Shown here one piece after another: positions 1 through 64,000 of a stretch of DNA of 64,000 bases. The position numbers and the translations under genes are program-made. Below the pieces are notes generated by a model, which had not been told where the DNA came from, did no database searches, and saw only the letters and a program-made list of their open reading frames with translations. The DNA is from Paenibacillus sp. FSL R5-0345 (GTDB taxonomy: Bacteria; Bacillota; Bacilli; Paenibacillales; Paenibacillaceae), in contig NZ_CP009281.1 of NCBI RefSeq assembly GCF_000758585.1, forward strand, positions 2,294,001 through 2,358,000, given 5' to 3'. Position 1 is the stretch's first letter, and every line of letters starts with the position of its first letter.

Positions 1-74
1 AGGGTAAGTAACGAGGTTTCCGGAGAAAGCTCAGCTTGCTCTGTAGGGTTAGGGTGTAGACGAAAGCTCAACAT
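1..74 (-). CDS. Partial 5' end of an unidentified minus-strand gene
   Basis: Reading the minus strand from position 74 gives ATG and 24 open codons running off the left edge (begins M-L-S-F-R-L-H-P-N-P). An AAGGAGG box lies at 93-87, 12 bases upstream, which is rather far. An ATG at 84 is nearer but reaches a stop after 11 codons. Too little protein is visible to name a family. Its position behind the AraC regulator and pectin locus suggests a related gene, which is inference only. Confidence 0.4.
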   Translation of the reverse strand, partial: MLSFRLHPNPTEQAELSPETSLLT

Positions 75-126
75 TTCGTTCCATTTCCTCCTTAAAAGGG
101 TATATGCACACGTTAATATATTTTCA

Positions 127-151
127 AAAAAAAGAGAGACTCTTTTTTTTT
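127..151 (-). terminator. Weak A/T-rich terminator-like hairpin downstream of the AraC gene
   Basis: Ten-base arms AAAAAAAGAG and CTCTTTTTTT are separated by three bases. On the minus strand the right arm ends in a T run, just past the AraC-family stop codon. The stem is mostly A:T, so termination strength is doubtful. Confidence 0.35.
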
Positions 152-184
152 TTGATTCCACCTGAGCAGTATTTATGGTCTTTT

Positions 185-2530
185 TTACATCGATTCGTCA
201 AAGGTGGATTTAAGTTTTGTGCCAGCATTGTGCTCCCGGTATTGTCCAGGTGTCATGCCTTCCTGTTTACGGAAAGAGCGAATGAAGTTCTGAGAATTGT
301 TGTATCTTAATTTGGCTGCAATATCTTTAATGGGCATGTCGGTTTCCTTTAGCCATTTTTTCGCCATTTTAAATCGGTACATTGTTAAATATTCGCTAAA
401 ATAGTACTGGGTCTCCTTGCGGAAGACACTGCTGATATAGTTGGCATTATAATGCAGACGTGAAGCACACTCTTCTAAAGTAAGATCGGTATCATAATCA
501 TGCTGTATCAAATCGATGATCTTCTCGGAAATGTTGTGGTATTGCGCATTCTGTCTGCTGTTAAAAATCTTGATCATCGGATAAATGACCATGCTCCAGA
601 ACCAATCCTCAATCTCCGTCACAGTATGAAGATCATGCAGCTCCTCAAATATGGAACCATTGGCATGATAAATTTGATTCAAGCTAATACCGGATTCCTG
701 CATCATAATGAGTAAATTATTGAGCAGGCGCGTCAACGGGATCTGGTACTCCTGCGGTGACAGCTCTTGGGCAAAGATCGATTTAAAGAGAAAATGAATA
801 AGCTCCTTGGCTTTTTCCGTTTCAGCCAGCTTGATAGCATCCAGTAAATCATTTTCTTTATGGGTAGGGTAGTTCAAGTTCAGATAATGTTTGCCAGAGT
901 TAATATTTTCGTACTGGATAATGACACCCTTGCCAAGCTTAATCCGATGCTTTAGTGCTTCAAGGCCTTCTCTGTAAGCAATGGATAACTTCGGTAAGTC
1001 GTGGAAGGGAAGGCTCAGCCCAATACTCACCTGTACTTTGAGGTAATTATTGATTTCTTGTTGAAGCTTCTCCGTAAGTGAATATAGAGTTTTGTGAAAA
1101 GACTGAGTATCACAGTTCGGACTCCCCAATAATACGACCACTGCATGGTCCATAATTACAGGAGCCAGTCGTTGTTCAGGGCAGACTAACTCTTCAATCA
1201 TATTGTGGGCAGCGAATAATAAAAGATTAAGATCTTTTTTCTCATAACTGGAATCTTCGGCAAAATCGATCGACAACGTAATCACAGCCATCGTCTTCCA
1301 TTCTTCGAGTTGCTTGTGATAGCCGAATTGTTCCAGCTCTTCGAGCAGATCACGCTTCTTAACGTTGCCATGGAAAGCATTGATTAAGAAGAAGGTACGA
1401 ACCTGCTGGATATGCTGACGGACTTCTTTTTCCAGCTGAGATTTAGATTGAAATAAAGAATGAACCTGTTCTCCGATAATCTGAAATTCATTTGTATGTC
1501 TGGATTTGATATCCGGTTTACGTTGGCCCATCTGATTGAGAAGTCTTTCAATAGGTGTATACATCCGTCTTGATCCGATCCATGCCAAGAGAATGGAGAG
1601 AAGAAGCATAAAGGTACATACGAATATCGTAAACAGACCGATTTTTTGAGACTCTTTCGTTAAACTCTCCATGGATGTGACCGAAAGATAAACCCAGCCA
1701 TTCATCTGAGAGCGCATGTAAGTGACAGCGTAATTTTTCTTGTGGATCACGGTTTTGAACTGTCCTGAAAGTTTGGAGGGATTAGCAATGAAAGAATCTT
1801 CTGTAAAACCGCCTTCCCTCATAGGCTTCCCGATCAAGTTGCGGTCCGGATGGAGCAAGAACCGACCTTCCTTATCCAGAACGATAATATCGTCGAGTGG
1901 CTGTACATCAGAATTAATGAAATCTTGAAGACTGCAGACAGGAATATTAGCTAAGGCGAGCCCATACTTTTGCAGCTTATTGGTCGGGAGTTTCTTGATA
2001 AGACTAATGCTGTAGTTACAGCCAGTAACGTTGATGCTTTCCTCGCTATAAAATAGGGAGGATGGGTTCAAAATCCACGAGGTATCTTCGGCGATATTCA
2101 TCAGATTAGAGAGCTGTGCATAGTTCTTGTATTCATCCAAACGATAAACACCCGAATTTTTGATCATCCAATTTTGCTGCTGATTTAATAAGATGACATC
2201 TTCCAGCTTCGTATCGAAGGATTGCATATTGCGAATTTCGTTTCTTAAATCATTGTACAAAATGAAATCGGTTTCATTTAAAGGGTTATTTAGTGCTTTT
2301 TTTAATACACTGGAGTTGATCACTTGGTTTAATGTTTGATTGACAGTTGTTAACTTATGTTCTACATTTGAGGTGATTTGTAAGATAAGTTCCATTTTAC
2401 TGTTGTTAACGTTTTTCTGAATTTCTTTTGATGATGTGAGATATGAAAAAGAACCGATGAACAATACAGGCAGCGTGCTAATTACAAAGGCAAACATCGT
2501 TAGCTTACTTAGAAAGCTTAATGGTCTCAC
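185..2530 (-). CDS. Membrane-bound AraC-family regulator with extracellular sensor domain
   Basis: About 781 residues. An N-terminal membrane helix (about residues 8-28) is followed by an extracellular Cache-like sensor region (about 35-295), a second helix (about 298-322), a cytoplasmic linker, and a C-terminal double helix-turn-helix of AraC type in the last 100 residues. There is no receiver domain, so it is a one-component transmembrane sensor. I prefer the GTG at 2530 because AAGGTG lies 9 bases upstream; a GTG at 2542 would overlap that box. It is divergent from the binding-protein gene at 2709 and probably activates the pectin locus in response to an external oligosaccharide or a loaded binding protein. 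Confidence 0.88.
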   Translation of the reverse strand: MRPLSFLSKLTMFAFVISTLPVLFIGSFSYLTSSKEIQKNVNNSKMELILQITSNVEHKLTTVNQTLNQVINSSVLKKALNNPLNETDFILYNDLRNEIRNMQSFDTKLEDVILLNQQQNWMIKNSGVYRLDEYKNYAQLSNLMNIAEDTSWILNPSSLFYSEESINVTGCNYSISLIKKLPTNKLQKYGLALANIPVCSLQDFINSDVQPLDDIIVLDKEGRFLLHPDRNLIGKPMREGGFTEDSFIANPSKLSGQFKTVIHKKNYAVTYMRSQMNGWVYLSVTSMESLTKESQKIGLFTIFVCTFMLLLSILLAWIGSRRMYTPIERLLNQMGQRKPDIKSRHTNEFQIIGEQVHSLFQSKSQLEKEVRQHIQQVRTFFLINAFHGNVKKRDLLEELEQFGYHKQLEEWKTMAVITLSIDFAEDSSYEKKDLNLLLFAAHNMIEELVCPEQRLAPVIMDHAVVVLLGSPNCDTQSFHKTLYSLTEKLQQEINNYLKVQVSIGLSLPFHDLPKLSIAYREGLEALKHRIKLGKGVIIQYENINSGKHYLNLNYPTHKENDLLDAIKLAETEKAKELIHFLFKSIFAQELSPQEYQIPLTRLLNNLLIMMQESGISLNQIYHANGSIFEELHDLHTVTEIEDWFWSMVIYPMIKIFNSRQNAQYHNISEKIIDLIQHDYDTDLTLEECASRLHYNANYISSVFRKETQYYFSEYLTMYRFKMAKKWLKETDMPIKDIAAKLRYNNSQNFIRSFRKQEGMTPGQYREHNAGTKLKSTFDESM

Positions 2531-2602
2531 GAGACTCAGCACCTTTACTTATGTAGAAGTAGACACTTGTTCTAAGTGTATGTAACTTGGTAGGAAATAA
2601 CA

Positions 2603-2651
2603 ATAATCATCTCGCTTCGCGATAATCATTAGCTCTAATTATGCTTATAAA
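2603..2651 (+). promoter_or_regulatory. Candidate AraC operator (direct repeats) and -10 box
   Basis: The octamer ATAATCAT occurs at 2603-2610 and 2622-2629, 19 bases apart (about two helical turns), as expected for a two-headed AraC protein. TATAAA at 2646-2651 could be the -10 box of the gene at 2709. No good -35 is seen where the right repeat lies, which fits an activator-dependent promoter. The same octamer recurs at 4282. It is AT-rich and could recur by chance. Confidence 0.4.
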
Positions 2652-2708
2652 ATGTAAAATCTTCAAGCTTTCAGGTGATAATCCTTACAATATCTAGGAG
2701 GCCACAAA

Positions 2709-4226
2709 ATGTCTAGAGTATCAATGGATAGAAGGGCAACGATGTATTTCTGTTTATTTGCTTTGCTCGTTTTCTCTTTCTTAAGCGCTTGCAACAATAA
2801 GGAATCTGCCGATTCCGGCCCAAAAGTGTCTCCCCCGAGTATCTCAATTTTGGCGCCCCTTCATTTTCCGCAACAGCCCTCGAAAGAGATTATGGCAGAG
2901 ATCGAAAGGCTGACAGGTGTGAAGCTAGATATAAGGTGGGTTCCAGAGGGTGTCTACACGGATAAGATGAACACGGCGCTTACAACCAATTCCCTCGGAA
3001 AGGTCACATTTGTAAAATTCTCAGATTATAATCTGGTGAAAAATGCTATTCGTTCGGATGCCTTTTGGGAGATCGGCCCATACCTTCAGGAGTTCTCCAA
3101 TCTTAAACAACTGAACCCCGCCATTCTTAAGCAGACTTCTGTAGATAGTAAGATCTATGGCTTATATACGGAACGCCCCTCTTCCAGACAGGGGGTTATT
3201 ATACGCAAGGATTGGCTCGACAATCTTCATTTAAATAATCCGCAAACACTGGATGAACTATATGAGGTCATGAGACAATTTACATACAACGATCCAGATC
3301 AGAATGGCAAACAGGATACCTACGGATTAGTCGATCGAAATGATCTTGTGTATGGGGTATTTAAGACGTTAAGTTCGTATTTTGGCACACCAAATAATTG
3401 GAAACTAGAGAATCATCAATTTGTACCTGAATTTGTGACCGCTGAGTATATGAACACTATGAATTTCATGAAGAAATTATATGATGAGAAAATTATTAAT
3501 CAGGATTTCGCCTTAACGAGCAAAGAAGTACAACGCGATAAGTTCATTAATGGTATTGCTGGTGTATTTATCGGCAGTATGACAGATGTAAAGCGGCTGT
3601 CTATTGAAGCTCAGAATTTGAATCCAAAGGCAGAACTTACATTAATCAATCGGATCGAAGGGCCTGAAGGATATAAGGTGTGGTCGATACCCAATTATAA
3701 TGGACTCTATCTCTTCTCCAAAAAAGCCATTGCTACTGAGGATGAACTCCGCCAGGTACTCGAATTCTTTGATCGAACCATGGATAAAGATGTAGCGAAT
3801 ATAATGATGTATGGGTTTGAAGGGCGCCATTATAAGCTTGAGGAAGGAAAAATCATTCTTCCCGAGGAGACTTCGGAGCTGCGGGTGCAAGAAGTAAATC
3901 CGTTATATTCTTTGATGATTGCAGACATTAGTAATAAGAACATTATGGAGGTGGCTCAGAAGGAGCAATTGACCTCACTTGCGGATCAGCTAAGTAAAGA
4001 TAATGAATCTTTTCTGGTCGACGATCCGACCGTGTCTTTAAGCTCTTCTACCTATGATGAAAAGAATGTGGAATTGTCTACAATCATTGTGGACGCTACG
4101 TACAATTACATACTAGGCAATATAACCGTTGAGGGATTCCAGAAGGAAGTTGAGAAATGGAGAGCCAACGGAGGAAATCAGATTATTAAGGAATATGGTG
4201 AGGCTGAGCTTGGGATAGAGAAGTAA
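2709..4226 (+). CDS. Extracellular solute-binding lipoprotein (LplA-type), first of a tandem pair
   Basis: 505 residues. A signal peptide ends in the lipobox L-S-A-C (Cys about residue 28), so the protein is lipid-anchored outside the membrane. The body is a type-2 periplasmic-binding fold with a D-P-D-Q-N-G-K-Q-D loop resembling the calcium loop of oligouronate-binding proteins. AGGAGG lies 7 bases before the ATG. It is clearly paralogous to the next gene (shared V-D-R-N-[DE]-L and F-G-T-P-N segments). A strong terminator follows, so it can be a separate transcription unit. It probably captures pectin-derived oligosaccharides; the substrate is inferred from neighbours. Confidence 0.9.
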   Translation: MSRVSMDRRATMYFCLFALLVFSFLSACNNKESADSGPKVSPPSISILAPLHFPQQPSKEIMAEIERLTGVKLDIRWVPEGVYTDKMNTALTTNSLGKVTFVKFSDYNLVKNAIRSDAFWEIGPYLQEFSNLKQLNPAILKQTSVDSKIYGLYTERPSSRQGVIIRKDWLDNLHLNNPQTLDELYEVMRQFTYNDPDQNGKQDTYGLVDRNDLVYGVFKTLSSYFGTPNNWKLENHQFVPEFVTAEYMNTMNFMKKLYDEKIINQDFALTSKEVQRDKFINGIAGVFIGSMTDVKRLSIEAQNLNPKAELTLINRIEGPEGYKVWSIPNYNGLYLFSKKAIATEDELRQVLEFFDRTMDKDVANIMMYGFEGRHYKLEEGKIILPEETSELRVQEVNPLYSLMIADISNKNIMEVAQKEQLTSLADQLSKDNESFLVDDPTVSLSSSTYDEKNVELSTIIVDATYNYILGNITVEGFQKEVEKWRANGGNQIIKEYGEAELGIEK

Positions 4227-4239
4227 ATAGGTTAGTTTG

Positions 4240-4270
4240 ATCCACTGCGGATGACGCAGTGGATTTTTTT
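4240..4270 (+). terminator. Rho-independent terminator after the first binding protein
   Basis: Perfect 9-base arms ATCCACTGC and GCAGTGGAT with a 7-base loop, followed by seven T residues. It separates the first binding-protein gene from the main operon. Confidence 0.88.
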
Positions 4271-4403
4271 GTGTTATCACCATAATCATTTGCTCAGATC
4301 CCTTTAAGAACGGCCCTTTATGGGGAAATGATTGTTTTCGTAACTTTGCCAACGATGTAATGTGGGACTCGTAACCAATACAAATTATGGAGGTCAAAAT
4401 GGT

Positions 4404-5963
4404 ATGAAGAAGAAATCCTTCACCATGTTGTTGACATCACTGTTAGCACTCAGCACATTGCTGGCTGGATGTGGTGGTAACAACAATCAAGCAAGTTCTG
4501 AAACTGCAAGTAGTGAGAGCACTGCTAAGCCGGTAGAGACAGAGGCAGCAAAAGAAGATGTAAAAGAAGAGCCGACACAAATCAAGATTATGCTTCCATT
4601 AAATACGACTGATACACCACCTGACACGATTAAGAATGAAGTTGAGAAATTGACCAACACGAAGTTGACGTACCAATTTTTCCCTGCTGATACTTACGAA
4701 GAAAAACTGAATTCATCTTTTGCGACTGGCTCACTGCCGCAAGTGACGTATTTAAAGAATCAAACAACCTTCATTCAGATGAAAGAAGCGATTAAAGACG
4801 GTCAGTTCTGGGAAATTGGTCCTCTCTTAAGTGAATTCCCGAATCTGAGTAAATTGAAACCTGAAATTCTGAATAACACCAAAGTGGATGGCAAGTTGTA
4901 CACCTTGTATATCGGCCGCCCTCTGGCACGTCAAGGGATCATCTATCGGAAAGACTGGGCAGATAAATTAGGACTTGCTGCACCAGCTAATGTAGATGAA
5001 TTGTTCGAAATGGCTAAGGCCTTCACGGAACAAGATCCAGACGGTAATGGAATAAAAGATACTATAGGTATTGTTGACCGTAATGAGTTGACCTATGGTG
5101 CGTTTAAAACAGTCTCATCTTGGTTTGGAACTCCGAACTCATGGGGAGAGAAGGATGGCAAATTAGCACCTGAATTTACCTTCGATGAGTATTTCGATAC
5201 GATGGACTTCTTCAAAAAAGTTCGTGAAGGCGGATACATGAACCAGGATTTTGCTGCTACTAGTAAAACGGATGCTGTAAACATGTTTACATCTGGTAAA
5301 GCAGGGCTCTATATCGGAGGCTCTATACAAGATATAGATACCCTCAACAAAGATACCATTAAGCTTTTCCCTGATGCTGTTCTAGATACGCATAGTATGG
5401 TTGCGAGTCCAGAAGGTAAATATGCGCAATGGATGATTCCCGGGTATAACAATGTCGTCATGTTCCCGAAATCTGCTGTGAAGGATGAGGCAGAACTCAA
5501 GAAGATCCTTGCTTTCTTTGACCAAATGATGACACCAGAAGTAGCTAACTTGATGTATTGGGGAATTGAAGGGACTCACTATACCGTTGTAGACGGTAAA
5601 GCGAAACCTGCGGATGACAAAGATTTGATCGAACGTGAAGTTAAGGGCTTCAAGGATAGTGTTATCGGAGAATACGAAACTAATGGCATGTACCAAAGTT
5701 ATAACGTTCTGCCAGGCCGTATTCATGCAGAAGAATTGGTACTTGAGAACGTTAAAGTGGGTGTAGCAGATCCAACAGTGGCTATGGACTCAGCTACCTA
5801 CACTGAAAAAGGTGTTGAGATTCAACAAATTATTACAGATGCAACCTACAAGTATATGTATGGACAGCTCGACAGAGCTGGATTTGAAAAAGAGGTTGAG
5901 AATTGGAAGAGCCGTGGTGGAGATAAAATTATTGAAGAGTACAACGCTTTATACAAAAAATAG
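4404..5963 (+). CDS. Extracellular solute-binding lipoprotein (LplA-type), importer component
   Basis: 519 residues from the ATG at 4404, which has GGAGG 10 bases upstream; an in-frame ATG at 4362 would put 14 residues before the signal peptide. The lipobox L-A-G-C is followed by a Gly/Asn and Ser/Glu-rich linker and a binding domain containing the loop D-P-D-G-N-G-I-K-D. It is a paralogue of the preceding gene. It lies directly upstream of two permeases and is probably the main binding protein of the importer for oligogalacturonides or rhamnogalacturonan fragments. The substrate is inferred from the downstream enzymes. Confidence 0.92.
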   Translation: MKKKSFTMLLTSLLALSTLLAGCGGNNNQASSETASSESTAKPVETEAAKEDVKEEPTQIKIMLPLNTTDTPPDTIKNEVEKLTNTKLTYQFFPADTYEEKLNSSFATGSLPQVTYLKNQTTFIQMKEAIKDGQFWEIGPLLSEFPNLSKLKPEILNNTKVDGKLYTLYIGRPLARQGIIYRKDWADKLGLAAPANVDELFEMAKAFTEQDPDGNGIKDTIGIVDRNELTYGAFKTVSSWFGTPNSWGEKDGKLAPEFTFDEYFDTMDFFKKVREGGYMNQDFAATSKTDAVNMFTSGKAGLYIGGSIQDIDTLNKDTIKLFPDAVLDTHSMVASPEGKYAQWMIPGYNNVVMFPKSAVKDEAELKKILAFFDQMMTPEVANLMYWGIEGTHYTVVDGKAKPADDKDLIEREVKGFKDSVIGEYETNGMYQSYNVLPGRIHAEELVLENVKVGVADPTVAMDSATYTEKGVEIQQIITDATYKYMYGQLDRAGFEKEVENWKSRGGDKIIEEYNALYKK

Positions 5964-5997
5964 TAACCCGTGCTCGAATAGTTAAACGATATAGCTG

Positions 5998-6030
5998 AAA
6001 AGGTTGTTGATCTTGTTTCAACAACCTTTT
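5998..6030 (+). terminator. Intercistronic hairpin between binding protein and permeases
   Basis: Perfect 12-base arms AAAAGGTTGTTG and CAACAACCTTTT around a 9-base loop. The T run is short, so it probably acts as a partial terminator or mRNA-stabilising hairpin that keeps binding-protein mRNA in excess over permease mRNA. The function is inferred. Confidence 0.7.
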
Positions 6031-6091
6031 CTATTCCTCACAGGGTTCAGTAATATCGTGTTTGAATAAAGAAGGAGAAAGGAAGAGTATC

Positions 6092-7066
6092 ATGCAGGAT
6101 GTCACCGCACAGCCTAGTTCAGCCCCGAAAATGCAGCCTGAGCCAGAGATTTATAAAAGCAGCAGCGTACTAAAAAAGCGGCTGTGGAGAAATAAATTGC
6201 TCTACGTCATGCTAATACCGGGAGTGCTATATTTTATTATTTTTAAATATCTCCCTATGTATGGATTAATTATCTCATTCCAAGACTATAAGCCTTATAA
6301 AGGAATAATGGGCAGTGATTGGGTGGGTATGAAGCATTTCAGCAGGTTGTTCACAGAGCCGGATTTCTTAAATATATTGGTGAACACACTTGTGCTTTTC
6401 GGGATGAATATTCTTATCTATTTCCCGATTCCGATCATCCTTGCCCTGATGTTAAATGAACTTCAAGGCACCTTTTTCAAAAGAACTTTTCAGAGTCTTT
6501 TCTATATACCCCATTTTTTGTCGTGGGTTATCGTCGTCTCCATTTCATTTGTTATGGTCACGATGGATGGAGGGATCATCAACGAGTTACTTTCCTATTT
6601 TGGATTTAAACAAATCAATTTCCTGCTTGACCCAGGATGGTTCAGGCCCATGTATATTATTCAGGTGATTTGGAGAGAAGCAGGCTGGGGAACGATTATT
6701 TATCTCGCTTCCATTGCTGCCATCGATCCAGGGCTTTACGAAGCATCACGTATGGATGGAGCTGGACGAATCAGACAAGTCTGGCATATTACTCTTCCAG
6801 CGATTAGAGGGGTAATTATCACATTATTTATTCTGAAAATTGGTTCCGTTCTTGATCTTGGATTTGAACATGTATATCTGCTACTTAACTCCATGAATCG
6901 AGAAGTCGCGGAAATTATCGATACGTATGTTTATACTGCTGGTCTAAGACAAGGACAGTTTAGTTACAGCACAGCCATTGGATTCTTTAAATCGATTGTT
7001 GGCTTGATTATGGTAATGTCGGTCAATAAATTATCTAAGAAAATGGGCGAAGAAGGCGTTTATTGA
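6092..7066 (+). CDS. Sugar ABC transporter permease (LplB-type)
   Basis: About 324 residues and six predicted membrane helices of the MalF/LplB class. The EAA loop E-A-S-R-M-D-G-A-G, followed by I-T-L-P, sits about 100 residues from the C-terminus and docks the ATPase. I prefer the ATG at 6092 over the TTG at 6062, which lies before the purine-rich ribosome site at 6072-6085. It forms a heterodimer with the permease at 7088. No ATPase gene is present, as is common for this class, which usually shares an MsmX-type ATPase encoded elsewhere. Confidence 0.92.
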   Translation: MQDVTAQPSSAPKMQPEPEIYKSSSVLKKRLWRNKLLYVMLIPGVLYFIIFKYLPMYGLIISFQDYKPYKGIMGSDWVGMKHFSRLFTEPDFLNILVNTLVLFGMNILIYFPIPIILALMLNELQGTFFKRTFQSLFYIPHFLSWVIVVSISFVMVTMDGGIINELLSYFGFKQINFLLDPGWFRPMYIIQVIWREAGWGTIIYLASIAAIDPGLYEASRMDGAGRIRQVWHITLPAIRGVIITLFILKIGSVLDLGFEHVYLLLNSMNREVAEIIDTYVYTAGLRQGQFSYSTAIGFFKSIVGLIMVMSVNKLSKKMGEEGVY

Positions 7067-7087
7067 TATGTTCTGGGAGGAATTGAA

Positions 7088-7963
7088 ATGGTACATGATA
7101 AAACAATCAGTAGTAGAATTTTTTCGGCTATAAACTTTACGCTGCTAGCGCTCATAGCTTTAATTACCATTCTTCCGATTATGCACGTTGTAGCAGGCTC
7201 ATTTACAACGACTGCAGAGCTAGCGGCTAATAAATTTGTACTGATACCAAAAGTGTGGAGTCTGGAAGCTTACAAGTATATCTTCTCAACGAATACAATA
7301 TTTAAAGCCATGGGTGTTTCCATTGGTGTCACGGTGATTGGTACATTCTTCAGTTTGTTAATCACTTCTCTGATGGCTTACGCTCTTGCTAGAAGAGATC
7401 TGGACGGACGTAAAATGGTTAACTTTATGGTTGTGTTCACCATGCTCTTTCATGGTGGAATGATCCCAACTTTCCTCGTAGTGAAGGAATTAGGACTAAT
7501 AGATACGTACGCATCACTTATTCTACCTTCAGCGATTAGTGCATTTAACATGATCATCCTTAAAACATTTTTTCAGAATATACCAGATGGTCTGGAGGAG
7601 TCAGCCAAAATTGATGGTTGTAATGACTTCGGAATTTTATTTCGAATTGTATTGCCACTATCCTTACCTGCGTTAGCGACTATCGGATTGTTCTATGCGG
7701 TTACGTATTGGAATACCTACATGAATGCGATTCTGTATTTGGATGATAGTACGAAGTGGCCAATACAGGTTCTACTGAGACAAATTGTTGTGCTTGCCAG
7801 CGGTATGGATCACAGCGCTACACTGGACGCTGCTGCTCCACCGCCAGATCAAACGATTAAAATGGCTGTTATCGTTGTAGCTACTCTACCAATACTATGT
7901 GTATATCCATTCCTGCAAAAGCATTTTGCTAAAGGAGCAATGTTAGGTTCTATGAAGGGCTAA
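7088..7963 (+). CDS. Carbohydrate ABC transporter permease (YtcP-type)
   Basis: 291 residues of the MalG/YtcP class with about six membrane helices. The EAA motif is E-E-S-A-K-I-D-G, followed by I-V-L-P-L-S. GGGAGG lies 6-7 bases before the ATG, and the gene starts 21 bases after its partner permease. The pair makes the channel of the pectin-oligosaccharide importer. Confidence 0.93.
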   Translation: MVHDKTISSRIFSAINFTLLALIALITILPIMHVVAGSFTTTAELAANKFVLIPKVWSLEAYKYIFSTNTIFKAMGVSIGVTVIGTFFSLLITSLMAYALARRDLDGRKMVNFMVVFTMLFHGGMIPTFLVVKELGLIDTYASLILPSAISAFNMIILKTFFQNIPDGLEESAKIDGCNDFGILFRIVLPLSLPALATIGLFYAVTYWNTYMNAILYLDDSTKWPIQVLLRQIVVLASGMDHSATLDAAAPPPDQTIKMAVIVVATLPILCVYPFLQKHFAKGAMLGSMKG

Positions 7964-8006
7964 TAAGCATTGAAAGAGAGAATATTCTGATGGAGGGAGT
8001 TTGGAG

Positions 8007-9110
8007 ATGACTGTCAGTGCACCAACAACACCCATAGAGTGGGCAAAAAAAGCTTGCGATTCATTAATGGATACTTACAAGGCGGGAGAACTTCCTCCAG
8101 CTCATCGTTGGCACTACCATCAAGGTGTATTTTTATGCGGTATGGAGCTATTGTGGAATGTATATCAAGAAGACCGCTATATTCAGTATATTCAGGCATA
8201 CGTGGATGATTTGGTAGATGAATACGGTAACTTTTATTTTGCCCGTGATGAGTTAGATGCCGTTCAAGCCGGACAACTGCTGTTTAACCTTCATAAGCGG
8301 ACAGGTAAACTCAAGTATCGCATTGCTGCAGAGAAGCTGAGGAATTTATTGCTTACGTTAAACAAAACCTCTGAGGGTGGGTACTGGCATAAGGATAAAT
8401 ATGCTAACCAAATGTGGTTAGACGGGCTTTATATGGCAGGTGTATTCTCGTTAAAATATGCTAATGTCTATGGCGATTCTAGCTTGCGTGATACGGTTCT
8501 CCATCAGGAGAAGTTAATGCGCAAGCACATGAAAGATGAGACAACCGGGTTATTATATCATGCTTGGGACGAGAGTCGCCGGATGCCGTGGTCGAACCCG
8601 GAGACAGGCTGTTCACCAGAATTCTGGAGCAGATCGTTAGGGTGGTATGGTCTCGCATTGTCGCAATTTCTTGATCTGTTGGCCGTCCATGATCCCGCTC
8701 GAACTGGATTATCTTCTACTTTAAGTGAATTCGTTGATGCCCTTATTCGTTATCAAGATCAAGAGAGTGGGCTTTGGTATCAGGTCGTGGACAAGGGGCA
8801 CGAGCCGGATAATTGGCTTGAGACCTCAGGGTCATGTTTATTTGTCTACACGATTGCCAAAGCCGTGAAGCATGGCATTGTAAGTGATACAGAAATGGCT
8901 ACAGCTGCAGCTAGAAAAGGCTATGAAGGGTTAACCAGGTTGATTCAGTGGGATGACCAGAATAGATTAATTTTGCCGGACATCTGTATCGGTACTTCGG
9001 CTGGGGATTACGAGAGTTATGTCACTCGACCTAAAGTTAAGAATGATTTACATGGCGTGGGCGCGTTGGTGATGGCTTGTGTGGAGATGCAGAGTTTAAT
9101 TCAAGATTGA
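8007..9110 (+). CDS. GH105/GH88-type unsaturated glycuronyl hydrolase (YteR-like), copy 1
   Basis: 367 residues with the (alpha/alpha)6-barrel signature of unsaturated rhamnogalacturonyl hydrolases. The Q-M-W-L-D-G-L-Y-M segment carries the Asp that is catalytic in this family, and H-A-W-D-E and F-W-[AS]-R-S-L-G-W-Y are conserved. The family removes the 4,5-unsaturated uronate left at the non-reducing end by pectate or rhamnogalacturonan lyases. There is no signal peptide, so it acts in the cytoplasm. Start at 8007 (GGAGG 10 bases upstream) rather than TTG at 8001. Confidence 0.92.
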   Translation: MTVSAPTTPIEWAKKACDSLMDTYKAGELPPAHRWHYHQGVFLCGMELLWNVYQEDRYIQYIQAYVDDLVDEYGNFYFARDELDAVQAGQLLFNLHKRTGKLKYRIAAEKLRNLLLTLNKTSEGGYWHKDKYANQMWLDGLYMAGVFSLKYANVYGDSSLRDTVLHQEKLMRKHMKDETTGLLYHAWDESRRMPWSNPETGCSPEFWSRSLGWYGLALSQFLDLLAVHDPARTGLSSTLSEFVDALIRYQDQESGLWYQVVDKGHEPDNWLETSGSCLFVYTIAKAVKHGIVSDTEMATAAARKGYEGLTRLIQWDDQNRLILPDICIGTSAGDYESYVTRPKVKNDLHGVGALVMACVEMQSLIQD

Positions 9111-9134
9111 TTCGTTCGTACATTACTATACAAT

Positions 9135-9170
9135 GACTTGATTCTCTCGGACTGAGAATCAAGTCCTATT
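9135..9170 (+). terminator. Strong hairpin between the two GH105 genes
   Basis: Perfect 12-base arms GACTTGATTCTC and GAGAATCAAGTC with a 7-base loop, followed by a poor T tract (CTATTATTTTG). It is likely a leaky terminator or mRNA processing hairpin within the operon. Confidence 0.65.
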
Positions 9171-9221
9171 ATTTTGTGGGAGAAGGTAGTACTTAAATTT
9201 AATAACATTCAGGGGGTTGGG

Positions 9222-10343
9222 ATGAAGAGATCACATTGGGCAATTCACACGGCAGACTCTATCATGGCGAGGACACCAAAGCTCTATGAGGATAAAGGCT
9301 ACAACGGAAGCTGGACCTATGACTATGGTGTGGTGTTGAATGGATTTGAATGGCTGTGGAAGCAAACTGGCGATGCGAAGTATCTGCAATTCATTCAAGA
9401 TCATATGGATTACTTTATTCAGGAAGATGGCAGCGTTAAGGGCTATCATTTGGACGAGTACAATATCGATCACATTAATAACGGGAAATTATTATTCACA
9501 CTATATAAAGAAACCAAGCAGGAAAAATATAAACAAGCGGCTACCTTATTTAGAAAACAGCTAAAGGCACATCCGCGAACCTCGGAAGGCGCTTTTTGGC
9601 ATAAAAATATTTATCCCTATCAAATCTGGTTGGATGGTCTTTATATGGGTGCACCTTTCTATTTGGCCTACTTGCTAGCCTTTGAGGAAGGGCAGGGGCT
9701 TGAAGATGTGACGAAACAATTTATTTTATGTGAGAAGCACACTAAAGATTCGGAAACGGGTCTGCTATATCACGCATGGGATGAACAACATATTCAGCCT
9801 TGGTGTGACCCCGAGACAGGGCTATCTCCTAACTTTTGGGCGCGTTCACTTGGCTGGTATCTTATGGCTTTAGTTGATGTTCTAGAGTTATTGCCGAGTG
9901 AGCATGCTGATTATCCAGAACTGGTCCGAATTCTAAACGATACTTTAACTGCTGTGAAGAAATATCAGGATCCTGAATCAGGAGTCTGGTATCAAGTAGT
10001 GAATCTGGGGGAACGCAAAGGGAATTATTTAGAAGCTTCTGCTTCCAGTATGATTGTGTACGCTATGGCAAAAGGTATTCGATTAGGCGTGTTAGAGGCT
10101 AGTTGGTACGAACCGTTAGACCGCGCGTTCCAAGGACTTATCAGCGAATTTGTACTAGAAACCAAAGAAGGTTGGGTCAATCTAAATAAAAATTGCCAAG
10201 TGGCGGGGTTAGGTGGAGTGGACCAAAGAGATGGTACCTTTGCTTATTACATTAGTGAGCCTATTGTCACGAATGACCAAAAAGGTGTGGGTGCTTTCCT
10301 ACAAGCCTGTGTGGAATACGAACAATTAAGAGGCTGGATCTGA
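9222..10343 (+). CDS. GH105/GH88-type unsaturated glycuronyl hydrolase (YteR-like), copy 2
   Basis: 373 residues from the ATG at 9222 (AGGGGG box just upstream); an upstream in-frame TTG at 9174 is less likely. The layout matches the previous gene, with Q-I-W-L-D-G-L-Y-M-G, H-A-W-D-E and F-W-A-R-S-L-G-W-Y, but many positions differ, so this is an old duplication. The two copies may handle different unsaturated uronate linkages (galacturonate-rhamnose versus galacturonate-galacturonate); that split is inference. No signal peptide. Confidence 0.92.
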   Translation: MKRSHWAIHTADSIMARTPKLYEDKGYNGSWTYDYGVVLNGFEWLWKQTGDAKYLQFIQDHMDYFIQEDGSVKGYHLDEYNIDHINNGKLLFTLYKETKQEKYKQAATLFRKQLKAHPRTSEGAFWHKNIYPYQIWLDGLYMGAPFYLAYLLAFEEGQGLEDVTKQFILCEKHTKDSETGLLYHAWDEQHIQPWCDPETGLSPNFWARSLGWYLMALVDVLELLPSEHADYPELVRILNDTLTAVKKYQDPESGVWYQVVNLGERKGNYLEASASSMIVYAMAKGIRLGVLEASWYEPLDRAFQGLISEFVLETKEGWVNLNKNCQVAGLGGVDQRDGTFAYYISEPIVTNDQKGVGAFLQACVEYEQLRGWI

Positions 10344-10365
10344 TATAGAACAGGAGTGCTATAGT

Positions 10366-11727
10366 ATGTCCGTATATAATATTGACGATTTTGGTGCGCT
10401 TAAGAATAGCGGAATGTTAGCGACAGAAGCGATTGCGCGTGCGATTGAAGCGGCAAGTGAGGCTGGTGGAGGAACTGTTTATGTGCCAGCTGGCACTTAC
10501 TATACGGGTGCGATTGTTATGAAAAGCAATATTGAATTAAATTTAAATCCAGGAACGATCCTTTCATTCAGTACGAACCCTGTGAATTACCCTGCGGTGG
10601 AATGTAGATGGGAAGGGGTGAAGCAGCAGGTTCATACACCTTGTATTCATGGTAAAGGTTTAGTCAATATATCGATTACCGGAAGCGGAACTATTAATGG
10701 TAATGGTAAGGCATGGTGGGATGTATTTCGGAACCGTCGGGAAGAGCTAAAGTACCCCCGTCCGACTTTGATTGGCTTTGATAGCTGTCAGCGGGTAACG
10801 ATTAAGGATGTCTCGCTGGTGAATTCTCCTAGCTGGACCGTTAATCCTGTGGCCTGCTACAATGTGACGATTGATAACCTGTCCATTTTGAACCCGGCTG
10901 ATTCTCCGAATACAGATGGTATTAATCCAGAGTCCTGTACGAATGTTCGGATAAGTAACTGCAATATTGATGTAGGTGATGACTGCATTGCTATCAAAGC
11001 AGGAACTGAAGATACGAAAGAACGTATTCCATGCGAGAATATCACGATCACAAACTGTACCATGGTTCATGGGCATGGTGGAGTTGTTCTTGGAAGTGAA
11101 ATGAGTGGAGATATTCGGAATGTAACCATTAGCAACTGTGTTTTTAAGCAAACCGATCGTGGCATTCGTATGAAATCAAGACGGGGTCGTGGTGGAACTA
11201 TTGAAGACATTAGGATCAGTAATATTGTAATGGAAGACGTCATTTGTCCATTTACTCTGAATCTATACTATTTCTGTGGGCCGCGCGGGAAAGAAAAGTA
11301 TGTGTGGGATAAAAATCCTTATCCGATCACTGATGAAACGCCATGCTTTAGACGCATCCATTTCGCCAATATTACCGCACGTAATGTTCATGCTGCTGCG
11401 GGATTCTTATATGGACTGGCGGAGCAGTATGTATCGGAGATTACTTTTTCAAATATTGATATCTCTATGGCAAGTAATGCGGTTCCCGGGCATCCGGATA
11501 TGATGACAGGAATCGAGAACATGAACAATCGCGGATTTTTCCTAGGCAATGCAAGGGATGTACAATTCCAACAGGTGACTATCGAGAATCATGAAGGACC
11601 TGCTTTTTACATTGAAAATGGCGAAGCAATAGAGATCGTGAATTGTCAGTCCAAGAACACGAAAAAGCCGGAGAAACTAGTAGAACAAGTTACCGTTTCG
11701 CCCACAGAACAGAATGTGTGTCCGTAA
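10366..11727 (+). CDS. GH28 polygalacturonase, cytoplasmic
   Basis: 453 residues with the right-handed parallel beta-helix of glycoside hydrolase family 28. The catalytic motifs are N-T-D (182-184), D-D (205-206), G-H-G (236-238) and R-M-K (268-270; R-I-K is usual). The family hydrolyses alpha-1,4-galacturonan by inversion. It has no signal peptide, unlike secreted polygalacturonases, so an exo- or oligogalacturonide-trimming role inside the cell is likely. Ribosome site AGGAG 8 bases before ATG; it sits in the middle of the operon. Confidence 0.94.
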   Translation: MSVYNIDDFGALKNSGMLATEAIARAIEAASEAGGGTVYVPAGTYYTGAIVMKSNIELNLNPGTILSFSTNPVNYPAVECRWEGVKQQVHTPCIHGKGLVNISITGSGTINGNGKAWWDVFRNRREELKYPRPTLIGFDSCQRVTIKDVSLVNSPSWTVNPVACYNVTIDNLSILNPADSPNTDGINPESCTNVRISNCNIDVGDDCIAIKAGTEDTKERIPCENITITNCTMVHGHGGVVLGSEMSGDIRNVTISNCVFKQTDRGIRMKSRRGRGGTIEDIRISNIVMEDVICPFTLNLYYFCGPRGKEKYVWDKNPYPITDETPCFRRIHFANITARNVHAAAGFLYGLAEQYVSEITFSNIDISMASNAVPGHPDMMTGIENMNNRGFFLGNARDVQFQQVTIENHEGPAFYIENGEAIEIVNCQSKNTKKPEKLVEQVTVSPTEQNVCP

Positions 11728-11739
11728 AGGGGGGAAGCC

Positions 11740-12630
11740 ATGGCGCCGGATAAACTGAAGGAACTGTTAGGCGATCTTCCAACGGATAAGCCGATTTCGG
11801 TAACTGTGATAAACCAAGAGGAACGGGACGGATATCGCCTCGAATCCCTTTTGCTTGATCTGAATGGATTGGAACGGGTTCCTGCTTATGTTGCTATTCC
11901 TTTGGATGGAGAAGGACCGTTTCCGCTGGTTGTCTTTAATCATTCTCATGGGGGGAATTACGCGAATGGACGTAATGAGTTTGTTCGCAGCAGCGCCTAT
12001 TTGCAACAGCCTTCTTTTGCTAAAGCCCTAACGGAGATGGGGTACGCTGCTTGCTGTATCGATATGTGGGGGTTTAATGAGCGTGGCGGTAAAACTGAGA
12101 GTGAGCTAGTGAAGGAAATGCTATGGAAGGGGCAGGTCATGTGGGGCATGATGCTGTATGACAATATTCGAATGCTGGATTACATGTGCCAACGTGAGGA
12201 TATTGACGCTTCCCGAATCGCAACAATCGGTATGTCCATGGGTGGTTTGATGGCATGGTGGCTGGCTGCATTAGACGAACGGGTCGGAGTGATTGTCGAC
12301 ATCTGTGGTCAAGTAGATGCACATAGCTTAATTGCTGTAAGAGGATTAGATCATCATGGCTACTATTCATATGTGCCCGGGTTATTGAAGCATTACACAA
12401 CGCTCGATATTCAAAAGCGGATTGCTCCCCGCCCGCGAATGAGTCTAGTAGGCAGAAACGATCGGTTATGTCCGATTGAAGGTGTTGAGCATCTGGCTCA
12501 AGGATTGTCTGAAGCTTACCAAACAGCAGGGAGCCCAGAACATTGGCAACCGCTAGTGGGAAGTGGAGGGCATATGGAGACTCTGGAAATGCGGACGTTA
12601 TGGCAGCAATTTTTGGCGAAGCATCTCTAA
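11740..12630 (+). CDS. Alpha/beta-hydrolase, probable cytoplasmic (acetyl) esterase
   Basis: 296 residues with an alpha/beta-hydrolase fold of the dienelactone-hydrolase/prolyl-oligopeptidase-like group. Nucleophile elbow G-M-S-M-G (Ser166), acid Asp241 in G-R-N-D, and base His278 in G-G-H. It starts 12 bases after the polygalacturonase stop and is followed by a pectin methylesterase, so removal of acetyl groups from imported pectic oligomers is a reasonable inference. A peptidase or other esterase cannot be excluded from the motifs alone. Confidence 0.78.
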   Translation: MAPDKLKELLGDLPTDKPISVTVINQEERDGYRLESLLLDLNGLERVPAYVAIPLDGEGPFPLVVFNHSHGGNYANGRNEFVRSSAYLQQPSFAKALTEMGYAACCIDMWGFNERGGKTESELVKEMLWKGQVMWGMMLYDNIRMLDYMCQREDIDASRIATIGMSMGGLMAWWLAALDERVGVIVDICGQVDAHSLIAVRGLDHHGYYSYVPGLLKHYTTLDIQKRIAPRPRMSLVGRNDRLCPIEGVEHLAQGLSEAYQTAGSPEHWQPLVGSGGHMETLEMRTLWQQFLAKHL

Positions 12631-12655
12631 AATCCATGGAAGGGAACAGACAACA

Positions 12656-13621
12656 ATGCTAGTAGTGGGCAAAGAATCCTTTTGCGATTATCGCACCATT
12701 CAAGAGGCGATAGATTCGCTAGAGGGTGAGCCAACCAGCCAAGCGGTTACGCTCTATATTTTATCCGGCATCTATCAAGAGGCAGTTCGGATTTACCGTT
12801 CTAATCTTAAGGTTATAGGACTTGGCTGCGTGGAAATAACCATGAACCGTTATGCCAAAGAGCGTGATGAAGCGGGGGAAGAAATCAATACGTTTGCTAC
12901 TCCAACGTTATTTCTGGGCGGCAGTCATTTGGTATTAGAGAATCTGGTGATAACCAATAGTGCTGGGCAGGGAGAACGTATTGGGCAGGCATTAGCCGTC
13001 TATGCGCATTGCGACCAAACCGTATTCAGAAATTGCATCTTTAAGGGGTATCAGGACACATTGTTCACAGGACCTTTACCACCTGCTCCACGAGAGCGAA
13101 GGGCATTCGGAGGTATTCCGCTGAGAGAACATCACGCCCAGTATCGTCAGTTATATCAGCATTGCTATATAGAAGGAACCATCGATTTTATTTTTGGCGG
13201 TGCCACGGCTTATTTCGATCAATGTGAGATTCGCAGTTTACGTCATAATGAGAATCTTTCCGGTTATATAACAGCGGCTTCGACACCCGAGGGACAGTCA
13301 CATGGCTACATTTTTAAGAATTGCTTCTTAACAGCCGATCCTGATATTGCTCCAGTGTTTCTAGGACGTCCTTGGCGCGAGTACGCGAAGACCGTGTTTG
13401 TGGGTTGTCAGATGGGCTTGCATATTCATCCTATGGGCTGGGACAACTGGAATAACGCAGCGAATGAGCAAACCGTTAGATATCAGGAATATGACGTGAA
13501 GGATGCTGCGTCCCTGAGGAAGAAGCGTGTTCCATGGGCAGATTGCTTTGAGGATGGGGGAGAAGCGCTGGATAAAGAGTTTGTTTTTGCTGGGACGGAC
13601 TTTTGGAAGCAAGTACTGTAA
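12656..13621 (+). CDS. CE8 pectin methylesterase, cytoplasmic
   Basis: 321 residues from the ATG at 12656, which follows AAGGGA by about 10 bases. The longer in-frame start at 12563 would overlap the esterase gene. Family motifs: G-Y-Q-D-T-L (Asp134), D-F-I-F-G (Asp177) and L-G-R-P-W (Arg238, Trp240), all on a parallel beta-helix. It demethylates galacturonan so hydrolases can act. No signal peptide, so it works on imported oligomers. Last gene of the pectin operon; a terminator follows. Confidence 0.93.
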   Translation: MLVVGKESFCDYRTIQEAIDSLEGEPTSQAVTLYILSGIYQEAVRIYRSNLKVIGLGCVEITMNRYAKERDEAGEEINTFATPTLFLGGSHLVLENLVITNSAGQGERIGQALAVYAHCDQTVFRNCIFKGYQDTLFTGPLPPAPRERRAFGGIPLREHHAQYRQLYQHCYIEGTIDFIFGGATAYFDQCEIRSLRHNENLSGYITAASTPEGQSHGYIFKNCFLTADPDIAPVFLGRPWREYAKTVFVGCQMGLHIHPMGWDNWNNAANEQTVRYQEYDVKDAASLRKKRVPWADCFEDGGEALDKEFVFAGTDFWKQVL

Positions 13622-13644
13622 TTGATTAATCTTTCAAAAAATGA

Positions 13645-13687
13645 GGCAGTCATGGACGAGCGTAAAGAGTCCTTGATTGCCGTTTTT
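13645..13687 (+). terminator. Terminator of the pectin operon
   Basis: Imperfect 13-base stem (GGCAGTCATGGAC against GTCCTTGATTGCC, one mismatch and one wobble) with an 11-base loop, followed by GTTTTTATTT. It lies 24 bases after the pectin methylesterase stop. Confidence 0.75.
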
Positions 13688-13853
13688 ATTTCTTTTGTTT
13701 TCTTTCAATATAAATCCAAGTGTGATATATCAACCAGAATATCATAGGAACTAATAAAACATAGGGCCTCTGGCGTGCAGGAAGAAAGGAGTATAAAAAT
13801 AGCCCGATTATTATCGTTGGTAACACTAGAATAAAATACTTTTTCCAATGCAT
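13686..13853 (-). CDS. Small membrane protein, 55 residues (DUF3311-like)
   Basis: On the minus strand an ATG at 13853 opens 55 codons ending at TAA 13686-13688. A GGGAGGG ribosome site lies about 6 bases upstream. The protein has an N-terminal M-H-W-K-K, one hydrophobic helix, a P-A-R-Q-R-P turn, a second helix (F-W-L-I-Y-H-T-W-I-Y) and a basic tail. Two helices with a proline-rich turn resemble small DUF3311-type proteins; the family call is tentative. It lies just downstream of the minus-strand gene at 13896-14348 and may be co-transcribed. Confidence 0.68.
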   Translation of the reverse strand: MHWKKYFILVLPTIIIGLFLYSFLPARQRPYVLLVPMIFWLIYHTWIYIERKQKK

Positions 13854-13895
13854 GTTCTTCCCTCCCTATGGTTTAATACTTACATCCTTTAAGTG

Positions 13896-14348
13896 TTAAT
13901 GCCCTCGTATGTCTAGATCACTTAATGGATAATTACTACTGCCCCAAGTGTAAACAATATAATAGTTAACTAGCTTTTCATCTGCTTTCAATGCTTTGAA
14001 TTTCAAATCACGATGTTCAATAAAAGCAATGTTATTACTCACTTGCTTTTCAACGATGTAACTCCAATCATTCTCGCGATACTTTCCATAAAAATTATTT
14101 AATTGTTCCAAAGTTTGTTCTGATTTGATTAAAATAGCGCCAAAAAATTGCATTCCATTTCCATTCCCCATTAATTTCCCAGCGGATGATAAAGCATCTA
14201 CCCTTTCAGTTTTATCTGGCAAAGATAGTTCCATTAGATTTTTCTTTGTGGAATATGCAATGTAATTGTTAATAAATGGAGTGGATACGATTGGTAAAAT
14301 AAGAGCAACCACTGCAATGATTAAAATGATTATGAATGTTTTTTTCAA
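13896..14348 (-). CDS. Hypothetical membrane-anchored protein, 150 residues
   Basis: I do not recognise this family. An N-terminal K-K-T followed by a strong hydrophobic segment (residues 5-23) looks like a signal anchor or uncleaved signal peptide. The remaining 120 residues are soluble, mixed alpha/beta in character and probably extracytoplasmic. The ATG follows a GGGAGGGG site in the upstream sequence. It sits upstream of the 55-residue membrane protein on the same strand, with 42 bases between them. Confidence 0.72.
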   Translation of the reverse strand: MKKTFIIILIIAVVALILPIVSTPFINNYIAYSTKKNLMELSLPDKTERVDALSSAGKLMGNGNGMQFFGAILIKSEQTLEQLNNFYGKYRENDWSYIVEKQVSNNIAFIEHRDLKFKALKADEKLVNYYIVYTWGSSNYPLSDLDIRGH

Positions 14349-14585
14349 GTTTACCCCTCCCTTTTATCAGAGATCTTCCGATTCTTCCAATACATTCCTG
14401 TAACTGTTTATTCTATTAAAGGTAATGATCCTCCTGCCTGCTATAGTAACTTGTAACAACCGCTAAATTATCCAAACGAACTACTTTGTAATTATTCCAA
14501 TCTTATGAGATAATAGAGTTTTTCCGTTGATTCTATTTTTCATGGCATATGTGATATGCCTGATCAAATATTGGAGGTAGGCTTG

Positions 14586-16535
14586 TTGGCGACACAGTAT
14601 CCTTTTGAATATGATCGGACCAGACCTTTTATGGAGCAAGTAGGAGAATGGGTCGGAGATGTATTTTATGAAATTCTTCCTGAGGCAGGATTTGAAGTCC
14701 GTGATGAACAGATTTACATGGCGTTTCAGGTGGAGCGAGCTTTTGCTGAGAAAAAGACGATTTTTGCTGAGGCAGGGGTCGGTACGGGTAAGACTTTAGT
14801 GTATTTGTTATATAGCATTTGTTATGCGCGGTATATGGGCAAACCTGCGATTATCGCTTGTGCGGATGAGTCATTGATCGAGCAGCTTGTGAAACCGGAA
14901 GGCGATATTGCCAAGCTTGCGAAGCATCTGAATATGAATATTGATGCCAGACTAGCGAAATCTCCGGACAAGTATATGTGTCTGAAAAAGCTGGATCACG
15001 CACGCAACAATGATGATGGGAGCTTGCCGCTGGAGAGTTTATACAGTACTCTACCTGATTTTGTACATTCTCATGCACCGATGCAGCAGTTCCATGCCTA
15101 TGGCGACCGTAGGGACTATCCAGATTTGAACGATGAGCAATGGAATAAGATCAATTGGGATACGTTTCAGGATTGTTTTACTTGCGATATGCGTCACCGC
15201 TGTGGGCAGACGTTGTCCCGTGATCATTACCGGAAATCAAGTGACTTGATCATTTGTTCTCACGATTATTACATGGAACATATTTGGACTTATGAAGCGC
15301 GTAAGCGAGAGGGTCAAATTCCTTTACTTCCAGAGCATTGTGCCGTTGTTTTTGACGAAGGGCATTTGTTAGAATCTGCCGCCATGAAGGCGTTAGGCTA
15401 TAAAATGAAGCATGTTGTCTTTGAAGAACTAATCTCTCGTCTGTTACAGAATGAGATTCGTGAGACGCTCGCGGTACTTATTGATGAAGCGATTATGCAG
15501 AGTGAGCAGATGTTTAAATACATTCGTCGTCAATGCCGCAGCATTCCTGGATCGGATCGAAAAAGCATTGCGCTTAACGCACCGCTAATCCGTGAGGTGC
15601 ACCGCATGCGTAGTGTAATTGCTGCTATCGAAGAAGAATTAGTATTCGAAAGTGGACTTTACACGATTGATGAATATCAGTTGCGGATTGTGGAAGAACG
15701 TTTGGAGACCATAGAGATCGCGTTGAGATTGTTTGAGGATTCAGGTGCATTAATCTGCTGGGCGACAGAAGATAGTGATGGCTTAACGCTGTCGGTCATG
15801 CCACGTAATGTTAAGGAAGTACTCCAAGACAGCTTGTTCACGCAAAAAATGCCAATCGTATTCTCTTCGGCTACCTTATCCGTGGATAAATCATTCCAAT
15901 ACTTGAAGGACAGTCTTGGGATTCAAGACTTTCTGTCTTTCTCTGTAGACTCACCTTATGATTATGAGCATCAGATGAATGTCTATGTGCCAGAGCTTCG
16001 GAGCGGTGATTTTGCTGAAAAAATGGAGATCTCTCTAAAGCTTATCCAGCAGACTGAAGGAAGAGCCCTGCTGCTGTTCCGTACTCGGGAAGAACTTCTG
16101 CAGTTCAAGCAGCTCAGCTCGCAGACAGCAGAATCCAGTAAGTATTCTTTCCTCTTTGAAGGGGATCAAGAGATCAGCTATCTGATCTCAGCTTTTCAAA
16201 GGGATGAGCATAGTGTGCTTTGTGCGGTAACGCTGTGGGAAGGACTAGACATACCAGGACCTTCATTATCTAATGTGATCATTTGGTCACTGCCTTATCC
16301 GCCGCTCGACCCTGTATTTATGGCGAAACGAGCGGAGACCTCCAATCCTTTTGAAGAGGTGGATTTGCCGTACATGCTGCTGAGACTTAAACAAGGGATG
16401 GGACGTCTGATCAGAACGGGCACGGACCAAGGAATTGTGACGGTGCTTGCGGAAGCTGAAGGACAACATCCGGTTCACGAGTATATAACTTCTGTACTTC
16501 CGAAGGGTACTAAGCTTCAGATGCTAGAAGTGTAA
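14586..16535 (+). CDS. ATP-dependent DNA helicase, DinG/XPD-like, with Fe-S cysteines
   Basis: About 650 residues, superfamily 2. Walker A G-V-G-T-G-K-T near residue 60; DEAH-type box D-E-G-H near 260; motif VI Q-G-M-G-R-L-I-R-T-G near 615. Four cysteines between Walker A and DEAH (M-C-L-K-K and C-F-T-C-D-M-R-H-R-C) match the iron-sulfur domain of DinG/YoaA/XPD helicases, which unwind 5'-3' in repair. I prefer the TTG at 14586, with GGAGG 8 bases upstream, over the ATG at 14556, which precedes that box. It stands alone and has a terminator behind it. Confidence 0.88.
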   Translation: MATQYPFEYDRTRPFMEQVGEWVGDVFYEILPEAGFEVRDEQIYMAFQVERAFAEKKTIFAEAGVGTGKTLVYLLYSICYARYMGKPAIIACADESLIEQLVKPEGDIAKLAKHLNMNIDARLAKSPDKYMCLKKLDHARNNDDGSLPLESLYSTLPDFVHSHAPMQQFHAYGDRRDYPDLNDEQWNKINWDTFQDCFTCDMRHRCGQTLSRDHYRKSSDLIICSHDYYMEHIWTYEARKREGQIPLLPEHCAVVFDEGHLLESAAMKALGYKMKHVVFEELISRLLQNEIRETLAVLIDEAIMQSEQMFKYIRRQCRSIPGSDRKSIALNAPLIREVHRMRSVIAAIEEELVFESGLYTIDEYQLRIVEERLETIEIALRLFEDSGALICWATEDSDGLTLSVMPRNVKEVLQDSLFTQKMPIVFSSATLSVDKSFQYLKDSLGIQDFLSFSVDSPYDYEHQMNVYVPELRSGDFAEKMEISLKLIQQTEGRALLLFRTREELLQFKQLSSQTAESSKYSFLFEGDQEISYLISAFQRDEHSVLCAVTLWEGLDIPGPSLSNVIIWSLPYPPLDPVFMAKRAETSNPFEEVDLPYMLLRLKQGMGRLIRTGTDQGIVTVLAEAEGQHPVHEYITSVLPKGTKLQMLEV

Positions 16536-16559
16536 ATGTAATATAGGAACACAAACGAC

Positions 16560-16614
16560 GCTCTTTTGGTGAGGCGGCTGCTCTGGCATGCTGCTTCTCG
16601 AAGGAGCTTTTTTT
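16560..16614 (+). terminator. Terminator after the helicase gene
   Basis: A long hairpin with several wobble pairs (GCTCTTTTGG against the complement in CGAAGGAGC) and a large loop, followed by seven T residues. Confidence 0.65.
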
Positions 16615-16756
16615 GCGCAAATTCAAGCATAAGGATTACTAATCTTACAGATAGTATATTGGTATTTAACTTTCGAGCCATGGCGTTTTATTGTTGATTC
16701 ATGGGGGATATACATACCTCCGTCATCTAGAGATTCATACAAGGGGTGTACACGAC

Positions 16757-17800
16757 ATGGGGGATTCACAGGGATTATACCAATCGAACCATAAGAAAGA
16801 GGTTGGTTTTGCGCTTGGCATTGGATTGACCTTAATCATTGCATTAGTCGCAAAGTATTTAGCAGGCTTTCCATTTCTCTCTATTATGGGCCAACTGGTC
16901 ATTGCCATTCTAATCGGAATTATTTGGCGGGCAACCGTCGGAGTGCCGGGCACGATCACTCAAGGGACTGATTTTTCCAGCAAAAAGCTACTGCGTCTAG
17001 GAATTATCCTGCTTGGTATGCGGTTGAATTTAATGGATATCGTAGCTGCGGGTCCAAGGGTATTTCTACTGGCTGTTATCGTGATCGTATTTACGATCTC
17101 TGTTGTCTACGGGCTTGCTCGACTGTTCAAGGTTGATAAACGACTCAGTATCTTAACTGCCTGTGGAACAGCGATCTGCGGTGCGGCAGCGGTGGTGGCG
17201 ATTGCTCCACAAATCAAAGCGAAAGACGACGAAACTGCGATTGGCGCAGCGATAGTCGCTATATTAGGTACAATATTCACGTTGCTCTACACTTTTTTGT
17301 ACCCTTTGCTAGGCTTATCCGATCTAGGCTACGGGGTATTCTCTGGAGCTACCTTACATGAAATTGCTCACGTCATCGCAGCAGCTGATGCAGGTGGGAA
17401 TGCAGCAGTAGATATGGCGGTCATCGTTAAATTGACTCGGGTAGCCTTACTTGTTCCTGTGGCTATATTAATTGGGATTTGGACGAATCGCGCGGAAAGA
17501 AAAGTTCAGGGAGTTCAGTCTAAAGCCTCGTGGAAAAGTATTCCTATTCCTTGGTTTATTCTCGGTTTCTTACTCGTAAGTGGTGTGAATTCATTAGGGA
17601 TTGTATCTGCATCAGTGGCAAATGGAATTGTAACGATAGCTTATATGCTAATCGCTATGGCGATGGCTGGACTTGGCTTGAATGTTGATTTGGCGGCATT
17701 TAGACGACTGGGGATGAAGTCTTTTGCAGCTGGGCTTATAGGTTCGGTCTTGTTGTCCTTAGTTGGATTTACACTAGTTCACTGGTTTGGACTGGCATGA
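16757..17800 (+). CDS. YeiH-family transporter (putative sulfate exporter family)
   Basis: 347 residues, about ten membrane helices. Family segments present: an N-terminal amphipathic start, [20 protein letters not shown] and [10 protein letters not shown], the His-containing motif typical of the family. Members are annotated as sulfate or sulfonate exporters with little experimental support, so the substrate is open. Start chosen at 16757, where AAGGGG lies about 8 bases upstream; the in-frame ATG at 16691 would add a non-hydrophobic stretch. Confidence 0.86.
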
Positions 17801-17913
17801 TCTTTTGCATACATTTGAATAGTAAGAAATGAACTACTTCATATCTAAATATTGTCCTTCTGTATATCATTTAATGTGGCTGGGTAGGCATGAAATGGAT
17901 GGAGGGACATCAG

Positions 17914-18726
17914 GTGAAATATTGCATAGGGGAATTTGCTTCCATTCTCGGTGTAACTGCAGATACGCTGAGGTTATACGAGAAACATGATATTGTTAGG
18001 CCCACTAAAGATAACAGCAATAATTACAGATATTTTAATGACTTAGATGCAAGAGATTTGCTAATGAGTAGATGGTACAGAAGTATGGGAATTCCATTGC
18101 CGGAAGTGGCAACGCTGATGAAGGAGTCTTCATTAGAGCAAGTTATGGGTAGGATGCAGGAAACAGAGTCGAATTTAGAAGAAGAGATCAAGCGGAAGAC
18201 GATGCTGCTAAAAAAGATGAATGAAATTCATAATGAACTCAGAGAATTAGACTCCTCTTTATATAAGTGTAAACTTAAACAGCTGCCAGGTATGTATAGA
18301 CTAAAGCAAACGGATAAAAATGCATTATTAAAAAATGATATTGTAAAAAGCTTAGTCAACACTTGGATGGATCTGCTGCCGTATGCGTTTTATTCTTTTA
18401 GAATTGAGGATACAGGTATCTTTTTCAGTGAAAACAATAATTTTAATTATAGCTGGGGCCTTACTTTGCTAGAAGATGAAGCGCAACAATTCGAAATGGA
18501 TATTGAAGAGTACGCAGAGTATATTAGCCCAAGTCTTTGTATCTCAGCAACAATGTTATGTACGGATGAAAAATATATCACGAAGAACTCCTTGCAGTTC
18601 ATGTTTGACTATATCGAAGCTAATCATTATTCCATTTCGGGAGATGTGGTTGGAAAATTACTGCTCACCGAAAAAATTGAAGGCCATAATAGATCTTATT
18701 TGGAAGTGAATATCCCAATCAAATAG
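17914..18726 (+). CDS. MerR-family transcriptional regulator
   Basis: About 270 residues. The N-terminal winged helix (residues 1-70) has the MerR pattern (I-G-E-F-A, T-A-D-T-L-R-L-Y-E, N-Y-R-Y-F); a coiled-coil dimerisation helix (about 85-125) and a 140-residue effector domain follow. The GTG at 17914 is preferred because GGAGGG precedes it by 8 bases. A MerR-type promoter with a 19-base spacer and a dyad lies 66 bases past the stop, in front of the flavoprotein gene, which is therefore the likely target. The effector is unknown. Confidence 0.9.
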   Translation: MKYCIGEFASILGVTADTLRLYEKHDIVRPTKDNSNNYRYFNDLDARDLLMSRWYRSMGIPLPEVATLMKESSLEQVMGRMQETESNLEEEIKRKTMLLKKMNEIHNELRELDSSLYKCKLKQLPGMYRLKQTDKNALLKNDIVKSLVNTWMDLLPYAFYSFRIEDTGIFFSENNNFNYSWGLTLLEDEAQQFEMDIEEYAEYISPSLCISATMLCTDEKYITKNSLQFMFDYIEANHYSISGDVVGKLLLTEKIEGHNRSYLEVNIPIK

Positions 18727-18738
18727 TGACTCTAATTA

Positions 18739-18766
18739 AACATCTGCTCTTTGGGCAGATGTTTTT
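18739..18766 (+). terminator. Terminator of the MerR gene
   Basis: Perfect 9-base arms AACATCTGC and GCAGATGTT with a 7-base loop, then a T-rich tract. Confidence 0.85.
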
Positions 18767-18791
18767 CTTCTAGTTGGACAAAAAGTAGACA

Positions 18792-18822
18792 TTGACCTTG
18801 GTGTTGCACCAATGTTTATACT
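18792..18822 (+). promoter_or_regulatory. MerR-type promoter with 19-bp spacer and central dyad
   Basis: TTGACC at 18792-18797 and TATACT at 18817-18822 are separated by exactly 19 bases, the overlong spacing that MerR regulators correct by twisting DNA. The spacer contains the dyad TTGGTG-TTG-CACCAA (18798-18812), extendable to 9-base arms with one mismatch. It points at the flavoprotein gene 110 bases downstream and lies right after a MerR-family gene. Confidence 0.85.
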
Positions 18823-18931
18823 TCGGGATATAGCCTGTCAGATGTCGTTGTTGATTAATCATTATCTTTGTGAAAATTATCACGTTATTTGTATCAGGTT
18901 ATAAGATATTAGACACTGGGGGAGAACAGAA

Positions 18932-20869
18932 ATGCGTAACAGAAATTTCGTCAAGAAAATGCTCATGTTATCTTTTTGTATGGTGCTGATCGTTTCCATG
19001 CTGAGTGGATGTACGGGAAATGGGGAATCGGCTAAGTCGTCATCGTCCTTTAAAGCCGGTACGTTCACAGGAGAAGCGGAAGGAAAAGAGGGAGTCATTA
19101 AAGTAGAAGTAACTATGGATGAGCCAGATAAAATTAAAGATATTAAGATCGTAAGCCAATCGGAAACAGGAGGGCTGGGAGATAGTGCACTTGAAAAAAT
19201 TAAAGCACAAATTCTAGAAGGGCAAACCTTGGCAGTTGATGCTGTTAGTGGTGCAAGTCTTTCCAGTGAGGCCATGCTTGCCGCTGTGGAAGATGCCGTA
19301 ACCAAAGGTGGAGGTAATCTTGAAGTTCTCAAAGCCGGAGGTGCAAAAAAAGCTGGTGAAGGGAAAACAGAAAAACTTGAAACCGATGTTGTTGTAGTGG
19401 GCGCTGGGGCATCCGGTGTATCTGCGGCGGTTACAGCGGCTGATAAAGGTGCTAAGGTTATTATTATAGAGAAAACGGGTGTCATCGGGGGAGCGAGTAA
19501 CTTATCCTGGGCAGGTAAGTTCTATAATTCATCCGCTGCTACGAATAATAATCTAAAAGTAAATGTGGAAAAAGAAATTGCGGATTGGATTGTCAACAAT
19601 CACTGGAGAGTGGATGCAGCAGCGATTAGACAATATGTTACTAAATCCGGTGAAACTTACGACTGGTTAGCCGAAAAAGGATATCAAACTAGCTTCTTGA
19701 ATTTCTTCGGTGAGCAATTACATGTGCTGCCAGCTTATGAAACACGTGAAGAAACGCTTCGTAAAATGTTATCCGAATCAGTTGAACAAAATGGCGGACA
19801 AGTGATCACAGAAACGACTGCCAAAAAGCTGATTACGAATGAAGCTGGAGAAGTTACAGGAGTAATCGCTGAGAAAGCGGACGGTACAACACTTGAAATC
19901 ACAGCGAAGAGTGTCGTTATGGCTACAGGTGGTTATGCTGCAAATAAAGAAATGGTAAAAGAGGCGTTTGGTTTCGAAGGGGTTAACGGTGGATTAGGAC
20001 AAAACGTAGGAGAAGGCCTTAAGATGGCATGGGAAGCTGGAGCCAAGGTGCCTGACAACTTCGGTGGACAAATGCTTCACCAAACATTGGCTAGAGCAAC
20101 ACAAGGTCTAAAAGCACAATATGAACCTTTTGAAGCAAGTTATCCACTAATGTTGACGTATCTTCCGAATTTCATGAATGTAGGTACTTCTGGCGCTCGA
20201 TTCAGAGATGAAGCGGCGACGTTAACTTCGGTTGCAGCAGCGAATACAAGTGCATTTAATGGTCCGTATCACATGGTTATCGTCTCGAAGTCACAACTGG
20301 AGGCACTTCAGACCAAGGGGATGAATGGTGTTCATGCACCAAGTCTTCCAGGAATGCCACCGGAATTCTATGCTGAATTTGCCGATAAATTCACACTAGA
20401 GAACCCTTGGACAAATGTCGAGAAAGTATTTGATTCGATGGTGGAGAACGGAGATGGCTTCAAAGGAAACACGATTGAGGAATTAGCTACGAATGCAGGG
20501 ATGGATGTTGATGTGTTTGCAGAAAATTACAATCGTTATACAGAAGCAACAAAAACTGGTGTAGATGCTGAATTTGGAAAAGCTGCTGAGTATTTAGAAC
20601 CTATGGGTGAAGAAGGTCCATACTACGCCATCATTGCTGAAATTAATAATCTGGGTTCAGTTGGTGGCTTGCTAGTAAATACAAAATTCCAAGTTCTGAA
20701 TGATAAACGGACACCAGTGAAAGGATTGTTTGCTGTAGGTCTAGAATCTGAAGGTGTGTTGTTTAATGATACTTATGTTGGAAACGGCGTTGGTATTGGG
20801 TACTCCTTTACCTCAGGTCGTCTTGGCGGGGAGAGTGCAGCTAACATTGCATTAGAGAAATCTAAGTAA
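18932..20869 (+). CDS. Lipoprotein FMN-binding / FAD-dependent reductase (fumarate- or urocanate-reductase-like)
   Basis: 645 residues. A signal peptide ends at lipobox L-S-G-C (Cys27). An FMN-binding domain (about 40-125) carries D-A-V-S-G-A-S, the motif to which ApbE-type transferases attach FMN; here Ser109 occupies the acceptor position where Thr is more usual. A flavocytochrome-c-type FAD domain follows, with V-V-G-A-G-A-S-G (155-162) and a C-terminal G-N-G-V-G-I-G-Y. It is probably an extracellular, lipid-anchored reductase of a small alpha,beta-unsaturated acid. It stands alone under a MerR-type promoter. Confidence 0.9.
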   Translation: MRNRNFVKKMLMLSFCMVLIVSMLSGCTGNGESAKSSSSFKAGTFTGEAEGKEGVIKVEVTMDEPDKIKDIKIVSQSETGGLGDSALEKIKAQILEGQTLAVDAVSGASLSSEAMLAAVEDAVTKGGGNLEVLKAGGAKKAGEGKTEKLETDVVVVGAGASGVSAAVTAADKGAKVIIIEKTGVIGGASNLSWAGKFYNSSAATNNNLKVNVEKEIADWIVNNHWRVDAAAIRQYVTKSGETYDWLAEKGYQTSFLNFFGEQLHVLPAYETREETLRKMLSESVEQNGGQVITETTAKKLITNEAGEVTGVIAEKADGTTLEITAKSVVMATGGYAANKEMVKEAFGFEGVNGGLGQNVGEGLKMAWEAGAKVPDNFGGQMLHQTLARATQGLKAQYEPFEASYPLMLTYLPNFMNVGTSGARFRDEAATLTSVAAANTSAFNGPYHMVIVSKSQLEALQTKGMNGVHAPSLPGMPPEFYAEFADKFTLENPWTNVEKVFDSMVENGDGFKGNTIEELATNAGMDVDVFAENYNRYTEATKTGVDAEFGKAAEYLEPMGEEGPYYAIIAEINNLGSVGGLLVNTKFQVLNDKRTPVKGLFAVGLESEGVLFNDTYVGNGVGIGYSFTSGRLGGESAANIALEKSK

Positions 20870-20907
20870 CAAACCATTTCCCGGAAAATAATTGAATGTT
20901 TTTTATA

Positions 20908-20938
20908 GACGCAGGGTGGAGAACTCTGCGTCTTTTTT
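20908..20938 (+). terminator. Terminator of the flavoprotein gene
   Basis: Arms GACGCAG and CTGCGTC (positions 20908-20914 and 20926-20932) followed by six T residues. It also lies at the 3' end of the convergent MarR gene. Confidence 0.85.
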
Positions 20939-20947
20939 AGCTGGAGA

Positions 20948-21364
20948 TTAGAGCCATTCTTCTTTTAGCAAAGCTTTGAGAAGCTCTACGTTAGCTGCTC
21001 CAAGCTTGTTGGCAATTTTTTGCTCTAATTCAATTTTGGTGACCATCATTCTTTGATTGCATGCGACTCCCTTCTGGGTAAGAATGATGTTTTTGTCACG
21101 CTGATTTCCTTCGACTTCAACAGCCTCTACGTAGTTACGTGATAATAGTCCTTTAATGCTTTTATGTGTACCCTGCCTGGAAATATTAATAATTCTACTG
21201 ATTTCTGAGATCGAGAGCATTTGATGTGCCTCAAGAACCGCCAGGATATGAGATTCAGTCTTGTTGATTTGATCCGGATCTTGGTCGGTCACTATTTTAC
21301 GTAAGACTAAATGCTTCTCACTAAGTAAATCAATTAGGTTCATTTCTTGTAGATGGTTATCCAT
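20948..21364 (-). CDS. MarR-family transcriptional regulator
   Basis: 138 residues with the MarR winged helix-turn-helix: I-S-E-I-S-R-I-I-N-I-S-R-Q-G-T-H-K as recognition unit, then a wing around E-G-N-Q-R-D-K-N-I. It is divergent from a DUF2798 membrane protein. The shared intergenic region holds a 14-base perfect inverted repeat overlapping the promoter of that gene, so it very probably represses both. Confidence 0.9.
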   Translation of the reverse strand: MDNHLQEMNLIDLLSEKHLVLRKIVTDQDPDQINKTESHILAVLEAHQMLSISEISRIINISRQGTHKSIKGLLSRNYVEAVEVEGNQRDKNIILTQKGVACNQRMMVTKIELEQKIANKLGAANVELLKALLKEEWL

Positions 21365-21416
21365 ATGAACACTCCTAAATCATAGCTCGTTTATCCAAGT
21401 ATAAGTCATTTGAGTT

Positions 21417-21477
21417 TATTGTCAACTTGGTTGACTATTTTCAAATTGCTGTGGTATTGTAATCCAAGTTGACAATA
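21417..21477 (+). promoter_or_regulatory. Promoter and MarR operator of the DUF2798 gene
   Basis: TTGACT (21431-21436) and TATTGT (21455-21460), 18 bases apart, form a promoter toward 21500. TATTGTCAACTTGG (21417-21430) and its exact inverse CCAAGTTGACAATA (21464-21477) flank it, covering the upstream -35 region and the start of transcription. The left copy also forms GTCAA-CTTGG-TTGAC. Confidence 0.8.
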
Positions 21478-21499
21478 TAGAGATAAAAGGAGCTTGAAG

Positions 21500-21958
21500 A
21501 TGGGAAGAAACAAAAAAGAAGCATTATTATTTACTTCTATCATGTGTGCATTGATGGTGCTGGGGATGAGCATTTACAATGTAGTGCTGATGGAGGGCTG
21601 GTCGGATACGGTAGTTAAAGATGTAGTCATCGGCTACGTACCAGCGTTTCTGGTTGCCTTAATTCTGGATGTATTTGTTGTAGGTAAGGTTGCGAAGGGG
21701 ATTGCGCATAAGCTGGTTAAAGAGAATGATCCGATGATCAAAAAAATTATGTTTATATCCTTTTTTATGGTGACCGGAATGGTGTTGTTTATGTCCTTCT
21801 ATGGTGCAGTTCTTCATGTAGGGTTCTCCTCAGAACTACCGATGGCTTATCTGTCTGCGATCGGTAAGAATTTCATTGTTGCACTTCCACTGCAAATCTT
21901 ACTAATCGGGCCGCTTACACGATTTATCTTTGTAAAGATTACTCCAGCTACTGCATAG
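21500..21958 (+). CDS. DUF2798-family membrane protein
   Basis: 152 residues, four predicted helices in two similar halves, as in the DUF2798 family; function unknown. The ATG at 21500 has AAAGGAG 7 bases upstream; the TTG at 21494 is too close to it. The divergent MarR gene and operator suggest induction by a small, possibly toxic molecule, so a transport or detoxification role is conceivable but unproven. Confidence 0.8.
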   Translation: MGRNKKEALLFTSIMCALMVLGMSIYNVVLMEGWSDTVVKDVVIGYVPAFLVALILDVFVVGKVAKGIAHKLVKENDPMIKKIMFISFFMVTGMVLFMSFYGAVLHVGFSSELPMAYLSAIGKNFIVALPLQILLIGPLTRFIFVKITPATA

Positions 21959-22029
21959 AGAATATTAACATCACCTTTACGCAAAGCTGGGTCAATCTTA
22001 AGCGACACTCTAGTTTCTTGATAACAAAC

Positions 22030-22075
22030 AAAATGCTCTCCAACTGCCATGATGGGCAGGGGAGAGCATTTTGTT
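22030..22075. terminator. Long hairpin between convergent genes, bidirectional terminator
   Basis: Perfect 12-base arms AAAATGCTCTCC and GGAGAGCATTTT with further pairing inside (CTGCC/GGCAG). Placed between the DUF2798 gene (plus) and the second MerR gene (minus), it has A/T runs on both sides. Confidence 0.82.
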
Positions 22076-22115
22076 CTATAACCTTCTAAGAGAAGGTCTT
22101 AATAGATAGACAGTT

Positions 22116-23045
22116 CTATGATCTCTTTTTTACAGGTTCCAGCAGATTTAATACATACTGACTTCCGCTGCCTTTGGGACTATCGTTACGGATATGCTCC
22201 TCAAGACATAATCTTGAATCGTGGTCAGCCTGATAATCCAAGTTATTATCCAAATAACTCATTAATGCTTGCCATGAGCCGTAGATATCATCGCTGCTTT
22301 CCGTCATTGCATAGAGACCGCCATCGAACCGCATCTCTTTAAGCTGGCTTGGTATTTCTACATTTTCAGGAATGGAGGCACAAAATCCATAGCCATAAGG
22401 ATTATTCTCACCACTTGGATGCGGATTTGTATTCCCACCAAATAGACGTGCTGTCCCCAAGAGATGGTTAGCCTCTAACCATTCCGTAACAGGAGCCATT
22501 GCTTCATCCTCTGGAGATGTGCTGACTGCAATATTATAGGCAAATCTCATAGGCGGAAGTGTAATGAATCTTACATGGATAGGTGGAGAGTGTTTAATCG
22601 TTGTCATAGATAGAACCTCCTCATTCTCATTCGTAACATCTAATGAATTGGATGACTCTTCGTTCAACGCTAATAACAAATGGTTAGTTATGGGTTCCTC
22701 CATACGTGCGGATATTAGTTGTAGGAAGAAGCGGATTTCACGATCTTTTTGTGTGAGATCAGATTTCTCCTTATGAATTGAAGCAGATTGCTGCAGGAGT
22801 ATTTCATATAAGGACTGAACGGACATGCTCTGTAGGACGGTACCGATATCCTTAATACTAATATCAAGTTTTCTTAAAAATGCGGTGATTCGAATAGCGA
22901 GTATTGCGTGCTCATCATAAATTCTCCAACCCGAGCTAGCCTCTCGGTGACTTTCAAACAATCCTTGCGCTTCCCAGTGACGCAACGTCCGACTCGTCAG
23001 TCCGATTTGCGTAGAAAGCTTATCAATAGTCACAAATCCACTCAT
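22116..23045 (-). CDS. MerR-family regulator with GyrI-like effector-binding domain
   Basis: 309 residues from the ATG at 23045 (GGGAG about 7 bases upstream); an earlier in-frame start at 23099 lacks a good site. MerR winged helix at residues 1-70 (T-S-R-T-L-R-H-W-E-A-Q-G-L), helical linker to about 125, then a GyrI/AraC-type effector-binding domain (about 155-305), as in BmrR-like multidrug sensors. No target gene is adjacent on the same strand; an operator-like palindrome lies at its own promoter. Confidence 0.86.
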   Translation of the reverse strand: MSGFVTIDKLSTQIGLTSRTLRHWEAQGLFESHREASSGWRIYDEHAILAIRITAFLRKLDISIKDIGTVLQSMSVQSLYEILLQQSASIHKEKSDLTQKDREIRFFLQLISARMEEPITNHLLLALNEESSNSLDVTNENEEVLSMTTIKHSPPIHVRFITLPPMRFAYNIAVSTSPEDEAMAPVTEWLEANHLLGTARLFGGNTNPHPSGENNPYGYGFCASIPENVEIPSQLKEMRFDGGLYAMTESSDDIYGSWQALMSYLDNNLDYQADHDSRLCLEEHIRNDSPKGSGSQYVLNLLEPVKKRS

Positions 23046-23099
23046 AGACAACTCCCGTTCTATAGATTGATTAGGCGCCCTATGGAAATATTTTAGCAC

Positions 23100-23114
23100 T
23101 TAACGTTACGTCAA
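23100..23114 (-). promoter_or_regulatory. Operator-like palindrome upstream of the second MerR gene
   Basis: On the minus strand TTGACGTAACGTTAA is a 15-base near-palindrome (two internal mismatches) whose TTGACG could be a -35 box. No convincing -10 was found, so the promoter assignment is weak. Confidence 0.4.
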
Positions 23115-23262
23115 TTGCAATAGGGGAGTTATAGCCCGTGTATTCGACATAATTTACAATTCTCATACAAAACTGTGCCCGGTATTTAATGTACAGCTTC
23201 TACAATTTAGATATTAGTAAAAAGTACCTATTGCTATATGAGGCTTTATACGGAGGATGATA

Positions 23263-25080
23263 ATGTTGAAGGCTAGGTCTATGCATCTATCAATGAAGTG
23301 GAAGTTGATCTTGAGTTTTTCTGCCGTGGTACTATTCTTTCTAGGGGTAGCGCTATACCAGAACTATAAAATCAATCAAGTAGAAATCTCTATGGAAACG
23401 CAAAAAATGGAGATGGAAAAAAGAATTACAGTATCCACTATTACTCAACTGCTTCAAGAAATGAACGGTGTGGAGACCTCTCTAGCGGGTTCTAGCGATT
23501 TGGAGTTTACTCAACCATTTAAGGATAAACAGACAAAGCTAATGGAAGAATTGGGCAAAGTGAAGTTTGAGGCAGATTCTCCAGCGTCTAAGGAGTTAGA
23601 ACAATTACATAATCAAGTTGGAGGATATACAGGTTATTTTGACGGATTAGTAAATACTATAAAGGACGAGCAGCTTGATCCTATGGCTGTTTTGGAACGA
23701 ATAGATGAATTACATACGAAGGCATTGGCTATGAATAAGGCTATGCTGGAGACCAATGAGAAACTATATACCGCAGCAGCAGAGAACGCAGAGAAGGCTC
23801 AAGATTATTCTTTTGATTTATTAAATCTGACCAGTTCTATGGGAACCTATGCAGCAATACTAGTATTTATTTTCACAATTATTATTGCTGTTATGCTTAT
23901 ACGTTCCTTCTTGAACCCTATAAATAAGCTGCAAGCGGCTCTACGAAAAATTGCTGAGGGAGATTTACGGCAGCAGATTAATTCGCCATATAACGATGAG
24001 TTAGGAAGTCTGAGTCATCATTTTGACCATATGGTTTTGCGGGTAAGAGAGATGCTTCAACATACCCAATCTGTTGCTTCTTCGCTCGCGACTTATTCGC
24101 ACTCTTTTCAACAATCTTCTTCGATTACCGCTCATACGAATCAAGAAATCGTAAGCACAATACAGGAAATCTCTGTAGGCGCTGAGCAGCAAGCCGGACA
24201 ATCTGAGCAGAGTGCAGGCTTGATTCAGGAATTGGAACGGGAAGTTCATGAAATTACCGAGTATACCGAGGTTATGCTATCGACCAGTCAAACGGCTAAT
24301 CACAATACTCGAAAAGGTTCCGAGTCCGTCATCGCTTTGCGCGAGGTATCGGAGCATTCACGTGAGTCCGTGAATAAGGTGTATCTCGCACTGACCAAAT
24401 TGAGCGACCAATCGAAGGATATCTCTAGAATAACTAAATCGATTACAAACATTTCTAACCAGACTAATATTCTCTCTTTAAATGCAGCGATTGAAGCGGC
24501 AAGGGCGGGAGCTTATGGGAAGGGCTTTGCTGTCATAGCTGATGAAGTGAGACAATTATCGGATCAGACCAAAGAGTCCTCCGTACATATCAGCCAGATT
24601 ATTAACGAACTACAAGCCGGGATGGATGAATTCCAGCAATATATGCTGGAGACCAAAGGAAACCTTGAAGAACAGGATCAAAAAGTGGCCGAAACGTTGT
24701 CATCTTTTGAAGCGATAGATCAATCAATTATTGAGATTAGTAAGCAGATTGGGCAAATCCATGACAAGGTAGATATGACACAGACCATGAATCGTAGACT
24801 TGCGGAGTCTGTTCATAATGTGGCGGCTATTGCTGAGGAAACTGCGGCAGGGGTTCAGGAAGTGAATGCCTCTAGCGTGCAACAGGATAATGCAATTCAC
24901 GATATTGCCCGCCAAGCGGTTGAGATTAATGAGATTTCACAAAAATTATTCAAGGAAATTAACGTCTTCAAGATTAATTCGGATATAGTAGACGAGATTA
25001 TCGCTGGAGATGACAGTGACTCAACTGGCGATGAAACGCCTGCGCCTGCGGAGCAGTCCTATTTGACAATCTCCGCTTAG
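23263..25080 (+). CDS. Methyl-accepting chemotaxis protein
   Basis: About 605 residues. Membrane helix 1 at about 14-32, an extracytoplasmic helical domain (about 35-190) of four-helix-bundle character, helix 2 at about 196-217, HAMP to about 270, and a long coiled-coil signalling domain with the hairpin tip [10 protein letters not shown] and [10 protein letters not shown]. The ligand is unknown. ATG at 23263 has GGAGG 6 bases upstream. Single-gene unit with its own terminator. Confidence 0.94.
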
Positions 25081-25144
25081 GGGAGGGGTTGATTGACTGC
25101 TCGTCTATTGGGAGCGACTTGATTCACACTAATTCTGTAACGTA

Positions 25145-25184
25145 AAAAGGTAGTTTAGAGGGAGTTCCTTCTAACTACCTTTTG
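25145..25184 (+). terminator. Terminator of the chemoreceptor gene
   Basis: Arms AAAAGGTAGTT and AACTACCTTTT, perfectly complementary over 11 bases, with extra pairing of AGA/TCT inside. Confidence 0.8.
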
Positions 25185-25190
25185 CACGTT

Positions 25191-25377
25191 AAGTGTATTT
25201 AATGCAACTATTAAAGGATGTGTTTTCCTTATAGAGTGTTTAGATGTACTTAGTGCAGTTATTTTCTCTGGGATAGACTGTTAGTGGTGTTTAGCTAGTT
25301 TTTAATTGCACTGAATACAACTAAAGTCAAACATAAGCTTCGTTAGTGTGGTTTAGTTGTATAGAGTGCAGTTATCT
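25191..25377. repeat. Cluster A of short palindrome-like intergenic repeats
   Basis: Four related elements of about 22 bases: TGTATTTAATGCAACTATT (from 25194), TGTACTTAGTGCAGTTATT (from 25245), an inverted copy TTAATTGCACTGAATACAAC (from 25302), and AGTTGTATAGAGTGCAGTTA (from 25355). A loose consensus is TTGTAYTNAGTGCARTTA. No open reading frame of note covers this stretch. A similar cluster lies at 26522-26706, on the other side of the epimerase gene. Confidence 0.6.
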
Positions 25378-25405
25378 GAAATGCTCGCCGAGGTTTTATA
25401 AAGTG

Positions 25406-25449
25406 AAAAAGCTACCAACTTCGTAGAAAATATCTACTTAGGGGTAGCT
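25406..25449 (-). terminator. Terminator of the epimerase gene
   Basis: AGCTACCCC and GGTAGCT pair, with inner GTAGA/TCTAC pairing. On the minus strand the structure is followed by TTTTTC, about 60 bases beyond the stop of the NAD-epimerase gene. Confidence 0.68.
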
Positions 25450-25509
25450 CTTATCGCATAGATGAATCACATCGATGAATGAGTGATGGGGGCTTGTATA
25501 GGATGTGCG

Positions 25510-26400
25510 TTATTCCACGTCAGTTTTGTTCAGGGAGCTAACTAGTTCTGGAAGCCAGTCATTTAGAAGGAGAAACTTGTAGCCCGCGGACTGGGCTTTT
25601 GTCGTATCCATAAACCAGGAGTGTTCAATTCCGAATGGCGACATATGCTCGTCATCGGTTTGGTTAAGGATAATGGCTTGCTTGTCTGTTTCTTTTTCAA
25701 TCATTATGATAACATCCTTAACTCTAACCGTACCGTCTGAGCAAGCATTGATCGGTCCTGTCACAGTAGAACAGCAGCCTAACCAATATAGGAAATCAGC
25801 AGCTTCATCCGAACGAATAAAGGAGATATGCGCTTCAGGATTCGGTATGCCGATAGGTAGCCCGTTACGGACATGCTCGATATGAAAATGAAGTCTTCGC
25901 GTATAATCATCTATTCCCAGCACAATTGGAAAGCGAACCGCAGCGACTGGGAAGCTAGCCTGCTGCATGAAGACGGCTTCTGCCAGTCTTTTTCCCTCTT
26001 GATAGGTGAAATCATTCCGGCCTCCGTAGTGTATAGGGTATGTTTCAGGATCAAAAATCTCCTCGGTCAGGGCCTCTTCGCTGAAATCATACACGGATAG
26101 ACTTGAGGTGAGAATGTACCGTTTTGTTTTGCCATCAAAAATCCGGCGTGCCTGATCTGCTTCATCCGGTGAATAACAAATATTATCGAACACGACATCC
26201 CACAATGAATCTCCTACCGCCTGTGCGAGCTCGTTAGGTTGGAAACGGTCCGCATGGATCCGGTGAACGCGATCTCCAAAGGAATCGCTAGTTTCTCCGC
26301 GTGTCAGTATGGTTACGTCATTTGCGGAATCCTGTAGCAACCGTTCAACTAATCTTTTTCCAAAAAAGCGCGTGCCGCCTAAAATAAGAATCTTCCTCAT
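25510..26400 (-). CDS. NAD-dependent epimerase/dehydratase family protein
   Basis: 296 residues from the ATG at 26400 (AGGAG 8 bases upstream). Rossmann motif G-G-T-R-F-F-G at residues 8-14. The catalytic Tyr region is degenerate: Y-G-G-R-N-D-F-T-Y-Q-E-G-K resembles the Y-x-x-x-K of extended SDR enzymes and of CSP41-like relatives. The substrate is unknown. It stands alone between two clusters of short intergenic repeats. Confidence 0.82.
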   Translation of the reverse strand: MRKILILGGTRFFGKRLVERLLQDSANDVTILTRGETSDSFGDRVHRIHADRFQPNELAQAVGDSLWDVVFDNICYSPDEADQARRIFDGKTKRYILTSSLSVYDFSEEALTEEIFDPETYPIHYGGRNDFTYQEGKRLAEAVFMQQASFPVAAVRFPIVLGIDDYTRRLHFHIEHVRNGLPIGIPNPEAHISFIRSDEAADFLYWLGCCSTVTGPINACSDGTVRVKDVIIMIEKETDKQAIILNQTDDEHMSPFGIEHSWFMDTTKAQSAGYKFLLLNDWLPELVSSLNKTDVE

Positions 26401-26521
26401 AATTTCACTCCTCACCAACTAATGTTTATTTGTAAGTTTAAATGAAGATTGTCGTTTGAATGCTGGGGATTGTGCTTGAAATCGTTACGCATAAAGATAT
26501 GTAAGGGAATTCTATTGGTTT

Positions 26522-26706
26522 GATTGTACTTTGTGCAATAGAATTTCAACGATATAGAATAGAATCTGATTCTATTGCACTTTGTACAATCAAAAGATGA
26601 GAAATTGCCTTAAAAGCTACTTTTATAAAGAATCTATTGCAGATCCTGCAGTAGATTCGTTTTTTAGCTTTGATTTCTTGGATTCTGTTGCACATTTTAC
26701 AACATC
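26522..26706. repeat. Cluster B of short palindrome-like intergenic repeats
   Basis: Elements include GATTGTACTTTGTGCAATAG (from 26522), the opposite-strand version CTATTGCACTTTGTACAATC (from 26572), a strong palindrome with arms GAATCTATTGCAG and CTGCAGTAGATTC (26630-26658, one mismatch, 3-base loop, then GTTTTTT), and GATTCTGTTGCACATTTTAC (from 26681). They share the TTGNAN..NTGCAA core with cluster A. The palindrome with a T run could also terminate transcription. Confidence 0.6.
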
Positions 26707-26732
26707 ACTAGCTCAAAGCTAAAGGATAGCTA

Positions 26733-26812
26733 AACTCATCTAACTTACTCAACTCACCCAACTCACCCAACTAACCCAACTAACCCAACTAACCCAACTA
26801 ACCCAACTAACC
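26733..26812. repeat. 9-bp tandem repeat, unit AACTAACCC
   Basis: About nine head-to-tail copies; the last five are identical (AACTAACCC) and the earlier ones drift to AACTCACCC, AACTTACTC and AACTCATCT. It is non-coding, between the epimerase and sigma-factor genes. The identical core suggests recent slippage expansion. Confidence 0.88.
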
Positions 26813-26924
26813 TATTTCTACACACCAAACGCACACTTTCCAAAACTAATATTTGTTCGGTTATAACATAACGTATCATATTAAGCTAAGCTACTGTGGC
26901 ATCACGAGATAGCGTTACAAAAGA

Positions 26925-27827
26925 CTAAGCCACCATTCGCATTCCAGGCTCGGCATAATTCCAACCTGTGGAGCTGAATCCACCAGACTGGAAAGGTTGA
27001 ACGCTTTGGAAGCTCTGTAAGCTTTGGCTAGACACTGACAATACAGCTTCCTGGTTTTCATCCGCGAGGACTAATGCGATAAGCTCGGTAATTTTCCCTT
27101 GTTCATAGGCAGAAGCAAGGTGATTCAGAGCAATTTGTAATTCCGTGTCCTGCGGTAAAGAGGGACCGTCGGCTTGAAGAAGCTCTTGCCTTACGGCAGA
27201 AAGGGCTTGCCGGGCTCGATGTAGAGCAGCTTTGACAGCTCCTTCTGTGGTGTCGAGCATCTCGGCGGCTTCAATACCGGAGTACTCGAATACATCGCGG
27301 AGCAGGAACACCGCTTGCTGTAGGGGAGACAAATGCTTCTGCAAGGCTTGAAAAGCAGCCTCAATCTCTAATGAGCCATAACCTGCTGCTTCTTCAGTCT
27401 TAGGTTGATCCATTTCCAGTAACCGCGATAACGTGGCTTTACGCCGTGTAATATCTATCCAGGTATTTCTGGCAATCCGCAGAAGCAATGCCTCGGGATT
27501 CGGGTGATTCGTTAGCGGGCTGAAATTTGTACGAATTGTATGATCTGTATTGTTGTTCATTTGACTTGTATCGTTCATTTGATTTGTATCGCTCATTTGA
27601 TGGGTTGGGTTATTTTCATTCGTATCGTTCATTTCGCTCTTCAGCTTCGTATGTTCGGAAGTCTTCAAATAGCCCAGTGCTTTGACCCAAGTATCCTGAG
27701 CCAAATCTTCGGCTTCCCATGGGGATTGTGTCAGTGCAAGGCAATACCGCTTCAGCGCCATTTGCAAAGACATGGTATGATTCTCATCCGGTTCATGGCC
27801 GGTGCTAAGCTCCTCAAGGCTGATCAC
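26925..27827 (-). CDS. ECF-type RNA polymerase sigma factor with repetitive insertion
   Basis: 300 residues starting at GTG 27827 (GGGG box about 9 bases upstream). Sigma region 2 begins at about 22-53 (E-A-E-D-L-A-Q-D-T-W) and resumes at about 108-130 (R-I-A-R-N-T-W-I-D-I). Region 4 is at about 150-205 (S-G-I-E-A-A-E-M-L and A-V-K-A-A-L-H-R-A-R). Residues 56-105 are a Met/Asn/Asp/Thr-rich insertion built on a Q-M-N-D-T-S hexamer, inside region 2. The C-terminal 80 residues start like the SnoaL-type tail of SigJ/ECF41 factors, then turn into a Ser/Gln/Phe repeat. No anti-sigma gene is adjacent. Confidence 0.85.
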   Translation of the reverse strand: MISLEELSTGHEPDENHTMSLQMALKRYCLALTQSPWEAEDLAQDTWVKALGYLKTSEHTKLKSEMNDTNENNPTHQMSDTNQMNDTSQMNNNTDHTIRTNFSPLTNHPNPEALLLRIARNTWIDITRRKATLSRLLEMDQPKTEEAAGYGSLEIEAAFQALQKHLSPLQQAVFLLRDVFEYSGIEAAEMLDTTEGAVKAALHRARQALSAVRQELLQADGPSLPQDTELQIALNHLASAYEQGKITELIALVLADENQEAVLSVSSQSLQSFQSVQPFQSGGFSSTGWNYAEPGMRMVA

Positions 27828-28009
27828 ACTGCATAACCCCTTTTCCGGTAAAGTGATTTCGGTTACTTCTAATAATAAACGAATGAGCGCTAAATTAAGA
27901 TACGCAATAATAAAAATAATATTTTGTTCTCTGAACGTATCCTATCCAAAGACTAATCCGTTTACAGGGTAGATTTCAAATAAAATTAACGGATGGAGGT
28001 CGCATACAC

Positions 28010-28591
28010 ATGGCGTACATTCCTTATGTCATTGAACAAACGAATCAAGGAGAGAGATCTTACGATATTTATTCACGGCTGCTAAAAGACCGGATTGTGT
28101 TTGTAGGGGCAGAGATTGAGGATCAATTGGCGAATAGTGTAGTTGCCCAGCTATTGTTCTTATCGGCAGAGGATCCAGATAAAGATATACACATGTATAT
28201 CAATAGTCCAGGGGGCTCCATAACAGCAGGATTCAGTATTTATGATACGATGCAGCTTATTAAACCGCAGGTGAATACGATTTGCACAGGGATGGCGGCT
28301 TCCTTTGGTTCACTTCTATTGTTAGCCGGGGCCAAAGGTAAACGTTATGCGCTGCCAAACAGTGAGATCATGATACATCAGCCGCATGGCGGAGCGCAGG
28401 GTCAGGCTAGTGATATTGCGATCAGAGCTAAACGTATCTTGAAGCTAAGGGAAGTGCTTGTGCAAATTACAGCGGACCGAACCGGGCAGACGGTGGAAAA
28501 GGTACTACAAGATATGGACCGGGATTATTTCATGACAGCTGATGAAGCGGTAGAGTACGGGATTATCGACAAAGTCATCACAAATCTGTAA
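28010..28591 (+). CDS. clpP: ClpP-family ATP-dependent protease subunit
   Basis: 193 residues, standard ClpP length. The catalytic triad is complete: Ser98 in G-M-A-A-S-F-G, His123 in I-H-Q-P-H-G-G, Asp172 in M-D-R-D. Family context: it forms barrel-shaped tetradecamers fed by Clp ATPases. The usual G-M-A-A-S-M-G reads S-F-G here, and the gene sits beside a small conserved gene rather than in a tig/clpX context, so it may be a second ClpP. GGAGG precedes the ATG. Confidence 0.93.
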
Positions 28592-28612
28592 GTTGAAGGA
28601 GTGAAGCGGGTT

Positions 28613-28819
28613 ATGCTGGAAGCTTTGCAGGGCAAAGAGGTAACCATTTATTTTGTAGATGGCTCTAACGCTAGAAAAGGTATTTTGGAAACGGTGAGTG
28701 AGAAGTTTATCAAATATCGGACAGAATTCGAAGAACTGTATATTCCCATTACTTCCATCTGTTCTATCACACTGGATACTAAAGGACGAGAACGTGCTCG
28801 AGTAGGATTTACACAATAA
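28613..28819 (+). CDS. Small conserved-looking protein of unknown function, 68 residues
   Basis: A compact, strand-rich protein (G-K-E-V-T-I-Y-F-V-D-G-S-N-A-R-K-G) resembling an SH3/Sm-like small barrel; I do not recognise a named family. ATG at 28613; AAGGAG lies 11 bases upstream, and a GTG at 28601 overlaps that box. It starts 21 bases after clpP and is probably co-transcribed, which hints at a link to ClpP function. Confidence 0.72.
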   Translation: MLEALQGKEVTIYFVDGSNARKGILETVSEKFIKYRTEFEELYIPITSICSITLDTKGRERARVGFTQ

Positions 28820-28840
28820 CCATTATCAGATTTAAAAATA

Positions 28841-28866
28841 GGGTTAGGGGAAGTTTTCCCTAACCC
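28841..28866. terminator. Hairpin between convergent genes, overlapping the LacI stop codon
   Basis: GGGTTAGGG and CCCTAACCC are perfectly complementary with an 8-base loop. On the minus strand TATTTTT follows, so it best terminates the LacI-family gene, whose stop codon (28860-28862) lies inside the stem. Confidence 0.75.
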
Positions 28867-29867
28867 GTACTTTCCCGAATCGCCAAATAATGAGCCACAT
28901 TGGCATGATGCTGAATACCAGTCTCCCCTTTAATCAGCTTGATTAAGGTTCGAGTAGCGGTCATTCCAATCTCCGTTCCAGAGTATTCCACTGAGGACAG
29001 CTTGGGCCGAACGACAGAAGCGATAAAGCTATTATCGAATCCAAAAACCGCAACATCCTCTGGCACCCGTATACCGTTATCGATCAGGAAATTCATCGCT
29101 CCAACAGCCATCCAATCTGTGGAGCAAAAAACCGCAGTAGGCAGTTCTCCGCTATCCTTGATCCGGCGCATTGCGTCGCTTCCATCTTCTACGGCCATTC
29201 CACTTTCTACTACCCATTCTTCTCTTAAGGAAATACCTGCATCCATAAGCGCTTGTTGATAGCCGCGATATCGATCGCCACCTACTGCGTTATCTCCAGA
29301 TACCCGGATCATGCCAATACTTCTATGTCCTTTCTGAATCAGATAAGTAACGGCTTCATAGGAAGCGGTAACATTATCCAGATGGACAGAAGGGATCGAA
29401 TCAATCTGAGATTTTTCTCCAACTAACACGCAAGGTGACCCGGATTTTTGGATAATCTCCAAGTGCTCCTTGCTCGGAACCGAGCCTACATATATATAAC
29501 CCTCAGTCCCCATATGGTGGAATAAGTTCAAATAATGAAGTTCACTATTCACACTTCCGTCTGTTAATCCGACCAAAACATCATAACCATATAGCTCGGC
29601 GAGATCACGTATGCCAATATTGAAATCGTCAAGCACGGTATTACTGTTCTGCGGAATAATGACACCTATCAGAGGTGTATCCGATCTACCTGCATCTGAA
29701 CCGATGACATTAGGACGGTAATTCATTTGTTTCATGGCTTCCAATACACGCTTACGAACTTCCTCGTTTACCGGTTTGCTGTTGTTGACAACCCTTGATA
29801 CGGTAGCTATTGAAACGTCAGCCATTTTGGCTATATCTTTAATTTTTACCTTCAAGAATATCACCAT
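28860..29867 (-). CDS. LacI-family transcriptional regulator
   Basis: About 335 residues. LacI helix-turn-helix at the N-terminus (I-K-D-I-A-K-M-A-D-V-S-I-A-T-V-S-R-V-V-N), then a periplasmic-binding-like sugar sensor domain. Start codon uncertain: ATG 29867 or TTG 29855, the latter with GGTGAT 6 bases upstream. Divergent from the alpha-glucosidase gene; palindromes AGGAAAATATTTTCCT and a near copy in the shared region are the probable operators. Likely a repressor relieved by maltose/isomaltose-type sugars, which is inference. Confidence 0.9.
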   Translation of the reverse strand: MVIFLKVKIKDIAKMADVSIATVSRVVNNSKPVNEEVRKRVLEAMKQMNYRPNVIGSDAGRSDTPLIGVIIPQNSNTVLDDFNIGIRDLAELYGYDVLVGLTDGSVNSELHYLNLFHHMGTEGYIYVGSVPSKEHLEIIQKSGSPCVLVGEKSQIDSIPSVHLDNVTASYEAVTYLIQKGHRSIGMIRVSGDNAVGGDRYRGYQQALMDAGISLREEWVVESGMAVEDGSDAMRRIKDSGELPTAVFCSTDWMAVGAMNFLIDNGIRVPEDVAVFGFDNSFIASVVRPKLSSVEYSGTEIGMTATRTLIKLIKGETGIQHHANVAHYLAIRESTG

Positions 29868-29945
29868 AACTTTCCAAGCTTGTATTCGTTCTAGAATATA
29901 TCGCAAGCATATCATGGATAGCTCCAAGAATCCAAAAGATTGTTA

Positions 29946-29974
29946 TTGACCAGGAAAATAAAAGATCCTATAAT
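29946..29974 (+). promoter_or_regulatory. Consensus sigma-A promoter of the alpha-glucosidase gene
   Basis: TTGACC (29946-29951), 17-base spacer, TATAAT (29969-29974). An operator palindrome starts 9 bases downstream, at the expected transcription start. Confidence 0.85.
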
Positions 29975-29982
29975 GATCGCAT

Positions 29983-30093
29983 AGGAAAATAATTTCCTTG
30001 AATAAACCCTAAATAGATAGTTTTTTAGTCGATAATCTTAAGTTTTATTATGAAAATCACTAATTCGTGAATTAAATAGGAAAATATTTTCCT
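29983..30093 (+). promoter_or_regulatory. Two LacI-type operators
   Basis: AGGAAAATAATTTCCT (29983-29998, near-palindrome) sits on the transcription start. AGGAAAATATTTTCCT (30078-30093) is a perfect 16-base palindrome 11 bases before the ATG at 30104. Their centres are 95 bases apart, about nine helical turns, so looping by a tetramer is possible. AGGAAAATAAAAGATCCT inside the promoter spacer (29952-29969) may be a third, weaker site. Confidence 0.78.
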
Positions 30094-30127
30094 GAGAGGG
30101 TATATGAATACGAAGGAGCTGCATACA

Positions 30128-31849
30128 TTGAACAGAACATGGTGGAAAGAAGCCACAGCGTATCAAATTTACCCACGGAGCTTTATGGACAGCAATGGCG
30201 ATGGTGTTGGAGATCTGCAGGGAGTCATCTCAAAACTTGATTATTTACAGGACCTCGGCATCAATGTCATTTGGATCTGTCCTATTTATAAATCCCCGAA
30301 CGATGATAATGGATATGATATTTCAGATTACCAGGATATTATGGCGGAGTTCGGCAGTATGGCTGATTTCGATCAGCTATTAAGCGAGGTTCATGCACGG
30401 GGTATGAAGCTGATTTTGGATCTTGTCATTAACCATACTTCAGACGAACACCCTTGGTTTGTTGAAGCACGTTCAAGCATGGATAATGCTAAACGTGATT
30501 ATTATATTTGGAGAGATCCTAAGGACGGAAAGGAACCGAATAACTGGGAGAGTATTTTTAGCGGTTCGGTCTGGGAGTTCGACCCTGCTACAGAGCAATA
30601 TTTCATGCATGTATTCTCCAAAAGACAGCCTGACCTCAACTGGGAGAATCCTGAAGTACGTCAGGAATTGTACGGTATGGTCAATTGGTGGCTAGATAAA
30701 GGGATCGACGGCTTCCGAGTGGATGCTATTTCACATATTAAGAAAATCCCAGGTCTTCCTGATCTGCCAAATCCAGATCATCTTCCATTCGTTTCATCCG
30801 GCGCGGGTCATATGAATCGGGAAGGAATTCACGATTTTCTTCAGGAGCTGAAACAGGAAACATTTGATCGTTATGACATTATGACCGTTGGTGAAGCGAG
30901 TGGTGTTAGTGTCGATCAAGCGGAAATGTGGGTAGGCGAGGAGCAGGGCAAATTCAATATGATTTTTCAATTCGAGCATTTAGCCCTTTGGAATAAGAGT
31001 GTTACGGGTGGCTTGGATGTTCTGCAGCTGAAATCAGCACTTTCCCGTTGGCAAAAAGGTCTTGAAGGTAAAGGCTGGAATGCTCTCTTTATCGAAAATC
31101 ACGATCAGCCGCGTTCGGTTTCAACTTGGGGTAATGATGGCCAGTACTGGAAAGAGTCAGCTAAATCACTGGCTACGATGTATTTCTTAATGCAAGGAAC
31201 ACCGTTTATTTATCAGGGTCAAGAAATTGGGATGACCAATGTAAGATTTGATTCGATGGATGATTACGATGATGTGGCGATGAAGAACCTGTATCGTTTA
31301 GAGACAGAAGCCGGAAAATCACATGAAGAAGTCATGGAGGTTATCTGGAAGAACGGTCGCGACAATTCTAGAACGCCTATGCAATGGGATGACTCTGAGA
31401 ACGCTGGTTTCAGTAGCGGCAAGCCTTGGATGAAGGTCAATCCTAATTTCACGGAGATCAATGTGGAGCGTGCGAAGCAGGACCCTGATTCCATCTATCA
31501 TCATTATAAAAAGCTAATCGCACTTCGGGCCGCTAATCCTATTACCGTTTATGGAACCTATGATTTGATCCTGCCTGAAGATGAACGAATCTATGCTTAT
31601 ACTCGTACACTTGGCAATGAGAAATTGCTGGTCATGTCAAACCTGTCTTCAGAGGAAACACTGTTCGACCTTCCGTTTGACTTGGAATTTGACTCCAGTG
31701 AGTTGCTGTTGAATAACTATGAAGTTGACCCTGCTGAGAAAATTGAGACAGTGGCATTACGCCCTTACGAATCTCGTGTGTATATGCTGGTTAGCGCACC
31801 TGTAGAGCAAGAGGATGTTCGTGAGAGTGTGCCTGCAACAACGGTTTAA
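30128..31849 (+). CDS. GH13 alpha-glucosidase (oligo-1,6-glucosidase/MalL type)
   Basis: 573 residues from the TTG at 30128, which has AAGGAG 9 bases upstream; the ATG at 30104 has a poorly spaced box and would add eight residues before the conserved W-W-K-E-A start. Catalytic residues Asp199 (G-F-R-V-D-A), Glu256 (G-E-A) and Asp326 (N-H-D). In this family Val after the nucleophile goes with alpha-1,6 specificity and Ala/Thr with alpha-1,4; here it is Ala200, which favours alpha-1,4 (maltose-type) substrates. Cytoplasmic. Controlled by the divergent LacI regulator. Confidence 0.93.
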   Translation: MNRTWWKEATAYQIYPRSFMDSNGDGVGDLQGVISKLDYLQDLGINVIWICPIYKSPNDDNGYDISDYQDIMAEFGSMADFDQLLSEVHARGMKLILDLVINHTSDEHPWFVEARSSMDNAKRDYYIWRDPKDGKEPNNWESIFSGSVWEFDPATEQYFMHVFSKRQPDLNWENPEVRQELYGMVNWWLDKGIDGFRVDAISHIKKIPGLPDLPNPDHLPFVSSGAGHMNREGIHDFLQELKQETFDRYDIMTVGEASGVSVDQAEMWVGEEQGKFNMIFQFEHLALWNKSVTGGLDVLQLKSALSRWQKGLEGKGWNALFIENHDQPRSVSTWGNDGQYWKESAKSLATMYFLMQGTPFIYQGQEIGMTNVRFDSMDDYDDVAMKNLYRLETEAGKSHEEVMEVIWKNGRDNSRTPMQWDDSENAGFSSGKPWMKVNPNFTEINVERAKQDPDSIYHHYKKLIALRAANPITVYGTYDLILPEDERIYAYTRTLGNEKLLVMSNLSSEETLFDLPFDLEFDSSELLLNNYEVDPAEKIETVALRPYESRVYMLVSAPVEQEDVRESVPATTV

Positions 31850-31865
31850 TTACTTTAATAAACAC

Positions 31866-31905
31866 AAGAATGCCCCTCGGCCAATGGCTGAAGGGCATTC
31901 TTTTT
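31866..31905 (+). terminator. Terminator of the alpha-glucosidase gene
   Basis: AAGAATGCCC and GGGCATTCTT pair perfectly, with additional GGCC-rich pairing in the loop, then TTTTT. Confidence 0.88.
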
Positions 31906-31917
31906 CTGGGATATCAA

Positions 31918-33804
31918 TTATTTGCTTTGTTCGGCATCATCCGTAGTAGATAAATCCGGCCGTTGCAAAATATAACTATTAGACATATTCAGGAGCCGCT
32001 GAACAGCATCAAATTGCGCTTGTGTCGAACCGCCCTCAGTTTCAGAGCCATCGATTAGATTATAGTTATTTCCATCATTGTAATCGACACCAGTCAAGTA
32101 CAAGCTTGTGTCATTAATAAAAGAACCAGTAGGAAGAAAATGTCTAACAGGTAGCAGATTGGTTTGTTGATTCATCAGATCTTCTCCGAAGTGGAGCTGG
32201 TCCTTCATAGAAATCCCTAACAGATTAGCTACAGTTGGTAAGATGTCAATCTGACCTCCTGTCTGTGTGTACACAGTAGGCTGGTCAATGCCTGGAGCAT
32301 GAACAATAAAAGGAACGTTGAACATATCGGTATATCCATACTCGTGTCCGACCATTTCCTCCATTAATGATTTCTCATTGCCGTCAAGGGAATACAGGGA
32401 CACACCTTGATGATCTCCGTAGAAGACAATCACGCTATCGTTCCATAACCCGCTGGACTTCAGTTCGTCTAGAAATTGTCCCATGGCGTAATCCGCATAA
32501 TTTTGGGCTAAAATATAGTCGCCGACCAAGGTTCCTTCGTACCTTTTAGGCAGCGTCATTTTAAATTTAGATTCTGGCATTTTATAAGGGTGATGAGCAC
32601 TCATAGAGATAACCATCGCGTAAAAAGGATCGTCTTCAGCATCCATTTTAACTAATTCAGGAACTGTCTTGGCATACAGCACCTCATCGGAAGAACCAAA
32701 TGCGATATGATCATCATCTCCATAGAAGGACTGATCGTAGTATTTATCAAAGCCCAGCACCTTGTATAAGGTTTTGCGATTCCAGAATTCTACGCTGTTG
32801 GTGTGAAAGGTGGCTGTATTATATCCATTCGCTTTCATCAGCTTGGGCAAGCTAGGAAGTTCCTTAGTCATATAGTTGGAGGAAGTGGCTACTTCGTGAT
32901 GAGGAACATATAGAGAGGTGTTCACTACAAACTCTGCATCCGATGTTGTTCCTTGCCCCGCATTCGTATAGAAGTTATTGAAATAATGTTCACTTGCTAT
33001 AAGCTTATTTAGATTTGGAGTTACTTCCTGTCCGTCAATGCTTAAACCAAGCAGGAAATTCTGAAAAGATTCCATTTGCACTACAATGAGATTCTTACCT
33101 TGAGCCGCTGCCCAATACTTTGGAGAGACTGGCTCCGTAATTCCCTTTGTAGCGTCCACAGACTGCTGCGTAATTTCTTTACTGTCGATCATTTCTTGCT
33201 TTTCCGTGGTGTCGGCAAAAATGGTATATACCTCGTAATTGAGAATCCCCATACTCTCTGCCTTTTTATTCTCGTTCATACTTGCGTGATTCGGCCAAAC
33301 ATTAAAGACACAGATTGCAAGAGAAACGCTAATGATCCCAAGTAAAGCGGTTCGGTTCATGCGCCGGTTCATGCCTCTTTCTTTCCAGATCGCAATATAT
33401 TTCGGACGGAACATAAAGAACATGAAGACTACAATATCCACAAAAATGAACAAATAGTAAGGATCCAGCAAGGAGTACGTGCTTTCTCCGACCTTGGTTA
33501 CCTTATCTGCTTGTTCCAAAGCATGGTAAGTAGCAATTACACCGTAATACTTGTAATACATCAGGACGGCAAAATAAATCACTGAAATTAATAAGTTCGC
33601 AATCATGTAATACAGAAACTTCCGTTTGGAAGCCATCCACTCAATGAGTCCAAAGACGATAAAGAAGAACGGGATCTCTGTGAGCAGCATGCTCCAATTA
33701 GGGCCGTCACTAAAAACCACGAACCAGGCCACTGCGCATTTTAAGAGCAGGATGAAGCTAAAGATTAGAAAGGGCTTATTTTTTATTTGAAAATCTTTTT
33801 TCAT
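31918..33804 (-). CDS. Lipoteichoic acid synthase family protein (LtaS-like)
   Basis: 628 residues: five membrane helices in the first 170 residues, then an extracellular sulfatase-fold domain. Catalytic region N-A-G-Q-G-T-T-S-D-A-E-F; Thr287 aligns with the nucleophile of LtaS. Metal ligand Glu245 in V-Q-M-E-S-F, and a late G-D-H-Q motif. It transfers glycerol-phosphate from phosphatidylglycerol onto the lipoteichoic acid chain. Single gene. Paralogues (YfnI, YqgS, YvgJ) share this architecture, so the exact role (polymerase or primase) is open. Confidence 0.92.
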   Translation of the reverse strand: MKKDFQIKNKPFLIFSFILLLKCAVAWFVVFSDGPNWSMLLTEIPFFFIVFGLIEWMASKRKFLYYMIANLLISVIYFAVLMYYKYYGVIATYHALEQADKVTKVGESTYSLLDPYYLFIFVDIVVFMFFMFRPKYIAIWKERGMNRRMNRTALLGIISVSLAICVFNVWPNHASMNENKKAESMGILNYEVYTIFADTTEKQEMIDSKEITQQSVDATKGITEPVSPKYWAAAQGKNLIVVQMESFQNFLLGLSIDGQEVTPNLNKLIASEHYFNNFYTNAGQGTTSDAEFVVNTSLYVPHHEVATSSNYMTKELPSLPKLMKANGYNTATFHTNSVEFWNRKTLYKVLGFDKYYDQSFYGDDDHIAFGSSDEVLYAKTVPELVKMDAEDDPFYAMVISMSAHHPYKMPESKFKMTLPKRYEGTLVGDYILAQNYADYAMGQFLDELKSSGLWNDSVIVFYGDHQGVSLYSLDGNEKSLMEEMVGHEYGYTDMFNVPFIVHAPGIDQPTVYTQTGGQIDILPTVANLLGISMKDQLHFGEDLMNQQTNLLPVRHFLPTGSFINDTSLYLTGVDYNDGNNYNLIDGSETEGGSTQAQFDAVQRLLNMSNSYILQRPDLSTTDDAEQSK

Positions 33805-34107
33805 TCGTTATCATCCTCTCTGGTGCAAAACACACTAAAATTCTGCATAACCCTGTATGTTGTGGGAATCCGTTGCAATATGCCGATGCTTATTATGCTC
33901 TTGAAGTTTTCGTGTGTCAAAAGACGGACGAGAGACCTAGAGCGCAGCAACAAGCGATTTATGCCATATAAACAGTTAAAATCAGCTTCAATCCTAAACT
34001 ACAGGTTAAATGTGTATAAATTGATTTAAAAAATTACAGTTTCTCGCAACTTTACATAATATTCCACAGTCTAAATAAGAGGGAGTGAATGTAGAGGAGG
34101 ATTATCC
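33805..34107. other. Intergenic region without recognised features
   Basis: About 300 bases between the divergent LtaS and lipoprotein genes. The only feature I can support is the ribosome site GAGGAGG just before 34108. A short open frame here lacks a ribosome site and coding character. Confidence 0.5.
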
Positions 34108-35058
34108 ATGGCTCGGCGTCAGTTTATTATGATTGTACTGACCTGCTTACTTCTGTTTTTAAATACGGGATGTAATGGAGGGAAGAAGGCTTCGCCGACG
34201 ATTCAGTCTTCCATTTGGAAGCCCGAGGTTTTTTTACAAACATTGGATTATAAAGTTCAGAGCCAACCCGATAAATTCTTGGTGGATGTACCACAGGATT
34301 GGGAGGTGAAGCTAGGGGAGTATCCAGAGGGACTTTACTGGCGATTAGCTAACGTGTTCTCTAAAGATGCCGGTTTTGATTTGACTACACTGAAGGGCAG
34401 TGATGTTGAAGCATGGCGGTATTCTTTAGTCGACGGGCTACCTGGTTCGGAGGGACAAAGCGGATTTTCATATCCTTCCAATCTGATTCTGTTAGTACAA
34501 TCAGGAAATACCGTTGGGGCTTGGCTTGAATTTAATGTTCAAAGCGTCGGTCCTTCCATTAAGAAGCGTAGTCTTACAGATATAACGGGTCTTACATTTG
34601 ATGAGTGGACGGAGAGAGAGGGGCTGTTTGCTGATGCAGGAGAGAACGGAGACTTGGCCTCATTAGGACATTTCGAACTGCTGGATGCTTTTTTTTAAGC
34701 GATTCAGGAGGGTAATCATACCCGTGCTCGTGCATGTTTGAATCCTAATGCCTTACTCACGGCATTGACGGTTAACCGTCAAGCACATCATCTCTATAAT
34801 TCGGGTTTTGGTGGTGAAAATGCACTCAGTGAAAGTATCGTAGAGGCTAAACCTAACGCTTATAAAGTGATGGATTATGATTCTGGTTCAGAAATTAAAG
34901 ACATCGGTGATCGTACTACGATAAATGTTGTGGTCGATCTGTACATGAAATCGCTAAATCCTGTGTTCGATACCCCAGATGGTCAGGAGACACGCTTCGC
35001 AGTGTTGACCAAGCATGCTAACGGCTGGAAGATTGGAGAACTTGGAACGGGGCCGTGA
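34108..35058 (+). pseudogene. Lipoprotein gene interrupted by an in-frame TAA
   Basis: An AGGAGG site precedes ATG 34108. A signal peptide ends at N-T-G-C (lipobox-like), and the frame stays open for 196 codons to TAA at 34696-34698. The same frame then continues without further stops to 35058 (A-I-Q-E-G-N-H-T-R-A-R-A-C-L-N-P onward, about 120 codons). One base change (for example TAA to AAA) would restore a 316-residue lipoprotein of unknown function. The stop follows a run of eight T residues. It could be a real nonsense mutation, a sequencing error in the homopolymer region, or a truncated functional protein. The next gene is an RCC1-type protein. Confidence 0.72.
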
Positions 35059-35100
35059 GTTGTTAGATTATCTATTCTTATTAAAAAGGAGTGATCGCAA

Positions 35101-36588
35101 GTGTCCAAAAAAGGTTTGATCTCTAAAGTGCGAGTAAGAATGATATGTAAAACTGTTATTGGGACTGTTATAAGCTTGATTATGCTCTCTCCATTAGTGG
35201 TAGCAGCGGATAGTACAGTGAATTTCCCGGATGAAAAGAAGTTATTGTCAGGTATCACAGGGCTGGATGCGGGGGATAGAAGTGCTTATGCCATCACAGC
35301 AGATGGAACGGCCTGGGCTTGGGGTGGTGGATACGGATCTATTGGTAATGGGGCAACGACGCCGGCGTATACTCCAGTCAAAATGCATATCGATCATGTA
35401 AAGCAAGTTTCAGGTGGCTACCGTCATAATTTGATATTGAAAGATGATGGAACCGTGTGGGCTGTGGGAGGGAATGAACATGGACAACTTGGCACTGGAA
35501 CGCAGTCGTTGACGGTTACTGTTGATCCCGTTCAAGTGCAAGGGCTAACCGATGTGACCTCTGTTTCAGCGGGTGATTCATTTAGCTTAGCGCTTCGAAA
35601 AGACGGAACGGTCTGGGCATGGGGAGGCAATGAGCAAGGAGAACTTGGCGACAATTCGGGGAAAAACGGGCTAACACCGATGCAAGTGAAAGGGTTACCC
35701 TCCATTTTATCTATCGCTGCGGGATCAAATAATTCAGTGGCGCTTGGTAACGGTGGAGAAGTGTGGGTGTGGGGATCGTCTAAAATTAGAGGCAATAAAA
35801 AGGATGCGGTTCTAAAGCCTACCCTGCTTAAAGGCGGCGGGGAGTATAGAGCTGTTTATACGAATGGGTGGGGTGGAGCAGCTTTGAGATGGGATGGCAC
35901 CGTTTGGTTATGGAATAATTACACAGATATGAATCCGGGTGAAACTTTACAGCCGGTTCAGATTCCAGGACTCACGGATGTCATATCGATGACAACGGGC
36001 TCCGCGGTGAAAGCTGATGGGACCGTATGGCAGTGGACAGTTGGCGATAAAAATAAGATGAATGTTAAGCAGATTAGTGGTATTCAAAATGCAGTTTCGA
36101 TTACCAGCGGGAACAGAAATCATTATGTACTTTTAAAAGACGGTCATGTTCTTGCATGGGGAACGAATGAATTTGGACAGACTGGGTTGGGGGTTAGAGA
36201 TTTTATGATTGACACGCCTCAGCCCGTGAAGAAATCGATTCAGGTGCAGTTGAACAATAATGAAATGGAGTTGACCATGCCTCCATTACTGCTCAACAAT
36301 TCTACGTACGTTCCGCTAAGAGGAATATTTCAGCAAATGGGCGTGAATGTACGTTGGGACGTCCCATCGAGATCAGTGATTGCCGTGAAGGAATCTACAT
36401 CTACTACGATAATCTTAAATTCGATAAGTGGACAAACGACTGTAAATGGAAAAGTAATAGCCACAGATCAAAAGCCGGTCTTTATTAATGATAGTGTGTA
36501 TGTCCCATTAAGACTAATCAGTGAAATGTTAGGCGCTAAAGTGGAGTGGGATGCAGAGGCTTATGCTGTTCAAATCCATACGAATTAA
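35101..36588 (+). CDS. Secreted RCC1-repeat protein with copper-amine-oxidase-N domain
   Basis: 495 residues starting at GTG 35101 (AAGGAG about 8 bases upstream). A signal peptide of about 38 residues; then seven-bladed RCC1-like repeats (recurrent D-G-T-[VA]-W-A-W-G and L-K-D-G) to about residue 375; then a C-terminal copper-amine-oxidase N-terminal-like domain (P-L-R-G-I-F-Q-Q-M-G and V-P-L-R-L-I-S-E-M-L-G). Such domains are frequent at Paenibacillus cell surfaces. Exact function unknown. A paralogous architecture lies at 41134-42654. Confidence 0.88.
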   Translation: MSKKGLISKVRVRMICKTVIGTVISLIMLSPLVVAADSTVNFPDEKKLLSGITGLDAGDRSAYAITADGTAWAWGGGYGSIGNGATTPAYTPVKMHIDHVKQVSGGYRHNLILKDDGTVWAVGGNEHGQLGTGTQSLTVTVDPVQVQGLTDVTSVSAGDSFSLALRKDGTVWAWGGNEQGELGDNSGKNGLTPMQVKGLPSILSIAAGSNNSVALGNGGEVWVWGSSKIRGNKKDAVLKPTLLKGGGEYRAVYTNGWGGAALRWDGTVWLWNNYTDMNPGETLQPVQIPGLTDVISMTTGSAVKADGTVWQWTVGDKNKMNVKQISGIQNAVSITSGNRNHYVLLKDGHVLAWGTNEFGQTGLGVRDFMIDTPQPVKKSIQVQLNNNEMELTMPPLLLNNSTYVPLRGIFQQMGVNVRWDVPSRSVIAVKESTSTTIILNSISGQTTVNGKVIATDQKPVFINDSVYVPLRLISEMLGAKVEWDAEAYAVQIHTN

Positions 36589-36598
36589 ATAGGGGATT

Positions 36599-36647
36599 TT
36601 GACATTAAGTATTATTTGTATTAGTATAACTAATACAAATAATACTT
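36599..36647 (+). promoter_or_regulatory. GntR operator/promoter doubling as upstream terminator
   Basis: TTGACA (36599-36604), 17-base spacer, TAGTAT (36622-36627) form a promoter for the GntR operon. Over it lies a perfect inverted repeat with 19-base arms (36607-36625 and 36629-36647) and a 3-base centre, followed by a T run. DNA-level, it fits a YtrA-type GntR operator; RNA-level, it would terminate readthrough from the upstream RCC1 gene. Confidence 0.83.
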
Positions 36648-36667
36648 TTTTTGAATGGAAGGATAAA

Positions 36668-37063
36668 ATGATCATTACGCTTGATTTTAAAAGTGATACG
36701 CCAATCTATGTACAACTCCGAAATGAAATCGTGATTGGGATAGGCTCAGGTGAACTGGCGGATGGGGAGAAATTACCGACAGTGCGGCAAATGGCTGAAG
36801 ATTTAGGTATAAATGCAATGACCGTGAACAAAGCATACGCAATTTTGAAGAATGAAGGCTTCATATCTATAGATCGCAGGCATGGTGCAACAGTTGCTCC
36901 TATAGGGAATGGACATCCAGAGTTTAAGGAGAAGCTGGAAAATGAACTTCGCTTAGTCATCTCGGAGGCTAGTGTAAAAGGGATTGGACGGGAGGAGTTT
37001 ATGCAAATGTGTGCCGGAATCTTTTCATCGGTATCGTTTAAGTCTACATCCATCACGGAATAG
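36668..37063 (+). CDS. GntR-family regulator, YtrA type
   Basis: 131 residues: a winged helix (D-T-P-I-Y-V-Q-L, G-E-K-L-P-T-V-R-Q-M-A, N-A-M-T-V-N-K-A-Y) with only a short C-terminal dimerisation region and no sugar-sensing domain, the YtrA subfamily. ATG 36668 has AAGGA 5 bases upstream; an earlier in-frame start at 36599 is part of the promoter. It is 12 bases upstream of the DUF5808 membrane protein and probably represses its own operon through the 41-base palindrome. Confidence 0.9.
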   Translation: MIITLDFKSDTPIYVQLRNEIVIGIGSGELADGEKLPTVRQMAEDLGINAMTVNKAYAILKNEGFISIDRRHGATVAPIGNGHPEFKEKLENELRLVISEASVKGIGREEFMQMCAGIFSSVSFKSTSITE

Positions 37064-37075
37064 GGGGACGCTCAG

Positions 37076-38470
37076 ATGGCTATTTTCTTCTTTTTTATAG
37101 CTGTGTTTATTTTTGTGATTATGCTTCTGACGTTTATGAGCACCTTGAAGCCTAAGGACAATCTGTGGTTTGGGGTTAGTTTTCCGTGTTATGCTCTTGA
37201 GGATGAACGTCTGCGCGAACTGCGAATCTCAACTGGGGAGATGTACAAAAAGTATGGATTCTTATTAATTTTACTCTTGATTCCTATCTTATTTTTAAGC
37301 TCCTATATATCTCTTTCACTGATCTTTTTTTATGTTTGGACGTGTGCAATGGTGCTTCTGCTTCGAATTCCCTTCATAAAAGCACATCGTGCGGCTACAC
37401 AGTTGAAGCGGGAGAATGAGTGGTTCGTGGGAGAGAAGCGAATGGTTAGAATAGATACTAAGCTATCCCTGCTAAAAAAGAAAATGGGCCTTTCTTTATA
37501 CTGGTACATAATTCCTACCCTGATTGCTGCGTTATCTTTTACGATTCCGGTTCCGAAGGGAAGTATTGAAATTCTTCGAATGGCTGGTGGCACAGCATTA
37601 GGGTTGACTGTGTTTTTCTTTGTTATTGCAGTATCCTTTAATCGAATGAAGCCTAAAGTGTACACGGACAACAGCGAGACTAATATCCTGCTTAATCAGA
37701 CTAATCGTAGATATTGGTCCCTGCTCTGGTTTGGCATGGCTATAATCAATAGCTGCATCGCCGTAATTACGGTATATGCCCTCTCCTTAAATGGGACAGC
37801 TTCAACTATAGTATGGAGTCTGGGCATCTTCTTTGTCTCTGTTGTTCCGGTCCTAGGGATCTTTTACGTCCATTATAAATTGAAGCAATTTGAAACAACG
37901 CTCCTTAAAGGAGAACATGAAATTCTTTATACGGATGATGATGAATATTGGATCAATGGGACAACGTATAATAACCCCAATGATCGTTCTGTTATGGTTC
38001 CGAAGCGTCTTGGGATTGGTACTACGATTAATATTGGGACAAAAACGGGTAAGAGTATATATTACGGCCTCTTTGTATTCGTTGCATTGCTGTTGATCGG
38101 GACGGGGTGGATGGGCGTCCAGGCTGATTTCTCAACACCTACATTAACTGCAGATGGAAAGGGTACCGTTTCGATTAAATATCCGATGTACAACTACAGC
38201 TTCGCTATGAAAGATGTGCAAGAGCTTAAGCTTGTGGACAGTTACCCTTCAGGAGGCCGAAGAACAAATGGCGTAGCGACGGATACGGTAGCTATTGGAA
38301 ACTTTAAGTTTGAGGAGTACGGAAAGAGTAAAGCATATCTTGTTAAAAATTCTCCGCCGTATATTGTGATCAAATTACCAGAGGTGTATGTGCTCTACAA
38401 CGCCAAAGATGCCACTGAGACTGAACGTACTTATGCGGAACTGCAGAAAGGGAGTGGAATTTTTCATTGA
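37076..38470 (+). CDS. DUF5808-domain membrane protein
   Basis: 464 residues, about eight membrane helices. N-terminal helix followed by N-L-W-F-G-V-S-F-P, and a central cytoplasmic DUF5808-type segment (Y-W-I-N-G-T-T-Y-N-N-P-N-D then V-P-K-R-L-G-I-G). The C-terminus has a PH-like soluble segment after a final helix. Function unknown. Members often accompany YtrA-type GntR regulators, as here, which suggests a cell-envelope stress role by analogy only. Confidence 0.82.
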   Translation: MAIFFFFIAVFIFVIMLLTFMSTLKPKDNLWFGVSFPCYALEDERLRELRISTGEMYKKYGFLLILLLIPILFLSSYISLSLIFFYVWTCAMVLLLRIPFIKAHRAATQLKRENEWFVGEKRMVRIDTKLSLLKKKMGLSLYWYIIPTLIAALSFTIPVPKGSIEILRMAGGTALGLTVFFFVIAVSFNRMKPKVYTDNSETNILLNQTNRRYWSLLWFGMAIINSCIAVITVYALSLNGTASTIVWSLGIFFVSVVPVLGIFYVHYKLKQFETTLLKGEHEILYTDDDEYWINGTTYNNPNDRSVMVPKRLGIGTTINIGTKTGKSIYYGLFVFVALLLIGTGWMGVQADFSTPTLTADGKGTVSIKYPMYNYSFAMKDVQELKLVDSYPSGGRRTNGVATDTVAIGNFKFEEYGKSKAYLVKNSPPYIVIKLPEVYVLYNAKDATETERTYAELQKGSGIFH

Positions 38471-38667
38471 AATTAAAATAAATCGTATGAAGTAGAACCC
38501 TCTTGTGATAGAATAATCTAGTTGTCCTAGTTTCCGGAAATTTACTCCATTCCAACGATTTTTATGGGATGTATAGGTGGATAATCGAGGAAATATGAGC
38601 ATTCAAGAGTATTAACAAGAATCCTTGGAGATTTTACACAATAAACATCATTTTTTGTCGGTTTTTA

Positions 38668-38696
38668 TTGATTTATTCAAAAATATTATGTATAAT
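38668..38696 (+). promoter_or_regulatory. Promoter of the carboxyspermidine operon
   Basis: TTGATT (38668-38673), 17-base spacer, TATAAT (38691-38696), about 45 bases before the TTG start of the dehydrogenase gene. Confidence 0.75.
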
Positions 38697-38740
38697 CAGC
38701 CTTGTTGATTTTGCAAATGGAATTTTAGGAGGTTTTTATT

Positions 38741-39940
38741 TTGGGAAAAGCGTTAATTATTGGCGCTGGCGGTGTTTCCAGTGTTGTTGTTCACAAATGC
38801 TGCCAGAACCCGGATGTATTTGAAGAGATCTGCATAGCTAGCAGAACTGTCGCGAAATGTGACGCTCTGAAAGATAAATTAGCCGGAGGCCGCACGAAGA
38901 TTTCTACTGCTCAGGTCGATGCAGATAATACGGACGAAGTCATTGAACTGATCAAGAGCTTTGAGCCGGATGTCGTTATTAATGTCGCTCTCCCATATCA
39001 GGACCTGACAATCATGGATGCGTGCCTGGCAACAGGAGTACACTATGTGGATACTGCCAACTATGAACCACAAGATACAGCGAAATTTGAATACTCTTGG
39101 CAGTGGGCTTATAAAGAAAGATTTGAAAAAGCAGGCCTTACCGCGTTGCTTGGTAGTGGATTTGATCCAGGTGTAACGGGCGTGTTCACAGCTTACGCTC
39201 AAAAGCACTATTTTGATGAGATTCATACCATTGATATTGTAGACGCCAATGCTGGTGATCACGGATATCCATTTGCAACAAACTTTAATCCTGAAATCAA
39301 TATTCGTGAAATTACAGCCAATGGCCGCTATTTCGAGAATGGCGAGTGGATTGAAACTGCACCGCTTTCTGAGAAAAAGGTATATGATCTTCCGGAAATT
39401 GGACCAAAGGATATTTATCTTTTGTATCATGAAGAATTGGAATCCTTGGCTGTTAACATCAAGGGTGTGAAGAAGATCCGTTTCTGGATGACCTTCTCGC
39501 AGAACTACCTGACGCATTTGAAAGTGCTTGAGAATGTTGGCATGACTTCTATCGAGCCTATCATGTATGAAGGTAAAGAGATCGTTCCTCTACAATTCTT
39601 GAAGGCGATTTTGCCTGACCCGGCTTCCTTGGGACCAAGAACAAAAGGTAAAACAAACATTGGATGTATCATCCAAGGAACCAAAGACGGAAAGCCGAAA
39701 ACTTATTATGTATACAATGTTTGCGATCATGAAGAGTGCTATGCAGAGGTTGGCTCCCAAGCCATTTCCTACACTACAGGCGTTCCTGCAATGATCGGAG
39801 CGATGTTAATTATAAAAGGTATCTGGAAGAAACCAGGCGTGTTCAACGTTGAAGAGTTCGATCCAGATCCATTCATGGAAGCTTTAAATAAACATGGTCT
39901 GCCTTGGCAAGAAGATTTCTCGCCAACGCTGCTAGACTAA
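38741..39940 (+). CDS. Carboxynorspermidine/carboxyspermidine dehydrogenase (saccharopine dehydrogenase family)
   Basis: 399 residues, TTG start with AGGAGG 7-8 bases upstream. N-terminal Rossmann fold with G-A-G-G-V-S (residues 8-13). Long saccharopine-dehydrogenase-like catalytic domain. The family condenses aspartate semialdehyde with a diamine (putrescine or diaminopropane) using NADPH. The decarboxylase follows 10 bases later, so together they make spermidine or norspermidine without S-adenosylmethionine decarboxylase. Confidence 0.9.
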   Translation: MGKALIIGAGGVSSVVVHKCCQNPDVFEEICIASRTVAKCDALKDKLAGGRTKISTAQVDADNTDEVIELIKSFEPDVVINVALPYQDLTIMDACLATGVHYVDTANYEPQDTAKFEYSWQWAYKERFEKAGLTALLGSGFDPGVTGVFTAYAQKHYFDEIHTIDIVDANAGDHGYPFATNFNPEINIREITANGRYFENGEWIETAPLSEKKVYDLPEIGPKDIYLLYHEELESLAVNIKGVKKIRFWMTFSQNYLTHLKVLENVGMTSIEPIMYEGKEIVPLQFLKAILPDPASLGPRTKGKTNIGCIIQGTKDGKPKTYYVYNVCDHEECYAEVGSQAISYTTGVPAMIGAMLIIKGIWKKPGVFNVEEFDPDPFMEALNKHGLPWQEDFSPTLLD

Positions 39941-39950
39941 GGCGCGAGAA

Positions 39951-41087
39951 ATGGATATTGATATCAGCGCAGTCCCGTCACCATGTTACCTTGTAGATGA
40001 AAGATTGCTTACACGTAATCTTGAGATTATGAATTCTGTACAGGAACGCACTGGAGCAAAGATTTTGCTCGCGCAAAAAGGCTTCTCCATGCATTCCTTG
40101 TATCCGTTAGTTGGGAAGTACTTGCATGGTGTAACCTCAAGCTCCTTGTTCGAAGCCAGACTTGGTTATGAAAAAATGGGCAAAGAGGTTCATGTATACG
40201 CACCAGCTTATATAGATAGTGAGTTTGATGAGCTCCTTGGATACTCCGATCACATTGTGTTCAATTCTTTTGACCAGTGGAATCGATTCAAGGATCGCGT
40301 AAAGAGCGCACCGAAGCACATCAGCTGCGGCATTCGAGTGAATCCGGAATATTCCGAGATCGAAGTTCCGCTGTATGATCCGTGCTACAATTATTCCAGA
40401 ATGGGAGTAACTCTGCCTAACTTCAGACCGGAAGAGCTTGAGGGCATTGATGGACTACACTTCCATACCATGTGCGAACAGAATTCGGATACACTTGAGC
40501 GTACGCTTAAGGTAGTCGAAGAGAAGTTCGGACCTTATCTCAAAGGAATGAAATGGCTTAATTTCGGTGGCGGTCATCATATTACACGTCCTGACTATGA
40601 CCTGGAGACCCTGGTCAAATGCATTCTGCACATGAAAGAGACTTACGGTGTGGAAATCTATCTGGAGCCGGGTGAGGCAGTAGCTCTTAATACCGGATAT
40701 CTGGTAGCTACCGTTCTCGATGTGATGCATAACGGCATGGACATTGCGATTCTAGATACCTCGGCAGAGTGCCATATGCCGGATGTACTGGCTATGCCGT
40801 ACCGTCCGAACATTATCGATGCTGGACAACCTGGAGAATATCCTTATACGTACAGATTAGGTGGAATGACTTGCCTAGCGGGAGACGTTATCGGAGATTA
40901 TTCTTTCAAGGAGCCTTTGAAATACGGTGATAGACTCGTATTCCTTGATATGGCCCATTATTCCATGGTGAAGAACCATATGTTTAATGGCGTGAACCTG
41001 CCTTCCATTGTTAGTTACAATGAAGAAGAGGGAATCAAAGTAATCAAACAGTTCGCTTTCGAAGATTTCAGCGGACGTTTATCTTAA
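39951..41087 (+). CDS. nspC: Carboxynorspermidine/carboxyspermidine decarboxylase
   Basis: 378 residues; fold-type III PLP enzyme. Lys43 in A-Q-K-G-F is the likely PLP lysine. Gly-rich phosphate loop F-G-G-G-H-H, and C-H-M-P-D-V near residue 273 typical of NspC. It removes the carboxylate from carboxyspermidine/carboxynorspermidine to give the triamine. The ATG is preceded by a modest GGCGCGAG site, consistent with translational coupling to the upstream dehydrogenase. Confidence 0.92.
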   Translation: MDIDISAVPSPCYLVDERLLTRNLEIMNSVQERTGAKILLAQKGFSMHSLYPLVGKYLHGVTSSSLFEARLGYEKMGKEVHVYAPAYIDSEFDELLGYSDHIVFNSFDQWNRFKDRVKSAPKHISCGIRVNPEYSEIEVPLYDPCYNYSRMGVTLPNFRPEELEGIDGLHFHTMCEQNSDTLERTLKVVEEKFGPYLKGMKWLNFGGGHHITRPDYDLETLVKCILHMKETYGVEIYLEPGEAVALNTGYLVATVLDVMHNGMDIAILDTSAECHMPDVLAMPYRPNIIDAGQPGEYPYTYRLGGMTCLAGDVIGDYSFKEPLKYGDRLVFLDMAHYSMVKNHMFNGVNLPSIVSYNEEEGIKVIKQFAFEDFSGRLS

Positions 41088-41091
41088 GAAT

Positions 41092-41124
41092 AAAAAGGTG
41101 TCCCGTGATGGGACACCTTTTTTT
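41092..41124. terminator. Bidirectional terminator
   Basis: AAAAAGGTGTCCC and GGGACACCTTTTT form perfect 13-base arms with a 5-base loop, with T runs on both strands. It serves the polyamine operon and the convergent RCC1 gene. Confidence 0.92.
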
Positions 41125-41133
41125 GATTACTCC

Positions 41134-42654
41134 TTATTGCATCGTGATGGCGATGCGCTCCTCTTGTGGGAGCCACTCCACATTTGCTCCGAGTTGCTCA
41201 CTTATAAAGCGAAGTGGCAGATACATCGAACCGTTTACGATGAAGGGTAGTGTAGGAAGATTTACGGTTGTATTGTTCACCATTGTCGCTCCAGTTACAC
41301 CGTTAATACTGATGGCGAGAGCCGGTTTATCTGTAGCGGCTCGTGTGATCATAATTTGTTTATCTATTGTTTTCGCAGCTGTAAAGTTCTCTTTATAGGT
41401 AATTGTGGCTCCTAATTTTTCGAACAGCGATCGAAGCGGGACGAAATTTTGTCCGTTTCGAGTAATAACTCCATTTGAGAGTGGGATAGATTCTCCATTT
41501 AAGGAGATTGAAATAGGCTTTTGCACTGGAACGGGCCCGGCATGGCTGAATTCATAGTCGCCATAGCCCAGCTGTGCGTCCTTATTGACACCCCAGCCCC
41601 AGAGTGAGCCGTCTTTCTTTTGCATGATGATATGTCGTCCGCCTTTCTTTAGGCTACTTATTTCTTTTTCGAGAAGTGTGAATTTTGAATCTGCGGGCAT
41701 CATTTCGTTCTCAATAGAAGTTTGATAGACGTTTCCTTCCCCGGTTAACGCAACAATAGACCGCTCTACGATGTAAGCATCAACTACATTCTTGATCCCT
41801 TTTAGAAGAATCGGTGGTTGTTCATGATAGGTTGTTCCGTCTGAGGAACCTGTAATGGTAGCGCCCCAGAACCATAATTGAGAGGCTCCATCAATGGCTA
41901 ATAGGCTGTTCTGATTTCCTTTTAAACTTTTAATATTACTGATTCCCTTGAGAGGGGTCGCAGATAGATCTATTGGAGCTCCTTGGTTATTGTAATAATC
42001 TTGGACTGGCCAACTCCATATGGAGCCGTCCTTTTTAAGTGCCAGATTGTTTTTAATTTGAATAATATCCGTTAAATTCAGGATGGTTTCGAAGCTTTCG
42101 AAGTCATCGCGTGTAGTAGAAACAGTTCCATCTTTCTTTAAGAACACGTAACGTGTCCAGCTCTTATGAAGATCAGACTCATAGTAACCGCCCACAGCGG
42201 CCACGTTATCGACGCCGGAAACCGGTGTGAACGCGGAGGTAGTGAGTCCATCGGATGAAAGGGGGGCACTTAGAATCGTCCCGTCTCCTTTAAGGGCTAT
42301 CGTTCTATTTCCCGTCATGAATATATCGACCAGATTGTCTAGCTCTTGAACGGGGGTCACTTTAACAGTTTCAGAGTATGCCGATGTTCTCCATTGCCAG
42401 ACCGAAAGGTCTTTCTTCATTACATATTGTGAACCAAAGTATGCTTGTACCTCATTCAGGTCATGGATTTGCGTAGGGACGGAGCGATTACCTCCCCATA
42501 CCCAAAAGGAACCATCTGTTTTGGTCAGATAATCCGCGCCATACGAAGTGAGGTTGGTAGTCGTGGTTGGGTTCTCTGCAGCTGCAGCTGCGCTTACGTT
42601 AGAGGCGAGGCTTAATACTAGAACAGCACTAACCATGCTGAGCCATTTTTTCAT
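41134..42654 (-). CDS. Secreted RCC1-like protein with copper-amine-oxidase-N domain (second copy)
   Basis: 506 residues from the ATG at 42654 (AGAGAGG 7 bases upstream); the longer in-frame start at 42765 is unlikely because M-K-K-W begins a typical signal peptide ending in V-S-A-A-A. RCC1-type beta-propeller repeats (K-D-G-S-[IL]-W-[SG]-W), then a C-terminal copper-amine-oxidase-N domain (V-P-L-R-S-L-F-E-K-L-G, L-P-L-R-F-I-S-E-Q-L-G). Same architecture as 35101-36588 but divergent. Confidence 0.88.
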   Translation of the reverse strand: MKKWLSMVSAVLVLSLASNVSAAAAAENPTTTTNLTSYGADYLTKTDGSFWVWGGNRSVPTQIHDLNEVQAYFGSQYVMKKDLSVWQWRTSAYSETVKVTPVQELDNLVDIFMTGNRTIALKGDGTILSAPLSSDGLTTSAFTPVSGVDNVAAVGGYYESDLHKSWTRYVFLKKDGTVSTTRDDFESFETILNLTDIIQIKNNLALKKDGSIWSWPVQDYYNNQGAPIDLSATPLKGISNIKSLKGNQNSLLAIDGASQLWFWGATITGSSDGTTYHEQPPILLKGIKNVVDAYIVERSIVALTGEGNVYQTSIENEMMPADSKFTLLEKEISSLKKGGRHIIMQKKDGSLWGWGVNKDAQLGYGDYEFSHAGPVPVQKPISISLNGESIPLSNGVITRNGQNFVPLRSLFEKLGATITYKENFTAAKTIDKQIMITRAATDKPALAISINGVTGATMVNNTTVNLPTLPFIVNGSMYLPLRFISEQLGANVEWLPQEERIAITMQ

Positions 42655-42953
42655 AGGAATACCTCTCTTTTCTTTATTAGATAATTTTGATATGTTCACG
42701 CTATAATCCATTATCTTACATTTAGACGCTAGAACTACTGGAAAAGTTTCTTCATATTTACCCACTCACAAGAAAGGTCTCATGTGATACAATAATTTAG
42801 TCTGTTTTTATAAACATAAAAGAAAGTATAAGTTTCACACTATACTTTGTTCTTATATTTCCCGCTTAAACTTACCGTTCTTGTAAGGACGCCGAAGGCG
42901 TTTATGCTTGAATGCTATTGAAAGGTTCGTATCTGAGGAGGAAGTCAGCGTCA

Positions 42954-43577
42954 ATGAAACATGCACCGTTTATTGCAGTAGAAGGCCCAATCGGGGCTGG
43001 CAAAACAACATTAGCTTCTATGCTAGCAGAGGAATTAAATTTACCGATCATTAAAGAGATTGTCGATGAGAATCCGTTTCTGGCTAAATTTTATGAGAAC
43101 ATGGACGATTGGAGCTTTCAACTGGAGATGTTTTTTCTTTGTAATCGGTATAAGCAGCTTGAAGATACCGTTACACAGTACATAGATAAAGGGATCCCGG
43201 TCATTTCGGATTACCATATTTATAAGAACCTCATCTTTGGAGAACGAACACTGAACGGAACGAAACGTGAGAAGTATCGGCAAATTTATCATGTGCTTAC
43301 GGATGACCTGCCAAAGCCGAATATCATTCTCTATATTAAAGCCAATTTAGATACGTTATTAACCAGAATTGAAAAACGTGGGCGTCCCTTTGAAGAGGGG
43401 ATGGATACTGCGTATTTGGAGCAATTAATTAAAGATTATGATGACGCGATGGCCTCTCTAGCAATTCAGGAGCCTTCGACCGTAATTATTACCATTGATG
43501 GAAATGCAGTCGATTTCGTGGAGAATCCAGAACACTTCACTGAAATTGTCTCTTATATAAAGGAGCTAATGAAATGA
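42954..43577 (+). CDS. Deoxynucleoside kinase (first of a pair)
   Basis: 207 residues from ATG 42954 (GGAGG about 12 bases upstream). P-loop G-P-I-G-A-G-K-T-T at residues 11-19; E-[IV]-V-D-E-N-P-F and lid R-I-E-K-R-G-R-P-F-E. The family phosphorylates deoxyguanosine or deoxyadenosine/deoxycytidine for salvage. A noncanonical D-Y-H-I-Y-K replaces the usual D-R-S region. It overlaps the next kinase by four bases (ATGA). Confidence 0.88.
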   Translation: MKHAPFIAVEGPIGAGKTTLASMLAEELNLPIIKEIVDENPFLAKFYENMDDWSFQLEMFFLCNRYKQLEDTVTQYIDKGIPVISDYHIYKNLIFGERTLNGTKREKYRQIYHVLTDDLPKPNIILYIKANLDTLLTRIEKRGRPFEEGMDTAYLEQLIKDYDDAMASLAIQEPSTVIITIDGNAVDFVENPEHFTEIVSYIKELMK

Positions 43578-44227
43578 ATTCATATCATATCCCGGAAAAC
43601 GCCATAATTACCGTGGCTGGAACTGTCGGGGTGGGGAAATCCACTTTAACAGGCGCCTTGGCCAAAAGACTTAATTTTCAAACCTCGCTAGAGCAGGTTG
43701 ATCACAATCCTTATCTCGAAAAGTTCTATCATGATTTTGAGAGATGGAGCTTTCACTTGCAAATCTATTTTCTTGCTGAACGTTTTAAAGAGCAGAAGAA
43801 GATGTTCGAACTCGGCGGTGGTTTTGTTCAGGACCGTTCCATCTATGAAGATACCGGTATTTTTGCGAAAATGCATGCAGATCAAGGTACAATGTCCAAA
43901 ATAGACTATGAAACCTACACCAGCCTGTATGAAGCTATGGTTATGACGCCATACTTCCCGCACCCTGATGTGCTGATTTATATTGAAGGCAGCTTGCCTT
44001 CCATCCTGACCCGAATTAATGAACGTGGCCGTGAGATGGAAATTCAAACGGATGTTTCCTACTGGGAGCATATGCATGGCAGATATTCGAAATGGATTAA
44101 CGAGTTTACGGCTTGCCCAGTGCTTCGTTTGAACATTGATGATTATGATGTAAATGATGAGGCTTCGATGTCTGATATTCTTGTGAAGGTGGGCAATGCG
44201 ATTCGTAAGCCTGTCGACAAAAAATAA
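43574..44227 (+). CDS. Deoxynucleoside kinase (second of a pair)
   Basis: 217 residues; P-loop G-T-V-G-V-G-K-S-T, E-Q-V-D-H-N-P-Y-L, Q-D-R-S-I-Y-E-D and R-I-N-E-R-G-R-E lid. Start overlaps the upstream stop by four bases, so translation is coupled. In Bacillus the pair dgk/dck has the same tandem arrangement (deoxyguanosine kinase and deoxyadenosine/deoxycytidine kinase). Which copy does which is not decidable here. The two may form a heterodimer as in lactobacilli, which is conjecture. Confidence 0.9.
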   Translation: MNSYHIPENAIITVAGTVGVGKSTLTGALAKRLNFQTSLEQVDHNPYLEKFYHDFERWSFHLQIYFLAERFKEQKKMFELGGGFVQDRSIYEDTGIFAKMHADQGTMSKIDYETYTSLYEAMVMTPYFPHPDVLIYIEGSLPSILTRINERGREMEIQTDVSYWEHMHGRYSKWINEFTACPVLRLNIDDYDVNDEASMSDILVKVGNAIRKPVDKK

Positions 44228-44242
44228 TAATTGATTATTAGA

Positions 44243-44271
44243 AGCTCCCAGGGTTTGGGGGCTGTTTTTTT
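44243..44271 (+). terminator. Terminator of the kinase pair
   Basis: AGCTCCC and GGGGGCT arms (one G-U pair) with a 7-base loop, followed by GTTTTTTT. Confidence 0.82.
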
Positions 44272-44325
44272 ATGAGATCAGAAAGCGAATTAAGTGATAT
44301 AAACTGAGTTTGAGGTAGAATTAAT

Positions 44326-44363
44326 AAAAAAAAAAAAAAGACCCAAATCATAGATATGGGTCT
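44326..44363 (-). terminator. A14 tract plus hairpin without an obvious gene
   Basis: Fourteen consecutive A residues (44326-44339) adjoin a hairpin with AGACCCA and TGGGTCT arms. On the minus strand this reads as a hairpin followed by a T14 tract, a strong terminator form, but no minus-strand gene lies to its right before the collagen gene. The rest of the gap 44272-44571 shows only the ribosome site for 44572. Confidence 0.6.
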
Positions 44364-44571
44364 AATAGGGAAGTGTCAGTTGTCCTAGTAATAAAATACG
44401 AAAAGCAATCCAAATTGGTGTGGACATTGTAGTATGCTCAAGGGCGACATCCTATATTTGTAGCCCTTTTTTCTGGATATAGATTCCAGTCTAGTGAAAA
44501 CTAGTTATTGGTCCATGTCTAAAATTAATAAGATGCGTACACTGAACTATCTTTATAGGGAGGTGTACGTA

Positions 44572-46197
44572 TTGAGTTGTCCAGACGATAAAAAATGTCA
44601 TAAGAAAAAAATCGCCAATGTATATCCTTCGAAAAGAAAAAGAAAAGAACATCGTCGAAAAGTTATTAAGAAAATTGTGCAAGTCACATGTCCTCCGCCT
44701 GAAGTGAACGTTACCACTCCAACAGTCGTTGGTGCTACAGGACCTAAAGGAGCACAAGGGATCCAAGGAGTGCAAGGGGCCCAAGGCGTACCGGGACCCC
44801 AAGGACCACGAGGACTCGAAGGAGCAGAAGGGCCTCAAGGTCCCGCCGGTGGCCCCCCAGGACCCCAAGGACCTCACGGTCAACCTGGGCCAGCGGGAGC
44901 AATGGGTCCACAGGGTATAGCGGGACCCGTTGGTCCTCAAGGGGAGCAAGGAGTACCGGGCACACAAGGACTCCTAGGTCCTCAGGGTCCACAAGGTATA
45001 CCTGGTCCTGCTGGAGCTATAGGACCTCAAGGTTTTGTAGGTGCAACCGGATCTACTGGAGCAACCGGAGCACCGGGAGCACCGGGAGCACCGGGATTAG
45101 CGGGAGCAACCGGAGCACCGGGAGCAGTCGGAGCGCCGGGAGTAGCGGGAGCAACCGGGGTAACCGGAGCACCGGGAGCAGTCGGAGCGCCAGGAGTAGC
45201 GGGAGCAACTGGGGCAACCGGAGCACCGGGAGCAGTCGGAACGCCAGGAGTAGCGGGAGCAACTGGGGCAACCGGAGCACCGGGAGCAGTCGGAACGCCA
45301 GGAGTAGCGGGAGCAACTGGGGTAACCGGAGCACCGGGAGTAGCGGGAGCGCCAGGAGTAGCGGGAGCAACCGGGGTAACCGGAGCACCGGGAGCAGTCG
45401 GAGCGCCGGGAGTAGCGGGAGCAACTGGGGCAACCGGAGCACCGGGAGTGGCGGGAGCAGCAGGAGCAACCGGAGCAACCGGGGCACCGGGAGCAGTCGG
45501 AGCGCCAGGAGTAGCGGGAGCAGCAGGAGCAACCGGAGCAACCGGGGCACCGGGAGCAGTCGGAGCGCCAGGAGTAGCGGGAGCAACTGGGGCAACCGGA
45601 GCACCGGGAGTAGCGGGAGCAGCAGGAGCAACCGGAGCAACCGGGGCACCGGGAGCAGTCGGAGCGCCAGGAGTAGCGGGAGCAACTGGGGCAACCGGAG
45701 CACCGGGAGCAGCAGGAGCAGCAGGAGCAACCGGTGCGCCAGGAGTCGCAGGAGCAACCGGAGCAGCAGGAGGAGTACTAGGCTTTGCTGATTTTTTTGC
45801 CCTGATGCCCCCTGATAATGCAGCAACTGTAGCACCGGGAACAGACGTGAGTTTTCCTCAAGATGGCCCTACCAGCGGGACGACAATTGCAAGAACGGGT
45901 CCTAGTTCTTTTAACTTAGCAGCAATAGGGACTTATCAGGTATTATTTCAGGTTAGTGTAACGGAAGCAGGCCAACTCATCTTGACTCTTAATGGCGCAG
46001 ATCTCGCCTATACGGTAGTTGGACGTGCGACAGGTACATCAGAAATTGTAGAAATGGCTATAGTTCAAACAACGGTCATTAATACCATACTGACAGTTAG
46101 GAATCCAGCTGGTAATTCCACTGCACTTACTATTACTCCTCTCGCTGGAGGAACAAGATCTGTTTCAGCACATCTCGTTATTACACAATTAGCATAG
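44572..46197 (+). CDS. Collagen-like Gly-X-Y protein with C-terminal globular (BclA-like) domain
   Basis: 541 residues from the TTG at 44572 (GGGAGG 8 bases upstream); an earlier in-frame start lacks a site. Residues 1-53: Cys- and Lys/Arg-rich, no signal peptide. Residues 54-399: about 115 Gly-X-Y triplets, first varied (G-P-Q, G-I-Q), then nearly monotonous G-A-T, G-A-P, G-V-A. Residues 400-541: a beta-rich trimerisation-like domain as in exosporium BclA proteins. Probably a spore-surface filament; this rests on architecture. The repeat array is a candidate for length variation between strains. Confidence 0.88.
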
Positions 46198-46231
46198 CGA
46201 AATCTCTTACGTATAGATAATTTGGAAGTTT

Positions 46232-46256
46232 GCCACCTCTAATCAGGTGGCTTTTC
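46232..46256 (+). terminator. Terminator of the collagen-like gene
   Basis: GCCACCT and AGGTGGC arms with a 6-base loop and TTTT. Confidence 0.8.
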
Positions 46257-46451
46257 TAATTATTGAATTAAAGGAAGGGTGCACACGAAGTTCCAGCCCT
46301 TCACCCATGACATCTCTCGGCTGAAGCAGAGGGGAATTTACTTAACTTAAAATTTTTGGGAAAATGGGTATTTTTATTTGACTTCAAATCAGAGCTGACG
46401 CAAAATAAGAGGGAGATGATGTAAATTTGGATTTTTCGGGGAGAATTGTAC

Positions 46452-47861
46452 ATGAATAATAAATCAGGTCGTCATTCCTTCCGAGAGCGACTCGATCATA
46501 TGGTGGGTAAGCTTCGTACGGATATCCTAAGTGGAGTGCTGCAGCCAGGTGCTTATCTGCCAGCAGAGAGTACACTAGCTAAGCAATTTGAGTTAAGTAA
46601 TAAATCGGTCAGAAGAGGGCTGGATGTGCTTGTCCAGGAAGGTCTTATTGTCAAAATCGACCGTGTCGGCAGTAAGGTTATGGAGTCTGTGCAGGAGAGG
46701 ATCCGTATTCATTTTGGCTGCAGCTCCTCGCTGTCCAAGGACTTTCTGCTGGATGATCTAATTGGTGAATTTCATCGACTGCATCCCGGTATTCATATTC
46801 TTCCGCTGGCTCTGAATGATTTTGACCATGTGAATTCTGCGGTGGAGTTGATCAATAATGGGATGCTCGATGCTGTATCGCTGAATAGCACGCAATTTCA
46901 GGAATTGGCTGAAAATGGTTCAGCGGACTTACTGGAATCGCTTGAGCCTGATCCTGAATTATATCCAATTGCGACGGAAGCTTTTTATCATGAAGAGCAG
47001 TTGTATGCCTATCCGATTTCATTCTCCCCCGTGGTGCTATGCTACAACAAGGCCCATTTTCGGGAAGCGGATCTGCCGGAGCCGGACAGCTATTGGACTT
47101 GGGATGACTTGATTGAGGCGGCTCGTCAGTTGGCGGAGAAACGTGGACGACATGCCATTTATTTTGTGCCTGCTTCTGAGAATCGTTATTCTGTATTCCT
47201 GCTGCAGAGCGGTATTCAAACCGTGGCAGACGGGATCGAGCACCGTACGCTTAGTCCGGAGACGGCTAATAGCCTTAGTGTGTATAGTCGGCTTGTGAAT
47301 AACCATCAGATTTTCCCGAAATATCTTGCTGGCAATCATGAAGATGAGACGATCTCATTGTTTGTCCAAGAGCAGGTTTCGATGATTCTGACGACTTTTT
47401 TTAATTTAAATGAATTTAAGGAATTAACGCTCGATTATGATCTTGCACCGTTACCTAGGCTGAAATCAAAAGATCCACAGAAGACGCTATTGGTGACGAT
47501 CGGAGCAGCTGTGGTCGGGAATTCAAGACAAAAGGAAGCGGCTCGTCAATTCGTCAACTTCCTTGCTTCCGTAGAAGCACAGAAAATTATTCGGGAGCGC
47601 ACAGTAAGTATTCCAGCTCGAAAGCGGATCGCTGAGATGAGCACGGCGGATCATTTGAATCGTCCTTCGAGATATCTGATGTACAGAGAGCTATTTCCAA
47701 CCTTCTCCTACCTTAAAGATTTAGGGCTTCCTATTGCTGTTCTAAAGAGCTTTCGTAAGTTGTTGAACGCTTATTGGTCAAAGATGATTGATGAGGAAAC
47801 ACTTCATGAAGAGTTGAGTGTCTTGATTTCGGAACAGGATGCTGCCGATCAGAAGGTTTAG
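46452..47861 (+). CDS. GntR-type regulator fused to a solute-binding-protein domain
   Basis: 469 residues, ATG 46452 with GGGGAG 7 bases upstream. Residues 1-75 form a GntR winged helix (R-T-D-I-L-S-G-V-L-Q-P-G, L-P-A-E-S-T-L-A-K-Q-F, S-V-R-R-G-L). From about 85 onward the chain matches an extracellular sugar-binding protein of family 1 (L-I-G-E-F-H-R-L-H-P-G, L-E-P-D-P-E-L-Y-P, Y-A-Y-P-I-S-F-S-P-V-V-L-C-Y-N-K), but it lacks a signal peptide. It would sense a cytoplasmic sugar with a transporter-type domain. Next to an importer operon, which it probably controls. Confidence 0.88.
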   Translation: MNNKSGRHSFRERLDHMVGKLRTDILSGVLQPGAYLPAESTLAKQFELSNKSVRRGLDVLVQEGLIVKIDRVGSKVMESVQERIRIHFGCSSSLSKDFLLDDLIGEFHRLHPGIHILPLALNDFDHVNSAVELINNGMLDAVSLNSTQFQELAENGSADLLESLEPDPELYPIATEAFYHEEQLYAYPISFSPVVLCYNKAHFREADLPEPDSYWTWDDLIEAARQLAEKRGRHAIYFVPASENRYSVFLLQSGIQTVADGIEHRTLSPETANSLSVYSRLVNNHQIFPKYLAGNHEDETISLFVQEQVSMILTTFFNLNEFKELTLDYDLAPLPRLKSKDPQKTLLVTIGAAVVGNSRQKEAARQFVNFLASVEAQKIIRERTVSIPARKRIAEMSTADHLNRPSRYLMYRELFPTFSYLKDLGLPIAVLKSFRKLLNAYWSKMIDEETLHEELSVLISEQDAADQKV

Positions 47862-47905
47862 ACCTTTTTTCTTGAGATTGATGTTCTCTGTAAAATTAAT
47901 GAAAC

Positions 47906-47947
47906 GCGTGATGATGGTGCTTTGAGGCCATTATTACGCATTTTTTT
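47906..47947 (+). terminator. Terminator of the GntR-fusion gene
   Basis: Twelve-base stem with two G-U pairs, 10-base loop, then seven T residues. Confidence 0.75.
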
Positions 47948-48034
47948 CAGAAAAAAAAGTATATATTGCGCGCTATATCTTATCTGTATAAGATCAGAGT
48001 CGGCTTATTTGAAGCGTTTATATATAGGTAATTT

Positions 48035-48048
48035 TGTAAGCGTTTTCT
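48035..48048 (+). promoter_or_regulatory. CcpA catabolite-response element (cre)
   Basis: TGTAAGCGTTTTCT matches the cre consensus TGWAARCGYTWNCW at every defined position. It lies about 98 bases upstream of the -35 box of the importer operon. An upstream cre may activate rather than repress; the direction is not known. Confidence 0.7.
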
Positions 48049-48132
48049 ATTAAATTTGAGGGTTTTCTACATTTTGCGACAGGTACATGTTATATAAGGT
48101 TACACTTATTAGAGATATTTCTTATTATTATA

Positions 48133-48161
48133 TTGACATCATGTAGGCTGGAAAATATAAT
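48133..48161 (+). promoter_or_regulatory. Consensus sigma-A promoter of the importer operon
   Basis: TTGACA, 17-base spacer, TATAAT: a perfect consensus, which would be very strong unless repressed. Confidence 0.88.
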
Positions 48162-48427
48162 AAAATACATCAGATATATATCAGATTGGTGAAATAAAAG
48201 ATCTGATACTCTGAAATGTAAATCAAAAAGAAGTCAGAACAGATGTTTTCGTCTAATTTAAGGAGAAAAAAGGGTAGTGAAAGGAGGATATCCCCTACAA
48301 AAGGTTGTTTGCAGAATAATCACTCATTTAAAAATTTATTAATGTATTGTTGATTCCTTCTGATTGATGTTAGTGAATATATCATAATGATTATCTTATT
48401 TTTTAGTTATTAATAGGGGGTTGAATT

Positions 48428-50086
48428 ATGAATGTTGCTAAAAGGAAATTAGCTCTGCTGCTGCCTGTCCTATTGTCACTAGTGACGCTCGTATCTGCTT
48501 GCGGCGGTTCGAATACTAAAACGGACAATACCGCAGATCCTACTGCGGAGGTTCAGAAGGCTACGCAAGCTCCCGTTAAGGAAGGGAAAACAGTAGGCGG
48601 TCTTCAGCTCCCGATTGTTTCAGATAAGCTAGAACTGTCACTTTGGTCACCAAGCGGCGGCAATTTTAGAGGAACTAATTTTAATGAGAAATTATCCTTT
48701 CAGCAAATGGAAGAGAACACTAACATTCATATCGACTTTCAACATAGTACGGAAGCCAGTGCGGAAGCTTTTAGCCTATTAATGTCATCTGGTAAGCTGC
48801 CGGACATTATCTACAATGATCTATGGGGCACGGATTCCGGAAAATATGGTACACAAGGCGCGCTGCTTCCTCTGGAAGATTTAATTGAGAAAAATGCGCC
48901 AAACTTCAAGAAAATCCTCGACGACAACCCGGATATCCGGGGACAAATCACTTCGCCTGAAGGCCACATTTTTTACCTACCTAATCTCGTTCTTGATTCA
49001 CAGGATCTCACTCAAATGTTCCCGCAAGTGCGTAAAGACTGGATCGATAAGCTGGGTCTATCTATGCCGGAAACTACGGAAGATTGGTATAACATGCTCA
49101 AAGCATTTAGGGAGCAGGATGCCAACGGAAATGGCAAGAAGGATGAAATTCCACTGGTCACGGTTAACTTGGAAAATATCATGATGTTATTCGCTCCTGC
49201 CTTTGGTGTTGACTACGGATTCTTCGTGGATAACGGCCAAGTGAAATACGGTCCGAACGATCCGAAATTCAAGGATGTCGTAACCTATCTGCACCGTCTT
49301 TACGATGAACAATTGCTCGACCCGAACTATCTGGTAGATACCACATTCCAGACCCTGACTGAGAAAGTGACTACTGATGTGGCAGGGGCATGGTTTGGTT
49401 GGTCTGGTTCCTACATGGGGAACTTTACTACTTTAATGGAGGGTAAACATCCGACCTTCAAAATTGCACCGGCCATTCCACCAAAAGGACCAAACGGTGA
49501 TCAACGTCATGTCTCCTTCCGCTGGCAGGCAGCAGCACACGGATTGGCGGTCTCCTCGCGGACCGAGCATCCTGAGGAAGTGATGAAATGGCTGGATTAT
49601 CAATACTCAGAGGAAGGCATTCTTTTGAACAACTTTGGGGTTGAAGGCAAGTCCTATGATCTGGTAAACGGAGAGCCTATTTATAAGAAAGAAGTGACTC
49701 ATCCAACCAATGGTCTCACGAATACACAGGAACTGCTGAACCATACGATCGGGGGCGGAAGCTGGGCTACAGTAGCGGATACCAGATATGCTGAGCAGAT
49801 CCGAGAAGCTAACGGACAGACGGAAAATCCACTCGAGTTATACAGTGACTATATTGATTTTGATAGCAAGCTGCCTCCAGTCCAATTCACAACAGAGGAA
49901 AACGATGTAGTTGTTCCTTTGATGGCTGATATTCAGACCTATGTAGCAGAGACAATTAATGCCATGATCATGGGGCGCCAAAAGATTGAAGACTATGACA
50001 AAGTGATGAAGCAGCTTGAGAAGATGGGGATTAACGATGTGCTAAAAGAGTATCAGGTTGCATACGAGCGATTTAAAGGGAAATGA
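48428..50086 (+). CDS. Extracellular solute-binding lipoprotein (LplA-type)
   Basis: 552 residues. Signal peptide with lipobox V-S-A-C; body of an LplA-type binding protein with the loop D-A-N-G-N-G-K-K-D-E, an EF-hand-like calcium site seen in this group. GGGGG ribosome site about 6 bases before ATG. It lies about 110 bases upstream of two permeases. Substrate unknown; the downstream enzymes suggest a sugar, uronate or glycoside. It is larger than, and distinct from, the pectin-locus binding proteins. Confidence 0.92.
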   Translation: MNVAKRKLALLLPVLLSLVTLVSACGGSNTKTDNTADPTAEVQKATQAPVKEGKTVGGLQLPIVSDKLELSLWSPSGGNFRGTNFNEKLSFQQMEENTNIHIDFQHSTEASAEAFSLLMSSGKLPDIIYNDLWGTDSGKYGTQGALLPLEDLIEKNAPNFKKILDDNPDIRGQITSPEGHIFYLPNLVLDSQDLTQMFPQVRKDWIDKLGLSMPETTEDWYNMLKAFREQDANGNGKKDEIPLVTVNLENIMMLFAPAFGVDYGFFVDNGQVKYGPNDPKFKDVVTYLHRLYDEQLLDPNYLVDTTFQTLTEKVTTDVAGAWFGWSGSYMGNFTTLMEGKHPTFKIAPAIPPKGPNGDQRHVSFRWQAAAHGLAVSSRTEHPEEVMKWLDYQYSEEGILLNNFGVEGKSYDLVNGEPIYKKEVTHPTNGLTNTQELLNHTIGGGSWATVADTRYAEQIREANGQTENPLELYSDYIDFDSKLPPVQFTTEENDVVVPLMADIQTYVAETINAMIMGRQKIEDYDKVMKQLEKMGINDVLKEYQVAYERFKGK

Positions 50087-50194
50087 TTCAGCTTGTAAGA
50101 GGTTGTCGTGGGCCGAGCGGTTCAGAGATTTCTAAGTGACCGCTCGCCGCATGACAGCTATGACTAACGCCAGTGTCCGGGAGAGGAGAACTAT

Positions 50195-51160
50195 ATGGCT
50201 GTACCTGTAAAAGTCGCTAAAGTTGAAAGCAGGAAGCTTCCGGTCAAGAGGAGTCCGATTCCCTGGAAGCGGATAGCCTCCAATCGCTATCTGTATCTCA
50301 TGTTACTCCCTACGGTTTTGTATTTTCTGATTTTTGAATACAAGCCGATGTATGGGGCGATCATTGCCTTTAAGAATTTCAATCCCTACTTGGGGATCAC
50401 GGATAGTCCTTGGGTGGGCTTCAAGAATTTCGAGAAGTTTTTCGAAAGCTATTATTTTCTCAGACTGCTTAAAAATACCTTCTTAATGAGCTTCTACTCG
50501 CTCATCTTCATTTTTCCTGCTTCACTTGCTTTTGCCCTGCTACTCAATGAGCTGCGGCTCAAGAAGCTGAAGTCCTTTTTGCAGACCGTGTCTTATTTGC
50601 CGCATTTTATTTCGCTCATCGTCATTTGCGGGATGATTATTGATTTCACCAAGCCCGGAGGAATTATTAACAGCCTGTTGCTTGGCATCGGCCTGATCTC
50701 TGAGCCTATCCAGTTCCTGATTCTGCCGGAATGGTTTCGAACGATCTATGTGGGTTCTGGCATGTGGCAGAGCCTAGGCTGGAATTCAATTATTTATTTA
50801 GCAGCGTTATCTGGTATCAATCCGAGCCTGTATGAAGCTGCAGTTGTAGATGGAGCAGGGCGATGGAAACAGCTAACGAATATAACGCTGCCTGGGATTC
50901 TCCCTACGGTCCTAATTCTCTTGATTCTGAATGTCGGTACCCTGCTGAATGTGGGCTGGGACAAAATTATATTGCTCTACAATCCAGGAACGTACGTCAC
51001 TGCGGATGTTATTTCAACATTTGTCTATAGACGAGGTGTGATGGAAGCGAATTATAGTTTTTCTGCGGCGGTTGGATTATTCAATTCTGTAATTAACTTC
51101 ACATTGCTCGTGCTAGCTAATCGGATCAGCCGAAAAACAACTGAAAGCAGCCTATGGTAA
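50195..51160 (+). CDS. Sugar ABC transporter permease (LplB-type)
   Basis: 321 residues, about six helices. EAA motif Y-E-A-A-V-V-D-G-A-G followed by I-T-L-P-G. N-terminal basic cytoplasmic tail with W-K-R-I-A-S-N-R-Y. GGAGAGGAG precedes ATG. It forms the importer channel with the next gene; no ATPase is encoded nearby. Confidence 0.93.
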   Translation: MAVPVKVAKVESRKLPVKRSPIPWKRIASNRYLYLMLLPTVLYFLIFEYKPMYGAIIAFKNFNPYLGITDSPWVGFKNFEKFFESYYFLRLLKNTFLMSFYSLIFIFPASLAFALLLNELRLKKLKSFLQTVSYLPHFISLIVICGMIIDFTKPGGIINSLLLGIGLISEPIQFLILPEWFRTIYVGSGMWQSLGWNSIIYLAALSGINPSLYEAAVVDGAGRWKQLTNITLPGILPTVLILLILNVGTLLNVGWDKIILLYNPGTYVTADVISTFVYRRGVMEANYSFSAAVGLFNSVINFTLLVLANRISRKTTESSLW

Positions 51161-51237
51161 GCATAACTTCCGATGCGAGTTTTGTACGAAGTAACTTCAA
51201 TGAAGAATAGCTCACAAAACTTTTAGGAGGGTAGACA

Positions 51238-52116
51238 ATGGTTGTGAAACGCAGTATGGGTGAAATCATATTCGACAGCTGCAATGTGCTGTTTCTAATC
51301 TTGTGTTCTTTCCTGTTCCTGTACCCGATGTGGTACGTGCTGGTTTCCTCATTCAGTGATGCACATGCTATTGCTGCGGGGAAGGTAAGCTTCTTTCCAA
51401 TCGGCTTTAATCTGGATGCTTACAAGCTGGTATTTGAGGATACGCGGGTCTGGACAGCTTACGGAAATACTTTCTTTTATGTCATTGTCGGTACGTTGAT
51501 TAATCTTGTGCTTACTACACTTGGTGCCTATCCTCTGTCCAGAAAGAATCTGGAGGGGAGAAATGTCATAATGGCTTTTATTGTGTTCACGATGTTTTTT
51601 AGTGGTGGCTTAATTCCGGCGTATCTGAATGTCCGTGAGCTTGGCTTGTATGATACACGGTGGGCGCTGCTGTTACCTGGTGCGGTTAGTGCTTTTAATT
51701 TGATAGTGATGCGGACTTTCTTTCAGTCTATCCCTGATAGTTTAATAGAGTCTGCCAAAATAGACGGCGCCCATGATTTCAGAATTCTGCTGCGGATCGT
51801 GCTTCCGCTCTCTATGCCGGTTCTGGCGGTTATGACCCTCTTTTATGCCGTAGGCCACTGGAACAGTTGGTTCTCGGCCATGATTTATTTACAGGATCGG
51901 AATTTGTTCCCGCTCCAATTGATATTGAGAGAAATCCTGATTCAATCCTCTGCGCAAAATATGCTGGCAGGTGTTACCCAAGATGAGGTATTTCGGATCA
52001 GTGAATCTATTAAATTCGCTACGATAATCATTGCTACCGTTCCCATTCTGATGATCTATCCATTTTTACAGAAATATTTTGTAAAAGGCGTAATGATCGG
52101 TGCGTTGAAGGAGTAA
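51238..52116 (+). CDS. Carbohydrate ABC transporter permease (YtcP-type)
   Basis: 292 residues, about six helices. EAA motif I-E-S-A-K-I-D-G-A followed by I-V-L-P-L-S. AGGAGG about 8 bases before ATG. Partner of the preceding permease. Confidence 0.93.
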   Translation: MVVKRSMGEIIFDSCNVLFLILCSFLFLYPMWYVLVSSFSDAHAIAAGKVSFFPIGFNLDAYKLVFEDTRVWTAYGNTFFYVIVGTLINLVLTTLGAYPLSRKNLEGRNVIMAFIVFTMFFSGGLIPAYLNVRELGLYDTRWALLLPGAVSAFNLIVMRTFFQSIPDSLIESAKIDGAHDFRILLRIVLPLSMPVLAVMTLFYAVGHWNSWFSAMIYLQDRNLFPLQLILREILIQSSAQNMLAGVTQDEVFRISESIKFATIIIATVPILMIYPFLQKYFVKGVMIGALKE

Positions 52117-52180
52117 CACCCATAGAGAAGATGCTGCATGTGACGGAATCGTTTCTGAAGCAGTCGGGAGGAGAAGACAT

Positions 52181-53245
52181 ATGAAGGCGGTAATATCTCA
52201 GGAAGGACAGATTCGCATGTCGGATGTTCTGACACCAGTCATTGAAGATGGATTTGTACTAGTCCAGACTGAATATTCGGCAATTAGCCCCGGAACGGAA
52301 ATGATGATGAATGGCCTGCACCGTACGCAACAAATTGTACTTGGATACAGTGCAGCAGGTGTAATCCGAACACGTGGGAAAGGAATGGAGCACTGGCCTG
52401 AGGGTCTTCGGGTAGCTTGTTACGGCGGTCCTTATGCGAAGCATGCAGAATGGCTGCTAATGCCTCAGCATCTGATGGTGCCCATTCCTGATCATGTAAG
52501 TTCGGAGGAAGCATCGACAGTAGGGCTTGGAGCTATTGCAGTACATGCGGTAAGGCAGGTTGCACCGCAGTTTGGAGAGACACTTGTATTGATCGGTGCC
52601 GGAATTCTTGGGCAGTTGATTGCGCAGATCGCTAAGGCGGCAGGATGCCGAGTGATTGTCTATGATTTACTTGCAGAGCGCTGTGAGATGGCCGAAAGAT
52701 TGGGGATTAGACATATCGCTACTAGCACAGAGAAGGTAAAGGAACATCTTGCTAACCTGACGGAGGACATGGGAGCAGATGCAGTCATCGTCTGTGCAGG
52801 CGGCAAAACCGGCGACCTTATTGATCAAGCACTAGAGTGGGTACGGGATCGCGGAAAGGTACTATTGGTTGGAGATATTAAACCGGATTTCTCTCGTGAT
52901 CTGATGTTCGGTAAGGAAGCTCAAGTGCTGATTTCTAGAGCCGGCGGTCCCGGACGATATGATCCTATCTATGAGCGGCAGGGGATTGACTACCCTTATG
53001 GCTACGTACGATGGACAGAAGGACGTAATATGGCTGAATATATTCGGTTAATCTCCGAAGGCGATATTCAGGTTAAACCATTAATTAGTGCGATATTCCC
53101 GGTCGAGCGTTGTGAAGAAGCCTTTAGGCGTTATGCAGAGGATCCAGTGGATTTGTTGGGAGCAGTATTAGCTTATCCTGCGGCAGTTTCTGGGGCGGAA
53201 GTGAAGGTGAAGGAACAGCTGGCAAAAGAAGGCGGGAGCAGATGA
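52181..53245 (+). CDS. MDR-family dehydrogenase (zinc-alcohol-dehydrogenase-like, zinc ligands not evident)
   Basis: 354 residues with a GroES-like N-terminal part and a Rossmann domain (L-I-G-A-G-I-L-G-Q-L near 143). The usual catalytic Cys position reads S-A-I-S-P-G-T-E, and no structural four-Cys lobe is seen, a pattern shared with BchC-like members. Probably oxidises a sugar or cyclitol hydroxyl with NAD(P). GGGAGGAG site before ATG. Its stop overlaps the next start by four bases (ATGA). Confidence 0.85.
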   Translation: MKAVISQEGQIRMSDVLTPVIEDGFVLVQTEYSAISPGTEMMMNGLHRTQQIVLGYSAAGVIRTRGKGMEHWPEGLRVACYGGPYAKHAEWLLMPQHLMVPIPDHVSSEEASTVGLGAIAVHAVRQVAPQFGETLVLIGAGILGQLIAQIAKAAGCRVIVYDLLAERCEMAERLGIRHIATSTEKVKEHLANLTEDMGADAVIVCAGGKTGDLIDQALEWVRDRGKVLLVGDIKPDFSRDLMFGKEAQVLISRAGGPGRYDPIYERQGIDYPYGYVRWTEGRNMAEYIRLISEGDIQVKPLISAIFPVERCEEAFRRYAEDPVDLLGAVLAYPAAVSGAEVKVKEQLAKEGGSR

Positions 53246-55107
53246 AGACGCTGCGGATCGGTGAGCCACTGGACGGTGTGGCGGTTTGGGCCACGGCTTA
53301 TGGAACATGGCAAGGAGCAGACCGGATATATGCTGTTTCTTCTGGTAGTCCATGCATATTGTTTGTTCTGGATCCTAGCGGCGAACAAGCGCCAGAACGT
53401 TATGCGCTCGAAGGCTCGGATCATTGCTGGGGTGTAGTCTTAACAACTAGCGGAGTGTATATCGGGGGAAGCGGCATTTTGTACAGGTTCACTCATGAAA
53501 ATGGTGTGGAGAACCTGGGTGAGATGATTCCCGGTGAATTCTATACGTGGCGGTTGGCAGCGGATGAACAAGGAAGGGTCTATGGAGGATGTTATCCTGG
53601 TGGGAAAGTGTTCCAGTATGATCCAGTGACAGCAGTGTTTAGAGATTACGGGGTAATGGTGACTGGAGAACAGTATGCTCGTTCTATGGAAGCATGGAAC
53701 GGTAAGCTCTATGTGGGAGTTGGAACACAAACCCCACATATTGTTGTACTGGATACGGCTTCGGGTGAACGCTCGGAAATTGGGATGCCAGATGAATGTC
53801 AGGGTGAACAGCTGGTCTATGACTTAAATATCGTTCAGGGCAAGCTATTTGCCCGGATCACACCGTCTGCAAAATTGTACATTTATGATCTGGAACTACA
53901 GGCGTGGGGCGAAACTCTGGATCATGTGAGTGGACTTAGTGTTTCGCCGCCGGATGCGTTGGGAAATGTGTACTTCATTAAAGATGACTATTTGCAGCGA
54001 TATGATATCCGGACTGGAAGCCTGTTCGTTACTTCCCTAGCTATGCCGGAGCCGGCGGGAGACTATGGATGGCTGAATAACCATGCTCTAAATCCGAATG
54101 CACGCTGCTTAACTGGTGTATACAGGGACGGGAGTTGCTGGATTTACGATCCGGTGACGGATCGACATATGGTGATGGACTTCGGTCTGCAAGGTCAATC
54201 GGTCCATTTACAGTCCATGACCTACGGGCCTGACGATGCTCTTTATATCGGAGGGTATTTCGCAGGTGGGCTGGCCAGATTCGATAAGGCAGCCGACGAG
54301 ATCATTTCATATCGGGGCATTGGCCAGACCGAAGGGATGATAGCTGGAAGTGGTTGTTTATATTTAGGCGTTTATCCGCGAGCAAATATTTTTAAGTATG
54401 ACCCGAACAGGGACTGGAAGCCGGGTGAGAATCCAGAACTGCTATTTTCCTTACAGGAAGAGGAGCAGGACCGCCCTTTTGCTTGGGCTTGGGCAGGAGA
54501 AGAGCTCGCGATTGGAACGGTTCCTTCCTATGGTCGGCATGGAGGAGCGTTGACACTGTACAATCCTGCTAGCGGTGCACGTGAGGTGTTTAGAAATCTT
54601 TTGCCGCAGCAGAGTGTAGTATCCTTGGTCAGTAGAGATCAGCTGTTGTTTGCTGGAGGGTCTGTTTGGGGCGGACTTGGGATTGCTCCCCAGCGTGCGG
54701 ATGCCTCTCTAATGATTTGGGATATGGAGAAGCGCTGCAAAGTATGGGAAGGTGTACCGTTGCAAGGGGAAAGGGCTATTTCTGCTTTGGTTCTAGATGA
54801 TGCAGGGCAGCTTTGGGGTTTGACGGCAGGTAAGTTATTTCGGTTCGATCCACAGCTTAAGTGTACTGTAAAAACTTACTCATTGTTCCCCATGGACTGG
54901 AATGTTGTGACTCATTTTTGGCGTAGCGGTAATGAACTGCTCTATAAGGAAGGCATGCTTTACGGCGTATCGATGAATCGCTTGTTCAAGTTTGATGTAC
55001 TGAGTGAGGAGCTTGAGGTGCTTAATGACGATGCGCGGCTGCTGACGATGGACCGTGAGGGCGATCTATATTTTGCTAGAACTACAGAATTATATTGGAT
55101 GGGCTAG
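53242..55107 (+). CDS. Cytoplasmic beta-propeller protein of unknown function
   Basis: 621 residues with no signal peptide and no membrane helix. Recurrent short motifs (V-Y-G-G-C-Y-P-G-G-K-V-F-Q-Y-D-P, L-Y-I-G-G-Y-F-A-G-G-L-A-R-F-D, L-Y-L-G-V-Y-P-R-A-N-I-F-K-Y-D) with a spacing of about 50-100 residues point to a kelch/PQQ-like propeller with blade-end Tyr-Asp. I do not know its activity: enzyme (for example lyase or hydrolase) or scaffold. Translationally coupled to the dehydrogenase upstream by a 4-base overlap. It may act on the imported sugar. Confidence 0.8.
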   Translation: MKTLRIGEPLDGVAVWATAYGTWQGADRIYAVSSGSPCILFVLDPSGEQAPERYALEGSDHCWGVVLTTSGVYIGGSGILYRFTHENGVENLGEMIPGEFYTWRLAADEQGRVYGGCYPGGKVFQYDPVTAVFRDYGVMVTGEQYARSMEAWNGKLYVGVGTQTPHIVVLDTASGERSEIGMPDECQGEQLVYDLNIVQGKLFARITPSAKLYIYDLELQAWGETLDHVSGLSVSPPDALGNVYFIKDDYLQRYDIRTGSLFVTSLAMPEPAGDYGWLNNHALNPNARCLTGVYRDGSCWIYDPVTDRHMVMDFGLQGQSVHLQSMTYGPDDALYIGGYFAGGLARFDKAADEIISYRGIGQTEGMIAGSGCLYLGVYPRANIFKYDPNRDWKPGENPELLFSLQEEEQDRPFAWAWAGEELAIGTVPSYGRHGGALTLYNPASGAREVFRNLLPQQSVVSLVSRDQLLFAGGSVWGGLGIAPQRADASLMIWDMEKRCKVWEGVPLQGERAISALVLDDAGQLWGLTAGKLFRFDPQLKCTVKTYSLFPMDWNVVTHFWRSGNELLYKEGMLYGVSMNRLFKFDVLSEELEVLNDDARLLTMDREGDLYFARTTELYWMG

Positions 55108-55142
55108 ATAGGTCTGCACTATCCTTGGTGAAGGGTGGAAGG

Positions 55143-56210
55143 ATGATGAGAATATTATATTTTTATAAATTCTGTATTCTGGGCGGGGTAACCACTCAAC
55201 TTGCGAATAGATTTAAATTTTTGCGTCAGCATTCGGAAGTGCATTTTGCCTTTCTAGAGGATTACGGCGGGGCGAGCGCTTTTGAGGGATACGAGCATGT
55301 CCGAATTCTGGGGACGGTTGAAGAGATTAAGCGCTACATGGAAGTCTATGATTTCGATGTCATTATTACTATTGATACTTACGAGCTGTATGAAGCGCTT
55401 GGGCCTGTACAAGAGGGAAAGGTTATTATTCATGAGGTACATACCACCTATTCCGAACCCTTGCGGAAGTTGGCAGCAACGAAAGATAGTCTGCCTTTTC
55501 ACTATGTGATCACTCCATCCGCTTACATGAAGGATTATTTGGACAGCATCGGGATAACGGGTGCTTATCATATTAATAATTGTCTGGATGCCGATTTGTT
55601 CCGATATGAAGCGGGGATTGAGCAGGAGCCTGTCACTATTTTGTGGGTGGGTAAACTGGATGATCACAAGAACTGGTCGTCCTATTTGAACATTGCTGGA
55701 AAGCTGAATGCCAAGATACCAGAGCTGCAATTTATGCTTGTTGGGGGATATACTGCTCCCGATGAGATCAAGAAACAGCTGATGGTAAAGGTAGAACAAC
55801 AGGGGATTAAGCATTTCAAGTGGATTCCCAAAGTGGACTACGATGAGATGCATCGCTATTATTCATCGGTCGCGCAGAGTGGCGGGTTATATGTTAGTAC
55901 CACAATTAATGAATCTTTTGGAATGACTGTACTGGAGGCGATGGCCTGCAGCTGTCCCGTAGTGGTTCCGAGTGTAGGGGCGTTGCCGGAATTATTGGAT
56001 GGTCCGTTGAGTGTTTCCTTGTACGAATCAGGCAATGAAGCGGAATGTGTGAATAGATTGAGCGCGCTGCTGGAGCAGAATAGCCTGAGAGAAGGCTTGA
56101 AGTCCTTAGGAGAACAGAAAGCCAGAACTACTTACAGCATCGAACAAGTTGGAAAAGAATACATGGAATTACTTGAGAGGTTCAGAGAAGAACGTCTAAT
56201 TTCTAAATAA
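55143..56210 (+). CDS. GT4-family glycosyltransferase
   Basis: About 355 residues with GT-B fold. N-terminal M-R-I-L-Y-F and a Gly-rich G-G-V-T-T-Q; C-terminal E-S-F-G-M-T-V-L-E, the E-x7-E nucleotide-sugar motif of GT4, then V-V-P-S-V-G-A-L-P-E. AAGGGTGG precedes ATG 55143 or 55146. The position in a catabolic operon is unusual: a GT4 could act on an imported glycan or make a signalling/storage sugar. Confidence 0.87.
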   Translation: MMRILYFYKFCILGGVTTQLANRFKFLRQHSEVHFAFLEDYGGASAFEGYEHVRILGTVEEIKRYMEVYDFDVIITIDTYELYEALGPVQEGKVIIHEVHTTYSEPLRKLAATKDSLPFHYVITPSAYMKDYLDSIGITGAYHINNCLDADLFRYEAGIEQEPVTILWVGKLDDHKNWSSYLNIAGKLNAKIPELQFMLVGGYTAPDEIKKQLMVKVEQQGIKHFKWIPKVDYDEMHRYYSSVAQSGGLYVSTTINESFGMTVLEAMACSCPVVVPSVGALPELLDGPLSVSLYESGNEAECVNRLSALLEQNSLREGLKSLGEQKARTTYSIEQVGKEYMELLERFREERLISK

Positions 56211-56260
56211 GCAGGTCACTCTATGGGGTTGTTACCAACCGAATAAGAGGTGTTGTTGAA

Positions 56261-57166
56261 ATGGAAGAGCTGCTGATTGGTATGGTTGGTATGGACACTT
56301 CGCATAGCAGGATATTCGCGGCAATGCTAAATGATGTATCCCATCCGTTGTATATTCCGGGTGGCAGGCTACACTGCGGTTATCCGGGAGGTTCTCCTGA
56401 TTTCGAGCTAAGCTATTCAAGAGTAAGCCTAATTAGCAGTGAATTGCAGGAACAATATGGTGTTGAACTGCTCAATTCTATAGAAGAAGTTGCGGAGAGA
56501 TCCCATGCGATTCTACTGACTTCTGTAGATGGGAGAGTGCACAAGGAACAGTTCGAGGTGCTGGCTCCTTACGGAAAACCGATATTTATTGACAAGCCGT
56601 TAGCGGTTACTTCTGAAGATGCGAAGGCGATTGTGGAAATGGCGGAGAGGTATGGAACGCCATTTTTCTCCAGCTCTATGCTCCGTTTCGGTGGACCGCT
56701 GGTAGCTCTCTTAGGGGATGAAAGTGCAGGTGCAATCCTTGGAGCGGATTGCTCTGGACCGCTTGATTTCCAGCCGACACAACCGGGGTTGTTCTGGTAC
56801 GGAATTCATTCTGCTGAGATGTTATATGCCGCACTTGGAGAAGGCTGTTATTCGGTACGTGTCATCTGTAACGATATGCAAGAATGGGTAGTCGGTCAGT
56901 GGAAGGACGGGCGAATCGGGACGATTCGCGGGAACCGTACAGGCGGCTCAGATTTCTATATCGTACTGCACCGTGAACGGGGCAGTAACGGAGTTAACGC
57001 GCTCGGAGCAAATTACAACGCAGGACATCAGCAATTACTGAAGAACTTTATAGCTATGGCGCGAGGGGATGCTCCACCGGTACGACCTTCTTTAACGCTA
57101 GAGCTGATTCGCTTCATCGAAGCGGCCAACGAAAGTCGGGTAAGCGGAGCTAATATTCTTCTGTAA
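56261..57166 (+). CDS. Gfo/Idh/MocA-family oxidoreductase, copy 1 (divergent Rossmann motif)
   Basis: 301 residues. The nucleotide-binding end reads I-G-M-V-G-M-D-T-S-H-S rather than G-x-G-x-x-G, so NAD binding is not certain. The family motif I-D-K-P-L-A (EKP-type) is present near residue 105, and the C-terminal half has F-W-Y-G-I-H-S-A-E-M-L. Short for the family. May be a sugar dehydrogenase or an inactive partner of copies 2 and 3. AGAGGTG ribosome site. Confidence 0.82.
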   Translation: MEELLIGMVGMDTSHSRIFAAMLNDVSHPLYIPGGRLHCGYPGGSPDFELSYSRVSLISSELQEQYGVELLNSIEEVAERSHAILLTSVDGRVHKEQFEVLAPYGKPIFIDKPLAVTSEDAKAIVEMAERYGTPFFSSSMLRFGGPLVALLGDESAGAILGADCSGPLDFQPTQPGLFWYGIHSAEMLYAALGEGCYSVRVICNDMQEWVVGQWKDGRIGTIRGNRTGGSDFYIVLHRERGSNGVNALGANYNAGHQQLLKNFIAMARGDAPPVRPSLTLELIRFIEAANESRVSGANILL

Positions 57167-57198
57167 AGGAAAACACAATCTGCAAGGAGTGAAGTGAA

Positions 57199-58200
57199 TT
57201 GATTAGGACAGCAGTCATTGGATGTGGCGGTATGGGAACTGTTCATGCGGACCGTTACAAGTCCATGCCCGAAGTAGAACTTGTAGCTGTATGTGACATC
57301 GTTGAAAAAGCCGCTGAGGTGTTAGGGAATTTAGTGGGCGTTAGCTATTTTACTTCCGTACAAGAGATGCTTGAGCAGGTGAAGCCAGAGGTGGTCAGTA
57401 TTGCAGTGCCGACCTATTTACACGTATCCCTGGTACGGATAGCTGCTGATCATGGCGTGCATGTAATCTGTGAGAAGCCGCTCGCACTCACTTCGCAGGA
57501 AGCAGAAGAAGCTATTCGCTACTGCAGCGAGCGCGGAGTGAGTTTGTTTGTGGGCCATGTCGTTCGGTTTTTTCCTTCATACAGACAGCTTGCGGAGGGA
57601 ATAAAGCAGCTTGGCAGTGATCAAGGCGGAGTGTACCATGCTAAACGGGCGGGATCGCATCCTGGTAACGTGCAAGCGTGGTTTCGGGACCCGCTTCTTA
57701 GCGGCGGTGTCATTATGGATTTAATGATTCACGATATTGATTACATTCGTGGGGCTTTTGGTGAAGCCCGAGAAGTATATGCGTTCGAGCATCAATCGAA
57801 AGAAATAAACTATGCTTCAGCCACTTTCCGGTTTAAGAATGGAACCATTGCACAGCTTGAAGCATTCTGGGGTTATCCTGGGTCATTCCATTCCTCCTTT
57901 GAATATGCGGATGCGGAAGGAATCATTTCAGGCGGAACCGGCGATGGCGAAAGTCTGCATATTCGCAAATCGATTACAACAGGTTCTACATCGGGATTTG
58001 TGGAGACACCTTCGAGTGTGCTGCTGAAGGATCCGTATTATGAGGAATTGGAGCATTTTCTAAGCTGCCTATCAAGTGGGGAAGAGCCGATAGTAACAGC
58101 ACAGGATGCGCTGGAAGCTGTACGCTGGGCTGAAGCTGCTCAGCAATCGGTAATACTCCATCAACCAGTGAAGCTTGATGTGAAGGGGGATATTCTATGA
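57199..58200 (+). CDS. Gfo/Idh/MocA-family oxidoreductase, copy 2
   Basis: 333 residues. G-C-G-G-M-G at 9-14 (Rossmann), C-E-K-P-L-A near 92, G-G-V-I-M-D-L-M-I-H-D-I-D-Y with the catalytic D-x3-H-x2-D. Reversible oxidation of a sugar or sugar derivative (inositol-, glucoside-3-dehydrogenase-like members exist). Overlaps the next gene by four bases (ATGA). Confidence 0.9.
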   Translation: MIRTAVIGCGGMGTVHADRYKSMPEVELVAVCDIVEKAAEVLGNLVGVSYFTSVQEMLEQVKPEVVSIAVPTYLHVSLVRIAADHGVHVICEKPLALTSQEAEEAIRYCSERGVSLFVGHVVRFFPSYRQLAEGIKQLGSDQGGVYHAKRAGSHPGNVQAWFRDPLLSGGVIMDLMIHDIDYIRGAFGEAREVYAFEHQSKEINYASATFRFKNGTIAQLEAFWGYPGSFHSSFEYADAEGIISGGTGDGESLHIRKSITTGSTSGFVETPSSVLLKDPYYEELEHFLSCLSSGEEPIVTAQDALEAVRWAEAAQQSVILHQPVKLDVKGDIL

Positions 58201-59201
58201 GCCGTTTGAATATTGGCATGATCAGCTTCGCGCACGCGCATGCTTTTGACTATTTGTCTAGTTTACTGCACATGCCTGAAGTGACGGTTGGTGGAATTGC
58301 TGATAAGGTGCCGGAGCGAACGCTAGCGCTCGCAGAACGTCATTCGATTCCCTATTATGCTGACTACAAGGAGCTTCTGTCTGATGCGAATATAGATGCC
58401 GTAATTATTTGCTCAGAAAATGTCTATCACGCTGAGTTAACCATCGCTTCGGCCCGAGCGGGCAAGCATGTACTGTGCGAGAAGCCTCTTGGCCTATCGG
58501 TAGAAGAAATGCAACGCATGATTTCGGTATGCTCTGAAGAAGGAGTACAGCTTATGACAGCCTTTCCTTGTCGCTTCCTCACTCCGGTTGTTCGGGCTAA
58601 GGAATCACTAGATCGCGGCGATATTGGTGAGATTATTGCTTTTAAAGGCACGAATCGTGGTTCTTTTCCAGGACCGAGATGGTTCTCTGATGAAGCTCTA
58701 TCGGGGGGCGGTGCTGTTCTAGATCATACTGTGCATGTGATGGATCTGATGAACTGGTTCTCTGGTTCTTCTGTAGAACAGGTGTATGCCTATGCGGATA
58801 CCTTGTTTGATCCAGAGCGCAAGCGGACGATCGATGATGCCGGAATGGTGCATGTTACTTTTGAGAATGGTGTGTTCGGCGTGCTCGATCCGAGCTGGTC
58901 GCGCAATCCGGGCTTCCCGACCTGGGGGGATGTGACCCTAGAAATTATCGGCACTAAAGGAGTCATTTCCATTGATGCTTTTAACCAAAAAAACAATGTA
59001 TACGGAAGATCATCTGGTAAAGGGACCTGGTCCTTTTGGGGTGATGATATGAATGAACTAATGCTGAAGGCTTTTGTACAGGCGCTTTTAGAAGGGGCGG
59101 AGGTGCCGATTTCGGGAGTAGACGGACTAAGGTCTACAGAGATCGCGCTTACTGCTTATCAATCTGTTCATGCAGGCCAACCGGTGCGCTTAAATAAATG
59201 A
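58197..59201 (+). CDS. Gfo/Idh/MocA-family oxidoreductase, copy 3
   Basis: 334 residues. The nucleotide end reads I-S-F-A-H-A-H-A-F-D-Y (atypical, no G-x-G-x-x-G), followed by C-E-K-P-L-G near 97 and G-G-A-V-L-D-H-T-V-H-V-M-D with catalytic D-x3-H-x3-D. Translationally coupled to copy 2. It may act on a sugar with altered cofactor use. Confidence 0.88.
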   Translation: MSRLNIGMISFAHAHAFDYLSSLLHMPEVTVGGIADKVPERTLALAERHSIPYYADYKELLSDANIDAVIICSENVYHAELTIASARAGKHVLCEKPLGLSVEEMQRMISVCSEEGVQLMTAFPCRFLTPVVRAKESLDRGDIGEIIAFKGTNRGSFPGPRWFSDEALSGGGAVLDHTVHVMDLMNWFSGSSVEQVYAYADTLFDPERKRTIDDAGMVHVTFENGVFGVLDPSWSRNPGFPTWGDVTLEIIGTKGVISIDAFNQKNNVYGRSSGKGTWSFWGDDMNELMLKAFVQALLEGAEVPISGVDGLRSTEIALTAYQSVHAGQPVRLNK

Positions 59202-59243
59202 GGAAGCTGTGAGCAGAAAACTTTGAGGAGGGTGGAACCGCCT

Positions 59244-59900
59244 ATGAAAGATCAGGAATTGTTCGACAGTATGTGTGAAAAGCTCTACTCTGCGGTAATC
59301 TCTGATACGCTGGATCAATTGGGCTATCGTAATCAGGTGATGCGTGAAAATATTAACCCGATAGATCCTACCTGGATCGTCGCCGGAAGAGCAAAGACCA
59401 TTCTGTCTGTGGATATTCATCATTTGCCGGAAGATCCTTACACGAAGGAGATTGAAGCGGTGGACAGCGTCAAGCCCGGTGAGATTGTCATCGGCTGTAC
59501 GAATGAATCGCGGCAGAACGGTCTGTGGGGAGAGTTATTGTCTACGGCTTCCAAAATGAGAGGTGGCCGCGGAGCCATTGTAGATGGACTAATCCGTGAT
59601 ACTGCTAAAATTCTGGAGCTTGGCTTTCCTGTCTTTGCTACCGGGACCAAACCTGTTGATTCTCAAGGGCGTGGGATTGTGATTGATTATGACATTCCAG
59701 TGCTATGCGGTGGCGTGATGGTCCATCCCGGAGATGTGATCTTTGGTGACCGTGATGGTATCGTTGTGATACCGGGCGGCATCATCGATGAAGTGTTCCA
59801 ATTGGCTATGGATAAGGTGACTCGTGAGAACCATACACGCGATGAACTGCTCGAAGGATATACCTTACGGCAGGTCTATGATAAATACGGGGTGCTCTGA
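59244..59900 (+). CDS. RraA-family protein (possible aldolase/decarboxylase)
   Basis: 218 residues from ATG 59244; AGGAGGGTGG lies at 59224-59233, a little far. Core motif G-E-L-L-S-T-A-S, G-G-R-G-A-I-V-D-G-L-I-R-D, as in RraA and HMG/CHA aldolases; the Arg-Asp pair binds substrate and metal in aldolase members. In a catabolic cluster it is more likely an aldolase or oxaloacetate-type decarboxylase than an RNase E inhibitor, which is inference. Confidence 0.85.
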   Translation: MKDQELFDSMCEKLYSAVISDTLDQLGYRNQVMRENINPIDPTWIVAGRAKTILSVDIHHLPEDPYTKEIEAVDSVKPGEIVIGCTNESRQNGLWGELLSTASKMRGGRGAIVDGLIRDTAKILELGFPVFATGTKPVDSQGRGIVIDYDIPVLCGGVMVHPGDVIFGDRDGIVVIPGGIIDEVFQLAMDKVTRENHTRDELLEGYTLRQVYDKYGVL

Positions 59901-59924
59901 TCAAGAACTGAGGGGGTGATAAAC

Positions 59925-60686
59925 ATGAGGCTGGCTGGCAAAAGAGCGCTGGTCACAGGTGCAGCAAGAGGAATTGGACTAGGAATTGCCCTTCGATTTC
60001 TGGAAGAAGGTGCTCAGGTGGTGTTGCTGGACCGGAGTGAGGGTGAGCTTCTTACTGCACTGGAAACCATGAAGGATTATGGTGAAAAAGCCGCAGTGGA
60101 GGTTTGTGATCTTCGCGATGTGGCACAGCTGGAACAATCTGTTGCCCGAGCCTTTGAAAGATTCGGCGGGATAGATATTGTAGTGAACAACGCCGGAATT
60201 GCCTTTCGTGAACACTTTCTCGACATCTCGGTTGAGCATTGGAATGCAGTATTTGATATCAACGTAAAGGCTGTTTTCTTAATCGGTCAGCTTGCCGCAA
60301 GGCAAATGATTTCTCAGGGCGGCGGAGGCACTATTATTAACATGAGCTCCAAAAATGGTCTGTCAGCAAGCTCCGAGCTCGCGCATTATAATGCTTCTAA
60401 GGCAGCTGTTATACTGCTAACCGAATCGATGGCAGTGGAGCTGGCGTCTTATGGAATTCGCGTAAATGCTGTAGCACCGGGATTTGTGGATACCCCTCTC
60501 GACCGTAAGCTGCGCGAAACTTCGAAGCTCCCAGCGTATTCGGAGCATACACCGATGAAGCGGGCGGCAACGATAAGGGAAGCTGCTAATGTATTTCTTT
60601 TTCTGGCTTCTGACGAAGCTTCTTATGTAACTGGAGAAACCATTCGTGTGGATGGCGGGCATTTGGCTAATGGTAGTGAGCTGTAA
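59925..60686 (+). CDS. SDR-family oxidoreductase, copy 1
   Basis: 253 residues from ATG 59925 (GAGGGGGTG 8 bases upstream). T-G-A-A-R-G-I-G at 11-18 (NAD(P) binding), N-N-A-G, catalytic Ser region N-M-S-S-K-N, Y-N-A-S-K (Tyr-x3-Lys), and the closing V-D-G-G. Candidate sugar or 2-keto-3-deoxy acid dehydrogenase. Confidence 0.92.
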   Translation: MRLAGKRALVTGAARGIGLGIALRFLEEGAQVVLLDRSEGELLTALETMKDYGEKAAVEVCDLRDVAQLEQSVARAFERFGGIDIVVNNAGIAFREHFLDISVEHWNAVFDINVKAVFLIGQLAARQMISQGGGGTIINMSSKNGLSASSELAHYNASKAAVILLTESMAVELASYGIRVNAVAPGFVDTPLDRKLRETSKLPAYSEHTPMKRAATIREAANVFLFLASDEASYVTGETIRVDGGHLANGSEL

Positions 60687-60707
60687 ATAGAAGAAGGAGT
60701 GAATATT

Positions 60708-61598
60708 TTGGAAAGTACAGAATTTCAGGCAGAATTGATGATTGATGCTCAGGCTGAGCTTGGTGAAGGGCCGCATTGGGATGCTGAATCCAATCAATTG
60801 TATTGGGTCGATATAACGGGCAGGAAGCTTAGAATCTACGACCGGATCACTGGTGATGAAGTCGTTCGCTCTTTTGAACAAATGGTTAGTGCAGCTATTC
60901 CTACGACAACAGGAGGAATTCTATTGGCTATGGAAGATGGGGTCTACCTCTCTCGAGCTGAAGGATCGCCGATCCTGCTGACTTCAATAGAAGCGGATCT
61001 TCTACACAACAGAGCGAATGATGCGAAATGCGATCGACAAGGACGACTGTGGGTGGGAACGATGAGTATGAACGATGAGCCGAAAGCCGGAGGATTCTAC
61101 GTCGTGGAGTCTTGTGGGATCACCCGCCAATTGTTGTCCGGCATCGGCTGCTCAAACGGAATGGCTTGGGATTACACACGAAGCAAGATGTATTATATTG
61201 ATACGCCGACTAGGCAAGTGGATGTGTTTGATTACGAGGAAGCGTCTGGAAGGATAAATAACCGAAGAATGGCATTTCAAATTCCTACAACGAGTGGATA
61301 TCCGGACGGAATGACAATAGACCGTGAAGGTATGCTTTGGGTCGCCCATTGGGGCGGTGGCTGTGTATCTCGATGGAACCCTGATACAGGTGAACAGCTT
61401 GGAGTCATTCGAGTTCCAGCGCCTCTAGTGACCTCATGCGCTTTTGGAGGCGACGATCTAACGGAACTCTACATTACAACTGCAAGGATAGGGATGCAAG
61501 AGAAGGAACTGCGAGATTATCCGTTTGCAGGCGGATTGTTTATGGCTAAGCCAGGGGTGAGTGGTCTGCTGCCCGGTAAATTTCAAGCTAAGGAGTAG
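60708..61598 (+). CDS. SMP-30/gluconolactonase family lactonase
   Basis: 296 residues from TTG 60708 (GAAGGAG 9 bases upstream). Six-bladed propeller signature: G-E-G-P-H-W-D (metal Glu), R-A-N-D-A-K-C-D (Asn), S-N-G-M-A-W-D and D-G-M-T-I-D-R-E-G (metal Asp). Hydrolyses an aldono-lactone to the aldonic acid, the step after a sugar 1-dehydrogenase. Confidence 0.91.
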   Translation: MESTEFQAELMIDAQAELGEGPHWDAESNQLYWVDITGRKLRIYDRITGDEVVRSFEQMVSAAIPTTTGGILLAMEDGVYLSRAEGSPILLTSIEADLLHNRANDAKCDRQGRLWVGTMSMNDEPKAGGFYVVESCGITRQLLSGIGCSNGMAWDYTRSKMYYIDTPTRQVDVFDYEEASGRINNRRMAFQIPTTSGYPDGMTIDREGMLWVAHWGGGCVSRWNPDTGEQLGVIRVPAPLVTSCAFGGDDLTELYITTARIGMQEKELRDYPFAGGLFMAKPGVSGLLPGKFQAKE

Positions 61599-61615
61599 GA
61601 TGAGGAGGCAAAGCG

Positions 61616-62386
61616 ATGCGACTCAAAGATAAGATCGTCATTATCACCGGAGCAGGCTCGGGAATTGGAAAAAGCACAGCCGTATTATTTGCCTCAGAAG
61701 GAGCTACGATAGTCATTGCCGATGTCCAAGAAGAATCAGGAAAGGCCGCTGTCGCTGAAATAAAGGCGTCGGGCGGAAATGCGCTATTCATCCCCTGTGA
61801 TGTTACCGATGCAAGCAGTACTACTGGAATGGCTGATCGGGTATTCCAAGCTTTTGGTCAAATCGATGTCCTCTTTAATAATGCGGGGATCAGTGGTGTA
61901 GGTACCGTGCATGAGGTTACCGAGGAAGTGTGGGAGAGGGTCATGCGGGTCAATGTGACAGGTGTGTTCTTAACTTGCAAGGCTGTTCTTCCTTATATGA
62001 TGAAGAGCAAGAAGGGTTCTATCATTAATATGTCCTCTGGCATCGCCGAAATCGGAGTTGCAGAGCGTGCTTCTTACAGTGCTTCTAAGGGCGCAGTTCT
62101 ATCTTTAACCAAAGCAATGCAAGTCGATTATGCGCCTTACGGCATTCGAATAAATGCGCTGCTGCCCGGTACGATTATGACTCCGTTTGTAGAAGGTTAT
62201 TTGAAGGCGTCTCTGGATCCGGAGGCTTCGGTTGCAGCCATTAAGCGCAGACAGCTTAGCGGTGAGCTCGGCAAACCTGAGGATGTGGCCAGGGCGGCAC
62301 TGTTTCTCGCCTCCGATGAGTCTGAGTTTGTAATGGGTTCACCGCTATACGTGGATGGCGGCCTTGTCTTCGGCAAAAATGCATAA
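61616..62386 (+). CDS. SDR-family oxidoreductase, copy 2
   Basis: 256 residues. T-G-A-G-S-G-I-G (11-18), N-N-A-G, S-S-G, Y-S-A-S-K and V-D-G-G. N-A-L-L-P-G-T-I-M-T-P-F resembles 2-keto-3-deoxy-acid dehydrogenases of the SDR class, but the substrate is inferred. GAGG ribosome site about 9 bases before ATG. Confidence 0.92.
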   Translation: MRLKDKIVIITGAGSGIGKSTAVLFASEGATIVIADVQEESGKAAVAEIKASGGNALFIPCDVTDASSTTGMADRVFQAFGQIDVLFNNAGISGVGTVHEVTEEVWERVMRVNVTGVFLTCKAVLPYMMKSKKGSIINMSSGIAEIGVAERASYSASKGAVLSLTKAMQVDYAPYGIRINALLPGTIMTPFVEGYLKASLDPEASVAAIKRRQLSGELGKPEDVARAALFLASDESEFVMGSPLYVDGGLVFGKNA

Positions 62387-62406
62387 AGTAAAGGAGAGTT
62401 ATATAG

Positions 62407-63306
62407 ATGAAGCTAATTACCTTTTTGCAAAAAGAGGATGATCATATGGGCGTTCTAACCGACCGTGGTGTGGTGGATATTGAGGCGGCACAGATTGCAT
62501 TATCCACTCGGGCTGAGGTTCCAGTAACGGTTAATCAATTGCTTGATGGTGGGGAGGCTGCACTTAACCAACTGAGGATTTTTGTAAATGAGTTGCCTGA
62601 TGAAGAGGTGAATCCATCCTGGCTGAAGCAGGTTGAAGATTTGACCTTCGGCCCTTGCGTTACTGATCCTGGGAAAATCATCTGTATTGGTCTGAATTAC
62701 CGCCGGCACGCCGAAGAGACTGGGATGGCTATTCCCGAGTATCCTATCCTGTTCAATAAATTTAACAATACACTGACCGGACATGACTCGGAGGTTCCGC
62801 TTCCGAGGGCCAGCCACAAGGTGGACTACGAAGCAGAGCTTGGCATCGTCATCGGCCGAACTGCGAAGTATGTGGTTGAGGAAGAAGCACTGGATTATGT
62901 ATTCGGGTATTGTGCTGCAAATGATTTGTCGGCGCGTGATTTACAGATGCGGACGAGTCAATGGCTAGCAGGAAAGTCTTGCGATAAATTTTCACCTATT
63001 GGGCCGTACTTAGTCACTGCAGATGAAGTGGGTGATCCTAATCAGCTCGATATTCAGTGTACAGTGAATGGCGAACTACGTCAGAACTCCAACACTTCGG
63101 ACATGATTTTTAATTGTAAGCAGATTGTTAGCTATGTGTCCCAGTGCATGACCCTTTCACCGGGAGATATCATTCTGACTGGTACACCGGAAGGCGTCGT
63201 GATGGGTTACCCGGCAGAGGAACAGATTTATTTACAAGCTGGTGATGTGATCACAGTGCAGATTGAGAAGCTTGGTGCCATTACAAATACGATGGTTAGT
63301 GAATAG
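62407..63306 (+). CDS. Fumarylacetoacetate-hydrolase-family protein
   Basis: 299 residues. G-L-N-Y-R-R-H-A, D-Y-E-A-E-L-G-I-V-I-G (metal-binding Glu pair), N-D-L-S-A-R-D-L-Q and G-T-P-E-G-V-V-M-G. The family cleaves C-C bonds of diketo acids; in non-phosphorylative sugar catabolism members split 2,4-diketo-3-deoxy acids to pyruvate plus a hydroxy acid. GGAGAG before ATG. Confidence 0.93.
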   Translation: MKLITFLQKEDDHMGVLTDRGVVDIEAAQIALSTRAEVPVTVNQLLDGGEAALNQLRIFVNELPDEEVNPSWLKQVEDLTFGPCVTDPGKIICIGLNYRRHAEETGMAIPEYPILFNKFNNTLTGHDSEVPLPRASHKVDYEAELGIVIGRTAKYVVEEEALDYVFGYCAANDLSARDLQMRTSQWLAGKSCDKFSPIGPYLVTADEVGDPNQLDIQCTVNGELRQNSNTSDMIFNCKQIVSYVSQCMTLSPGDIILTGTPEGVVMGYPAEEQIYLQAGDVITVQIEKLGAITNTMVSE

Positions 63307-63318
63307 GAGGGACTGGGG

Positions 63319-64000
63319 ATGATCTTCGATTGTCATACTCATTTGTTTGGACCGGGAATGGTCTCAGGGCCTACGGATGAGGCGATCAAACGAGCTTGGG
63401 GCTCGGATATGAATATCGAAGCAACCCCCGAGCAGCACCGGCGTAATTTGGAAGGCTTCTCTGGTGCTATCGTACTGGCGATGGCTGCGCATGCAACTGG
63501 ACTTGTTGTACCTAATGCGTATGTCGCTGATTACTGTCGCACGGATCCAGATCGGTTATTCGGTTTTGCGAGTGTAGATCCCAATCATCTGGACTGTGTT
63601 GCTGAATTTGAGACTGCGATTCGTGAGATGGGGCTAAAAGGGCTGAAGCTTGCACCTATTTATCAGAATTTTTATCCTGATGATCCCAAGCATTATGCCC
63701 TCTATGCCAAAGCAGAACAGCTAGATGTTCCTATTCTTTGGCATCAGGGAACCTCTTTTGTACCGGAGGGTTATCTAGATGCATCAAAGCCGGCGATGCT
63801 GGATCCGATTGCCCGTGCTTTTCCGAAGCTGAAGATGATTGTGGCGCATATGGGCCATCCCTGGATTGATGAATGTATTTCATTGGTGCGTAAGCATCCT
63901 AACCTGTATATGGACGTTTCTGCGTTAGGAAGCAGGCCTTGGCAGTTCTACAATGCCCTGGTATCTGCTATGGAATACGGGGTGCAAGATAAAATACTGT
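63319..64000 (+). CDS. Amidohydrolase-family (TIM-barrel) protein, partial at the right edge
   Basis: ATG 63319 with AGGAGG 8 bases upstream; 227 codons are read and the frame is still open at the window end. F-D-C-H-T-H metal motif at 4-8, L-W-H-Q-G near 150 and V-A-H-M-G-H-P-W near 180. Belongs to the amidohydrolase-2 group, which contains lactonases (for example L-fucono- or rhamnono-lactonase types) and decarboxylases. Confidence 0.87.
   Translation, partial: MIFDCHTHLFGPGMVSGPTDEAIKRAWGSDMNIEATPEQHRRNLEGFSGAIVLAMAAHATGLVVPNAYVADYCRTDPDRLFGFASVDPNHLDCVAEFETAIREMGLKGLKLAPIYQNFYPDDPKHYALYAKAEQLDVPILWHQGTSFVPEGYLDASKPAMLDPIARAFPKLKMIVAHMGHPWIDECISLVRKHPNLYMDVSALGSRPWQFYNALVSAMEYGVQDKIL

Follow-up and report, generated by a model that had tools for sequence, protein, structure and literature searches.

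MerR-regulated promoters are known to carry a 19-20-bp spacer with a palindrome inside it (PMC7722741, PMC8113463, PMC1526738), and the regulators of this family activate such promoters through DNA distortion (PMC7722741, PMC8113463). For CueR, the signal ACCTTCCC-(5)-TGGAAGGT has been described in a promoter with a 19-bp spacer (PMC1526738). Among the enzymes, many surface reductases resembling fumarate reductase have been recognised, the substrates of which are unknown (PMC8238504). In the present study, we followed up a sequence-only reading of a 64-kb stretch of DNA (the window, that is, the whole stretch analysed), which had proposed that a promoter of the form TTGACC-N19-TATACT, with a dyad in its spacer, belongs to the gene of an extracellular flavin reductase lipoprotein and places it under the ligand control of a MerR protein encoded just upstream. 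The host is a soil-type bacterium. The features of the locus are as follows.

17901-17906, plus strand: ribosome binding site of merR, GGAGGG.
17914-18726, plus strand: merR gene, 270 aa, GTG start (Pfam MerR_1, AlphaFold2 model, PDB match).
18738-18764, plus strand: intrinsic terminator with a 12-pair stem and a T-rich tail (terminator scan).
18792-18797, plus strand: -35 element, TTGACC (sequence).
18795-18815, plus strand: predicted MerR operator, an imperfect 21-bp dyad, ACCTTGGTGT-T-GCACCAATGT (conservation, dyad covariation).
18817-18822, plus strand: -10 element, TATACT (sequence).
18868-18885, plus strand: Rex/Fnr-type box, TTGTGAAAATTATCACGT, in the predicted 5' leader (consensus match; regulator putative).
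18918-18924, plus strand: putative ribosome binding site of the reductase gene, GGGGGAG (sequence).
18932-20869, plus strand: reductase gene, 645 aa (Pfam, conservation of the flavinylation motif and C27).

The promoter is present as it had been described, and its 19-bp spacer, TTGGTGTTGCACCAATGTT, is read directly at 18798-18816. The inner dyad TTGGTG-TTG-CACCAA (18798-18812) is perfect, and the whole 21-bp operator dyad overlaps the -35 element, occupies most of the spacer and is paired at 8 of its 10 positions in the window copy. The merR gene does lie upstream, but the -35 element begins 65 bases past its stop (18726) and not 66 as had been given; the reductase start follows about 110 bp past the promoter. 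The hexamers with a loose spacing are not very rare, TTGACN-N18-20-TATANT having 3 matches within the window versus 0.52 expected. The exact 15-mer dyad has a single occurrence in the 6.79-Mb genome at zero mismatches, with looser matches at one mismatch, and the full promoter pattern is found once in that genome. A larger regulon was considered and rejected, as there is one operator per genome when close matches to the promoter pattern are counted.

The element was then compared over 85 loci, 68 from the family of the window (Paenibacillaceae) and 17 from Clostridia and other anaerobes. Its 31 bp hold a mean information of 1.54 bits per column versus 0.11 in the flanks, and their consensus is TTGACCTTGGTGCNGCACCAAGGTTTANACT. 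In every one of the 85 loci the spacer is 19 bp long with the dyad inside it, the operator dyad having the consensus ACCTTGGTGC-N-GCACCAAGGT. Among the 54 distinct sequences from these loci, TTGAC of the -35 element is invariant, as are the T, the A and the last T of the -10 element, whose family consensus is TANACT. Furthermore, the two arms of the dyad covary: 18 double-change cells were counted versus 7.8±2.2 in shuffled data and 1-6 with the partner slid, and symmetric double changes are found at 5 of the 10 dyad pairs. Since the element is conserved in 85 loci, it is not a product of chance. Judged by its conservation, it is a genuine MerR-family operator and promoter, to which binding of the regulator is predicted.

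We believe that the best explanation of the locus, with a probability of about 0.87, is that a dedicated MerR protein whose effector domain is BmrR-like activates the gene of a predicted flavinylated surface reductase by distorting its promoter. A MerR dimer would sit on the 21-bp dyad of the reductase promoter, in its over-long spacer of 19 bp, and keep the promoter inactive without a signal. On binding of a small molecule in the BmrR/GyrI-like C-terminal domain, MerR would distort the DNA, so that the -35 and -10 elements come into register for RNA polymerase and the reductase is expressed. The lipid-anchored enzyme would then reduce an organic compound outside the membrane, probably not fumarate or urocanate, and it is most likely this compound or its product that MerR senses. 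In Paenibacillaceae, a Rex- or Fnr-type input probably restricts expression to low-oxygen or reduced conditions. The explanation rests on sequence architecture, conservation, linkage and the predicted fold of the regulator; binding and activation, the ligand and the substrate, the redox input and the path of the electrons are inferred from these.

The linkage of the three parts is strict. The MerR, the reductase ortholog (counted at >=73% identity) and exactly one operator each (promoter by the 31-bp pattern) were found in an identical set of 45 of 100 same-genus genomes; in the remaining 55, neither MerR nor reductase nor operator is present as an intact copy. Among the 45, the merR of Paenibacillus sp. 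DMB5 (G063; L049/L165) is split by a frameshift with operator and reductase intact; among the 55, fragments of merR alone remain in two close relatives. In one of these two (G068; L052), the promoter is deleted together with the end of merR and most of the reductase gene. In other genera of the family, 23 further genomes were found, all with MerR, reductase and operator. Of 300 genomes sampled across the order, 40 have the reductase, and all of these also carry the MerR. Among about 85,000 species genomes scanned, the MerR was located in Alkaliphilus, Alkalibaculum, Sporosalibacterium, Anaerocolumna, Anoxynatronum, Fusibacter and related bins, and the 17 loci outside the family have MerR, a reductase homolog and the operator. 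Switch and reductase gene thus travel together across many Bacilli and Clostridia, so the predicted control is very likely real. The neighbours further out (a YeiH-type transporter, MarR and DUF2798) are common mainly to the closest relatives, and these genes do not belong to the module. In Paenibacillus sp. GM2 (L113/L161), the best reductase match covers the C-terminal half only and is offset from merR with the promoter intact; the reductase gene of this strain may be interrupted.

Beside the promoter lies a second conserved site. The window box departs from the S. aureus Rex consensus, TTGTGAAW4TTCACAA (PMC2883068), at 3 positions and from the Fnr/Crp type, TGTGA-N6-TCACA, at 1. Allowing <=3 mismatches to this Rex consensus, a box is found in 59 of the 68 family loci versus 0.06% of shuffles; with <=2 mismatches to TGTGA-N6-TCACA, it is found in 66 of the 68 (L035-L114), and shuffles give this pattern at <=1 mismatch in 0.2-0.4%. 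In 43 loci the box starts exactly 25 bp upstream of the -35 element, and in 23, including the window, it lies 12-55 bp downstream of the -10 element. The two positions are never filled together, except for a weak two-mismatch downstream match in L065. This distribution argues that the binding site changed sides of the promoter during evolution. Both Rex and Crp/Fnr-type proteins are encoded in the own genome. A box downstream of the -10 element suggests a repressor, and this would favour Rex. In addition, an aldehyde-dehydrogenase-domain gene resembling adhE, at another place in the genome, has a similar box ahead of it; adhE is a classical Rex target, and the pointer to Rex from this gene is suggestive only. 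Neither the box nor the terminator between merR and the reductase gene figured in the sequence-only reading. In the clostridial loci L125, L154, L156, L157, L159 and L160, which have no Rex/Fnr-type box, a GTTTGTTAWTTAACAAAC-like palindrome abuts the -35 element upstream; its spacing is at odds with what we take to be the clostridial Rex site.

The regulator itself was examined by profile search and by structure prediction. Its helix-turn-helix occupies residues 3-71 (Pfam MerR_1, E=2e-12; MerR, 2.2e-10), and in the AlphaFold2 model (pLDDT 89.3) a dimer helix at about 74-110 leads to a BmrR/GyrI-like effector domain at about 120-270. Over the full length, the best PDB match by Foldseek is BmrR (E=2.6e-14, TM 0.74), with BrlR and EcmrR next. 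Pfam sees the HTH alone, with no GyrI-like or Cass2 match in the C-terminal half; since the full-length model is closest to BmrR, this half is taken as a GyrI-like effector domain unseen by sequence. The ligand-type control that had been proposed gains support from this modelled fold. The profile alignment with BmrR (the BmrR query agrees with the PDB sequence in all but one letter) spans residues 3-87 only, short of the position equivalent to the acidic drug-binding Glu253 of BmrR. In the effector domain, Arg129, Gln132, Thr133, Trp181, Gly182 and Glu253 are invariant in orthologs and are candidate pocket residues. A second MerR-family gene, in which Pfam does recognise a Cass2/GyrI-like domain, lies at 22116-23099 on the minus strand, 1.2 kb beyond the reductase gene.

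With a multidrug sensor as the closest fold, MerR might sense a toxic unsaturated compound which the surface reductase inactivates, so that the enzyme would be detoxifying and not respiratory. The best-scoring NCBIfam model for the reductase, vinylphenol reductase VprA (NF053717), agrees with such a role, although its 225.7 bits are well below the cut-off of 600. Both the Rex/Fnr-type box in nearly all family loci and the occurrence of the system in strict anaerobes speak more for an electron-acceptor role, and we consider detoxification unlikely, if still a serious contender. It may also be asked whether the cue to which MerR responds in controlling the reductase is a redox or thiol signal, or some other internal state, and not a ligand related to the enzyme. 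Cys119 of MerR is invariant in 40 aligned orthologs, and the redox-type box stands beside the promoter. However, one Cys alone where the effector domain begins is not a sensor of the SoxR or NmlR type, and the C-terminal half has, in the model, a ligand-binding fold; we regard this reading as improbable.

The reductase has a signal peptide with the lipobox LSGC (C27), followed by FMN_bind (51-123) and FAD_binding_2 (152-619) domains in Pfam, and is a predicted surface lipoprotein, in line with the extracellular flavin reductase that had been proposed. A flavinylation motif, DAVSGASLS, lies at 103-111, and both this motif and C27 are conserved in orthologs. With the [S/T]GA[S/T] motif, both domains and the export signal present, and with one ApbE flavin transferase encoded in the genome, the reductase is probably flavinylated by this ApbE. 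The structure model of the enzyme is poor (pLDDT 58), and claims on the active site therefore rest on sequence motifs. As the reference active site we take the catalytic Arg R402 of Shewanella Fcc3 with the carboxylate-binding His504 and Arg544. At the corresponding positions the reductase has Tyr410 (located by counting without gaps from the GxRF motif in common), Leu574/Gly575 and Tyr615 (or Thr614), with no Arg or His at any of them. Tyr410 and Tyr615 are invariant in 26 reductase orthologs, in which the motifs NNLGSVGG and NDTYVGNG are invariant or nearly so.

These residues bear on the fumarate and urocanate that the sequence-only reading had suggested as inducers. An unsaturated acid of the fumarate, urocanate or cinnamate type could be both inducer and substrate, as fumarate and urocanate reductases belong to the fold family of this enzyme (PMC8238504). 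The genome encodes three more lipoprotein-like flavin reductases: L181 of the fumarate type, L182 of the urocanate type, and L183 without canonical active-site residues. L181 and L182 keep the canonical motifs (AVRGEG/DSRFDG, HYTMGG/HHTMGG and GQNRIGG/GANRLGG), whereas in the reductase the residues above replace the catalytic Arg and the carboxylate-binding pair. Against the flavocytochrome c model the reductase scores 151 bits versus a cut-off of 285, and the fumarate reductase cut-off is also far above its score. Because the canonical residues are absent and the scores are far below the family cut-offs, vinylphenol reductase included, fumarate and urocanate are unlikely substrates. The case for acid inducers is thus weakened, and the chances of an unsaturated acid as inducer and substrate are slimmer still than those of a redox or thiol signal. 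The motifs would instead suit a neutral unsaturated compound as the substrate.

Gene order shows to which gene the element belongs. In 3 of the 17 loci outside the family (L163, L170 and L171), merR and the reductase gene are in divergent orientation, with the operator in between and facing the reductase. In P. monticola, merR and the promoter are parted by an inserted gene, and the promoter has remained beside the reductase gene; the inserted gene is presumably related to family-8 glycosidases, as we read its sequence. Since the operator remains with the reductase in the divergent loci and after this insertion, the element belongs to the reductase, as had been claimed. The terminator at 18738-18764 separates merR from the reductase promoter, and the reductase should therefore be its own transcription unit. 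That the dyad is merely the merR terminator or a chance dyad is a negligible prospect and was rejected: the terminator scan does call TTGGTGTTGCACCAA and TGTTTATACT terminator-like, but a better and separate terminator stands upstream, the element between the gene starts of the divergent loci cannot terminate merR, and conservation extends beyond the dyad to the -35 and -10 hexamers and the distance between them.

Going beyond the dedicated MerR activator, we tentatively suggest, at somewhat less than even odds, a two-input switch by which Bacilli and Clostridia would use an uncharged organic compound as electron acceptor. Its inputs would be the redox box and a BmrR-like MerR dedicated to the substrate of the reductase, and the reductase would represent a class of surface flavin reductases not yet recognised, with Tyr for the catalytic Arg and no carboxylate clamp. 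A dedicated regulator that senses a ligand and has a one-site regulon would offer a direct route to the substrate, as the inducer of the promoter is probably the compound on which the reductase acts or its product. Genomes can be searched for the system with the conserved operator as a simple sequence tag, and the promoter could act as a reporter for the compound of the reductase.

In line with the sequence-only reading, which knew of no description of it, the pairing appears to be undescribed: in the open-access literature (subscription papers outside the scope), no published case of a MerR paired with a flavinylated or extracellular reductase was found. By text search, one survey of flavinylation makes no mention of MerR (PMC8238504) and another no mention of any transcription regulator (PMC11334425). 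The class of mechanism is a familiar one; what appears to be undescribed is the target class, the dedicated pairing and the redox box that goes with it. Listeria FrdA and Shewanella UrdA are likewise exported and have FMN_bind with the ApbE motif and FAD_binding_2 (PMC8238504), but the window reductase is without their catalytic Arg and carboxylate-binding residues. In Lactiplantibacillus plantarum, VprA/VprR and HcrAB/HcrR also set a dedicated local regulator beside a plant-phenolic reductase; those regulators, however, are of the LysR type (PMC10295242), and the window reductase is far below the VprA cut-off. CueR/copA and other metal-responsive MerR promoters share the geometry, and the outer half-sites ACCTT...AAGGT match the CueR signal (PMC1526738). 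The window MerR differs in being longer and in its BmrR-like domain, and a metal-sensing MerR was rejected on scores far below the CueR, ZntR and MerR cut-offs. The multidrug sensor BmrR of Bacillus subtilis is the best structural match, and its bmr promoter has a 19-bp spacer with a palindrome (PMC7722741); the window MerR is about 15% identical to BmrR and would govern a surface reductase, whereas BmrR governs an efflux pump.
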